Of a stretch of DNA of 42,825 nt, positions 1 to 42,825 are shown one piece after another. The stretch lies in contig QHBY01000308.1 in assembly GCA_003244245.1 (NCBI GenBank), positions 3,374 through 46,198 of the forward strand. Reading direction: 5' to 3'. The position numbers and the translations under genes were made by a program. Position 1 is the first letter of the stretch. Each line of letters begins with the position of its first letter. A model generated the notes under the pieces. That model did no database searches. It was not told where the DNA came from and was given only the letters and a program-made list of their open reading frames with translations. This DNA comes from Pseudonocardiales bacterium. Lineage in GTDB: Bacteria; Actinomycetota; Actinomycetes; Mycobacteriales; Pseudonocardiaceae.

Positions 1-61
1 GACGTGATCACCACGCAGTTGGATCTGAGAGAGACGTCCCCAGTACGGTGACATCCGTCCC

Positions 62-89
62 GGGACGTCCCTGGGACGCTGTCGGGACG
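62..89 (+). promoter_or_regulatory. Three GGGACG direct repeats upstream of first DUF5919 gene
   Basis: GGGACG occurs at 62-67, 73-78 and 84-89, an exact 11-bp period, 38 bp before the ATG of the downstream regulator. A related GACGTCCC lies at 33-40. Similar paired repeats occur upstream of two other genes in this region (2961-2976 and 4560-4576). Repeats on one face of the helix suggest a regulator-binding site. The binding protein is not known; the GntR or DUF5919 proteins encoded nearby are candidates. Confidence 0.5.
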
Positions 90-126
90 AGTACCGGCCC
101 GTGGCGAACGAACCAGGCACGGTGGG

Positions 127-861
127 ATGGCGAACGAGAGGCTTCGGGCAGCGCTGCTGCAACGCGGGGTGACCCCGATCGAGTTGGCCGAATCCGTGGG
201 CGTGGACCCGAAGACGATCGAGCGGTGGATCGGGGGCCGGATTCCCTACCGGCGACACCGGTACCAGGTGGCCAAGAGGCTCGGGATCGATGAGGCGTAC
301 CTGTGGCCGGGAGCTTTGGCCGCCGAGCAGGTCGCGTCCGCGTCGGAGAGCGAAATCTTGGTCCTCTACCCGCACCGTTGGGCCGTCCCCCGCACCATCT
401 GGGGACAGCTGTTCGACTCGGCCGAGGAAGAGATCGGCGTGCTGGTCTACAGCGGGATGTTCCTCGCCGATGATCCGGGACTGCTCGCCATGTTCCGTGC
501 CAAGGCTGCGCAGGGGGTGAGGGTCCGCATCCTGCTTGGCGACCCAGATGCGGCCGAGGTGGCCTGTCGCGGTGAGTTGGAGGGGATCGGTGACGCGTTG
601 GCATCGAAGATCCGCAATGTGATCGTGCTGTATCAGCCGCTGCGTGGAATTGACGGGGTGGAGATCCGGTTGCACTCGACCGTGCTCTACAACTCGATCT
701 ACCGTGCTGACGAGGAACTGCTGGTCAACTCCCACGTTTACGGCGTCCCGGCATCGCAGGCGCCGGTCATGCATCTGCGTCAGGTGTCCGGCGGCACCAT
801 GGTCACCACCTACCTGGAGAGCTTCGACCGCGTCTGGTCCGAGGCGCTGCCGCTCAACTAG
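127..861 (+). CDS. XRE-type HTH regulator fused to a degenerate phospholipase-D-like domain (DUF5919 type)
   Basis: The 244-aa protein has an N-terminal helix-turn-helix (about residues 4-55, with VGVDPKTIERWIGG as recognition region). A C-terminal domain (about 80-244) resembles the PLD fold, with the strands VLVYSGMF and VRILLGDP and an HSTVLYNS motif where an active enzyme would have HxK(x)4D. The catalytic Lys and Asp are therefore absent, which suggests ligand sensing rather than phosphodiesterase activity. It starts an apparent operon with a Nudix hydrolase (39-bp gap) and a membrane protein. A paralog lies at 3017-3754. The family assignment comes from recognising the domain combination; the DNA target and ligand are unknown. 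Confidence 0.75.
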   Translation: MANERLRAALLQRGVTPIELAESVGVDPKTIERWIGGRIPYRRHRYQVAKRLGIDEAYLWPGALAAEQVASASESEILVLYPHRWAVPRTIWGQLFDSAEEEIGVLVYSGMFLADDPGLLAMFRAKAAQGVRVRILLGDPDAAEVACRGELEGIGDALASKIRNVIVLYQPLRGIDGVEIRLHSTVLYNSIYRADEELLVNSHVYGVPASQAPVMHLRQVSGGTMVTTYLESFDRVWSEALPLN

Positions 862-900
862 CCGGACAACACAGCAGAGCGAACGAAGGGGTTGCCGGGC

Positions 901-1374
901 GTGGCGCGAATCGACTACTACGACGATCCGGACGCCCCACGCGCGAACAGTCTCATCCCGTCCGCGAACGTCGTCGTAGCCAACGACGACGGCGATCTGT
1001 TATTGATTCACCGGACCGATAACGACAACTGGGCGTTGCCGGGCGGGGCGATGGACCTGGGCGAGTCGTTGATCGACACGGCCGTACGAGAGACAAAGGA
1101 AGAGACCGGCATTGATTGTCGCGTCACGGGTTTGGTCGGTATCTACACCGACCCCAAGCACGTCATCCACTACACCAGCGACGATGAGGTGCGCCAGGAG
1201 TTCTCGGTCGTGTTCGTCGCGCGGCCGACCGGCGGGCAGCCGACCCCGAGCAGCGAGACTCGGGAAGTCGTGTGGATCGGCCGGCGGGTGGTCGGCGACT
1301 TGCGGATGGATCGGTCGATGAGGCTGCGGGTCCAGCACTTCCTTGAGGGCAGGAACACGCCCTACCTCGGCTGA
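901..1374 (+). CDS. Nudix hydrolase
   Basis: The 157-aa protein is read from GTG at 901; a TTG at 892 in the same frame is an alternative. The complete Nudix box GX5EX7REXXEEXGX is at about residues 49-71 (GAMDLGE, then RETKEETGI), preceded by the usual NWALPGG strand. Nudix enzymes hydrolyse nucleoside diphosphates linked to another moiety; the substrate cannot be read here. It sits between a DUF5919 regulator and a small membrane protein, 7 bp from the latter, so the three genes are probably cotranscribed. The Streptomyces element pSAM2 carries a Nudix-motif protein, Pif, that gives immunity to redundant transfer. A similar role is an inference here, prompted by the nearby recombinase. Confidence 0.9.
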   Translation: MARIDYYDDPDAPRANSLIPSANVVVANDDGDLLLIHRTDNDNWALPGGAMDLGESLIDTAVRETKEETGIDCRVTGLVGIYTDPKHVIHYTSDDEVRQEFSVVFVARPTGGQPTPSSETREVVWIGRRVVGDLRMDRSMRLRVQHFLEGRNTPYLG

Positions 1375-1381
1375 GCTTGAC

Positions 1382-1834
1382 ATGCCGAGCGAATGGATTG
1401 TCGTCATAGTGGATGCTCTGTCGGCGGTGGGCACGGTGGGAGCGTTCGCGGTCGGGTTCGTGTTGCTGCGTCAGGAACACCGACGCGAAGAGGTCCGCGC
1501 GGAGGAGGAACGCCGCCTGCAGGCGATTAAGGTCAGTGCCTGGGTGGAAGCACGCGCCACCGCCTACGGCGGTCGAGAGTTGCTGTTTCACGTGCACAAT
1601 GCGAGCGAGATGCCCATTTACGAGGTGTCCCTGCCGACGCCGGACGAGGGTGTCCACGAAGCCGAGTTCATCGGCCTCGTCCCGCCAGGGCAGACCGTGC
1701 AGCGCCCGGCGCCACGGGAATGGCTCAAGACCTACTACTCGCCTGAGCCGGTCGAGATCGAGTTCTTGGACAGCAGCGGACGCCAGTGGACACGCGATGA
1801 GCAAGGCTTCCTCACCCCGGTCGACAGAGCCTGA
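1382..1834 (+). CDS. Small single-pass membrane protein of unknown function
   Basis: The 150-aa protein starts at ATG 1382, only 7 bp after the Nudix stop. One hydrophobic helix (about residues 5-28, WIVVIVDALSAVGTVGAFAV) is followed by a charged, probably helical stretch rich in Arg and Glu (about 30-48). A soluble C-terminal region of alternating beta-type sequence follows, containing HVHNASEMPIYEV. No enzyme motif was recognised. The topology, a membrane anchor plus a cytoplasmic or extracytoplasmic beta domain, is like many actinobacterial proteins encoded beside XRE/Nudix genes. Operon position suggests it acts with the upstream genes. Confidence 0.7.
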   Translation: MPSEWIVVIVDALSAVGTVGAFAVGFVLLRQEHRREEVRAEEERRLQAIKVSAWVEARATAYGGRELLFHVHNASEMPIYEVSLPTPDEGVHEAEFIGLVPPGQTVQRPAPREWLKTYYSPEPVEIEFLDSSGRQWTRDEQGFLTPVDRA

Positions 1835-1871
1835 CCACCCGGCGGCGGTGATGTCCTGGCCGCCCCTTGGT

Positions 1872-2429
1872 TCAGCTCGCTTCGAGTGCAGCCGCGATCT
1901 CGGCCGTCTGTCGGCGCAGAATCGGGGAGGCTTGCGAGACGGCGTGGTGCACGACGTCATCCGGGTCGTACCGGCTCAGGATCTCGGTGATCCGCTCATC
2001 AACCCCGAGCGGTTTCCCGTCGGGGCCGGTGGTCATGTCGCAGTACGTCAGCGCCGCGACTACAAACGGGTCAACGTCGCTGATAGGGAACTCAGCGGCT
2101 AGGACGTCGCCGAGCCCCCGCGCTTGCGCCTCGATCTCCGCGCAGGTATGGTGCGCGACCAAGATCCATAGTGTCGGATCACCGAACCTCGTGTCGCGCA
2201 GGCGCCGGGCACCGTCAAGCGGATGGAACCCGGTCACGGCGATCGGGCTGGCGTAGCCGATGTCATGCAGCCATGCGGCGGCCTCGAGCAAGCCGGCGTG
2301 CTGAGGCAGGAGTCGGCCAAGCGCGACGGCTTGACCGGCGACCCCCCGCGAGTGCGCCCACCGCACCGGCAGTTCAGGCTCGAGCAGCGATCGGGCCAGT
2401 TCACGTGCCTCTGCGGCGATCTCCATCAT
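1872..2429 (-). CDS. HD-domain phosphohydrolase
   Basis: The protein is about 185 aa from ATG 2429 (MMEIAAEAREL). A TTG at 2489 in the same frame lies inside the repaired 3' end of the upstream GntR gene and is less likely. HD-superfamily metal ligands are visible: WAHSRGVAGQ, AAWLHDIGYA (the HD pair), AHHTCAEIE, and ALTYCDMTTG with the downstream Asp. HD proteins hydrolyse phosphate esters, often nucleotides. The gene follows the GntR gene by about 26 bp on the same strand, so it is probably that regulator's cotranscribed partner. The substrate is unknown. Confidence 0.85.
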   Translation of the reverse strand: MMEIAAEARELARSLLEPELPVRWAHSRGVAGQAVALGRLLPQHAGLLEAAAWLHDIGYASPIAVTGFHPLDGARRLRDTRFGDPTLWILVAHHTCAEIEAQARGLGDVLAAEFPISDVDPFVVAALTYCDMTTGPDGKPLGVDERITEILSRYDPDDVVHHAVSQASPILRRQTAEIAAALEAS

Positions 2430-2454
2430 GCGAGGGTAACCAGCGCGGGACGGC

Positions 2455-2918
2455 TTAGCCCAGAGAGCGGCGTCCCTCGGCGTCCACAAAACGTCCTTTT
2501 CCGTGCACTGCCGTCACCAGGCCAGTGGCATCCAACAACGCCAAGCCCGCCGAGCTGTGCCCCTAGACACCCCGTACCGGCGCATCAGTTCGGCCTCGGA
2601 TGGCACCACCCGCTGGCCCGTTGCCAGTTCACCGGCGGTGATCTGCTGCCGCAGGTCGTCGGCGATCCGCCGGTAGCCCGCGGCAGCGGCTGTGCCTGTG
2701 GGATCATCGACGATCCGGCCCCGCCCAGCCAACGTCACGATCAGCCCGTCGCGTTCCAGCTCGGCCAACGCCCGACGCACCGTGTTGCGTGCCACGCCGA
2801 ACTCAGCCGCGAGCGAGGTCTCTGACGGCAAGGCAGAGCCCGGCGCGACATCCGCCAGCCGTTGCCGCAGATTGTCGGCGATTCGCGCGTACGTGCCCGA
2901 TGGAGTCGACCGCACCAA
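2455..2918 (-). pseudogene. Tandem GntR-type winged-helix regulator, frameshifted
   Basis: The reading frame from TTG 2918 (or GTG 2915) encodes two successive GntR winged helices. The first is complete (YARIADNLRQRL to GLIVTLAGRGRIV). The second starts YRRIADDLRQQI and runs off frame after GVSRGTARRA. Adding one base near 2545-2548 restores the family-typical end ALALLDATGLVTAVHGKGRF and a stop at 2455-2457. As written, the product ends prematurely at 2514. GntR proteins of this short type lack a large effector domain, as in actinobacterial Kor-type regulators. It is divergent from the second DUF5919 gene, sharing a 98-bp intergenic region with GGGACG repeats. A sequencing error is possible. 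Confidence 0.75.
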
Positions 2919-2960
2919 GACAGGATCTCAGCAGCCTCGCCACCAGCGTCACCACTTGCA

Positions 2961-2976
2961 GGGACGACTAGGGACG
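2961..2976 (+). promoter_or_regulatory. Paired GGGACG repeats between GntR and second DUF5919 gene
   Basis: GGGACG at 2961-2966 and again at 2971-2976 (10-bp period, second followed by TC) lie in the divergent GntR/DUF5919 intergenic region, 40 bp before ATG 3017. The same motif is repeated before the first DUF5919 gene and before the gene at 4344, which suggests one shared regulator. Confidence 0.5.
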
Positions 2977-3016
2977 TCTTGTGCTAGCGTGCGCCGCAGG
3001 AACATGGGAGGTCAGG

Positions 3017-3754
3017 ATGCCGGACGGTCGCTCGATCGGTGAACCGCTGCGGCGCGCCCTGGCCGGTGCACGACTCCGTGATATCGACGTCGCCAAGACG
3101 TTGGGGGTCGACCCCAAGACGGTTCAGCGGTGGCTCAGCGGCCGGCTGCCCCAACCCCGTCACCGATGGGGACTGGCTGACCTGTTGAGCCAGCACGAAT
3201 ACGACCTGTGGCCCCACCTTGCCGGGGTGCCATCCATCGGCGCGGAGGTCTATGCCACGTATCCACACCGGGGCTCAGTCCCGCGTGACGTATGGCGCCA
3301 GCTCTACGACAGCGCGGAGCACCAGATCGACATCCTCGTCTACAGCGGTCTGTTCCTTGCCGAAGACGTCGAGATGGTCCGCTTGCTCGGCGACAAAGCC
3401 CGAGCCGGAGTCGCGGTTCGCATCATCCTCGGTGACCCAGACAGCCCGCACGTCAGCCAACGCGGCGACGAGGAAGGCATCCATGACGCGATGGCCGCGA
3501 AGATCCGTAACGCCATCGTGCTGTACCGGCCGCTCGTCGCGTCCGGCGTCCAGATCCGCCTTCATCCGACGGTGCTCTACAACTCGATCTACCGTGCTGA
3601 TGACGAGATGCTCATCAACCAGCATGTCTATGGCATCGCCGCTTCGTACGCGCCAGTCCTGCACCTGCGCCGCCACGGCGACGACGACGTGTTCGGCACC
3701 TACGTCGCCAGTTTCGAACGCGTCTGGTCCCCGGCCCAACCGCTGCCCGTCTGA
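3017..3754 (+). CDS. XRE-type HTH regulator with degenerate PLD-like domain (DUF5919 type), second copy
   Basis: The 245-aa paralog of the protein at 127-861 starts at ATG 3017 behind GGGAGG. The order is the same: HTH (LGVDPKTVQRWLSG, about residues 18-45), then a PLD-like fold with ILVYSGLF, VRIILGDP, a Lys-Ile-Arg-Asn-Ala helix, and HPTVLYNS in place of the catalytic HKD motif. Several blocks are nearly identical to the first copy, including about 28 bp with no change around 3572-3600 (compare 680-708). No Nudix gene follows here. The divergent neighbour is the tandem GntR gene. Probable role: ligand-responsive transcription factor. Confidence 0.75.
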   Translation: MPDGRSIGEPLRRALAGARLRDIDVAKTLGVDPKTVQRWLSGRLPQPRHRWGLADLLSQHEYDLWPHLAGVPSIGAEVYATYPHRGSVPRDVWRQLYDSAEHQIDILVYSGLFLAEDVEMVRLLGDKARAGVAVRIILGDPDSPHVSQRGDEEGIHDAMAAKIRNAIVLYRPLVASGVQIRLHPTVLYNSIYRADDEMLINQHVYGIAASYAPVLHLRRHGDDDVFGTYVASFERVWSPAQPLPV

Positions 3755-3763
3755 TCGAGCTGG

Positions 3764-4096
3764 TCACTGAGTCGCAGAACCATCGCTCCTGATCGCGCGG
3801 AGAGCCGCCTTACTTTCACGGAATGCGCTCACCTTGTGGGTAGCCGCCACCTTCGTGGCCTCGTCTCGCGCCAGCTCCAGCGTAGAAATCACCTCGTCAA
3901 CTTTCCCCGGTTCCATGATTACCTCCCAGGTGAACGGTGGTGAGATCGACAACCACACCGTGTCTTGCACCACTGTCACGACCACGGTGGCGTCGGCTCC
4001 CTGCATTCCCTTGACACGGACTCCGCGGGGCGCGCCCAGGCGAGGGTACCTCCGCCCATACGGCGAATCTTCAGGGCTGACCGGTGTCGTGGGCAT
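3764..4096 (-). CDS. Small conserved-looking protein of unknown function
   Basis: The 110-aa product is read from ATG 4096, whose first base overlaps the stop of the upstream gene (TGATG), implying translational coupling. The sequence has a central beta-rich part (VRVKGMQGADATVVVTVVQDTVW) and a charged helical C-terminus (about residues 65-105, VDEVISTLELARDEATKV). No membrane segment or enzyme motif was recognised. It forms a two-gene unit with the gene at 4344 and lies tail-to-tail with the second DUF5919 gene. Confidence 0.55.
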   Translation of the reverse strand: MPTTPVSPEDSPYGRRYPRLGAPRGVRVKGMQGADATVVVTVVQDTVWLSISPPFTWEVIMEPGKVDEVISTLELARDEATKVAATHKVSAFRESKAALRAIRSDGSATQ

Positions 4097-4344
4097 CAGC
4101 ACTCGCCTGGCGCGTCGGGGAGCAGGCGAAGGAAGCGGGGTGGCAGGGTGACCAGCGCATTGTCGGAAAAACACACATAGAGCGAATGGAGGCCCCTACC
4201 GAGAACCTGGCCCCGCTGGTGCAGCCGGGAGGGCAATAACCCCGGCTCCGGGTCTTCCGCGACCTCCACCCAGCAAAACAGAGAAATGCGGTCACCCTCG
4301 ACATCGCACCACCGATCTTGAGCCGGTTGCGTCTCAGTGGCCAT
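4096..4344 (-). CDS. Small protein of unknown function, coupled to next gene
   Basis: The 82-aa product is read from ATG 4344 (MATETQPAQDRW). The longer open frame upstream has low-complexity Arg/Pro/Gly composition and is not protein-like. The C-terminal half (RGLHSLYVCFSDNALVTLPPRFLRLL) looks like a folded beta-helix segment. The stop overlaps the start of the following gene by one base. No homologous family was recognised. Paired GGGACG motifs about 220 bp upstream on the same strand tie it to the other accessory genes here. Confidence 0.5.
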   Translation of the reverse strand: MATETQPAQDRWCDVEGDRISLFCWVEVAEDPEPGLLPSRLHQRGQVLGRGLHSLYVCFSDNALVTLPPRFLRLLPDAPGEC

Positions 4345-4769
4345 GGCGCGCCCTCCACCGTTGGTTGGGGACCGGGCTGGCCGCCGGGAGCCGAGCGTTC
4401 GGGGCCGCTCACTCAACCGACAGCCAGCCGGCCATCTCGGGGGCACCGGATCGAGCGGGGCTCTATCGCCAGCGCCCCGCCCGGCGCCGAAGTAGAGCAT
4501 TCCCCCGGACCGCAAGACGTGAACACCTCCGCCGTGTGCCGGTTCTAAGACGTTGTTAACGTCCCCGATCCGTCCCATCTCCGTCCGGCGTGTGCGGGCG
4601 TAACTGGCCGAGGACGACCGGCATGAATATTGCCCAGCGACCGGCACAGGGGAACCCCACCACTCCGGCCGGGGCGCTGGCGTGCGCTCTACTTGTGGTC
4701 GGGCGGCAAGATCGGGTCTCCGACAAGCGGCATGGTCACCACGGTTCCGGCGGCAAATCTCGTCAGATG
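4345..4769. other. Non-coding stretch between small gene pair and recombinase
   Basis: This 425-bp stretch has no convincing gene on either strand. It contains the GGGACG pair at 4560-4576 and an inverted repeat GACGTT/AACGTC at 4549-4563, which together look like a promoter/operator for the gene pair at 4344. Open frames across it have skewed Arg/Pro-rich composition. Confidence 0.5.
4560..4576 (-). promoter_or_regulatory. Paired GGGACG repeats, third occurrence
   Basis: On the minus strand GGGACG reads at 4576-4571 and 4565-4560 (11-bp period). An inverted repeat with GACGTT and AACGTC arms (4549-4563) overlaps it. The position is upstream of the small two-gene unit 4344-3764. The layout matches the repeats at 62-89 and 2961-2976. 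Confidence 0.45.
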
Positions 4770-6284
4770 TTATCCGCGCCACCATTGGATGCGTTCTTCG
4801 GCGGGGATTGGGCGTGGTCCTCGGGTTGGTGAGGGTGTGATTCGCAGTTCGCCGAGCAGTTTGGGAGTGAGTAGCAGGCGGGCGATCTCGCGTCGGGTGC
4901 TCATGGGGGCGGCGGCCCAGCGTCGGGCGACGTCGGCGCCGGGCTCGATCAGTCCGCGTAGCGCACTGGGGGTGGCGAGTTCTGCGCTCCGTTTCTCCAG
5001 GCGCTGGATCTCGGCGAGAATAGCGGGTTCAGAACGTGCGGCGAGCGTGACACTGAGGGTTCCCGCTGCCACAGCCTCGGCGAGTTCGTCGTGTCGTGCC
5101 CGCACAGTGGCGAGCTGATCCTGAATTGCCGACAGTTCCCGATCGTCATGCTGTTCACCGGCACGAAGAGTGTCGATCACGTCAGGTCGGGCCAGATAGG
5201 CCAGCATGACCTGTTCGGCTATCTGGTCCACGGGGGCTTGGGTGATCCGGACACAGCCTTTGGTGCGGCAAAAGTACTCTGGGCGCTCGCCTCGATAGGC
5301 CACCGCCAGGGTGCCCTCGCAGCGGGCGCAGCGGGCGATCAGTGACAGCAGGTGCTTGCCCCGACCGGGTCGGGAGGTCCTGCGTTCCGGGGCGGACAGC
5401 AGACGTTGCACCGCCAGCCACTCCGCGCGGGACACCAACGGCGTCCACTGTCCTTCGTACATCTCGCTGACCGGAACCGGCGTGTGCCGCTCAGGACTGC
5501 GAGGACCAGTTCCCGGGCGGTGGGCCCGCAGCGCGGTGTAGGTGGGACACAGCGCAAGACAGCGCAGATGCTGCGGGGAGAACACCAGCCCCGAGCGGGT
5601 CCTGATGCCGCGCGCGTCGAAGTCCCGGGCGATGGAGTGCAGACTGTGCCCGGCCACCAGACGCCGGTACAACTCCGCCACCACCGGCGCCTCCACCGGT
5701 TCCGGCTCCTGGGAGATCAACTGCCGGGTCTGCGGATCAAACACCCGCCGATACCCATAAGGGATGCGTCCACCCGGCCGCCCAGCCACCGCATTCGCTG
5801 CCACCGCCCGCCGCAGCCGTGCCGACATCTTGGAGGACTCGTACTCCCCATCGACGGCGTCTTCGAGCAGCGAGCGGCGGTCCCGCCCGTTGGCAGGGTC
5901 ATAGGTCCGGTTGTGGGTAACAACGTGAATGGATACCGAGCGTCGCTCGCACAGCTCCATGAGCGTGACCCACTCCCCGACCCGGCGGCTGCCTCGGCTG
6001 CTCTCCCAGATCATCAATACCTGGGCGCCGAATTGATCGTTCTCCAGATCAGCAATCAGCCGGTCGAAGCCGTCTCGGGTTTTGCGGGAGTATCGTGACG
6101 CGCTGACCGACTCATCCCGGTACGACTGACCCAGCCTCCATCCGTGCTCGGTCGCCACCAGCTCATGGTCGGCGTGCTGCTCCTCCAACGAGCGGGCCCG
6201 GCCCGATCGATCGAGCGAGACCCGCAGGTAGTCCCGGGCCAGGATGACAAGTTTCTGCTGGTCAGCAACCTGGGTAGTGGTCAT
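4770..6284 (-). CDS. Large serine recombinase (site-specific integrase)
   Basis: The 504-aa protein starts at ATG 6284 (MTTTQVADQQ). The N-terminal resolvase domain has the catalytic Ser at about residue 23 in YLRVSLDRSG, and conserved Arg residues in SASRYSRKTRDGFDRLIADL and WESSRGSR. A recombinase domain follows (GGRIPYGYRR), then a zinc-ribbon with CARCEGTL and FCRTKGC. A C-terminal coiled-coil region follows, ending in TRREIARLLL. Length and domain order match intact large serine integrases. Such enzymes usually lie next to one attachment site. Here the gene start lies about 20 bp from a broken HNH endonuclease gene, so that gene is the probable integration target. Confidence 0.93.
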   Translation of the reverse strand: MTTTQVADQQKLVILARDYLRVSLDRSGRARSLEEQHADHELVATEHGWRLGQSYRDESVSASRYSRKTRDGFDRLIADLENDQFGAQVLMIWESSRGSRRVGEWVTLMELCERRSVSIHVVTHNRTYDPANGRDRRSLLEDAVDGEYESSKMSARLRRAVAANAVAGRPGGRIPYGYRRVFDPQTRQLISQEPEPVEAPVVAELYRRLVAGHSLHSIARDFDARGIRTRSGLVFSPQHLRCLALCPTYTALRAHRPGTGPRSPERHTPVPVSEMYEGQWTPLVSRAEWLAVQRLLSAPERRTSRPGRGKHLLSLIARCARCEGTLAVAYRGERPEYFCRTKGCVRITQAPVDQIAEQVMLAYLARPDVIDTLRAGEQHDDRELSAIQDQLATVRARHDELAEAVAAGTLSVTLAARSEPAILAEIQRLEKRSAELATPSALRGLIEPGADVARRWAAAPMSTRREIARLLLTPKLLGELRITPSPTRGPRPIPAEERIQWWRG

Positions 6285-6305
6285 AGCCCACGATGGTACA
6301 ACTAG

Positions 6306-6465
6306 CAAGGTGCCTCAAACTGCTGCCTGCTATGCCCCGCGCATCACCAGCAAGTACACCGCCAAGGCTGGGACATCACCATCCACGGCGGACGCGTCGA
6401 ATTCACCCCCCCCCGCAATCATCGACCCCGACCGCCGACCCCTCACCAACCCACTACGTCACTGA
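6306..6465 (+). pseudogene. C-terminal remnant of a 13E12/DUF222-type HNH endonuclease
   Basis: From 6306 the plus strand reads GASNCCLLCPAHHQQVHRQG, then WDITIHGGRVEF. This is the zinc-binding HNH end typical of DUF222/13E12 proteins (LLCxxHH, then VHxxGW). A run of nine C at 6396-6404 shifts the frame. One C fewer gives the usual ending PPAIIDPDRRPLTNPLRH and a stop at 6463-6465. The N-terminal part is absent. The reading frame is closed by TAG at 6303-6305, next to the recombinase promoter. The other part probably lies at the far end of the integrated element, outside this window. Confidence 0.65.
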
Positions 6466-6498
6466 TGCGACAGCGGTGCCGGTTCGCGGTCGGGCGAG

Positions 6499-6618
6499 GT
6501 GAACGCTTGGGCATCTCGCGCTGTTGTGGACGTTCTTCGTCCGGCATTCCCGTTTTTCCAGCACATCGCCCAAGCCGCGATGGTGTACGTGAACGCCCTG
6601 ATGGTCCAGGACGAATGA
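6499..6618 (+). CDS. Possible 39-aa small protein
   Basis: A GTG-started frame encodes a balanced, non-skewed sequence (AWASRAVVDVLRPAFPFFQH, then AAMVYVNALMVQDE) ending in TGA. It lies between the HNH remnant and a GNAT relic. No ribosome-binding site is obvious and no family was recognised. It may be a gene fragment. The rest of 6466-6701 shows nothing else. Confidence 0.2.
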   Translation: MNAWASRAVVDVLRPAFPFFQHIAQAAMVYVNALMVQDE

Positions 6619-6701
6619 ACAGCAATGGAGTGCAGCCGCGATTGCTGTCCGGTCGCCAGCGAGCAGGTTGAGCGCGCACTTCAAAGAGCGACCCTTGCGC
6701 C

Positions 6702-7204
6702 TCACGGCAGCACGCACGTGAGCCACACCAGTTCGCCGCGGTCATCCGTCGAGACGTGGTCGCGCGCGAACCCGAGCTTCTCGAGCACACGGAACGACGG
6801 CGCGTTCCAAGTACGCACTGTCGACCAGAGCCGCGTCCGCCCAGTCGCGATCGCGGCGTCGAGCACCGCGCGGGCCGCCTCAGTCGCGTAGCCGCGTGCG
6901 TGCGCACGCCGAAATAGCTCGTACGCGATCTCGGGCTCCTCGACGGTGGCGCGGCCGACGATCAGCCCGCAATATCCGATGAAGTCGCCCACGTCACGGC
7001 GGCGGATGGGCAGCAGCGCGATCCCAGTCTGTGTTGTCGCGGCAAGCTGTGTCGCGATGCTCTCCTGGATGTGCTCGACTGTCGGCATCCCGCCGCCCGT
7101 TCGGCGGCGAGCGCGCGATAGTCGTCGACATCGGACTCGGCCCACGGCCGCAGCGTCAGCCGCTCAGTCTCGAGGTGCAACAACATCGGCTGATGCGCGG
7201 CCAT
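6702..7204 (-). pseudogene. GNAT N-acetyltransferase, frameshifted
   Basis: The start at 7204 gives the typical GNAT N-terminus of RimJ/RimL type (LHLETERLTLRPWAESDVDD). A single-base loss near 7090-7100 moves the remainder (MPTVEHIQESIATQL to WLTCVLP) into another frame. The acetyl-CoA-binding segment ARGYATEAARAVLDAA and the C-terminal NAPSFRVLEKLGF motif are intact. Joined, the two parts make a normal 167-aa acetyltransferase of the RimJ-like group that acetylates small molecules or protein N-termini. As written it cannot make a full-length enzyme. A sequencing error in the GC-rich run is an alternative. Confidence 0.75.
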
Positions 7205-7522
7205 GGCGCCAGCCTAATGACGCCACTTGGCCATCCCGGGGTCTGAGGAAGATCGGGACGTCATGCGGACGAGCAGGCAGAGTGCCGGCCTGGTCTCTCG
7301 CACCCATGCACGCGCTCGACCTCTTCGCCACCGCCCAGGCCCGCTTCTGGCAGGCCACCGTAGACGCCCACTTCCATACATGGACGCAGCGCTTGCGGGA
7401 CGCCGCCGCCCGATGGGCAGGCGAGGATCACCGCCACCGCGGCGATGCCCAGGTACCGGACACGCGCCTGACGGCTTCTCCTCCGTCGGCGAAATCGGTC
7501 ATCTTCGCCGGCGACCCTCCAC
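7205..7522. other. Intergenic stretch with possible gene fragment
   Basis: There is no confident gene between the GNAT relic and the selB stop. A plus-strand frame from ATG 7306 reads MHALDLFATAQARFWQATVD and continues protein-like for about 40 residues before turning Arg/Pro-rich into the selB 3' end. It could be the start of a broken gene. No terminator hairpin was identified. Confidence 0.3.
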
Positions 7523-9280
7523 CTACACGAGCTCGTGGGTGCCGTCGGGGAGCTGGCGGCTGATCCCGCGGCGGGCCAGCAGTTCCATGATCGGGACGGT
7601 GACGCGGCGGGTGGTGTCGAGGGCTTGCCGGGCCTGGCTGAGGGTGAACGGGGTGGGCAGGTCACGCAGGCGTTCGATGGCGTCGTCGTCCGCGCCGGGC
7701 GCGAGGTAGACCCCGTTAGCGATCTTGAGCAGCTCACCCGCCCGCACGGCGGCGGCGAGCTGTTTGGCGCCCAGGCCAAGCTCGGCGAGCCGGTGCGCCT
7801 CGGGTGCGGCGAACGGCCGCTGCGCCAGTTCGGCGCGCAGGGCCGCGATCGCGCTGCGGAGCGCGTCGGGCAGTCCAGATACCGGTCCGGCGATGTGCAC
7901 CCGACCTTGGATGAGAGTCAATCGCGAGCCGAGCAGCAGCTCGATCAGGCGCGCGTCGGGCATTTCGGTGACCTGCCGGGCGACCTCCAGCGGCATCCCC
8001 GGTTCAAGCGGGTTCTCGGCCGCATGCTCGGCCACCGCGGCGGCCAGCCGGTCGCTGCGGTGCACCAGCAACGCCGCATCGACCAGCCAGCCACCAACCG
8101 CGACAGCCTCAGCCGGCACCCGCGCACCCATCGCGACCAGCTCGTCGCTGCGCATCAACCCACGCCGGCGCAGCTCGGCGTGCCCATCCGCGACACCGTG
8201 GAAGGTAGCCAGTTCGGCGGCCCGGGCAGCGGACGCGCCACGGCGGCGCAGCGCTGGCGGCCGCACGTCCAGCACGGTGACCCCGGCCGCGATGCTCCGG
8301 GCGCCGGGATCGCGAAGCAGCGCGCGATCCCCTATTCGCAGCGGCAACGGCTGCGCCAAGCCCAGCCGCGCGGTGTCCAGTCCCAGGGGTCGAACCCGCG
8401 TGGGGACCGCAGCCGCCCCCACATGCAACACCGCATGCCGGGGCAGTTCGGCGGCGGAGCCGGTGGACAGGCGGACATCGACGGTGCGGGTTGCCAGCCA
8501 GGCTGCCGGGGTGAGCAGCGCGTCGCCGCGGCGCACGGCCTCGCGGGGCACGCCGCGCAGGTTGACAGCCACCCGGGCCACCGCGGGCGCGGACTCCACG
8601 GGTGCGCCCAGCGACTGCAGGCCCCGCACCCGTACCCGTCGCCCTCCGGGGGTCAACTCCAGCTCGTCGCCGACGTGCAGCGTCCCGCCGGCCAGCGTGC
8701 CGGTGACCACAGTGCCCGCGCCACGGATGGTGAACGCCCGATCCACCCACAGACGGATGTCCGCCTCGACGTCCGGGGCGGGCAGTCCGGCGATCAGCTC
8801 ACTCAACGCGACGCGCAACTCGTCGAGGCCGGCACCGGTGGCGCCGGAGACGCAGACCGCGGGGAGCCGGCCCAGCGTCGAACCGGCCAGGTGCTCAAGC
8901 GCCTCCTCACGGGCCAGTTCGGGGTCCATCAGGTCACTGCGGGTCACCGCCAGCAGACCATGCCGGACGTTCAGCGCGTGCAACGCCTCCAGGTGCTCCG
9001 CCGACTGCGGCATCCAACCCTCGTCGGCGGCGACCACGAACAGCACCGCGGGCACCGGACCGACGCCGGCGAGCATGTTCGGCACGAACCGCTCGTGCCC
9101 GGGCACGTCGACGAACGCCACCGTCGATCCGCTGGGCAGCGTCGTCCAGGCGAACCCCAGATCGATGGTCATTCCTCGGCGTCGTTCCTCGGCCCACCGG
9201 TCGGGTTCCATCCCGGTCAACGCGCGGACCAGGGTGGACTTGCCGTGATCAACATGACCTGCGGTGGCTACAACATGCAT
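7523..9280 (-). CDS. selB: Selenocysteine-specific elongation factor SelB
   Basis: The 585-aa protein starts at ATG 9280 (MHVVATAGHVDHGKST). The upstream extension of the frame is antisense-like and overlaps selA. GTPase motifs are G1 GHVDHGKST, G2 region RRGMTIDLG, G3 DVPGHERF and G4-like TRSDL. EF-Tu-like beta barrels follow (IRGAGTVVTGTL), then winged-helix repeats at the C-terminus (ELAQRPFAAPEAHRLAELGL and later) that bind the SECIS hairpin. It delivers Sec-tRNA to in-frame UGA codons. The start overlaps the 3' end of selA by 13 bp, so the two are translationally coupled. Confidence 0.97.
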   Translation of the reverse strand: MHVVATAGHVDHGKSTLVRALTGMEPDRWAEERRRGMTIDLGFAWTTLPSGSTVAFVDVPGHERFVPNMLAGVGPVPAVLFVVAADEGWMPQSAEHLEALHALNVRHGLLAVTRSDLMDPELAREEALEHLAGSTLGRLPAVCVSGATGAGLDELRVALSELIAGLPAPDVEADIRLWVDRAFTIRGAGTVVTGTLAGGTLHVGDELELTPGGRRVRVRGLQSLGAPVESAPAVARVAVNLRGVPREAVRRGDALLTPAAWLATRTVDVRLSTGSAAELPRHAVLHVGAAAVPTRVRPLGLDTARLGLAQPLPLRIGDRALLRDPGARSIAAGVTVLDVRPPALRRRGASAARAAELATFHGVADGHAELRRRGLMRSDELVAMGARVPAEAVAVGGWLVDAALLVHRSDRLAAAVAEHAAENPLEPGMPLEVARQVTEMPDARLIELLLGSRLTLIQGRVHIAGPVSGLPDALRSAIAALRAELAQRPFAAPEAHRLAELGLGAKQLAAAVRAGELLKIANGVYLAPGADDDAIERLRDLPTPFTLSQARQALDTTRRVTVPIMELLARRGISRQLPDGTHELV

Positions 9281-10557
9281 GCCATTACCGCGACGCGCAA
9301 CGCGGCGTCCTGATCGGCCGGTAGCGACCGCACATCGAGCAGGCAGCGGCCCCGTTCGACGCGGCCGAGCACCGGCGGGCTGCCCGCTCGCAACAGCGTG
9401 GCGTAGCGCTCCGGAAGGCTGACCGCGGCGCTGTCCAGCGCCACCCCCGGCGCGCCGCCGCCGCCGACCGTTGCCTGCGACGCCACCGCGGTCGCGTCCA
9501 CCCCGCACGCGGCCAACGCCGTCGCGATCGCCGTCGCTCGCCGGTGCAGCGTTTGCGGGTCGGCTGATAGCGCCTGCGCGGTGGGGGTCGCGGGTCCGCG
9601 CAGCGTGGCCTCCAGAGCGGCGAGGGTGAGCTTGTCCACCCGCAATGCCCGGGCCAGCGGGTGCCGCCGCAGCGTGGTGATCAGCTGTTCAGATCCCAGC
9701 AGCAGCCCGGCCTGTGGACCGCCGAGCAGCTTGTCGCCGCTGGCGGTGACCAGGTCGGCGCCATGCGCCAGCGCGGTGGTGGCATCGGGCTCCTCGGGCA
9801 GCGCGGGGTGCGGCGTGAGCAGTCCCGAGCCGATGTCGACGATCACCGGCACGTTCAGGCCGGTCAGTTCCTTGATCGGAACCGCGGAGGTGAACCCGGT
9901 GATGCGGAAGTTCGAGGGGTGCACCTTGAGTACGAATCCGGTCTGCGGCCCGATCGCCGTGGTGTAGTCCTCGCGGGAGACCCGGTTGGTGGTGCCGACC
10001 TCGCGCAGCCGAGCACCGGTGGACTCCAGCAGGTCAGGGATGCGGAACCCGTCGCCGATCTCCACCATCTCACCGCGGGCCAGCACGATCTCGCGACCGG
10101 TCGCCAGCGCGGTCGCGGCGAGCACCAGCGCAGCGGCACCGTTGTTCACGACATGCACACCGGCTGCCGCTGGCACCGCCGCCGCCAGCGCGGCCAACGC
10201 CCCGGCCCCGCGGCGGCCCCGCCCGCCGCTGACCAGGTCAAGTTCGACATCGGTGGTTCCGGCCGCGGTGCTTAGCGCCTCGACCGCTGCGGCGGACAGC
10301 GACGCCCGCCCGAGGTTGGTGTGCAGCAGCACCCCGGTGGCGTTGAGCACCGGGCGCAGGGTCGTCGCGGTCTGCGGCAACGCGGCCAGCACGTCGGCGA
10401 CGACACCGGCTGGCGCCACGACGCCCTCGCGGACCCGCTGCAGTGCCGCAGTCACCGCCTGCTTGACTTGCTGGCGGCCCAGGCGCTGCGCGGCGGCCGC
10501 CACCGCAGGATCGGCCAGCACCGCGTCGGTGCGCGGAACCTGCCGGCGGACATCCAT
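9268..10557 (-). CDS. selA: L-seryl-tRNA(Sec) selenium transferase SelA
   Basis: The 429-aa PLP enzyme converts Ser-tRNA(Sec) to Sec-tRNA(Sec) using selenophosphate. The PLP Lys is in TASGDKLLGGPQAG. Other family motifs are LNATGVLLHTNLGRASLS, EVGTTNR, and KVHPSNFRITGF. ATG 10557 is preferred; a GTG at 10566 is in frame. The length is normal for bacterial SelA. The 3' end overlaps selB. With tRNA-Sec 1.6 kb upstream on the same strand, three of the four bacterial selenocysteine genes are here. selD, which makes selenophosphate, is not in the window, nor is any recognisable selenoprotein. Confidence 0.97.
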   Translation of the reverse strand: MDVRRQVPRTDAVLADPAVAAAAQRLGRQQVKQAVTAALQRVREGVVAPAGVVADVLAALPQTATTLRPVLNATGVLLHTNLGRASLSAAAVEALSTAAGTTDVELDLVSGGRGRRGAGALAALAAAVPAAAGVHVVNNGAAALVLAATALATGREIVLARGEMVEIGDGFRIPDLLESTGARLREVGTTNRVSREDYTTAIGPQTGFVLKVHPSNFRITGFTSAVPIKELTGLNVPVIVDIGSGLLTPHPALPEEPDATTALAHGADLVTASGDKLLGGPQAGLLLGSEQLITTLRRHPLARALRVDKLTLAALEATLRGPATPTAQALSADPQTLHRRATAIATALAACGVDATAVASQATVGGGGAPGVALDSAAVSLPERYATLLRAGSPPVLGRVERGRCLLDVRSLPADQDAALRVAVMACML

Positions 10558-10584
10558 AGCTCGCACGCTAGCTCTTCCCGCGTC

Positions 10585-12105
10585 CTACTGGAGTGGTGCC
10601 GGTATATTGAGGGTCATCAACATCACCTGATAGGGATTCCAGGTGGACATGGTGGAATAGATCTGCACCCCGTGGTCGGTCGCCCGAGAATATTGAGGAA
10701 TCTGGTAGGGCCCGTACATCCCGGCGTTTCGACCACCGCATCACTATACCGCCGACCGATGATCTGTCTGCCGGCCAGTCGGCGTTATAAAGACAGGTCC
10801 AGGCGCCCAGTAGCGGATTCCAGCGGACCGACAACTCGCCAACGCACCCCTCGCCGAAGAGCGGCATAGCGTCGTCCTCGGCCGCGCTCCATTGCGGTCG
10901 GCCGAGCCCACCCGAGTAAAACACGAAACCGCCCGGTTCAGCAATTTTAGCGACCGGCTTAACCGCAAGGTAGACGTCCCTGGAACGGTAGCGACCGCTG
11001 CCGAAGATGCAAGCTGTGGCCCGGTACCCGGTAGCCCATGCTCCGCGGCGTCCACGATCATTGTAGAGACGTTGACGAATTTGTAACGTGACGCTTCGTA
11101 GAGAAGCGTGAAACTCAGGCCATCATCGGAGCGAGCGAGTATCGACCGGCCCATCAGGGAGTAGATCCCTGCTTGCGGCGCGTCGGTGCTGAAGAAGACG
11201 TACATGCGGCCGTTGGCGCTCGCCCCGTCGAGCGGCACGTCGAAGCCGCCCTGAGCAATACCGGGCACCAAGGGCGGCCGGCTGAGGAACGTCAACCCAA
11301 GACCGGCATCGGCGGTCTTGTCCGTGCAGAACGCGATTGAACCAAGATCATCATTCGGGATACCGTGCCCAACTCGCCAGGTGTCGCCGAACAAGAAGTA
11401 AAGGCGATCTTGGTGGGCGAAGGACGCGCCAAGGTCGGTGCCGATGATGCCGAACCGACTCTCGGTTCGATTGAAAGCGAATTTCGGTGTTCCTGTTCCG
11501 TCCCAGCCTTCGCGATCGAACTCGCCAGTTAGTTGCACGATCTTCTGCGCACGATTGGCAAGCCGCGGGTGTGGCTGGAGGGTGTCGAAGCAATCTGTCC
11601 GAATCCACGACTCCTCGACGTGGAGGTTCGGATGCCAATAGTGCACCACCGCACCCCGGCACTCCTCAACCACGACCTCGAAGTTGCCGTGCATCGGTGA
11701 GTCGAAACTCGACTGGATGATGCCGCCAAGGCCGGCACACGACTGGGTGATGAACTGGGTCTTGATCCACAGCAGGCGGACGTCGCGATTGTCGTGAAAG
11801 AAATGGCGTAGCTCTATTGCACCGTCGTTGAGGTGCAAAGGCACGACGACTTCGAAGTTCCGGTGGGGGCCGGTGCCGTAGTCGGATTGGATGATGCAGC
11901 CGGCTCCGGCGACCGTGTCGTGATCACCGGTAATACGTGGTCCGCGAATCCACGGCCCGAGGTCGTTACGGGAATTGTCCCGGAACCAATTCCATAGTTC
12001 CGTGCCGTGCACGATCGCAGCCTCAAAATTGCCGTGCCTGCTGAGCCCGTAGTCGGATTGAATGAGACTGACATAAGCACTGGCGATCTCAGTCCCTTTC
12101 AGTCT
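10585..12105 (-). pseudogene. Decayed PLL-like lectin propeller plus DUF4185 protein
   Basis: Three lectin-propeller-like repeats come first (IQSDYG, HGNFE; IIQSDYGTGPHRNFEVVVP; IIQSSFDSPMHGNFEVVVE), each followed by a Trp-rich strand. A DUF4185 domain follows (FGDTWRVGHGIPNDDLG, FVNVSTMIVDAAEHG). A base lost near 11008-11012 shifts FGSGRYRSRDVYLA and GELSVRWNPLLGAWTCLYNA into a second frame. A second shift plus deletion near 10718-10740 precedes the true end (YGPYQIPQYS, STWNPYQVMLM, stop at 10585). The 5' end lacks a start and signal peptide: the frame is closed by TGA 12 bp from the tRNA-Sec 3' end. The ancestor was probably secreted and carbohydrate-binding. Confidence 0.75.
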
Positions 12106-12120
12106 TCAGCAAGCTGATTG

Positions 12121-12213
12121 CGGAGGCGGACGGGAATCGAACCCGCCTGATCGAGTTGCTCGACCACGTCGGTGTTGAAGACCGCGGGGGCCACCAGGCA
12201 CCCATACGCCTCC
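12121..12213 (-). tRNA. selC: Selenocysteine tRNA, anticodon TCA
   Basis: The minus strand reads GGAGGCGTATGGGTGCC and ends TTCGATTCCCGTCCGCCTCCG. The acceptor arms GGAGGCG/CGCCTCC pair. The T loop is GTTCGATTC. The anticodon loop CTTCAAC carries TCA (plus-strand 12176-12178). A long variable arm (GTGGTCGAGCAACTCGATCA) forms a stem. At 93 nt without CCA, the length and shape are those of bacterial tRNA-Sec. CCA is not encoded (CAA follows). The tRNA lies upstream of selA and selB on the same strand. Confidence 0.95.
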
Positions 12214-12278
12214 GCCGGAGATCTTAGGTGCCGGGCCGACTGCCTCGACGGCTAGCCCCCAGGACGAGGCGAATGCAC

Positions 12279-12314
12279 AACGGCCCGGCCGCTCATGGCG
12301 CCGGCCGGGCCGTT
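12279..12314. terminator. Terminator hairpin downstream of MetE-like gene
   Basis: A perfect 12-bp stem, AACGGCCCGGCC paired with GGCCGGGCCGTT, has a 12-nt loop. It lies 40 bp beyond the stop of the MetE-like gene and before tRNA-Sec. There is no long T-run, as is common in high-GC actinobacteria. Confidence 0.8.
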
Positions 12315-12353
12315 GCGGTGGATCGTCGAGCTAGCCTGATGAAGCGGCCGAAC

Positions 12354-13526
12354 TCAGCTGACGCCGAGCTTCTCTGCGGCCATCGTGGCTCCCTGGACCC
12401 GGTTCGTGATTTTCTGGAATGCCACGTCCCGCGCGTAATCAGGCGAACCGTGGTTGGGCTTCTCATCAATGCTGAACGGTGAGAAGCCGCAGTCATCGGT
12501 GGCGCCGATCCTTTCCTTCGGGATGAAGTTGGACGCCCTCACCAGGGCATCGCGAACCTCCTCTGCGCTCTCGATCCGGGGGTTCCCCGGGTTGATCACG
12601 CCGATGTAAGCCATCTGGGCGACGCCATTCGCGTCGTCGCGCAGATGCTTCCCGATGGACTCATAGACTGGGTCCTTGTCCCGTTCGCTCGCCAGCTGGA
12701 TGAGGAAGTAGCCAGCGTTCATTTGGAACATGCTCGGGAGCAGGTTGTTGTAGGGCACATCGGCGCTGTGCACCGAGTCCCGGTCCCCGCCTGGGCAGGT
12801 GTGGATGCCAATCTTCGCCCGCTCCTCCGGAGAGAACCGTGCGAAGACACGGTTGTTGAGCTCGATGAAGTGCGGTAGCAGACCGGCACCCGTCCACGGG
12901 TTGCGCGGGTCTTCCCGGGTAGCGAGCCGGCCCTCGGTGAAGTCGATGGAAACCCGCGCAGCGCCAGCCTCGAAGGACTTACGGATGTCCCTCTCGCATT
13001 CGTTGACGATGTCTTCTTCGAATTGCTCCCGAGAGTAGCCGGGCACCTCATCTTTCAGCGGGTACAGCAAGGCGATCATAGAGGGCGCGATGACGGCCTG
13101 CTTCATGGGCACGTGCGCGTAGCCGATAGATTGCTTCAGCAAGTCGGCCGCGTATGTCTTGTACCGCAATGGGCCACCGGTGAGGCGCGGAAGCTGCCGC
13201 CCGTGGCCATCGGCGAAGATCGCGAAGAACTGGCCGCCCGGGGCGAGGTTGTCGGCAAGGCCGGTCCCGGCCAGGGTATCGGTGATCGGGTACGTGGCGA
13301 AGCTCGACGAACGCTGCTCGCCGTCGGAGATGATCGGTGATCCGGTGGCCTCAGCGCGCTCGATTGAATCTCGGACTGCCGCGTCCTGCTCGGCTTCCAG
13401 GGCGCCCTTGTCGATCTTGCCATCATCATAGGCAGAGTACGCGGCCTGCAGCTTGGAAGGCCGGGGGAGCGAACCGACGGGCTCTGTGGGAATTCCGGTG
13501 GCCGTTCTCGGATCGTATTCAGTCAT
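12354..13526 (-). CDS. Cobalamin-independent methionine synthase C-terminal-like methyltransferase
   Basis: The 390-aa protein starts at ATG 13526 behind GAGAGGA. An in-frame ATG at 13562 has no comparable site. It corresponds to the catalytic MetE barrel only: GIHTCPGGD gives the zinc His and Cys, and ATDDCGFSPF the second Cys. SIDFTEGRLATRE and the N-terminal EPVGSLPRP complete the pattern. Single-domain MetE-like enzymes transfer methyl groups from methyl-folate or methylcobamide-type donors to thiols. Whether the product is methionine is not certain, since the N-terminal MetE half is missing by design of this subfamily. It is preceded by a roughly 180-nt leader with its own promoter and followed by a strong hairpin. 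Confidence 0.85.
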   Translation of the reverse strand: MTEYDPRTATGIPTEPVGSLPRPSKLQAAYSAYDDGKIDKGALEAEQDAAVRDSIERAEATGSPIISDGEQRSSSFATYPITDTLAGTGLADNLAPGGQFFAIFADGHGRQLPRLTGGPLRYKTYAADLLKQSIGYAHVPMKQAVIAPSMIALLYPLKDEVPGYSREQFEEDIVNECERDIRKSFEAGAARVSIDFTEGRLATREDPRNPWTGAGLLPHFIELNNRVFARFSPEERAKIGIHTCPGGDRDSVHSADVPYNNLLPSMFQMNAGYFLIQLASERDKDPVYESIGKHLRDDANGVAQMAYIGVINPGNPRIESAEEVRDALVRASNFIPKERIGATDDCGFSPFSIDEKPNHGSPDYARDVAFQKITNRVQGATMAAEKLGVS

Positions 13527-13683
13527 GATTTCCTCTCTGTTGATTTGCTTAAGCGAATCCATTGATTGAATAAACGGATTGGCGATTGCGCTGCTCGCTG
13601 CAGCCTCCTTCCTGCCGGAAGAGATCGCCCCGAGCCCTCACGATGGCCGCGCCGATCACATGGCGGGGGCGAAGGACCGGCAC

Positions 13684-13697
13684 AGACAGGTCTGTCT
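13684..13697. promoter_or_regulatory. Dyad AGACAG-N2-CTGTCT in the MetE-like leader
   Basis: A 14-bp near-perfect palindrome (wider context CACAG to CTGTG) lies just downstream of the predicted transcription start of the MetE-like gene. It could be an operator or the base of a leader hairpin. Confidence 0.4.
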
Positions 13698-13710
13698 AAC
13701 TGTGATTTCG

Positions 13711-13740
13711 ATCATAGCGAGGTGGCAATGAGTCGGTCAA
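13711..13740 (-). promoter_or_regulatory. Sigma-70-type promoter for the MetE-like gene
   Basis: On the minus strand TTGACC (13740-13735) and TATGAT (13716-13711) are 18 bp apart, close to consensus. Transcription would start near 13704 and leave a leader of about 178 nt before ATG 13526. The plus-strand frame at 13566-13769 looks like an antisense shadow. Confidence 0.5.
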
Positions 13741-13792
13741 TGACCACCCATCTGCGCTACTTATATTAGCCCGCGCGGTCGCAGTTCGTTGC

Positions 13793-14397
13793 TCAGAGTC
13801 TCGATTGTCGCCGCCGAACGTGGGCGCGTAACCACATCGCCAGTCCTGCTGCGGCCAGTACGCCGAGCACGACATTGCTGACCACGCCCAGCCGCTCCTG
13901 CACCACCACCAGGCTGGCACCGGCGAGGTACCCGGCGACGGCTACCGCGGTCGCCCAGAGCACCCCGCCGACCAGGTTGTAGGGCAGAAACCTCCACCAG
14001 CTTAAGCCACTCATTCCCGCCAGGCCGGGAACAAGCGCCCGCAACAGCGCGGTCATGCGACCGATCAGCACAACGATCGGGCGCGTAGCAGCTCATTGGT
14101 CGCGCGCACGGCGTCCGGCTTCACCAGCCGGTCCGGCAGGCGCTTGAGGAGCCGCTCGCCGTAGCGGCGACCGACGCCGAAGCCGACCGCGTCACCGATG
14201 ACCGCTTCGGCCACGCTGATCGGAATCACCGCCCACAGCGATAGGGTCCCCACCTGCGCGGCGGCCCCCGCCACCAAGATCGCGATCTCGCCGGGGAAGA
14301 TCACACCCAGCATGGTCGAGGCCTCGAGCGCTGGACACAGGAAAGCCAGGATGAGCATCGGAGTCGGCGGAAGTGCCCGCAGGGCGTCGAGCACCAT
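13793..14397 (-). pseudogene. DedA-family membrane protein, frameshifted
   Basis: Starting at ATG 14397 (MVLDALRALPPTPM), the N-terminal part has the DedA signature PALEASTMLGVIFPGE and GDAVGFGVGRRYGERLL. The frame breaks near 14080-14088. The second part (VVLIGRMTALLRALVPGLAG, then SWWRFLPYNLVGGVLWA) continues one frame away with the conserved GRFxPxxRxxxPxxAG-type motif, and ends at 13793. DedA/VTT proteins are polytopic inner-membrane proteins linked to lipid flipping and membrane energetics. One restored base gives a normal protein of about 200 aa. Confidence 0.8.
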
Positions 14398-14514
14398 GCC
14401 CCGATCTTGACCCATCGCCACGTGCCCGCCAAGGGCGCGTGCTTGCCGTACCTCTAAGGCTGCGGCCAACATCTACCGGACCGCGGTCTATCCCCGACTG
14501 TTGAGGAGATCGTC

Positions 14515-15154
14515 ATGTTTGCCACGTGGGCCGCGGTCGGTTACCTGCTGGCCTCGGTGGCGTTCCTGGTGATCAACCCGGTGTTCGGTTGACGCGGCCT
14601 GTTTCGCGTTCAGCCTGCTTCCGGCGTTGGTCCCGCTGTATGTGCGGGCCAAGGGCGAGAGCTGCGCCTGAGCGTGAACACCGCGATCGGAATCGCGTTG
14701 ACATATAACATCGGAGCGATTATCGGTGGCGCTCTACTCGGCGGGTACTCCGAGCGGTTGAGCCAGCGCCGCACTATCATCCTCGCCGCCGCGCTCGGGC
14801 TGCCGGTGGCGCCGCTGTTCGCACTGTCGACCACGGTCGGCTGGTTGGCCCTCGGATCATTCCTGATACAGGTGTGCGTGCAGGGGGCCTGGGTGATCCC
14901 GGCGCACCTGGCTGAGCTGAGTCCGGATGCGATTCGTGGCTTCTATCCCCGCGTGACCTACCAGCTGGGTAACCTGATCGCGGCATTCACCTGCCGATCC
15001 AGCAGCGGCTCGCGGCCAGCCACGGCTATCCCTTCGCCCTGCTCGTCATGATCGTGCCGGTGTGATCGCCGTCATCGTGCTGACAGCGATCGGCAGTGAA
15101 GCCAAAGGCATCCGCTTCGGCGCACATCCAATACCCCAATCGCCCGACCTATAG
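14515..15154 (+). pseudogene. MFS transporter relic with several frameshifts
   Basis: ATG 14515 has a strong site (GAGGAG) but only 25 hydrophobic residues follow before TGA. Downstream, pieces of a major-facilitator protein are spread over frames: [13 protein letters not shown] (about 14620-14660), [20 protein letters not shown] to [11 protein letters not shown] (about 14700-14990), [20 protein letters not shown] (14990-15050), and an ending VLTAIGSEAKGIRFG with stop at 15152-15154. At least three shifts are needed. Only the C-terminal half of a transporter is represented. It overlaps tail-to-tail with hyuB and may be the remains of a transporter that served the hydantoinase genes. Confidence 0.7.
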
Positions 15155-16723
15155 CGCAGCGCCCCAACCGCCGCCACCGGGAGTTTCGATTCGGATCCGA
15201 TCGCCGGGGCGCAGTTGCCAGGTGCCCTTGCTGGGTAGGTCTACCTCGGTGCCGTCGGCGTGGCGCAGGATGTTGCGGCCCACGGCCCCAGGTCGGCCGC
15301 CGCCGAGGCCCCACGGCGAGTGCTCGCGGCGTTCGGACTGCACGGTCAACGTGCAGTCGGCCAGCACCTCGACCTCCCTGACCAGACCGTCGCCACCGGG
15401 ATGCCGGCCGGCGCCGCCGGAGGACGACCGCAGCTCGTAGCGCCACACCCGCAGCGGGTAGTCCAACTCCATCGCCTCGGCGGGGGTGTTGCGGGTGTTG
15501 GTCATCCCGGTGTGCACCCCGGACATGCCAGGACGGCTGGGGGTGCCGCCCTCGCCACCGCCCAGCGTCTCGTAGTAGCTGAACGGCCGGTCGCCCCCGG
15601 CGCCGATGAGCAGGTTGTTCATCGTGCCCTGGCTCGACGCCGGTACCCGCTCGGGAAGCGCCTGGGCGAACGCGCCGAGCAGGACGTCGACGATGCGCTG
15701 GCTGGTCTCGACGTTACCGGCGGCGGTCGGCGCAGGAAACCGCGCATGCACGACGGAGCCTTCCGGCGCGTGCACGTTTAGCGACCGGTAGCAGCCGGCG
15801 TTGGGCGGGGCGTCCGGGTCGGTCAGCATCCGGAACACGAACATCGCCGACGACAGCGTCACCGCGAACACCGCGTTGCAGTTCACCGGAATCTGGGCGT
15901 CGGTGCCGTCGAAGTCGATGCTCACCTCGTCGCCCGCGACGGTCACCGCGGCCCGGATCGTGACCCCGGCACCGATCTCCAGGACATCAGCAAAGCGGTA
16001 GCAGCCGTCCGGGATCTCCCGCACAGCCGCCCGGACCCGCCGGTCGGAGTAGTCGCAGACGGCGGCCATGGCCTCGTGCAGCCGCGCCCTACCCATCCGG
16101 CTGGCGAGCTCCCGCAGCCGCCGGGCACCGACATGGTTGGCCGCGAACTGCGCCCGCAGGTCACCGCGGCGCTCGCCGGGCGTTCGCGAGTTCGCAGCGA
16201 TCAACCGCACCACATCGTCGCGTTCCCCGCCGGCGTCGGCGATCAGGATGGGCGGGATCCGGAGTCCCTCCATCGCGATGTCGGTGGCGTTGGCCGGCAT
16301 GGATCCCGGCGCCGCCCCGCCGACGTCAGCGTGGTGCGCGCGGTTGGCCACATAGCCGAGCAACTCAGTGTCTTGTTCTGGTGCGCCGGCGAAAACCCCG
16401 GCGACGATGGTGAGGTCGGGGAGGTGGGTGCCACCCAGGTACGGGTCGTTGACGCAGATTTGCTGACCGGGCTGCAGCGCACCGTAGGTGTCGAGCACCG
16501 CGCGGACGCTGGCCGGCATGGCGCCCAGGTGCACCGGGATGTGCTCGGCTTGGGCGACCATCTCCCCATCCGGGTCGAACACCGCCGCCGAGCAGTCGGC
16601 GCGTTCCTTGATGTTCGGCGAGTACGCCGCGCGCCGCAGCGCGACGCCCATCTCCTCGGCGACCCCGGCCAGCGCGTGCCGGAACACCTCCAGCTCAACC
16701 CCGGACAGCTCAGCACTGGTCAT
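15149..16723 (-). CDS. hyuB: Hydantoinase B / oxoprolinase B subunit
   Basis: The 524-aa protein is read from ATG 16723 ([20 protein letters not shown]); the frame upstream of that is not protein-like. Family features are [57 protein letters not shown], and C-terminal [17 protein letters not shown] with the Gly-rich end [10 protein letters not shown]. With an A subunit it catalyses ATP-dependent ring opening of hydantoins or 5-oxoproline-like lactams. The matching A subunit lies 4 kb away at 20852-22819 rather than adjacent. The start overlaps the upstream membrane-protein gene by ATGA. Confidence 0.93.
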
Positions 16724-17058
16724 GGTGTGACCGTCGCCAGGAGCGCTCGGTGATCCGTACCGGTGATGTCGTGCACGGCGATCTCGTCGACAGAGGCTCG
16801 GGCCAGGATGAGGCAGAGTGACCGGACCGCCCGGACGAGTCCGATGACTGCCGCCAGGATCAAGAGGCCGACGCCGAGCTGGGGTCGGGACGCCACAAGC
16901 TGCGCCCATGGGGTCATCTCTCCGATCGGCAGCCAGCCGGCGCTGAACACGGAAACGGCGGCGATCACCAGTACTGCGGCTGAATCCCAGTACGCCACGC
17001 GGCGCCAGCGGCTCGTCTGCCAGTGGCTCAGTGCTTGTTTCGGCGCCGCGCTGATCAT
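16720..17058 (-). CDS. Small two-TM membrane protein
   Basis: The 112-aa protein has two hydrophobic helices (about residues 24-45, [21 protein letters not shown], and 63-88, [18 protein letters not shown]) joined by a short loop. The start ATG overlaps the stop of the GNAT toxin gene (ATGA), and its own stop overlaps the hyuB start (ATGA). It is therefore translationally coupled on both sides. No family was recognised. Confidence 0.65.
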
Positions 17059-17564
17059 GCTCGGTCAAGCGTCCGCCGAATGTCCTTAATCCGACGGTAG
17101 AGCTTCAGCGGCTGCGCCGACACTGGCAGGAACCCCCACCGGCGGTAGAAGGTTGCCGCACGCTCATCGATCGCGTCGACGGCAACAAGCCGTGCGGAGA
17201 CGACCTCGCCGGCACGGCAAGCCAGCACCAGTGCGTATGCCAGCAGGTCCGCGCCCAACCCCCGACCCTGGACCGAGCCGTCCACCGCCAGCCGAGCAAG
17301 CAAGACCATACCGACTGGATATCCAGGCACGCCTCGCACCAGCTTCTGGGGCGCGTCTTCGAGTCTGACGTGACCCATCACCAAGGAGAAATAGCCGATG
17401 ACGCGGTCATCCTCAATAAGTACCCACGTACGTGCGAGATCAGCCTTTTGACTAGCCAACGCATAGTCACCGAGCCACTTGTTGAGCTCAGGCTTACCGC
17501 AGTTGAAGGAAGACAGATCGTGCTCGGCCGTCAGCGGGACGAGCTTGGGCAGGTCAGGATTCAC
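17055..17564 (-). CDS. GNAT-family toxin acetyltransferase (TacT-like)
   Basis: The 169-aa protein has the layout of type II GNAT toxins: LTAEHDLSSFNCGKPELNKWL at the N-terminus, WVLIEDDRVIGYFSL, VLLARLAVDGSVQGRGLGADLL for acetyl-CoA binding, and a C-terminal YRRWGFLPVS. These toxins acetylate the amino group of charged tRNAs and stop translation. The start overlaps the 3' end of an RHH antitoxin gene by 11 bp, the standard arrangement. Unusually, it is also coupled downstream to a membrane protein and hyuB. Confidence 0.88.
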   Translation of the reverse strand: MNPDLPKLVPLTAEHDLSSFNCGKPELNKWLGDYALASQKADLARTWVLIEDDRVIGYFSLVMGHVRLEDAPQKLVRGVPGYPVGMVLLARLAVDGSVQGRGLGADLLAYALVLACRAGEVVSARLVAVDAIDERAATFYRRWGFLPVSAQPLKLYRRIKDIRRTLDRA

Positions 17565-17835
17565 CGAATTGAATTCTGTATGACCGAGAGAAGAGCTCCA
17601 GCAGCGCCGGGACGTTTTCCGCCGGCCGGTCCAGCTCAGCGAGGAACTGTTCGTACGCCCGTGCCGACATCGTGATGTCGCGATTGCGGTGCACTACTTC
17701 CCGGGCGCGGGGCACCACGGTCGAGAGGATGAATGCGGACACCGTCATGTCCTCGGCCTCGGCCGCCTGTCGCAGCACTTCCTGCTCACGTTCGCTTACC
17801 CGGACCTCGATGCGCTCAGTCTTGCTGCTGGGGAT
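17554..17835 (-). CDS. DUF1778-type RHH antitoxin of the GNAT toxin
   Basis: An RHH N-terminus (IPSSKTERIEVRVSEREQEV) is followed by helices (LRQAAEAEDMTVSAFILSTV) and a toxin-binding tail (YEQFLAELDRPAENVPALLELF). GTG 17778 is the first usual start but lies inside the RHH domain. The domain-complete start is an ATC codon at 17835-17833, correctly placed behind GGAGGAGG. ATC may be a rare start or an ATG changed by mutation or error. Antitoxins of this family bind their own promoter; a dyad lies just upstream at 17854-17874. Confidence 0.75.
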   Translation of the reverse strand: MPSSKTERIEVRVSEREQEVLRQAAEAEDMTVSAFILSTVVPRAREVVHRNRDITMSARAYEQFLAELDRPAENVPALLELFSRSYRIQFGES

Positions 17836-17853
17836 GGCGACCTCCTCCGACCT

Positions 17854-17874
17854 TGTACGGGTGATATACGGACA
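17854..17874. promoter_or_regulatory. Imperfect 21-bp dyad upstream of the antitoxin
   Basis: The sequence reads TGTACGGGTGATATACGGACA. The half-sites TGTnCG and CGnACA pair around an AT-containing centre. It lies just upstream of the GGAGGAGG ribosome site, as expected for the autoregulatory operator of a TA pair. Confidence 0.5.
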
Positions 17875-18056
17875 TGTTGGACGGAGGTCAAGCTGTCCGT
17901 CAAGAGGGTGGTGGAGATGCGCGATGACACAGGACGATCACTGCGCCCACACCTGGGTGCTCGCACTGGAGAGTCAATCTCATTCCCGGGTTATGGTCGG
18001 GGGCGAGGTCTCCGGCATCGCCGACGGGTCGGCGCCGTTGCGAAGGGCGGCAGTCG

Positions 18057-18962
18057 ATGAATGACGCGGGCTCGCCGGTCGAGCGGGTTGTGACGTTGCC
18101 CGGGCAGGGACGCACTGTGGTCTGGGACTGCCCGGGGCAGCCGGGAGCGCCGACCCTAGTGCTCGTACACGGTGCCACGATGACCGCCGAACTCAACTGG
18201 TCGGCGGTGTTTCCGGTGCTGGGCCAGCAGTTCCGGGTACTGGCCTTTGATCAGCGCGGGCATGGGCGGGGGCTGGGCTGCGCGGGGGCCTACCGGCTGG
18301 AGCAGTGCGCCGATGACATCGCTGGACTGGCCGCAGTGCTGGGCGTCGAGCGGCTCATCGTGATCGGTTACTCGATGGGTGGCCTGATAGCACAGCTGTG
18401 TTGGCGCCGGCATCGGCAGCTGACCGCAGGACTGGTGCTGTGCGCAACCGCCCGGAGCATCGCGGGTTTGCAGTGGGCACGCTGGGCGAAGCTGATGATG
18501 CCGGGGCTGATGATGCCCGCGATGGCGGCCGATGCGGGACCGATGCCCTGGCTGGCTGGGCTACGGGCCGATCTCATCGGCACGCACCTGCTCGGCCGGA
18601 ACCATGATCGGGCCGACCGGGCCTGGGCGCTGGGCCAGATGCGCCGGACCCCGCTGCTCACTGCGGTATCTGCGGTGTCCGCGGTGTATGCGTTCAGCTC
18701 CCACGACTGGATCGGCGGGATGGACGTGCCAACCGCCGTGATCATCACTCGGCACGATCGGGTGGTATCACCGGCCCGGCAACGGAGACTGGCCGCCGCG
18801 GTACCCGGGGCGCTGGTGTACGACATCGACGGCGAGCACGACGTGTTCCTCACCGCACCGGGCCGCTTCGCCGCCGCGCTGCGCGCCGCATGCCAGGCGA
18901 TCTGTCCCGACGGCGTTATCGCAGGCCCGGACGGCCCCACCGCAGGCCGTGCGCGTCACTGA
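18057..18962 (+). CDS. Alpha/beta-hydrolase
   Basis: The 301-aa protein starts at ATG 18057. Catalytic elements are visible: oxyanion LVLVHGATMTAELNW, FDQRGHGRG, nucleophile elbow GYSMGG, acid in ITRHDRVVSPARQ, and His in DIDGEHDVFLTAP. It is an intact esterase/lipase-like hydrolase; the substrate cannot be predicted. It is followed at once by a second, N-terminally shortened hydrolase and a methyltransferase on the same strand, an apparent three-gene unit. The 220 bp upstream, between the TA operator and this start, show no gene. Confidence 0.88.
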   Translation: MNDAGSPVERVVTLPGQGRTVVWDCPGQPGAPTLVLVHGATMTAELNWSAVFPVLGQQFRVLAFDQRGHGRGLGCAGAYRLEQCADDIAGLAAVLGVERLIVIGYSMGGLIAQLCWRRHRQLTAGLVLCATARSIAGLQWARWAKLMMPGLMMPAMAADAGPMPWLAGLRADLIGTHLLGRNHDRADRAWALGQMRRTPLLTAVSAVSAVYAFSSHDWIGGMDVPTAVIITRHDRVVSPARQRRLAAAVPGALVYDIDGEHDVFLTAPGRFAAALRAACQAICPDGVIAGPDGPTAGRARH

Positions 18963-19728
18963 ACACGCCCCTGGGGGTTACCTCGACCGCCGTTGGATCA
19001 CGCGTTTGCGTGTCGTCGACCACAGGATCGCCGCAGCATCTGCCGATATGGCACGGTGGTCGGGTGTCGCCCCAGACCCCGGTGACACCCTCGGAGTGGG
19101 GGCGCTCGACGTGGTCGGCAACTCCGTGGGCGGTGCGGTCGCGCTGCGGCTGGCTCTCGCCGACCCGCGGCGGGTGCGAACGCTGACCCTGGTCGCCAGC
19201 GCGGGGCTGGGCCGCGAGGTCAACCCGCTGCTGGCCCTGGCCGCCCAGCCGGTCGTGGGTGAGCTGGCGATCCTGCTCAGCTGCGTGCCGGGCGGTGACC
19301 TGCTGCGTACGACGATGTCTGCCGCGATGCTGTTCGCCCAGCCTTGGCGGATGCCCGCGGAGTTCGTCACCGAGCAGCACGCGCAGGGACGCCGGGCGGG
19401 CCACCTCGAGGCGGCCACCGCCATGGCTCGCGCGCTGTTCGACGTCAACGGACAGCGTGAGGTCCTGCTCGACCAACTCCACACCTTGGCGATGCCGACC
19501 CTGGTCGTCTGGGGCGCGTGTGACTATGTGCTACCTGCCTACCAGGGTCAGGCCGCGGTGGACCGCCTACCCGCAGGGCGGTTGTCGGTGTTCCCTGACT
19601 GCGGACACCTGCCCCACGTGGAGTGCCCCGACCGGTTCGCCGCCGTGCTCAGCGAGTTTCTCACCAAGCACCAACACCCCGGCCACGGGGCGCATGGCGC
19701 ACCCCCACTCGCCTACGTCGATCTCTGA
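18949..19728 (+). CDS. Alpha/beta-hydrolase, probably N-terminally truncated
   Basis: The frame opens 14 bp before the stop of the previous hydrolase. Residues 1-50 do not resemble the hydrolase N-terminus: no HG oxyanion motif and no D-x-x-G-x-G strand. From about residue 50 the fold is clear: VGALDVVGNSVGGAVALRLAL (nucleophile Ser), MPTLVVWGACDYVLP (acid), and FPDCGHLPHVECPDRF (His). Probably a deletion joined the body of one hydrolase gene to the 3' end of its neighbour. Activity is doubtful without the oxyanion segment. Confidence 0.7.
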   Translation: MRVTEHAPGGYLDRRWITRLRVVDHRIAAASADMARWSGVAPDPGDTLGVGALDVVGNSVGGAVALRLALADPRRVRTLTLVASAGLGREVNPLLALAAQPVVGELAILLSCVPGGDLLRTTMSAAMLFAQPWRMPAEFVTEQHAQGRRAGHLEAATAMARALFDVNGQREVLLDQLHTLAMPTLVVWGACDYVLPAYQGQAAVDRLPAGRLSVFPDCGHLPHVECPDRFAAVLSEFLTKHQHPGHGAHGAPPLAYVDL

Positions 19729-19738
19729 GAAGGCCGCC

Positions 19739-20371
19739 ATGGCGACATCCGCTCCGCGCATCGCACCTTCCGAGGCCTACGGTAGCCAGGCCGGCCACTA
19801 CGAGCAGCGGACGGGCGCCTTTCGCTACTGGCGTGAGCTGCTGGTCGGCAAGCTGCCTGCGCGGCGCGGGGACACGGTCCTCGACGTGGGCTGCGGTACT
19901 GGGTTGTGCCTGCCGCTGCTGCAGCGCAAGGTGGGCGCCTCTGGAATGATCGTGGGGATCGACGAATCCGAGCAGATGCTCCGGGTGGCCGCTGAGCGGG
20001 TGGCCGAGCACGGCTGGGACAACGTGCGCCTGCTCGCCGCCCCAGTGGCGGGTGCGCCGATCGAGCGCACCGCGGACGCCGCCCTGTTCTGCGCGGTGCA
20101 CGACGTGTTGCAGTCCCCGGCGGCGCTGGACCACATCTTTGCCCATCTGCATCCCGGCGCGCCGGTGGCTGCGGCCGGCGGGAAATGGCCAGCCCCATGG
20201 TTGTGGCCGCTGCAGACATGGGTGGCCGCCCTGCACGCGCCGTTCGTCAACGACTTCACCGGCTTCGACCGGCCCTGGCGGCTATTGGCTGAGTTGGTCA
20301 CCGACCTGCGGATCCACCAGCTGGCCTTCAGCACTGGATACCTCGCGCTCGGCCACGCCAGGGGCCGCTGA
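19739..20371 (+). CDS. Class I SAM-dependent methyltransferase
   Basis: The 210-aa protein starts at ATG 19739 with GAGAAGG eight bases upstream. SAM-binding motif I is VLDVGCGTGLCLPLL, and the acidic strand-2 end is IVGIDESEQML. A further strand is DAALFCAVHDVLQSPAALDHI. The N-terminus (EAYGSQAGHYEQRTGAFRYWRELLV) is typical of small UbiE/class I enzymes. The substrate is unknown. It is 10 bp after the second hydrolase and probably cotranscribed with it. Confidence 0.88.
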   Translation: MATSAPRIAPSEAYGSQAGHYEQRTGAFRYWRELLVGKLPARRGDTVLDVGCGTGLCLPLLQRKVGASGMIVGIDESEQMLRVAAERVAEHGWDNVRLLAAPVAGAPIERTADAALFCAVHDVLQSPAALDHIFAHLHPGAPVAAAGGKWPAPWLWPLQTWVAALHAPFVNDFTGFDRPWRLLAELVTDLRIHQLAFSTGYLALGHARGR

Positions 20372-20381
20372 CACCGGGGTA

Positions 20382-20851
20382 TCAGTGCAGGGCACCGACC
20401 AGAACACGACCCTGCCCGAAATGGCGCGTCCACGACGACGCGGTGACCGCACCGAGCACCCCTCCCGCGCCGCCGGCCGCGTACAGCAGCCCGATCACGC
20501 CGGCGGGTATGGCGAGCTCACGGGCAAGGAACAGCGTGCCGACCGCGTTCAGCACCTCACCGAACAGGTTAGCGGTGCCGGTGCACAGGGCGATGGGCCG
20601 CAGTAGCGGGTGTCCCAGCACGTAACGCAGGCCCTCGGCCATCTCGGTGCGCAGCCGGCGTCCGTCGCTCCGGGCGGGGTTCGACGGTGCGGATCCGGGC
20701 CAGGGCGACCGCCGAGATCAGGTAGCTCAACGCGTCGATGAGCACTGCGTTCGCCACGCCCCCGAGCTGTACCAGGCCACCGCCTAGGGCGGGGCCGCCG
20801 ACCTGCGACGCCGCGCGCGTCGACTCCAGCTTGGTGTTGCCCTCGACCAGC
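20382..20851 (-). pseudogene. Internal fragment of an EntS-like MFS exporter
   Basis: Immediately after the hyuA stop the minus strand reads LVEGNTKLESTRAASQVGGP, then LIDALSYLISAVALARIR. A frame change near 20670 leads to RTEMAEGLRYVLGHPLLRPI and LLYAAGGAGGVLGAV, ending at 20382. This is the middle of a 12-TM MFS exporter; the first four to five helices and the last helices are missing. The abrupt join to the hyuA 3' end marks a rearrangement breakpoint. Confidence 0.75.
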
Positions 20852-22819
20852 TCAGCGCATACCTGCAGGTTGCAGGTTCACCACCAGGTTTCCGGCGTCG
20901 TCGACAACGGCGACCTCACCGCTGGCCAGCAGCGTGGTGGTGTCCGGTTGTTCGATCAACGCCGGACCGGTGACGCTGTCCCCGGCTGATAGACCCGATC
21001 GGGAAACCACTCGCGCTGCGCCCGCGCCGCCGATCTCCCGGGACCGCTCCGGCGCCGGTTCGCCCAGATCCCAGTCGCTCGGCGGCTGCGACAGGATCGG
21101 TTCCCCCCGTGCCACCACCCGTAGCGTGACGACCACTACTGGCTCGTCGGGCATCGCGTACCCGTAGGACTCCTGGTGCGCGTGGTGCAGCAGTTGCGCC
21201 AGATCCGCTCCGCTCTCTGCAACGATCCGCAGCTCGTGGGACTGGCCGGCGTAGCGGGCATCGGCGATCCAGGTCACCGTGATGTCACCTGCCACACCTT
21301 GGCGTTCCAGCTCCTCGCGAGCCTGCGCTTCCAGCCCGGCCCAGGCGTCGGTGAGGTCCTCGTCGGCCGCCGTCATCACCGTCCGGGACGCCTCACACCG
21401 GGCCGGTGCGAGCAACAGACCCAGCGCGCTGAGCACTCCCGGTGCGGGGGGCACCACCACGGCGCGACAGCCGAGCTCGCGGGCTAGCGCGGTCGCGTGC
21501 AGCGGACCGGCGCCACCGTAGGCGACCAGAGCCAACCCTGCCGGGTCGACACCGCGCTCGGTGCTGACCTTGCGGAGTGCGCGAGCCATCGTGGCCCGCA
21601 CCACCTCGAGAATCCCGGCCGCCCCACCGGCCGGCTCTGGTAGCGCGCCGACGGCGCGCGTGGCCGCGTCGATGTCCAGGCGCAAGCCCCCGCCCAGTTC
21701 GCGATCCGGGTCGAGATGGCCGAGCACGCAGTGCGCGTCGGTGACCGTCGGCTCGGTGCCACCCAGCCCGTAGCAGGCCGGACCGGGGTCGGCCCCCGCC
21801 GAGCGCGGGCCGACCCGCAGCGCGCCGCCGGTGTCGACCCAGGCGATCGACCCGCCGCCCGCGCCCACGGTGTGGATCCCCACAGCCGGGGTGCGAAACG
21901 GCAGGCCGGCGATCTGCGCGGACGTCGACACCTCCGGCTGGCCATTCCTGATCAGGCACACGTCGGTGGACGTGCCGCCCATGTCGAAGGCGATCGCGTC
22001 GCCGAAGCCGGCGCAGCGCGCCACGGCGCCCGCCGCCACGACACCCGCGGCAGGCCCGGACAGCAACGTGTGCACCGGGGCGGCCGCGACGAAATCGACG
22101 CCGGCAGTGCCGCCACCCGAGGTCATCACGGTGATCATCGGATCAGGGAGCCGGGCCGTCAGGTTGGACAGGTAACGGCGCATCACGGGTTCGACGGCGG
22201 CGTTGAGCACGCACGTCGAGGCCCGCTCGAACTCGCGGAACTCCGGCAGCAGCACGCTGGAGCGGGTGATCGGCACGTTCAGCCGGCTCAGCGCGTCGCA
22301 CAGCCGCCGCTCGTGTTCGTCATTGGCGTAGCTGAACAGCAAGCTCACCGCCACCGATTCCGGCTTCAGGCGCTCGACCTGGTGCACCACCCGATCAATC
22401 TCCTTGTCGGTCAGCGCGACGACCGCCTCGCCGTCGGGGCTGGTGCGCTCAACGACGGTCACCACCCGGTCGTGCGGAACGAGCGGCGCGGGGCGGGTGA
22501 CGCGCAGGTCATAGAGCGCGGGCCGGTCCTGCCGGGCGATCGCCAGCACATCGGCGAACCCGTCGGTGGTCACCAATACGGTCCGGGCGAGCGAGCGTTG
22601 CAGGACCGCGTTGGTGGCGGTGGTGGTGCCGTGGGCCAGCAGCCGCAATGCCGTATCCGGCCACGCCTGCCCGACACCTCGGTGCACTCCCACCGACTGG
22701 TCGTCCGGGGTCGTCGGCACTTTCACCGCCCGGGGCCGGTGACCGGCGGCGTGCACCACTACATCAGTGAACGTGCCCCCCACATCCACTCCGGCGCACG
22801 CCCTCCTGGGCTCAGCCAT
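20852..22819 (-). CDS. hyuA: Hydantoinase A / oxoprolinase A subunit
   Basis: The 655-aa protein starts at ATG 22819 (MAEPRRACAGVDVGGTFTDVV). It has the ASKHA ATPase phosphate-1 motif GVDVGGTFTD, LLAHGTTTATNAVLQR, DMGGTSTDVCLI, and HTVGAGGGSIAWVD. The C-terminal SHELRIV and GPALIEQPDTTTL are family-typical. The ATPase activates the lactam carbonyl for hydrolysis with the B subunit. In most genomes hyuB follows directly; here the stop abuts an MFS fragment and hyuB is 4.1 kb downstream on the same strand. The 125 bp to the divergent beta-helix gene should contain its promoter. Confidence 0.95.
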   Translation of the reverse strand: MAEPRRACAGVDVGGTFTDVVVHAAGHRPRAVKVPTTPDDQSVGVHRGVGQAWPDTALRLLAHGTTTATNAVLQRSLARTVLVTTDGFADVLAIARQDRPALYDLRVTRPAPLVPHDRVVTVVERTSPDGEAVVALTDKEIDRVVHQVERLKPESVAVSLLFSYANDEHERRLCDALSRLNVPITRSSVLLPEFREFERASTCVLNAAVEPVMRRYLSNLTARLPDPMITVMTSGGGTAGVDFVAAAPVHTLLSGPAAGVVAAGAVARCAGFGDAIAFDMGGTSTDVCLIRNGQPEVSTSAQIAGLPFRTPAVGIHTVGAGGGSIAWVDTGGALRVGPRSAGADPGPACYGLGGTEPTVTDAHCVLGHLDPDRELGGGLRLDIDAATRAVGALPEPAGGAAGILEVVRATMARALRKVSTERGVDPAGLALVAYGGAGPLHATALARELGCRAVVVPPAPGVLSALGLLLAPARCEASRTVMTAADEDLTDAWAGLEAQAREELERQGVAGDITVTWIADARYAGQSHELRIVAESGADLAQLLHHAHQESYGYAMPDEPVVVVTLRVVARGEPILSQPPSDWDLGEPAPERSREIGGAGAARVVSRSGLSAGDSVTGPALIEQPDTTTLLASGEVAVVDDAGNLVVNLQPAGMR

Positions 22820-22944
22820 GACCGCATCCTTCCCGTCCCGCCCATTGTTGCCGCGTGTCCTTCGTGCGCAGCGGGTAAGCGGCGTGCACTGAGGGTTACT
22901 CTGGTTGCGATGTGTGTCTCTGCGTGGGACAAGGGAAAGTGCCG

Positions 22945-23979
22945 GTGACCAGGGTCGCCCGCACGACGTCGGTGTGCGCTGTCGCACTGCTCGGTGCGGG
23001 ATTGTTCACCGCAAGAGTCGCCTCTGCTGACGAGCCCTGCACCCACACGATCAACAATATCGACGGCGCACGGGCGGCGCTCAACGCCGCCGCACCAGGA
23101 GATATGTTGTGCTTCTTCGGTGGTGACCTCGCTAACGTGGATCTGACGCTGACCAGGTCCGGTACCGCTAAGGACCCGATCACTCTGGTCTCTGACGGGC
23201 ACAACACGGTCCACCAACTCCACGTCCTCGCCGATCATGTCATCATCCAGGGCTTCACGGTCGCCGGTGGTGGCGAGTTGCTGCTCGCGGGGACGGGGAT
23301 CGTTGCGCAGAAGAACACGGTTCATGACACCCAGCGGGGTGGAATCATCTGCGCTTCCTGCACCGACTCGATCATCGAATCCAACACCGTGAGGCAGGCC
23401 GCCACGACCGGCATCTCCATCAGCGGGCAGCGGATCACCGTGCGTGAGAACCTGGTGAGCGAAACGGTCGCAGGCGGAGATGGGGACGCTGATGGTGTGC
23501 GCTTCTTCGGCAATGGCCTCCGGATCATCAGCAATTCGATCCAGGACATCTCAGCCGGTCACGACTTCGCTAGCGGCTCGCCGGTTGCTCCGCACCAAGA
23601 CTGCTTCCAGACCTTTGACACCGGTCATTCAGCCACCTTCGATGTCGGGATCGTGGGCAACTCCTGCAAGAATGTGGCGGAGAACTGCTTGATCGCCACG
23701 GGTGACGAGAGTGGCAACAGCGAGGCCCCCGCAGGTGCTCTCTCGATCACCTTCATCGGCAATGACTGCGCGACCAACGGTGATCAAGCGGTGAATCTGC
23801 GCCGCTGGCCCAACGTCGACGTGCGCAAGAACCACCTGTTCGGTCCTAACCTCAAGCGCGGGGCGTTGATCACCAACAGCTCCGTCCGCTGCACCGTGAA
23901 AGACAACACCATCTCGGGTGATGCTGCGCCCGTGGAGATCGACGATTCCTCCCGGCCGGGTTTCAACAACCCCTTCTGA
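22945..23979 (+). CDS. Secreted right-handed beta-helix repeat protein
   Basis: The 344-aa protein is read from GTG 22945, eight bases after AAGGGA; upstream starts in frame are poorly placed. An N-terminal signal peptide (about residues 1-28, VARTTSVCAVALLGAGLFTARVASA) precedes CTHTINN. Parallel beta-helix turns follow, about ten, with repeated NTV/ENLV/NSI-type strands such as IVAQKNTVHDT, IIESNTVRQA, ITVRENLVSE and LRIISNSIQDI. Cysteines recur (CASC, CFQTF, SCKN, NDC, RC), suggesting disulfides outside the cell. The fold is shared with pectate lyases and polysaccharide epimerases, but no catalytic set was identified. Confidence 0.85.
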   Translation: MTRVARTTSVCAVALLGAGLFTARVASADEPCTHTINNIDGARAALNAAAPGDMLCFFGGDLANVDLTLTRSGTAKDPITLVSDGHNTVHQLHVLADHVIIQGFTVAGGGELLLAGTGIVAQKNTVHDTQRGGIICASCTDSIIESNTVRQAATTGISISGQRITVRENLVSETVAGGDGDADGVRFFGNGLRIISNSIQDISAGHDFASGSPVAPHQDCFQTFDTGHSATFDVGIVGNSCKNVAENCLIATGDESGNSEAPAGALSITFIGNDCATNGDQAVNLRRWPNVDVRKNHLFGPNLKRGALITNSSVRCTVKDNTISGDAAPVEIDDSSRPGFNNPF

Positions 23980-23980
23980 C

Positions 23981-24140
23981 TTACTGTCGCAGCGGTGGAC
24001 GGCGAAATTGAGGCCCGAAAAGTCGAGACCCGAAGAAATCGAGGAACAGTGCCACCGCGAGCACCGTAGCGAGAGCAACGCAGTAGCCGCCGACAGTATC
24101 AGTGGTGTAGTGAACGCGCAGGGCGAAGGCCCACGATGCT
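23981..24140 (-). pseudogene. C-terminal fragment of a PAP2-type phosphatase
   Basis: The minus strand reads WAFALRVHYTTDTVGGYCVA, then LATVLAVALFLDFFGSRLFG, to a stop at 23981-23983. The HYxTDxxGG motif is the last catalytic block of PAP2 phosphatases (His nucleophile and Asp) and is followed by the final membrane helix. Everything N-terminal is missing. Its place is taken by the 3' part of the DprA-like gene, read in a different frame across 24099-24140. Confidence 0.65.
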
Positions 24141-24671
24141 CGTGTTACGCGCCATCGCCGTTCCGACCGACCAGGGCTGGGTCGGAGAAAATTGCGAAAC
24201 AGCGGTTAGCTGATCCGGTTCCGACTTATCAGGATTTCGCGAAGCGTGCCGCCTGAAGTTGGCAATACCTTCCGGGAGAAGGGCTACCGTGCGACCGTCG
24301 GCCATCAGGGCGGATCGGTGGGTCTCTGCGTCGACCCCGCGGGCATAGCCCGACACGACGGTGAGGCCGGCGCGAGCGCCCTCCTCACCGCATGTGCGGG
24401 CAGCCCGCAGACCCTGGATGGAAGCGGCCCGGGATCCACACATGCCGATACAGCGGGACAGCAGGAGGCTTCGGTCGCCGATGATGAACAGCGCCGGCGG
24501 CGCTTGCGGCATCAATGCTAGTAAGGGTGGATAGCCGGCTCGTCCAAGGACCAACGCAGTAACTCCAGCTCCGGCCAGGGACTCGGTCTCAGCATCGACG
24601 TTGCTGCGTAGCGCGGCGGCAAGCCTCTCGTAGACGTTGTCGTCCGTCGCGCTAGCCCTGGATTGGTACAA
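24099..24671 (-). pseudogene. DprA/SMF-like protein, C-terminally cut
   Basis: The DprA Rossmann-like domain is clear: GMCGSRAASIQGLRAARTCG, GLTVVSGYARGVDAETHRSAL, VALLPEGIANFR, LTAVSQFSPTQPW, AMARNTSIVGL. After IVGL the expected end (VVxEA strand and following helix) is replaced by PARSLHH and a stop, where a PAP2 fragment begins. The start (TTG 24671) overlaps the divergent phosphoribosyltransferase start, so the 5' end is uncertain. DprA loads RecA on incoming ssDNA; the wider SMF/SLOG fold also binds nucleotides in conflict systems. Pairing with a phosphoribosyltransferase favours the second kind, by inference. Confidence 0.7.
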
Positions 24672-25167
24672 GATCCACGCAGAGGGCGCCGAGCCTGACG
24701 AGTGGCCCTACACGCCGACGGCGAGTGTGGTGCGCCGGGGCAAATATTGGAAGGAGAAACCGCGCACAGTCGAGGCTGCGGGGCGGTGGCTTGTGCAACG
24801 GCTCGACGAAGTGGTCACCAGACATCCCACGTTGGCGACTGCTGATGTTGTCGTCGTAGTACCCGGGCATGACCGCACCGTGCTCAGCTTCGGTGAGCGT
24901 CTCGCAGCGACGGTGTGCACAAGACGTGGCCTTGCTGAGATCCGTGTAGAAACTCGGCGAGAGTTCCGACCCCAAGCCAAGAGTCGTGATTCCAGCAGTA
25001 CGCACGACCTCGATGGTGAGTTCAGTGTCAAGCAAGAACTCACAGGCTCCCACGCTCTGATTGTCGATGACGTTTTCCGCGCGGGAAGCACGTTGCGAGC
25101 TGTCGCGCAAGCGGCGCGTGCAGCTGGTGCAGGCCGGATCAGCGGGCTTGTTGCGCCCGCACCATGA
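24637..25167 (+). CDS. Phosphoribosyltransferase-like protein
   Basis: The 176-aa protein is read from TTG 24637. The PRPP-binding loop ALIVDDVFRAGSTLRAVAQAA (about residues 139-159) and the preceding VVVVVPGHDR strand are type I PRTase features. VGLVAP-like GRISGLVAPAP closes the core. It resembles ComFC-like and conflict-system PRTases rather than purine or pyrimidine salvage enzymes, but the base partner is unknown. The start overlaps that of the divergent DprA-like gene by 35 bp. Either the shared region is a real head-to-head junction or one 5' end has been lost. Confidence 0.75.
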   Translation: MSSVALALDWYKIHAEGAEPDEWPYTPTASVVRRGKYWKEKPRTVEAAGRWLVQRLDEVVTRHPTLATADVVVVVPGHDRTVLSFGERLAATVCTRRGLAEIRVETRREFRPQAKSRDSSSTHDLDGEFSVKQELTGSHALIVDDVFRAGSTLRAVAQAARAAGAGRISGLVAPAP

Positions 25168-25195
25168 GCGGATGAACACCTCCCCGGCTGCGATG

Positions 25196-25492
25196 TCAGA
25201 ACGACCAGGCAAGATCCTCGGGTCGGGGCACACCAGGAACTCTTACCTTGGTGACAACTTCGCGCAGCGCGGTGGACAGCCCGTCGAGCTTACGGGGGTC
25301 GCTTGGTAGACCCGTTTGCAGCAACTGAGCCAAGTCTCCGCGCAGCTCATTAACCCTGACCTGGAACGCGCCGCCGGACGGGAAGCTGCCGAGCACCTCG
25401 ACCACATCCTGGAGGGTTCCCTCCCAGTCGGGCACCACGATCTCCCTCGCCGCTGACGCGCTCGCTACAAGGTCATGTTCGCTGGTAGACAA
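25196..25492 (-). CDS. Small acidic protein of unknown function
   Basis: The 98-aa product starts at TTG 25492 nine bases after GAGGAG. The sequence is acidic and mainly helical (VVEVLGSFPSGGAFQVRVNEL, LDGLSTALREVVTKV) with no Cys, signal peptide or membrane segment. It is tail-to-tail with the phosphoribosyltransferase gene. No family was recognised. Confidence 0.55.
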   Translation of the reverse strand: MSTSEHDLVASASAAREIVVPDWEGTLQDVVEVLGSFPSGGAFQVRVNELRGDLAQLLQTGLPSDPRKLDGLSTALREVVTKVRVPGVPRPEDLAWSF

Positions 25493-25696
25493 GGGGGACT
25501 GCTCCTCATTTCACCACGCGGCGGCTGATGGGCGCACGTCCGCGACACACCTCTGGGTCGCTGAGCTTGGAATGTGACCGACGTTCATGGTCCGGCGCCC
25601 GTGGCGGCATGCCGGACTTGCCGGGGTTACCGACCAGTAATAAACTGCTGTTAGCGATGAGCAGGACGGGTTCTGCGACTGCGTTGGAGCGAGGAC

Positions 25697-27559
25697 ATGA
25701 GTCATTACAAGAGCAACCTCCGAGACCTGGAGTTCACCCTGTTCGAGGTGCTCCGGGTGCAGGAACGGATGGGTGTCGGCCCGTACGCCGAGATGGACCG
25801 CGACACCGCGCACGACATCCTCACCGAGCTCGACCGGCTGGCTCGAGGGCCGCTGTCGGAGTCCTTCGCCGAGTCCGATCGCCACCCGCCCACCTTCGAC
25901 CCCGAGACGCACACAGTCGAGCTCTCGGCGGCGTTCAAGAAGTCATACCAGGCGCTCTGGGACGGTGAGTGGTACCGGCTGGAACTGCCCTCCGAGCTGG
26001 GCGGTTTCGGTGCGCCGTCCACGCTGCGCTGGGCCGCGTCGGAGCTGATGCTGGGTGCCAACCCGGCAGTGTTCATGTACATGAGCGGTCCCAGCATGGC
26101 CTGCGTGGTGCACAGCAACGGCACCCCCGAGCAGCAGCGCTGGGCCCAATTCATGATCGACAAGGGCTGGTGCTCGACCATGGTGCTCACCGAGGCCGAC
26201 GCGGGGTCGGACGTGGGCGCCGGGCGGACCAAAGCGATCCAGCAGCCTGGCGGCTCGTGGCACCTCGAGGGAGTGAAACGCTTCATCACCTCGGCCGAGC
26301 ACGATCTGACCGACAACATCATGCACATGGTGCTGGCGAGGCCGGAGGGCCCCGGCATCACACCGGCTCCCGGGACCAAGGGCCTGTCGCTGTTCCTGGT
26401 GCCGAAGTATCACTTCGACACCGACACCGGTGAGATCGATGCCCGTAACGGCGTATTCGTGACCGGCGTCGAGCACAAGATGGGCCTCAAGGCCTCCACC
26501 ACCTGCGAGCTCACCTTCGGTGCGCACGGCACACCCGCCGTAGGTTGGCTGCTCGGCGACGTGCACAACGGCATCGCTCAGATGTTCCAGGTGATCGAGT
26601 ACGCCCGGATGATGGTCGGCACCAAGGCGATCGCGACGCTGTCCAGCGGCTACCTCAACGCGCTGGAGTACGCCAAGCAGCGGGTGCAGGGCGCCGACAT
26701 CACCCAGATGCGCGACAAGTCCGCTCCCCGGGTGACGATCACCCACCACCCTGACGTGCGCCGGATGCTGATGTTGCAGAAGGCCTACACCGAGGGCCTG
26801 CGTGCGCTGTACCTCTACACCGCGACCTACCAGGACACGGTGGAGATCCGTGGCTGGGGACAAGTTGACGGCTCCGCCGTCGGCGACGCCGAGATGGCCG
26901 CGCGGGTCAATGGTCTGCTGCTGCCCATCGTCAAAGGCGTCGGCTCCGAGCGCGCTTATGAGATGCTGGCGCTGTCGCTGCAGACCTTGGGCGGATCGGG
27001 CTTCCTGCAGGACTACCCCATCGAGCAGTACCTTCGAGATGCCAAGATCGACAGTCTGTATGAGGGCACGACGGCCATCCAGTCCCAGGACTTCTTCTTC
27101 CGCAAGATCGTCCGCGACGGCGGTCAAGCGATCGGGCACCTGAACAGCGAGATCCAGGCGTTCCTGGACGCCGGCAGCGGCAACGGCCGGCTCAAGGAGG
27201 AACGAGCGTTGCTGGCCACCGCGTTGGTCGACCTGCAGGCGATGCTCGCAACCATGATCAATTTTGTGGTATCGACGCAGCAGGAACCGCGCAACGCCTA
27301 CAAGGTCGCCCAGCAGACCGTGCGCCTGCTGATGAGCACTGGCGACCTCCTGATCGGCTGGCTGCTGCTACGCCAGGCCGAGGTGGCCCTGACGGCGCTG
27401 GCCGGCGAGGTGACCGGCCGAGATGAGGCGTTCTACCAGGGAAAGGTCGCCGCGGCGAGCTTCTTCGCCCGCAACATTCTCCCCGAACTGACTGCCCGCC
27501 GCACCATCGTCGAGTCCACCGACAACACCCTCATGGACGTCCCGGAGGAGGCCTTCTGA
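25697..27559 (+). CDS. fadE5: FadE5-type long-chain acyl-CoA dehydrogenase
   Basis: The 620-aa protein begins [19 protein letters not shown], closely matching mycobacterial FadE5. The FAD/acyl-CoA site is in [17 protein letters not shown] and [15 protein letters not shown]. The catalytic Glu is in [43 protein letters not shown] is the C-domain signature, and an extra C-terminal four-helix region (after about residue 470) is typical of this ~600-aa class. It catalyses FAD-dependent alpha,beta-dehydrogenation of fatty acyl-CoAs. ATG 25697 is preceded by GCGAGGAC. It is monocistronic and convergent with vanW (9-bp gap). Confidence 0.95.
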
Positions 27560-27568
27560 ACGCGGGGG

Positions 27569-29368
27569 TTAGGGCGCGCAGATGACTTGGGGTTCGGGGT
27601 CGTAGGTGACTTTGCGGGTGTGGCGGGATATTTCGGCGTGGGTGGTCGCGTCGCGGATGACGCGGGTGTCGGTCACGGTGAAGCCACGTTCCCCCTGCGT
27701 GGCGGTGCAGGGTTGGCCTTGGATCGTCTCGGTTTTCTGGTCGATGAAGTCGGTGCGCGGGCCGGTGATCGACTCGACGTCGACGTGTTTGGTGCCCCAG
27801 AGCGTCACCGTGACCGAGGTCGGGGTCCAGGCCGTCTGGATGAGGATGCCGGTGGGTGCGTCGTCGCGGAACTTGACGTCGATGGCGCCCTCGAACACGG
27901 TGGCCTCCCGAGCGGCCGGATAGCGGCTGATGTAGTAGCTGTGCTCCTTGTGTTCGATGTCGGTCAGGCCGGCGAAGTACGTGGCGTTATAGAGCGTGGT
28001 CGCGAATTGGGAGATGCCGCCGCCGATGCCCCGGCTCGGCCGGCCGTGGTCGATGATCCCGGCGTCGACGTATCCGGTGGCGGCGTTACGCGGGCCCGTG
28101 TACCCGTTGAGGCTGAAGGTCTCTCCTGGCCGCAGGATCGCGCCGTTGACCTGCTCTGCGACCCGGCGGATGTTCTGTCCGGAGTCGGCGGCGAACCCGC
28201 CGGTGGTGAATGTGGCGAGCTGGGTGGTGACGCCGAGCGCGTTGGCCTGCGCCGTGCTCAGCGTCGGAGGCAGGGTGACGTAGGTGGCCGCCAGCGAGCG
28301 TTGCGATCCGGGGTTGTGCAGCACGTCGAGCAGCGGCAGCAGGCTGGCGGCCCAGTCGATGCCGCGACCGTCGACCGAGGGCAGCACTACCGGCGCGCCG
28401 CCCTGGATCAGGATTTCGGCGTTCTTGCCTGGCCGTTGGGTCGAGATGAGCTGGGGGTTCAGCGCGGCGATCACCATGGGATTGTCAACGGTGGTGGTCA
28501 AGCCACCCCGGCTGTCCGGCGCGAACCGCAGCGCCGTCGCGATGACGTCCGGCGTGAGCACGGCGTCCTGGCCGTCACCGGTGATCTTGACCGGGGCTGA
28601 CACGGCGGGTTCGGCGATGTCGTGCAGCGCCGCCCGGATCCCGTCGGCAGTGGTGCGCACCGGCTGCGTCGTCACCGGGGCGCGTACCGCGCCGCCGCGG
28701 ATCCCGCGAGCGAGTATGAGGTCAGTGGTGGCGGCGACGTCGAGATGCTGACCTGTTCGTGGCTCGACCGCGATCGGCCGCGTGCCGACGAAGTGGATGG
28801 TGCCCTCGATAGGATCCCGGTCGGTTGTCGTGAGCAGCCCTTGCAGGGCAGCGGCGAGAGCGGCTCGGTCGGTGGCGGTCACCACGCCCACCTCCCGGGT
28901 TCGCCATAGCGAGGTCAGCCGGGTCCATGGGTTCAGCGGCTGCTTGCCCGCCTGGGCAAGGGTGGCGGACCAGTCCAGGGTGAGCCCAGCCCGCCGAGGG
29001 TCGAGGGTGGCTTCGACATCACCGGCCTGCAGCATGATCGGATGGCTCAGCCGCGGCTCGACCTGCTCACGCAGTCGCTGCTCGGCCGTGACCCGGCTGA
29101 TCCCGCCGACGGGTACGCCCGCGACGGTGACGCCGCGAGGGACGTCGCCGGAGGACATCGCGAGGTCGATGAAGTACACCAACGCAAACAGGCCGAACAC
29201 CGCGGCTACGAGGATCGCGGTCCGGCGCAGTGCTCGATTCTGGTCGGACTGGTGCAGCGGCGTCGCCAGGATCCGCGGGACCTCGGTCGTGAAGTCCGGG
29301 TCGGTTCGAGTCGGATTGTCGAACAGCGGCGATGGCTCGGGTTGCGCCGGCTTGTCGGGTGACCTCAC
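27569..29368 (-). CDS. VanW-family cell-wall protein
   Basis: The 599-aa protein is read from GTG 29368. A cytoplasmic tail of about 48 residues precedes one membrane helix (about 49-70, TAILVAAVFGLFALVYFIDL). The extracellular part has two peptidoglycan-binding-like repeats (VPVGGISRVTAEQRL; TPDVIATALRFAPDS region) and a C-terminal VanW domain (NIRRVAEQVNGAILRPGETFSLNGYTG, with GGGISQFATTLYNATYFAGL). The layout matches YoaR/VanW proteins, whose biochemical role is not settled but is linked to the cell wall. The start overlaps the stop of a GroES-like gene (GTGA), so the two are coupled. Confidence 0.9.
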   Translation of the reverse strand: MRSPDKPAQPEPSPLFDNPTRTDPDFTTEVPRILATPLHQSDQNRALRRTAILVAAVFGLFALVYFIDLAMSSGDVPRGVTVAGVPVGGISRVTAEQRLREQVEPRLSHPIMLQAGDVEATLDPRRAGLTLDWSATLAQAGKQPLNPWTRLTSLWRTREVGVVTATDRAALAAALQGLLTTTDRDPIEGTIHFVGTRPIAVEPRTGQHLDVAATTDLILARGIRGGAVRAPVTTQPVRTTADGIRAALHDIAEPAVSAPVKITGDGQDAVLTPDVIATALRFAPDSRGGLTTTVDNPMVIAALNPQLISTQRPGKNAEILIQGGAPVVLPSVDGRGIDWAASLLPLLDVLHNPGSQRSLAATYVTLPPTLSTAQANALGVTTQLATFTTGGFAADSGQNIRRVAEQVNGAILRPGETFSLNGYTGPRNAATGYVDAGIIDHGRPSRGIGGGISQFATTLYNATYFAGLTDIEHKEHSYYISRYPAAREATVFEGAIDVKFRDDAPTGILIQTAWTPTSVTVTLWGTKHVDVESITGPRTDFIDQKTETIQGQPCTATQGERGFTVTDTRVIRDATTHAEISRHTRKVTYDPEPQVICAP

Positions 29369-29691
29369 AAATACAGACCCGTTCCGTGCTCAGCGCGTTC
29401 GCTGGCTACCGCCTGCAGGTCCCGTTCCCGCATGACCAGGTAGGCGCACCCGCGCACCTCGACCTCGAATTGGTCGTCGGGGTTGAACAGGACCCGGTCA
29501 CCGACCTGGACTGTTCGGACGTGGTTGCCGACGCCGTACACCTCACCCCACGACAACCGCTTGGCTACCTGAGCCGTTGCCGGGATAAGGATTCCGCCAC
29601 TGCTGCGGCGCTCGCCTTCCTCACCCACCAGGCGCACCATCACTCGGTCGTGCAGCATCTGGATCTCGAGCTTGCTATCGGGCACGGGCAC
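29365..29691 (-). CDS. GroES-like co-chaperonin protein
   Basis: The 108-aa protein has the Cpn10 fold: IQMLHDRVMVRLVGEEGERRS, SGGILIPATAQ, RLSWGEVYGVGNHVRTVQVGD, VLFNPDDQFEVEVRGCAYLVM. The mobile loop contains the conserved SSGGILIP. It is encoded without groEL and is coupled to vanW by a 4-bp overlap. It is therefore probably a second, divergent GroES-like protein and not the primary co-chaperonin. Confidence 0.85.
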   Translation of the reverse strand: MPVPDSKLEIQMLHDRVMVRLVGEEGERRSSGGILIPATAQVAKRLSWGEVYGVGNHVRTVQVGDRVLFNPDDQFEVEVRGCAYLVMRERDLQAVASERAEHGTGLYL

Positions 29692-29778
29692 GGCGAAGAG
29701 GGTACGTGCTGCGGTCGGCGTCGCTTGCGGGGCACTGAGGTGCGGGGCTCCGGCGGTGCGGCCTGGGGGTATAGGAAG

Positions 29779-29823
29779 GCCCCGTGAGGCTGCCGGGTCG
29801 GGGGTCCAACAGCCTCACGGGGC
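29779..29823. terminator. Strong hairpin between ATPase and groES-like genes
   Basis: A perfect 14-bp stem GCCCCGTGAGGCTG / CAGCCTCACGGGGC has a 17-nt loop. It lies 89 bp beyond the ATPase stop and 88 bp upstream of the GroES-like start, so it probably ends ATPase transcription. Confidence 0.75.
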
Positions 29824-29911
29824 TGTCAGTGTCATCGCAACGCGCTAGGGCACTGTTACAAACCTCCGCCGACTCGCTGCCTGTTCACCCATTCGGGGGT
29901 AGCCGGATTGC

Positions 29912-31111
29912 TCAGCCGACCAGCCTGCCGAGGAGGAAACGACCGAAATGTGGGACGGTGAATGCGATCTTCCCGCGCTCCGCGGAGTAGACGAGCCCCT
30001 TCTTGAGCAGGCTGTCCCGCGCTGGGGACAGCGATGAGGCTCGCCGGCTGAGCGCCTCAGCCACCTGGGTGGTGCCAACCGGCTCGTCCCGGCCTCCAGT
30101 GAGCTCGGCCATCGACTGCAGGTACTCCCGCTCGGCCGGAGTGGCCCGCTCGAACCGGGACCCGAAGAACCCCACGGCGAGTTCGGTCTCGGCTTCGGGG
30201 GCGGCCACCTGCACGTCGATGATCCCGATCGGTGACATCGGGGCGGCGTCCCACGCGGCCTTGCCGTAGGCCTGCACGAAATAGGGGTAGCCGCCGGAGG
30301 TCTCGAACAGCGTGTCCAGCGCGTCGGAGGTGATCGTGGCATTCTCCCGCTCGATCGGCGCGACCACGGCGCGGTCGGCGTCGGCGCGCTCGAGCCGGTC
30401 GATTCGCAGGTAGCGGAACAGCCGCTCGGAGTAGGACTTCGACGCGCTGAGCACCGCCGGCAAGTGCGGCAACCCGGCACCGACCACCACCAGCGGCGCC
30501 CCGGACTGGGACAGCTCGTGGCACGCGGCGCACAGTGCGGAGACGTCGTCGGGTGCCACGTCCTGCATCTCGTCGATCAGCAGCGCGACTCCGGTGCCGA
30601 CATCGGCAGCCAGCTCGGCGACCTCGGTGAACAACTCCACCAGGTCGATCTCGATGTCCCCGGAATCGGCCCGGCCCGCGACGGTTGGCGCGTCGATGCC
30701 AGGCTGCCAGCGATCGCGCAGTTTGGCGTCCTGCGGTGTGGCGCGCAGCGCGAAGGCCTTCAGTACCCCGAGGACCTCGTCAACCCGGTCCGGGGCGCGG
30801 TGGCGCAGCGCAAGATCACGTACCGCCCGGTGCAGCGCGGCCGACAGCGGGCGGCGAAGCCCGCCCTCCGGCCGGGCTTCGACCTTGCCGGCGCCCCACC
30901 CTCGGCGCATCGCCATCGACCGCAGCTCCCCGAGAAGTACCGTCTTGCCCACCCCGCGCAGGCCCGTCAGCACCAGAGACCGTTCCGGGCGGCCACGGGC
31001 CACCCGCTCGAGAACCACCTCGAAGGCGGTCAGCTCACGGTCGCGGCCGGCCAGCTCGGGTGGTCGCTGGCCCGCGCCGGGGGCGAACGGATTGCGCACC
31101 GGGTCCATCAT
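29912..31111 (-). CDS. AAA-type ATP-binding protein (AAA_16/ORC-like)
   Basis: The 399-aa protein starts at ATG 31111 (MMDPVRNPFAPGAGQRPPEL). Walker A is VLTGLRGVGKTVLLGEL, Walker B ALLIDEMQDV, sensor-like VVVGAGLPHLP, then YLRIDRLERADADRAVVAPI and TSGGYPYFVQAYGKAAW. A C-terminal winged-helix-like domain follows (TPAEREYLQSMAEL to FTVPHFGRFLLGRL). Such orphan ATPases are common in actinobacteria; their partners are unknown. A dyad with GACAG/CTGTC arms lies 3-19 bp upstream of the start. The first 200 bp and the promoter are duplicated at 31855-32126. Confidence 0.9.
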   Translation of the reverse strand: MMDPVRNPFAPGAGQRPPELAGRDRELTAFEVVLERVARGRPERSLVLTGLRGVGKTVLLGELRSMAMRRGWGAGKVEARPEGGLRRPLSAALHRAVRDLALRHRAPDRVDEVLGVLKAFALRATPQDAKLRDRWQPGIDAPTVAGRADSGDIEIDLVELFTEVAELAADVGTGVALLIDEMQDVAPDDVSALCAACHELSQSGAPLVVVGAGLPHLPAVLSASKSYSERLFRYLRIDRLERADADRAVVAPIERENATITSDALDTLFETSGGYPYFVQAYGKAAWDAAPMSPIGIIDVQVAAPEAETELAVGFFGSRFERATPAEREYLQSMAELTGGRDEPVGTTQVAEALSRRASSLSPARDSLLKKGLVYSAERGKIAFTVPHFGRFLLGRLVG

Positions 31112-31174
31112 CGGACAGTATCCGCCTGTCTAGCGTTCACCGCAGATTCCGCAATAAGTCCCAATCGGCGTGTC
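30877..31174. repeat. Direct repeat copy A (ATPase 5' end and promoter)
   Basis: From CTTCGACCTTGCC to CGGCGTGTC, this 298-bp block holds the ATPase N-terminal coding part and promoter. It recurs with deletions and substitutions at 31855-32126. The stretch around the start codon and dyad is almost unchanged between copies. Confidence 0.8.
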
Positions 31175-31419
31175 TCGGCCTTGCCGCTGTGGTCGCTTCC
31201 CAGCCCGCGGCCGGCTCGGCGACCCGGAAGGTGAACCGACTAACTTCCAGATCGGAGTAGTCGCCGATGCTGGCAGCTCGGCTTCGTCGGCGTGCTCGGC
31301 GCGCAAATGATTGCTGTGTGGCGGGAGGATCGGCGCTGGCGGTGCGAGGCGCAGCGCTGGGATCGCGATCGCACGCGGGAGAAAGACAATCGCGTCTCTC
31401 CCAGGGTCTGTCGAGGACG
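31112..31419. promoter_or_regulatory. ATPase upstream region with GACAG/CTGTC dyad
   Basis: The 308 bp between the ATPase start and the Sua5-like relic contain no convincing gene. The dyad GACAG (31114-31118) and CTGTC (31126-31130) directly precedes the start codon and is preserved in the duplicated copy (32066-32082). A leaderless or very short-leader promoter with its operator is likely. Confidence 0.45.
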
Positions 31420-31860
31420 TCAGGCGATGTCTATCGAGGCCAGTCGCCGCAGGTAGGCTTCCGGATCGAGGCCGGAGGCAGCGTCGTGGGCGCCGTGCGA
31501 TACAGGCCTAGTTCCCCGTCAGGTGCCACTCGCACCATGGTGCTCGCCGCGTGTGCACTGCCGAGATCGCGCAGCGCGTCGCCGTCGACGACCAGGGCGT
31601 CGGTGCCGACAATGCCGACCGCATCGGCCGCGGAGGCCGCGGGCGGCTGGCCGGTGCGGTTGGCACTACTGCCGTAAAGGCGCGGGAACTGGTCCCACAA
31701 CTGGGCCAGCGGAGCCCACCCCCGCTGAACATCGCCAGGTAGCCATTGCGCACCGCCGGGCTGATCCAGTCCGGATGCGGCACGGTGCCGCGCAGTGGAA
31801 CCAGCAGGGACAGCCGCTTGCACATCAGCGCGACGATCCTCGGCAGCATGTCGCCTTCGA
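31420..31860 (-). pseudogene. Sua5/YciO/YrdC-domain protein remnant
   Basis: Minus-strand pieces match the C-terminal half of a Sua5/YrdC-like protein: LVPLRGTVPHPDWISPAVRN and GYLAMFSGG, then (frame change near 31712) WAPLAQLWDQFPRLYGSSAN, RTGQPPAASAADAV, DALVVDGDALRD, ASTMVRVAPDGELGLYR. After another change near 31490-31505, HGAHDAASGLDPEAYLRRLA leads to a stop at 31420. GSSANRTGQPP is the conserved SxN motif. Full-length relatives make threonylcarbamoyl-AMP for tRNA modification. Here the N-terminal half is missing and replaced by duplicated ATPase sequence. Confidence 0.65.
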
Positions 31861-32063
31861 CCTTGCCAGCGCCCAACCACGGCGGAGAGCGTTCCGGGCG
31901 GCCACGGGCCACCCGCTCCAGCGCCGCGTTGCTGCGCACCGAGGCCCTGCGTGCCGCCGGCTGTGCCACGTCGAAGGCGGCCAGCTCCACGGTCGCGGCC
32001 GGCCAGCTCAGGTGGCCGCTGGCCCGCGCCGGGAGCGAACGGATTGCACACCGGGTCCATCAT
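31855..32063 (-). pseudogene. Truncated duplicate of the ATPase N-terminus
   Basis: It starts like the intact gene (MMDPV-NPFAPGAGQRPPELAGRDR). It then shifts frame and loses the Walker A region, and the coding sequence runs into the Sua5-like relic. At DNA level it matches 30877-31111 with internal deletions. It cannot encode an ATPase. Confidence 0.75.
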
Positions 32064-32126
32064 CGGACAGTATCCGGCTGTCTAGCGTTCACCGCAGATT
32101 CCGTAATAAATCCCAACCGGGGTGTC
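31855..32126. repeat. Direct repeat copy B (degenerate ATPase 5' end and promoter)
   Basis: This is the second copy of the block at 30877-31174, about 272 bp, with an intact GACAG/CTGTC dyad at 32066-32082 next to the start codon. The roughly 680 bp between copies hold the Sua5-like remnant. Confidence 0.8.
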
Positions 32127-32168
32127 ACCGGTTATGGATCTTGCGACACGTCCGGTCTGGTTTCGAGG

Positions 32169-32667
32169 TCAGAGCCGGCGGTACATGATGTGCAGGCCGA
32201 CGTAACCGTCGACCGGATGGTGGAAGGCTTCGGGAATGGTGGTCAGCACTTCAAAGCCGAGCGAGCGCCACAAGGCCACTGCCCGGGTGTTGGTATCTAC
32301 CACCGCGTTGAACTGCATGGCACGGTAGCCGTCGGCGCGTGCTCGGTCGAGTATGTGCGTACCGAGAGCCCGCCCGATGCCCCGTCCGGAGTGTTCGGGT
32401 TGACCAGAAAGCTCGCGTTGGCAATGTGTGCGGTCGGCCCACCATGGTGGGCCGGACCGTGGCGACCCCTACCACGGCGCCCTGGTCGTCGACGGCTACG
32501 ACCGTGCGCCCCGGAGGTCGCGGACACCACGTCTCGCGGGCCCGGTCTTCGGTCATGTCACGATCGCAGCAGAAGGTCTCGCCCGCGGCGATATCGCGTT
32601 GCAGGAACGGCCAGATCGCCGGCCAGTCGTCTCCAGTCGTCTCCCTGATGAGCATGTTGCCCAGCAT
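32169..32667 (-). pseudogene. GNAT N-acetyltransferase with two frameshifts
   Basis: The start at 32667 or 32655 gives MLIRETTGDDWPAIWPFLQR and VVAVDDQGAVVGVATVRPTM. One frame change near 32433-32450 gives AHIANASFLVNPNTPDG. Another near 32370-32390 gives GIGRALGTHILDRARADGYR, MQFNAVVDTNTRAVALWRSL and VGLHIMYRRL with stop at 32169. Together these form a complete ~165-aa acetyltransferase with the acetyl-CoA loop at GIGRALG. As written it is non-functional. Confidence 0.75.
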
Positions 32668-32873
32668 GCCCGCCAGGCTGTCCGTCAATGGGGTGCCGTG
32701 GTGGCTTACTAAGGGGAACGTAGGCGGACAGCGAGTGCCCGGCGCCCCCATTCGGAGCCGAATCGCCGTCTACAGTTGGTAAGCACATGTCGTCCGGGGT
32801 TCGGGGATTGATCTGGGCACACGTCGGCCGCAATGGGCGGGGTCGTATGACTAACGGGGCGTAGACCGCGCGC

Positions 32874-33170
32874 TCATAGATCCAGGGCCGCGCGGAGCGC
32901 GGAGTCGAGCCGGTCGACGGTCTCTCGGTCCAGCTGGCCGACGCGCTCACGCAGCCAACCCCGATACAGCCGAGTGATGTTGCCGGCTGACATCCAGCCA
33001 TGGCCATCGATCGGCACGGCGAGGATGTCCTGCGGGTCCTTGTCGGTGATAGGTGCGCCGATCAGCCAGGCTCGGGGCGACTGGTTGATCCCGTCGCTGG
33101 AGGCGAGCACGACGGTTTGCCGGCGTGGCGAGGCTTGCGGTACGTAGGACCAGATCTCACCCCGTTGCAC
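32874..33170 (-). CDS. MazF/PemK-type toxin
   Basis: The 98-aa protein is read from GTG 33170 (VQRGEIWSYVP), overlapping the antitoxin gene by 14 bp. Longer in-frame starts would lie within the antitoxin. MazF-fold features are RGEIW at the N-terminus, TVVLASSDGIN, and ILAVPIDGHGWMSAGNITRL, then WLRERVGQLDRETVDRL. MazF enzymes are mRNA-cleaving endoribonucleases neutralised by the cognate antitoxin. Confidence 0.85.
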   Translation of the reverse strand: MQRGEIWSYVPQASPRRQTVVLASSDGINQSPRAWLIGAPITDKDPQDILAVPIDGHGWMSAGNITRLYRGWLRERVGQLDRETVDRLDSALRAALDL

Positions 33171-33384
33171 GCATCGCCCGCTCTGCTTCGGCCTGCTCAG
33201 CCTCGTCAGCCTTGGCGTCGGCGAGTGCGTCGACCGCCATCGGGCCGACGCCGGTCCGCACGGCCTCACGCCGTGCGGCGCGGGAGAGCCATGCCGACAT
33301 CGAGAGCCCCTCACGGGCGGCCGCGCGCTCGGCCAGCAGAAGCGCAGTCGAGTCCATAGACACGGTTATCTTCCTTGTCGCCAT
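33157..33384 (-). CDS. RHH-type antitoxin of the MazF toxin
   Basis: The 75-aa protein is read from ATG 33384 (MATRKITVSMD). The N-terminal ribbon-helix-helix (KITVSMDSTALLLAERAAAREGLSMSAW) is followed by an Ala/Glu-rich helical tail (DALADAKADEAEQAEAERAM) typical of toxin-binding regions. The stop overlaps the toxin start. GGTATGG repeats overlapping its start codon probably serve autoregulation. Confidence 0.82.
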   Translation of the reverse strand: MATRKITVSMDSTALLLAERAAAREGLSMSAWLSRAARREAVRTGVGPMAVDALADAKADEAEQAEAERAMRATG

Positions 33385-33399
33385 ACCAATTACCATACC
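33381..33399. promoter_or_regulatory. Two GGTATGG direct repeats over the antitoxin start
   Basis: On the minus strand GGTATGG occurs at 33399-33393 and 33387-33381, a 12-bp period, separated by TAATT. The second overlaps the ATG. RHH antitoxins commonly bind such short repeats next to their own promoter. Confidence 0.45.
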
Positions 33400-33520
33400 G
33401 CTTACGGCCGGCGCTGTCGGGTACGGCCCAGTCTCGGTGGCCCGCCGAGGCCACGGTAATTCCTCAATATTTAGTAGAGGTCAAGCTCATCGCGAGGCCA
33501 GTTCTGGCGTTGCTGCGCAG

Positions 33521-33847
33521 TTACGCGTGGTGGATCGAAGTCACCTCGTAGAGGTGCGGCTCGGCGGTGGCAAGGGAACCAGCGGCGCTCATGTGTTCGC
33601 GCGCCGTGGGATCATCGAGCATCGCCTGGAAGTCTTCCCGACTGCGCCACTGGGCGTAGTTGACGACCCGGGTGCCGTCGAGGCTGGTGTGAATGTTGGC
33701 CGAGATGAAGCCCGGGTGGTGGCGCATCACCTGCTCGGTGGCCTCGGTGAGCAGATCGACGAGCGGCTGCTGGGTCATGCGGGTCACGGTGAATACGTTG
33801 ATCAGTGTTGCTAGGTCCTGATCGGTGGCGATCGTGGTCGTGGTCAT
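33521..33847 (-). CDS. Antibiotic-biosynthesis-monooxygenase (ABM) domain protein
   Basis: The 108-aa single-domain protein shows the dimeric ferredoxin-like ABM fold: LATLINVFTVTRMTQQPLVD, PGFISANIHTSLDGTRVVNYAQWRSREDFQAML, DPTAREHMSAAGSLATAEPH. Such enzymes oxidise quinone-type or reactive compounds without cofactors. The start overlaps the stop of the MarR regulator gene (ATGA), indicating a regulator-target operon. Confidence 0.88.
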   Translation of the reverse strand: MTTTTIATDQDLATLINVFTVTRMTQQPLVDLLTEATEQVMRHHPGFISANIHTSLDGTRVVNYAQWRSREDFQAMLDDPTAREHMSAAGSLATAEPHLYEVTSIHHA

Positions 33848-34329
33848 GGCTGCTCCGTGTTGTCAGGTCCGGGTCGGTGGTCGGCGGCTTCGAGGTTGTT
33901 GATGATCTGGGTCATGGTGGACATGAAGGCGGAAATTTCATCTCCACTGAGTCCACCGGTTGCAATGGCGTTCACGTCGCGAGCGGCAGCTACCAGGTGA
34001 TCTTCCAGGTCGCGTGCCCGGCCGGTGAGCACCACGCGCGTTCGGCGGCCATCCGCGGGATCGGGTTCGCGGTGGATCAGGTTGTCGCGCTCCATCCGCT
34101 GCAGGGTGTTGGCCATCGTCGGTTGCTCGATCCTGACCAGCTCGCACAGTTCGCGCTGGGTCAGCCCGTCCCGCTCGTACAGGGCCAACATCTGGGCGAA
34201 CTGCCCGGGCACGACCCCCAAGGGCGCGATCCGTTGATTCAGGGCATGGGCCAGCAGGCGACCGAGATGATTGATCCGGTAGCCCAGCGAGGCATCTCGA
34301 GCCCACGGCTGCGACCGCTGGCTGCTCAC
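33844..34329 (-). CDS. MarR-family regulator
   Basis: The 161-aa protein has the MarR winged helix: GQFAQMLALYERDGLTQRELCELVRIEQPTMANTLQRMERD, then the wing REPDPADGRRTRVVLTGRA. Helices at each end form the dimer interface. It is coupled to the ABM gene and preceded by two near-identical palindromes (34377-34388, 34398-34409), which fit autorepression released by a phenolic or quinone ligand. Confidence 0.92.
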   Translation of the reverse strand: MSSQRSQPWARDASLGYRINHLGRLLAHALNQRIAPLGVVPGQFAQMLALYERDGLTQRELCELVRIEQPTMANTLQRMERDNLIHREPDPADGRRTRVVLTGRARDLEDHLVAAARDVNAIATGGLSGDEISAFMSTMTQIINNLEAADHRPGPDNTEQP

Positions 34330-34376
34330 GGGTTTGCTCGGTGCCCGTGTGCGTCAGTCATACCCGGCTCCAGTAG

Positions 34377-34409
34377 ATAGCACGCTATGACTGTTCCATA
34401 GCATGCTAT
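34377..34409. promoter_or_regulatory. Tandem MarR operators ATAGCRYGCTAT
   Basis: ATAGCACGCTAT (34377-34388) and ATAGCATGCTAT (34398-34409) are 12-bp palindromes with centres 21 bp apart, two helical turns. They lie 48-80 bp upstream of the MarR start. The same face and repeated sequence indicate cooperative binding of two MarR dimers. Confidence 0.7.
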
Positions 34410-34486
34410 GTAATGTCAACGAGAGGTCGCTCGCCGAGATGAAGGTGACGGATCTCCGGTGAGGCGGTTTCTGTCAGGCTGAGCCG

Positions 34487-35000
34487 ATGGATACCCCCTC
34501 CGTGGAGGAGTTCCTAGCCCAGCGGCCCCGGCTGTTCCGCCTGGCCTACCGGATGCTGGGGGAGGCGGGCGAGGCGGAGGATGTTGTCCAGGATGAATAT
34601 CTGCGTTGGGCCGGCGCCGTCCGTGCCGAGATCGCCTACCCGTCCGCGTGGCTGACCAAGGTGGTCACCAACCTCTGCTTGAGCCGGCTGACCTCGGCGC
34701 GGGCCCGGCGGGAGAACTACGTCGGTCCCTGGCTGCCGGAGCCGGTGCTGACCGCCGATGGTGCGCTGGGGCCGCTGGAGACCGTGGAGCAGCGCGATTC
34801 GGTGTCCCTTGCGCTGCTGAGGCTCATGGAGCAGCTCACCCCTACCGAGAGGGCAGTTTTCGTACTGCGGGAGGCGTTGCCTACAACCATCGGCAGATCG
34901 CCGAGTTTCTCGACGTCTCGGAGGCCAACTCCCGGCAGCTTCATGACCGGGCCCGGCAGCGCCTCGGGCCGGGGCCACCTGGCGCCCGACCGGGCGATCG
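34487..35000 (+). pseudogene. ECF RNA polymerase sigma factor, frameshifted and truncated
   Basis: Sigma region 2 (FRLAYRMLGEAGEAEDVVQD, YPSAWLTKVVTNLCLSRL) and the start of region 4 (LTPTERAVFVLREA) are in one frame. A base lost near 34877 moves the rest (YNHRQIAEFLDVSEANSRQL, HDRARQRLG) to another. The SnoaL-like C-terminal domain usual in this ECF41/SigJ-like type is absent. 35000-35281 holds only short unassigned coding-like pieces. The first frame stays open into the reductase gene, giving a misleading 575-codon fusion. Confidence 0.78.
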
Positions 35001-35281
35001 GCACCATCGGCTTCGAGCAGTACCTCGGCGAGCAGCTGGCCGCGGGCACGGTGCCCTACGACGACGCCATCCGCGACATCGGCGGCTCCTCCGACGATGC
35101 GCGAACAGCTCGTGCAACGCGACACCCGAGAACTACTCGAAACACATCCCTGTCGCCCCTCACGGTGCCCGCCGCCGCATGGCAAGACATCGAGCGGGTA
35201 TGTAACAGGATCGCCATGCGGTCGCCGTGCGTCGACCGAGGCAGGGTAGGGCTGGTACGTGACGACGGAGAGGCAGACACG

Positions 35282-36214
35282 ATGAGCAGGGCCTACGGCT
35301 ACACCTCTTACGGCGGTCCCGAGACCGAGACCTGGTTCGACCGGGCTGAGCCGGCGCCGGGTCCAAGCGAGCTGGTGATCAAGGTCAAGGCTGTCGGGGT
35401 CAACCCGGCCGACCACAAGATCCGCAGCGGTGCGATGGCCAACCCGCAGGCCACCCCGCACTTTCCCCTGGTGCTGGGCGTCGAGGCGGCCGGTGTCGTG
35501 GTGGCGGTCGGCTCCGACATCGAAGGATTCGCCGAGGGCGATGAAGTGCTGGGCAAGACCGCGCCGGGGCACGGCAGCTACGCTGAGCACGCGGTGCTGC
35601 TCGCCGAGGGCACCATCCACAAGCCCCCGCAGATCAGTTTCGTGCAGGCAGCCGCGCTGCCGGTGGCCGGTGGGACCGCCTGGGACGTGCTGGAGAAACT
35701 CGGCGTCGCCGAGGGTGACACGCTGCTGATCAACGGCGTCGGCGGTGGTGTCGGTGTGATGGCCGCACAGCTGGCACGCAACCGCGGCGCGGCAGTCTTC
35801 GGGGTGGGCAGCGAGACCAAGCGGCCGATGGTGGAGAGTCTCGGAGCCATCCTGGTGCCCTACGACCGTGGCGACGTCGTCGAGCAGATGCGGCAAGTGC
35901 TGCCCGGCGGCGTTGACGCCATCCTCGACGTGGTCGGCGGCGAACCGATGCGCCACGTCGCCATCCTGATCACCAACCCGGCCCGGATCGTGTCGACCGC
36001 AGACCCCAGCGTCGCGGAGCTGGGAGGCAGCTACCTGTCGTCCAGCGCGGCGGGCTTCCCCGCCGTCGCCAACCTGGTGGCCGCGGGCAAAGTAGATCCC
36101 AAGGTGCTCCAGACCTACCCCTTCGACGAAGCGCCACAGGCACTGCGAGCGGTCGAGTCCGGTCACGCGCTCGGCAAGATCGTGATCGACCTGGAGCAGA
36201 CCACCGAGGTGTGA
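35282..36214 (+). CDS. NADP-dependent quinone-oxidoreductase-like medium-chain reductase
   Basis: The 310-aa protein starts at ATG 35282 (MSRAYGYTSYGGPETETW). It has the MDR N-terminal GroES-like domain (VKAVGVNPADHKIRSG; VLGVEAAGVVVAVGSDIEGF), QAAALPVAGGTAWDVLEKLG, and the nucleotide-binding INGVGGGVGVMAAQLARNRG. No catalytic zinc cysteines are present, as in the QOR/zeta-crystallin branch. The substrate is unknown, probably quinones or enones. It is convergent with a TetR regulator (5-bp gap). Confidence 0.92.
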   Translation: MSRAYGYTSYGGPETETWFDRAEPAPGPSELVIKVKAVGVNPADHKIRSGAMANPQATPHFPLVLGVEAAGVVVAVGSDIEGFAEGDEVLGKTAPGHGSYAEHAVLLAEGTIHKPPQISFVQAAALPVAGGTAWDVLEKLGVAEGDTLLINGVGGGVGVMAAQLARNRGAAVFGVGSETKRPMVESLGAILVPYDRGDVVEQMRQVLPGGVDAILDVVGGEPMRHVAILITNPARIVSTADPSVAELGGSYLSSSAAGFPAVANLVAAGKVDPKVLQTYPFDEAPQALRAVESGHALGKIVIDLEQTTEV

Positions 36215-36219
36215 CCGGA

Positions 36220-36822
36220 TCAGCCGGCGGGAGACTCGCTGGTGAGGTTGCTTAGGTGCTGGTGCACGGCGGCGGTGGTCCGGTCTACGTCACCGGTGGC
36301 GAGGAGATCAAGCAGGCTTCCGCGCAGCACGGCGAGGATCAGTGTTCGTTGCGCGATGCCGGCCAGGCTGTCGCGCTCGGCGGCTGGCTGAGCCTCGGCC
36401 AGGACGGCGAGCCAGTCTTCGACGGTTGAGCGGGCGAAGCCGGCCCAGGGTCCGTCGGGATTGACCAGGCTGCGGGCGTACCCCTCGACCCACAGGTTGA
36501 GCAGCGCGCGGTGGTTCCCGGCGGCGAGCCACGCCCAAATCTCGGCGGCCGCTTCGGCCAAGCTGGCACTATCGCGGTCCCGCAGGTGGCCTAGCAGGTC
36601 CAGCTCGTTGGTTCGGGCGCGAGCGAGCAGCGCTCGGACGAGCCCGTTCTTGCTGCCGAACAGGTACAGCAGTACCCGAGGGCTCGAGCCCACCGCGGCG
36701 GCCAGCGGCCGCAGCGACAGGTCGCCGAGACCGTTGTCGAGGGCGTATCGGTAGGCCAACTCCAGCAACTCCGTGTGCCGCGCCGAAGGCGGTCTGGAAT
36801 GGGCTGTGGCTTCGCGACTCAC
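36220..36822 (-). CDS. TetR-family regulator
   Basis: The 200-aa protein has an N-terminal HTH (HTELLELAYRYALDNGLGDLSLRPLAAAVGSSPRVLLYLFGSK, about residues 16-58) and a helical ligand domain with AEIWAWLAAGNHRALLNLWVEGYARSL. A 20-bp dyad 17 bp upstream of the start suggests autorepression. The convergent reductase is a possible but unproven target. Confidence 0.9.
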   Translation of the reverse strand: MSREATAHSRPPSARHTELLELAYRYALDNGLGDLSLRPLAAAVGSSPRVLLYLFGSKNGLVRALLARARTNELDLLGHLRDRDSASLAEAAAEIWAWLAAGNHRALLNLWVEGYARSLVNPDGPWAGFARSTVEDWLAVLAEAQPAAERDSLAGIAQRTLILAVLRGSLLDLLATGDVDRTTAAVHQHLSNLTSESPAG

Positions 36823-36838
36823 TTCGATAGTCTGACGT

Positions 36839-36858
36839 ACTGAAACACTCGTGTCAGT
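36839..36858. promoter_or_regulatory. TetR operator dyad
   Basis: ACTGAAACACTCGTGTCAGT: the arms ACTGAnAC and GTnTCAGT form an imperfect 20-bp palindrome just upstream of the TetR gene start at 36822. Confidence 0.5.
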
Positions 36859-36887
36859 ACCGCTGGTTCAAGACTGCAGGAGACGTC

Positions 36888-37346
36888 ATGGATAGCAGGA
36901 AGGACAGCCGGGTGCGGACCCGCCCGCTGGGGCAGCCGGGTGATTTTGGGCTGGGTGGTGATGGCGCACGGAGAGATCTACGCCGCTGAGTTCGGGTGGG
37001 ACGCCACGTTCGAGGCGCTCGTCGCGCGGATCGTCGCGGACTATGCCGCCGACCACGACCCCGTTCGCGAGGCGGCCTGGATCGCCGAGGTCGACGGACG
37101 GCGCATCGGGTGCGTCTTCTGCGTCGCCGCCGACGACCAGGCCGGCGTGAACAGCGCGACTGCAAAGCTGCGAGTCCTGCTGGTGCGCCCCGATGGGCGC
37201 GGCCTCCGCCTGGGTGGACGGCTCGTCGACAAGGGTTTACCTTGATCGAGGAGGAGCCGCATCACAGCTTCGGCGTCGACCTGATCGGCCAGACCTACGA
37301 GTTGGACCTGACCAGCTATGTCCTCGCTGGAACCCGGGCAACTTGA
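36888..37346 (+). pseudogene. GNAT (MarR-GNAT type) remnant with deletion
   Basis: From 36888 a short piece (RTRPLGQPGD) leads, after a frame change near 36935, to LGWVVMAHGEIYAAEFGWDA, TFEALVARIVADYA and LLVRPDGRGLRLGGRLVD. The expected helix and strand (about 35 residues) are missing. The sequence resumes as GFTLIEEEPHHSFGVDLIGQ and TYELDLTS in another frame to 37346. This is the acetyltransferase half of an actinobacterial MarR-GNAT fusion; the MarR half is absent. Confidence 0.7.
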
Positions 37347-37357
37347 TCTTCGTTTAG

Positions 37358-37492
37358 GTCAACCCCATTGGTACGGAGATCATCGATGAGCCGGCCGAAA
37401 TCGTGCAACACAACTACTGGCGTGACGCTGCCTGGCATCGCGCTGTACGACGGGACGACTTTGCCACCGAACAACACCTCCGGCGCCTCTAA
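37358..37492 (+). pseudogene. C-terminal fragment of a DUF6879-like protein
   Basis: The frame reads [20 protein letters not shown], then [18 protein letters not shown] and a stop, like the end of DUF6879 proteins that usually accompany Scr1-type XRE regulators. An XRE fragment follows at once. The upstream part is missing. Confidence 0.45.
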
Positions 37493-37793
37493 CGTCCTTG
37501 AGGCGCGCAACGCGCTAGGCAAACGACTCCGCGAGCTACGTCAACAGTTCAACGTGAGCGGTCGGCAACTCGCGGAGTCTTTGTCATGGCCGCATTCCAA
37601 GGTGTCCAAACTTGAGAACGCCCGCAGACGCCAACCGATAAGGGCATACGGGTGGTGGTCGTCGACATCACCGAACGAGCGGCCATCGTGTCGGGCTGGA
37701 CACCGAACAGTCCGCGCTACTACCTGCAACAGGCGCTCAGTCTCGGTTGGACGACGCCACCGGCCCGCTGCATCCATGCGCCGCCGACGGTGA
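37491..37793 (+). pseudogene. XRE-family HTH fragment
   Basis: [20 protein letters not shown] and [20 protein letters not shown] form a normal XRE helix-turn-helix of the Scr1/DUF5753 type. After ENARRRQP the frame loses protein-like composition. No start codon is obvious at the 5' end. With the adjacent DUF6879-like piece it is the relic of one regulatory pair. Confidence 0.55.
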
Positions 37794-37817
37794 CGGGACA
37801 GTGCCAGGGAGAACGTC

Positions 37818-38510
37818 ATGCTGAAGGTTTTCGCCGACCTGTCCACGCCGCTGTTAGCCGATGCCTGTGTCCGCAGCGACGTGCCGCTGCGCGCTGCGGC
37901 GCCGGGCATCGGCGCGGTCGTTCCCGGACACCGGATCGCGGGACGCGCGTTGCCGGCACGGCACTACGGCAGCGTGGACGTGTTCCTTGAGGCGTTTCGC
38001 CGGGCCGAACAGGGCGACGTGCTGGTCGTCGACAACGGCGGGCGGCCGGACGAGGCTTGTGTCGGGGACCTGGCGGTGCTGGAGGCCGAGGCGGCAGGGT
38101 TGGCGGGCCTGGTGGTGTGGGGGCTGCACCGCGACACGGCGGAGCTGGCAGAGATCGGCCTTCCGGTGTTCAGCTATGGCAGCTACCCGTCCGGCCCAGT
38201 GCGGCTGGATGAGCGCGAGCCCCAGGCGCTGGCCAACGCGCGGTTCGGGACGCACCTGGTGAGCGACGACGACATCGTCTTCGGCGACGACGACGGCGTG
38301 TTGTTCGTCGCCGCTGAGTGTGCCGGGGAGGTGCTGGCGACGGCGCACCGGATCTGGCAGACCGAACGCGAACAGGCCTGCAGGATCCGGGCGGGTGAGA
38401 CGCTGCGCCAGCAGACGGCCTTCGACGACTACCTGACCCGGCGCGCCGCCGCTCCGTCGTACACCTTCCGAAGGCATCTTCGGCGGATCGGCGGGGCCAT
38501 CGAGGAGTAG
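37818..38510 (+). CDS. RraA-like family protein
   Basis: The 230-aa protein starts at ATG 37818 with a GGGAGAACGTC upstream site. The RraA/demethylmenaquinone-methyltransferase-like fold shows [67 protein letters not shown], and [16 protein letters not shown]. The family includes RNase E regulators and metal-dependent aldolases of 4-hydroxy-4-methyl-2-oxoglutarate type. The Arg/Asp pair (HRD) typical of the aldolases is present. An aldolase or lyase role is more likely than RNase inhibition, given about 45 extra C-terminal residues. Confidence 0.85.
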
Positions 38511-38672
38511 CTGAGTCCTGCCGAAGCGCCGGTATGGGGGCGGCACCGAGGAACCCCTGCCATTTCTGCGTCTCAGATGCAGCCGCGGGATGAGATCAAC
38601 GATACCCTGCCGCCACGAAGTTCAGCGCCTCGCGGGCCACTCCAGCGAGCTACAGCCACAGTGACGATCGTA

Positions 38673-38687
38673 GCCGTGCCGCACGGC
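38673..38687. terminator. Small hairpin between convergent genes
   Basis: GCCGTG-CCG-CACGGC forms a 6-bp GC-rich stem between the RraA-like gene and the thioredoxin gene, 5 bp from the latter's stop. It may serve as a terminator. The rest of 38511-38691 shows no gene. Confidence 0.35.
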
Positions 38688-38691
38688 CCCC

Positions 38692-39018
38692 TCAGCCGTG
38701 CAGGTGCGGCTCCAGCTCATGCATGATCGCGGTTCGCGGCCTAGCGCCGACGACCTGGGCCACCACCTCGCCGGCGACGAACAGTGCCAGCGTCGGCATG
38801 CTCCTGACCTGATAGTTCCGGGTGGTCACGGGGTTGTCATCGACGTCGATCGACACGACGCGCAGCCGTGCGGCCTCGTCGCTGGCGATTTGCTCGAGGA
38901 CCGGCGCGACCATCCGGCACGGGGCGCACCACGCTGCGGTGAAGTCGACGAGCACTGGAGTCGCACTGGCGAGGACGTCGTCGGCGAACGCAGCGTCGGT
39001 GGTGGTGGCGAGAGACAT
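38692..39018 (-). CDS. trxA: Thioredoxin
   Basis: The 108-aa protein has the active site WCAPCR in LVDFTAAWCAPCRMVAPVLEQIA, cis-Pro in VRSMPTLALFVAGE, and the conserved DVDDNPVTTRNYQV strand. It is a single-domain cytoplasmic disulfide reductase. It lies 27 bp after the HxlR regulator gene and is probably its target, consistent with redox control. Confidence 0.95.
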   Translation of the reverse strand: MSLATTTDAAFADDVLASATPVLVDFTAAWCAPCRMVAPVLEQIASDEAARLRVVSIDVDDNPVTTRNYQVRSMPTLALFVAGEVVAQVVGARPRTAIMHELEPHLHG

Positions 39019-39045
39019 GTTTTCTCCTGGTTTCGGTATCGGGGG

Positions 39046-39468
39046 CTAGCGATTGACTTGCGCGATGAGACGTTCCTGCGGACCGGTCTGCTCGCCGCAT
39101 TCACACACCAGCCGGGCGGTTACCCGGCCGCCGCAGCCGCTGTGGCGGTAGACGACCTCGGAAACCCCTGCGCGGGGAAGGTGGCGTTCGGCCCAATCCG
39201 AGATGGCTGACAGCACAGGTAGCAGGTCGTAGCCGGCGTCGGTCAGGGTGTACTCGAGTCGGGCCCGGCTGCGGGGAACCTGGTAGCGCCTGGTGGCGAG
39301 GATGCCTGCAGCGGTCAGGCGGTGGAGGCGATCGGAGACAACCGCGCGGGGCGCCCCTGTCGCGGCCTGCACTTCGTCGAAGCGACGCAGCCCCAGGGCT
39401 ACTTCGCGAACGATGAGCAGCGCCCAGCGCTCGCCGATCACGGCAAGCGCCTCCGCGAGACCTATCAC
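39046..39468 (-). CDS. HxlR-family regulator
   Basis: The 140-aa protein is read from GTG 39468. The HxlR winged helix is typical: LAVIGERWALLIVREVALGLRRFDEVQAATGAPRAVVSDRLHRL, then the wing YTLTDAGYDLLPVLSAISDWAERH. A Cys cluster near the C-terminus (HSGCGG, CECGEQ) could bind metal or sense thiol oxidation. A 24-bp dyad abuts the start codon. It is probably cotranscribed with thioredoxin. Confidence 0.9.
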   Translation of the reverse strand: MIGLAEALAVIGERWALLIVREVALGLRRFDEVQAATGAPRAVVSDRLHRLTAAGILATRRYQVPRSRARLEYTLTDAGYDLLPVLSAISDWAERHLPRAGVSEVVYRHSGCGGRVTARLVCECGEQTGPQERLIAQVNR

Positions 39469-39492
39469 AGTACTAAGTCTAGACTATGTACT
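39469..39492. promoter_or_regulatory. HxlR operator dyad
   Basis: AGTACTAAGTCTAGACTATGTACT: arms AGTAC/GTACT around a perfect AGTCTAGACT core. It directly precedes the HxlR start and overlaps the last codons and stop of the upstream TetR gene. Confidence 0.65.
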
Positions 39493-40089
39493 CAGATCAT
39501 GCGACGGTGCCACTGGCTGTCGGTTCGTGAGCGCGAGGGCTGCGGAGGACAGGCCGTCGGCCAGGTCGGCGAGAACGCGGTGTTCGTCGCGCAGCCAGTG
39601 GACGATCTGTTCGGCGGCGAGGCCCGCCAGGAGCAGGTCGGCGCGAAGGTCGGGTTCAGGGGCTCGGGCCTCATGCAGGAGGTAGCGGCAGTGCTGGCGC
39701 CAGAAGGCGTGCGCGCCGGTGCGCAGCCGCGCTCCGGGGGTGGCGGTTTCGGAGAGCAGGACCAGGTCGAGCTGGGTGGCGACCAGGTCGAGGTAGTGCG
39801 CAACGAAGGCGGCGAGCCGGGTTGCGGGTGGTGCACCGGGTCCCAGCGGCGGTGCCCCGGTGAGGATGCGCTGTTGCAGCTCGCGTTCGCGTTCGTCTAT
39901 CAGGGCGACAGCCAGGCCACCTTTATCGCCGAAGCGCCGGTACAGCGTCCCCTTGCCGACGCCGGCCTCGGCGGCGACATCGTCCATGGTCACTCCGGCT
40001 ACCCCTCGCGCTGCGAACAGGCGCTCCGCGGCGGCGAGCACGCGCAGCCGGTTGCGGGCCGCATCGGCACGTTCCGGTACCACCTCCAT
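39484..40089 (-). CDS. TetR/AcrR-family regulator
   Basis: The 201-aa protein is read from ATG 40089 (MEVVPERADAARNRLRVL). Upstream in-frame ATGs (40191, 40260) would place the operator palindromes inside the gene and add residues not typical of the family. The HTH is LAAAERLFAARGVAGVTMDDVAAEAGVGKGTLYRRFGDK. The C-terminal helices are like those of TetR_C_33-type proteins. It is divergent from the rhodanese gene with two palindromes between, so it probably represses both itself and the rhodanese. Confidence 0.9.
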   Translation of the reverse strand: MEVVPERADAARNRLRVLAAAERLFAARGVAGVTMDDVAAEAGVGKGTLYRRFGDKGGLAVALIDERERELQQRILTGAPPLGPGAPPATRLAAFVAHYLDLVATQLDLVLLSETATPGARLRTGAHAFWRQHCRYLLHEARAPEPDLRADLLLAGLAAEQIVHWLRDEHRVLADLADGLSSAALALTNRQPVAPSHDLST

Positions 40090-40160
40090 CCCCAGGATCG
40101 GCAGCTCAATCCGGCAAGCACCGCGGACGCCGGCGTCTCCGACGGCACCCGTTGACGAAA

Positions 40161-40209
40161 CGGACTTCGGTCCGCTACCGTGCAGAGACATGAAACGGAC
40201 TATAGTCCG
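40161..40209. promoter_or_regulatory. Two TetR operators between divergent TetR and rhodanese genes
   Basis: CGGACTTCGGTCCG (40161-40174) and CGGACTATAGTCCG (40196-40209, perfect) share the context GAAACGGACT and have centres 35 bp apart. They lie in the 202-bp divergent intergenic region. Confidence 0.7.
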
Positions 40210-40291
40210 GATAGTCTGACGAGGAGAAGCCCGGGGTGCCGCCGGTTTCGCCTCGTCCAACCCACCTATCTCATCTCAGGAGGTTTCTGAC

Positions 40292-40633
40292 ATGACGCGC
40301 ACCATCTCCCGTGACGACCTGAAGACCGGTCTCGACGCCGGAACCATCACCGCCGTCGACGCGCTGCCCGAGTCCTACTACAGCCAGCAGCATCTCCCCG
40401 GCGCCGTCAACCTCATCGCCGCCGACGTCGAGGATCGCGCCGGCGAACTGCTGCCGGACAAGACCGCCGCGATCGTCACCTATTGCTCCAACCCGGCTTG
40501 CCAGAACAGCACGCAGGTCGCCGGGAAGCTCGAACGGCTCGGGTACATCGACGTACGGAAGTACACCGACGGCATCGAGGACTGGGTCGGCGCCGGGCTG
40601 TCCACCGAGAGCGGGGTAACCACTGCCCGCTGA
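40292..40633 (+). CDS. Rhodanese-like sulfurtransferase
   Basis: The 113-aa single-domain protein starts at ATG 40292 behind AGGAGG. The active-site loop is YCSNPACQNS (catalytic Cys in YCSN), with VDALPESYYSQQHLPGAVNL and YTDGIEDWVGAGLS as fold markers. Single-domain rhodaneses transfer sulfane sulfur. It is the probable main target of the divergent TetR regulator. Confidence 0.92.
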   Translation: MTRTISRDDLKTGLDAGTITAVDALPESYYSQQHLPGAVNLIAADVEDRAGELLPDKTAAIVTYCSNPACQNSTQVAGKLERLGYIDVRKYTDGIEDWVGAGLSTESGVTTAR

Positions 40634-40666
40634 GTCACGATGGCCGGTCAGCGGAGCCGGCCGCGC

Positions 40667-40984
40667 TCAGTCCAAGGCCAGGACGGTCAGCAGCGCGGCA
40701 CTGACGGCTTGCATCTCGGAGCCGTTCAGCCGGCCAGCGAACTCACCGAGGCGCGTCTGCGGGTCGATCACGGTCAGCTGCTCGACCATCACGCGGGTTT
40801 TCGTGCCATCGATCTCGACCTCGGGGCGAAACGATGCCGCCCGCCGTCCGGTCGAGGTCGGCGCGACGATCCACGTGGAGAGCGGGAGATCGTCGGACTG
40901 GAGCACTACCGCGTAGCGGGCGCCGGCTTGTTCGTGGCCGCGGACGTCCCGGGATGCTTTCAGTCGGTACAGGTCACCACGCAC
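40667..40984 (-). CDS. MazF-type toxin, second module
   Basis: The 105-aa protein is read from GTG 40984 (VRGDLYRLKA), overlapping the antitoxin gene by 11 bp. MazF features are VRGDLYR, GARYAVVLQSDDLPLSTWIVAPTSTG, VEIDGTKTRVMVEQLTVID, and LGEFAGRLNGSEMQAVSAAL. It is a predicted mRNA endoribonuclease distinct in sequence from the toxin at 32874-33170. Confidence 0.88.
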   Translation of the reverse strand: MRGDLYRLKASRDVRGHEQAGARYAVVLQSDDLPLSTWIVAPTSTGRRAASFRPEVEIDGTKTRVMVEQLTVIDPQTRLGEFAGRLNGSEMQAVSAALLTVLALD

Positions 40985-41204
40985 GGATGGTGTCCATCTC
41001 CGCGGCCAACCCCCGCGATGCGGCGACATCGTCGGGGTCGTTGCGCAGATCCTCCGCCTCGGCCCGCAGCCGCGCCCGTCGATGGGCGCGTTCGGCCTCC
41101 AAGATTGCGGCACGCGCTGCCTCCGAGCGGGATTGCCCGTCCCGGGTCAGATACTCGAGGGCCTGCTCAACCTCGGAGTCAGTGCGGATCGTAAGCGAAG
41201 ACAT
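40974..41204 (-). CDS. RHH antitoxin, second MazF-type module
   Basis: The 76-aa protein starts at ATG 41204 (MSSLTIRTDSEVEQALEYL). The longer frame upstream is not protein-like. RHH: SLTIRTDSEVEQALEYLTRDGQSRSEAARAAI, then a charged tail EAEDLRNDPDDVAASRGLAAEM. An AT-containing TACAnACTGTAnTACA segment just upstream (41206-41222) may be its operator. Confidence 0.85.
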   Translation of the reverse strand: MSSLTIRTDSEVEQALEYLTRDGQSRSEAARAAILEAERAHRRARLRAEAEDLRNDPDDVAASRGLAAEMDTIRAW

Positions 41205-41703
41205 GCTACAAACTGTACTACAGGCGGCCGAGGACGACTTGATCCAGCTCGGAGACCGTGGCCTCCAGCTGGATCCCGGTGAGCAGTCGTGCGACCGTGC
41301 TGCTGCTGTGAAGTCCCCAGCGGTCGTTCGGCTACCGGACGGCGATTGCTGGGGCGATGCGTGCGGAGCCGATTCCTCGGGTGGGCTTTCCGAGGCGGAA
41401 TCGCACGGATCCAGCGCCACGCAATGTCCGCATCGGCGATCGCTAAGACGCAGGACCTCAGCACCGCGCAGTGTCGACAGCAACGTCAGCCTGGCGACCG
41501 TCCGATCCCGCCAGGTGCGGTGCGGGCTCCTCCCCGTCCACCTACGGGGCAGCCGCCGAGGCTCGCTCACTCGCAGTCGAGACCGCGCCTCGTGCTCAGC
41601 CACGTGCGCTAGCAGCTCGCTGCACTCGCCGGGCGGGCTGCCGTCCGCGCCGCCCGGCCACGCGCGTACCGGTTTGCGGGGCGGCGCCGACGGATCGCGG
41701 GAG
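41205..41703. other. Stretch without an identifiable gene
   Basis: These 499 bp between the antitoxin promoter and the ilvD stop have no convincing gene. Short protein-like pieces on the minus strand (ELLAHVAEHEARSRL near 41590; ARLLTGIQLEATVSELDQVV near 41235-41300) lie in different frames and may be remains of a decayed gene. Confidence 0.4.
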
Positions 41704-42825
41704 TTATCCACAGACGGCGCCTTCCGCGGCGGAACCTACCAGCCGAGCGTACTTGGCCAGCACCCCACGCAACAGGGGGTGGGGGGCCTTCCACTTCTGC
41801 CGACGCCGCGCCAGCTCCTGGGCATCGACATTCAGGTCCAGTTCGCGGCTGTCCATGTCCAGCACGATCGGATCACCGTCGCGGACCAGCGCGATCCGGC
41901 CGCCGTGCGCCGCTTCGGGTGCGACGTGTCCAACGCAGAACCCCTTGGTGCCACCGGAGAAGCGCCCGTCGGTGAGCAGCATGACGTCCTTGTCCAACCC
42001 GGCACCGGTGATCGCACCGGTGATCGCACCGGTGATCGCACCGGTGACCGCGAGCATCTCGCGCATCCCCGGGCCGCCGGCGGGCCCCTCGTTGCGTATC
42101 ACCACGACATCGCCGGCGCGAACGTCGCGAGCGCGCACCGCCGCCATTGCGTCCTCCTCGGATTCGAACACCCGGGCGGGGCCGCTGTGCTTGCGCCGCT
42201 CGTGTCCGGCGAGCTTCACGACGCAGCCGTCCGGCGCCAGGTTGCCCTTCAAGATCGCCAGGCCGCCGGTCGGCTTGATCGGATCCGCAAGTGGGCGGAC
42301 AACTTCCTGGCCCGGGGTCTCCCGGGCGCCGTCGGCGAGCTCGCCGATCGTGCGGCCAGTGACGGTCGGCGCGTCCGGGTGAAGGATTCCGGCCTCCTTC
42401 AGCCGCTTGGCCACAAGCGGCACCCCGCCTGCCTCGTACAAATCCGGTGCCACGAACCGGCCACCGGGCTTTAGGTCGCAGAGCAAGGGCGTGCGCTCAC
42501 TGATTCGGTCGAAGTCGTCGATCGACAGCTCCACGCCCACCTCGCGTGCGATCGCGAGCAGGTGCAGGACACCGTTGGTCGAGCCCCCGCTGCACGCGAT
42601 CGCGGCGATCGCGTTCTCGATGCCCTCTCGGGTGATGAGCTCGGCGGGCCGTTGCCCGCGCGCGAGCACGTCCATCACCAGGGCACCAGCTCGCTCCGCG
42701 ACGTCGGCTTTTCGGGGGTCGACCGCCGGGACCTCCGACAGTCCCGCCGGCGAGATTCCCAGCATCTCGAACGCCATCGCCATCGTGTTGGCCGTGAACT
42801 GTCCACCGCAGGCGCCGGCGCCGGG
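41704..42825 (-). CDS. ilvD: Dihydroxy-acid dehydratase, 5' end outside window
   Basis: 373 residues of IlvD/Edd-family sequence run off the right edge. Visible motifs are [20 protein letters not shown] (cluster-binding Cys), [59 protein letters not shown], and [18 protein letters not shown]. It dehydrates dihydroxy-isovalerate and dihydroxy-methylvalerate in valine, leucine and isoleucine synthesis. The segment [22 protein letters not shown] carries extra TGAI units from a 12-bp tandem repeat, where relatives have one. The C-terminus ends SAAEGAVCG. Confidence 0.95.
42004..42048. repeat. 12-bp tandem repeat inside ilvD
   Basis: ACCGGTGATCGC is repeated three times plus a partial fourth (42004-42015, 42016-42027, 42028-42039, 42040-42048). 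It is in frame and encodes repeated Thr-Gly-Ala-Ile. Confidence 0.9.

Follow-up and report, generated by a model that had tools for sequence, protein, structure and literature searches.

The window, i.e., the whole stretch of DNA analysed here (42,825 nucleotides; positions 3374-46198 of contig C308, from a draft genome of 5.38 Mb in 608 contigs), carries a large serine integrase gene directly beside the C-terminal remnant of a 13E12 (DUF222-HNH) gene. Contig C308 contains runs of N, and its left end lies only 3.4 kb beyond the window, across a stretch that includes an FtsK-like gene. The integrase gene (4770-6284, minus strand) encodes a protein of 504 aa from an ATG at 6284 in an uninterrupted frame, in agreement with the serine recombinase gene starting at 6284 that a preliminary description of this DNA had proposed. 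Its product matches the Pfam families Resolvase (2.3e-19) and Recombinase (2.5e-11), and the Resolvase catalytic domain precedes the Recombinase domain, the order that defines large serine integrases. A profile built from this integrase and six relatives matched solved serine integrases, e.g., YokA, PhiC31, TP901-1 and A118. The Pfam family Zn_ribbon_recom is absent from the listing of the window integrase and present for the C412-type integrase described below; Cys 319, 322 and 339 are invariant across seven aligned integrases, a zinc ribbon being recognised by two Cys pairs. Searching the contigs of named genomes with the window integrase returned two loci, both in Pseudonocardiales MAGs. 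Viral contigs contained no match to the window integrase and none to the 13E12 alignment, and 141 phage records matched the integrase, each at <60% identity and the top-ranked one at 35%.

Leftward of the integrase lie presumed element genes for a NUDIX protein (892-1374, plus strand; Pfam NUDIX, 1.5e-20) and a GntR regulator (2514-2918, minus strand; Pfam GntR, 1.1e-29), together with three genes presumed to be element cargo. These encode a helix-turn-helix protein (127-861, plus strand; HTH_19, 28.9 bits against a cut-off of 30.2, and HTH_3, 21.6 against 23, both just below), an HD-domain protein (1872-2447, minus strand; Pfam HD, 4.3e-06) and a PLD-like protein (3014-3754, plus strand; PLDc_2, 23.7 bits, under the Pfam cut-off of 27). 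By eye, the products of 127-861 and 3014-3754 are alike, each with a helix-turn-helix start and a PLD-like rest, and the NUDIX, HD and GntR genes lie between them; this likeness is possibly a cargo duplication. Just outside the element on the other side, a selenocysteine set was noticed by eye (a selB-like ORF at 7523-9508 and a selA-like ORF at 9268-10566), and ARAGORN placed a tRNA-Sec at 12120-12213 (minus strand).

The 13E12 tail to the right of the junction

The region 6318-6465 (plus strand) was assigned as the C-terminal remnant of a 13E12 gene, the host half of the site, by paralog identity, reading frame and stop. It is 88-89% identical at the DNA level to paralogs on contigs C215, C350 and C532 of the same genome (E 1e-52 to 6e-48, far beyond chance), and the alignments start at 6318 (C215) and 6317 (C350 and C532), with no visible likeness farther left. 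The HNH tail of the preliminary description is thus a genuine 13E12 remnant, whose start has to be moved from 6303-6306 to 6318; bases 6303-6317 were rejected as part of the 13E12 gene because the paralog alignments end at 6317/6318. The run of nine Cs at 6406-6414 (plus strand), described earlier as shifting the tail, is indeed one base longer than in the three aligned paralogs, and the tail translates as NCCLLCPAHHQQVHRQGWDITIHGGRVEFTPP in one frame and as PPPAIIDPDRRPLTNPLRH followed by a stop (6463-6465) in the next. Having no start and no N-half, the tail is a remnant in whichever frame. The C215 paralog (89% DNA identity to the tail) matches DUF222 at 8.6e-49, with a separate HNH family unlisted, and the window holds the tail only. 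The profile search yielded 17 DUF222 matches in this genome, some of them parts of one gene, and neither the DUF222 profile nor a partial 13E12 protein detected, in this draft assembly, a matching N-half that ends at the codon of the tail.

When the window DNA at 6317-7550 was compared with 10 other genomes of the genus, only 13E12 tails and short pieces matched. Synteny around the locus is lost among these genomes, G002 gave no match to this DNA, and no unoccupied counterpart of the window's chromosomal locus was found. Among nine 13E12 tail loci in other genomes of the genus, four (L071, L072, L074 and L075) match unbroken across the site; the other five are either split or truncated at a contig edge, or gave no match.

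A different 13E12 tail on contig C584 of the same genome (L062; 9006-9158, minus strand) begins at the window's codon with no integrase adjoining, fused to what by eye appears to be a 5′-truncated LuxR-type gene. The start of a tail at this codon is therefore by itself no proof of integrase insertion. C584 was tried as a second insertion by a window-type integrase and rejected, since its flank looks LuxR-like by eye and has no arm motif at the distance expected from the layout. A tail without a recombinase, which the preliminary description had set as an observation that would speak against its reading, was thus found once, at this other locus of the same genome. Reverse transcriptase-like and tyrosine recombinase-like ORFs were seen by eye ~7-10 kb from the C584 tail. 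Internal gaps occur in two further paralogs, L015 (C65, about residues 317-424) and L013 (C543, about residues 70-183), indicating that the 13E12 family decays by other routes also.

The element-side arm and the probable crossover at an Asn codon

Between the integrase start and the crossover lies the element-side (P-type) attachment arm (6285-6317, minus strand), recognised by a layout common to 10 arms. It includes the conserved motif ACCTTGCTAGTTGTAC (6296-6311, minus strand), which is also present upstream of the integrases of relatives; the pattern ACCTTNNTAGNNGTAC matches exactly once in the window's own genome. The layout, two core bases followed by 6 nt and ACCTT, held for all 10 tabulated arms from six genomes, with GCCTT in one arm, and three of the 10 are far-end arms in inverted orientation. 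In eight of these arms a 13E12 half or an empty site fixes the position of the core; in the other two (G007:C1 and G002) the core was placed by the rule. Applied to the window, this rule locates the core at AA, 6318-6319, so that 6285-6317 belongs to the element, host sequence begins at 6318, and the element extends leftward. The homology edge and the arm offset together thus point to AA at 6318-6319 (plus strand), with which an Asn codon (AAC) of the HNH region opens, as the crossover dinucleotide; relatives for which both ends are available, or for which an empty site exists, have an equal offset between arm motif and core. Beside the integrase start, ACCTTnnTAGnnGTAC is kept at loci with 70-83% identical integrases (three in G007 and one in G002), and beyond it these loci diverge, except for ~40 bases common to two G007 loci.

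These coordinates revise the earlier placement of the crossover within 6285-6305, an interval that belongs to the element arm; the crossover lies 13 bp rightward, and the gap between the integrase start and the crossover is 33 bp rather than ~20 bp. The leftward extension of the element that had been proposed with it fits both the arm layout and the homology edge at 6318. A search of the window's own genome with the arm motif, one mismatch allowed, revealed no second arm: the known exact copy and three one-mismatch matches were returned, against five for a reversed-pattern control.

In G007:C31 the arm motif repeats, inverted, ~29.4 kb away, and the inverted arms enclose an island of ~29.5 kb (~137988-167445; L058/L059). 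Both outer flanks of this element are joined and insertion-free in G008, which therefore provides an empty site for a 71% identical integrase. This empty site is a 62-bp palindrome, in which the sequence places the break somewhere in GCGG, and the palindrome centre and arm symmetry place it at GC, at distances of eight and seven bases from the ACC in the two arms. Less neatly, the same flanks adjoin in G005, with palindrome and element both missing, and lie ~1 kb apart on contig C482 of the window's own genome, with a palindrome copy in between and the element missing. By eye, the G007:C31 island holds Hsp20-, HAD- and dehydrogenase-like ORFs. The palindrome (TCGTGAACTCGAC...GTCGAGTTCACGA, at G008:C90:4674-4735, L084:1972-2033) was seen in 9 of 11 genomes of the genus, with between 0 and 19 forward matches in each genome when ≤3 mismatches were allowed, and 0 for a reversed control. 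Its arms are conserved, with apparently paired changes between them, and its centre is variable; one copy is the target of the G007 relative of the window integrase.

Related integrases occupy the same codon in other genera

Among 297 genomes of the family searched with the window integrase, 12, its own included, match at E 1e-70 or better. In three other genera (G072, G275 and G258), integrases 56-59% identical to it directly follow a 13E12 N-half, and these N-halves stop at profile residue 391-392, the point at which the tail in the window begins. For G275 and G072 the C-half lies at the opposite end of the element, 9,591 and 9,543 bp away, respectively, core to core, and the reading frame is continuous across the joined flanks, giving RHLHAHHVRSWLRGGPTDIDNLVLLCSHHH (G275) and RWCHAHHIEHWVHGGPTDLGNLALLCTEHH (G072). 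The bases common to both junctions are AA only in G072 and CAA in G275. Junctions of the hybrid-site type are seen at both ends in the relatives G275, G072 and G007, and at one end in the window. The 13E12 N-half that the preliminary description expected at the far end is not found in the assembly, where the contig ends, but an arrangement with the two halves at opposite ends does occur in the two complete relatives. The integrase adjoins the C-half in the window and the N-half in G072, G275 and G258, and, read in the integrase direction, the core is TT in the window and AA in these relatives, which corresponds to the opposite insertion orientation that C-half adjacency in the window requires. 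The G275 and G072 elements carry Phage_capsid genes (1.4e-23 and 3e-20) and AAA_25 genes, and from this gene content they look like phage satellites.

Target choice within the integrase clade

Junctions could be read for eight integrases at ≥55% identity, i.e., those of the window, three G007 loci, and one each in G002, G072, G275 and G258; L021 (no integrase N-terminus), L102 (contig edge) and L099 (N-terminus unmatched) had unreadable junctions and were left out. The 13E12 codon is the target in four of the eight, a palindrome in one, and 13E12-free sites in three. The closer relatives (70-83%) are those at other targets, namely the palindromic repeat in G007:C31 and 13E12-free sites in G007:C1, the third G007 locus and G002. 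No 13E12 was found in the fetched flanks of seven relatives at <50% identity that the window integrase had retrieved (L108, L109, L112, L022, L027, L110 and L111), and among 397 genomes of the order five match the window integrase at 1e-80, the sole one from outside the family being 40% identical.

In a tree of 18 rows, the window integrase groups with that of G002 (100/98), and these two group with the G007 pair (100/99); G072, G275 and G258 fall outside this window/G002/G007 group, in an unresolved fork. The tree takes in L128, which was left out of the 13E12 flank search, and is without the C412-type integrase, which was unmatched by tblastn with the window integrase at the limit used. The 13E12 codon may thus be either an older target kept by the window integrase or one acquired twice.

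A second integrase lineage at a second 13E12 codon

Six serine Recombinase family matches occur in the window's own genome, and three of them (window, C278 and C412) adjoin 13E12 fragments; for the remaining three, tblastn against the loci fetched detected no 13E12. The integrases on C278 and C412 share 95% identity with each other and 24% with the window's, and they are fused to two different 13E12 paralogs at one shared codon in the DUF222 domain. Each gene half at both loci shows 83-84% identity to C28, an intact copy of the gene. The alignment of C278 with C412 breaks off upstream of the gene, in a comparison that covered no more than 311 and 75 bases there. Relatives in G006 (91%) and G007 (95%) occupy the identical place in 13E12, so that all four loci at ≥90% identity share it, and the C412-type element of G007 has the 13E12 C-half at its other end, ~12.9 kb away. 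No 13E12 adjacency was found for a 72% relative (L097) or for pieces at 71-80% (L103 and L104), and L100 (41%, from the C412-type query) had no 13E12 match. At L098/L119 (G160:C10), a sequence 62-64% identical to the C412 type contains two stop codons and adjoins a reversed 13E12-like C-terminal fragment.

Gene content and kind of the element

The FtsK_SpoIIIE (PF01580) protein encoded to the left of the window on the same contig is a weak match (25.1 bits against a cut-off of 24.0), and it matches, at 32%, a G002 protein encoded close to another integrase. The FtsK-bearing DNA and the integrase would belong to one element. Among the eight window proteins tested, from an element that is incomplete on the contig, no replication initiator of the RepSA, RepAM or Prim-Pol type and no capsid gene was recognised. 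GntR, NUDIX and FtsK genes together form a usual AICE gene set, and, as judged from its GntR, NUDIX and HD genes and the FtsK-like protein, the window element is probably AICE-like.

Explanations for the junction

We consider it highly probable that the junction is an attL/attR-type hybrid of an integrated, probably AICE-like element to the left, made by the adjacent integrase. In this mechanism, the product of 4770-6284 would recombine attP of the circular element with attB across the 13E12 Asn codon, at AA, and thereby split the 13E12 gene, leaving the C-half at 6318-6465 and an N-half expected at the unassembled left end of the element. We infer that the window integrase itself made the window insertion and that the left end of the element holds this N-half. 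Weighing against this explanation are the N-half missing from the assembly, the adjacency of the integrase to the C-half instead of the N-half, the other targets of the closer relatives (70-83%), the lack of adjoining 13E12 in the seven relatives at <50%, the integrase-free C584 tail, the FtsK match scarcely above its cut-off, and the absence of a recognised replication gene. The 13E12 tail might instead be an old pseudogene fragment, beside which the integrase came to lie by another route and by coincidence. 13E12 pieces are abundant in the genome, those on C65 and C543 were broken by other means, the tail is frameshifted, and the C584 tail is integrase-free at the same codon, all of which suit a coincidence; however, the break codon is shared with three other genera that carry related integrases, and the conserved arm lies at an equal offset, which makes this reading improbable. 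That the window is a mis-assembly joining the element to a 13E12 tail is hardly credible, since the join falls at the predicted dinucleotide with the arm complete and an assembler would have no reason to pick that base, even though the draft has 608 contigs, N runs occur on this one, and the target is a multi-copy gene of the kind where assemblers often err.

A separate small element, e.g., a phage satellite like those of G275 and G072, with the FtsK genes belonging to another element or to host DNA, is an alternative that concerns just how far the element reaches and what type it is; the attachment-site portion of the integration explanation can hold alongside it. Related integrases at the same codon do sit in capsid-bearing satellites, and short stretches at the left end of C308 resemble elements with the other integrase type; nevertheless, a small element appears rather unlikely, given that the eight window proteins tested include no recognisable capsid, that the window's own genome yielded no second arm, and that the combination of GntR, NUDIX and FtsK is the one usual in AICEs.

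Taken as an integrated element, the locus accounts for the presence in this genome of broken 13E12 genes next to serine integrases. It provides a base-level attachment site which, with the two-ended relatives, would suit a plasmid assay, as well as further natural integrase/att pairs, among which those of the window and G007, ~70% identical and with different targets, would be useful for studying site choice. The findings suggest that mobile DNA lands repeatedly in genes of the 13E12 family. More speculatively, and with doubt on our side, 13E12 could be a general landing pad in the order, on whose different codons several independent lineages converged (two documented here, and phiRv1 likely a third), where integrases of one codon serve both a conjugative-type element and capsid satellites, and where copy number is tied to docking use.

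Comparison with known systems

The phiRv1 element probably has its site nearer the 3′ end of the 13E12 gene than the site in the window. In Mycobacterium tuberculosis, phiRv1 lies in REP13E12 and has the serine recombinase Rv1586c (PMC9317374; Bibb and Hatfull 2002 and Bibb et al. 2005, as cited in PMC9317374 and PMC10654092), and it has been described as PICI-like (PMC10654092). As far as these accounts go, phiRv1 in REP13E12 is the precedent, and the use of 13E12 by a serine integrase is already known. A serine recombinase with a 13E12-family repeat as its target is common to phiRv1 and the window, and the PICI-like nature of phiRv1 parallels the capsid genes of the G275 and G072 relatives, whereas the window element looks AICE-like by its FtsK, GntR and NUDIX genes, with no capsid recognised among its eight tested proteins. 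What is added here is the exact codon, related integrases at it in four genera and apparently in two element classes, a second integrase lineage at another 13E12 codon, and the two-ended demonstration in relatives. The use of 13E12 by phiRv1 is thus no oddity of the tubercle bacillus, as two lineages use two positions in another family of the order. Our searches found no literature on 13E12 together with a serine integrase and attB; the literature found, in its accessible portions and with most subscription papers outside the search, names no such codon as an attachment site, and a match from the DUF222/HNH endonuclease literature mentions REP13E12, in the text available, as a repeat and not as an integration site.

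Among AICEs, Faln2929 of Frankia has a serine recombinase and disrupts a putative endonuclease gene (PMC3218068). It resembles the window element as an AICE-type element whose serine recombinase interrupts an endonuclease gene, and differs in that the available text of PMC3218068 names neither the 13E12 family nor the cut codon for this endonuclease. Multi-targeting large serine recombinases have many distinct gene clusters as targets, often with DUF4368, according to the main text of PMC10083194, which contains no DUF222, 13E12 or HNH; they share with the integrases described here the presence of one integrase kind at more than one site per genome, but the target here is one multi-copy gene family.

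The resemblance on contig C308 is to AICEs of the pSAM2 type, in which an FtsK/TraB-type translocase accompanies GntR and NUDIX genes on the integrated element, the same set of FtsK-type translocase, GntR and NUDIX genes as found here. Most AICEs, according to PMC3218068, combine tyrosine integrases with tRNA genes, whereas the window combines a serine integrase with a 13E12 target.
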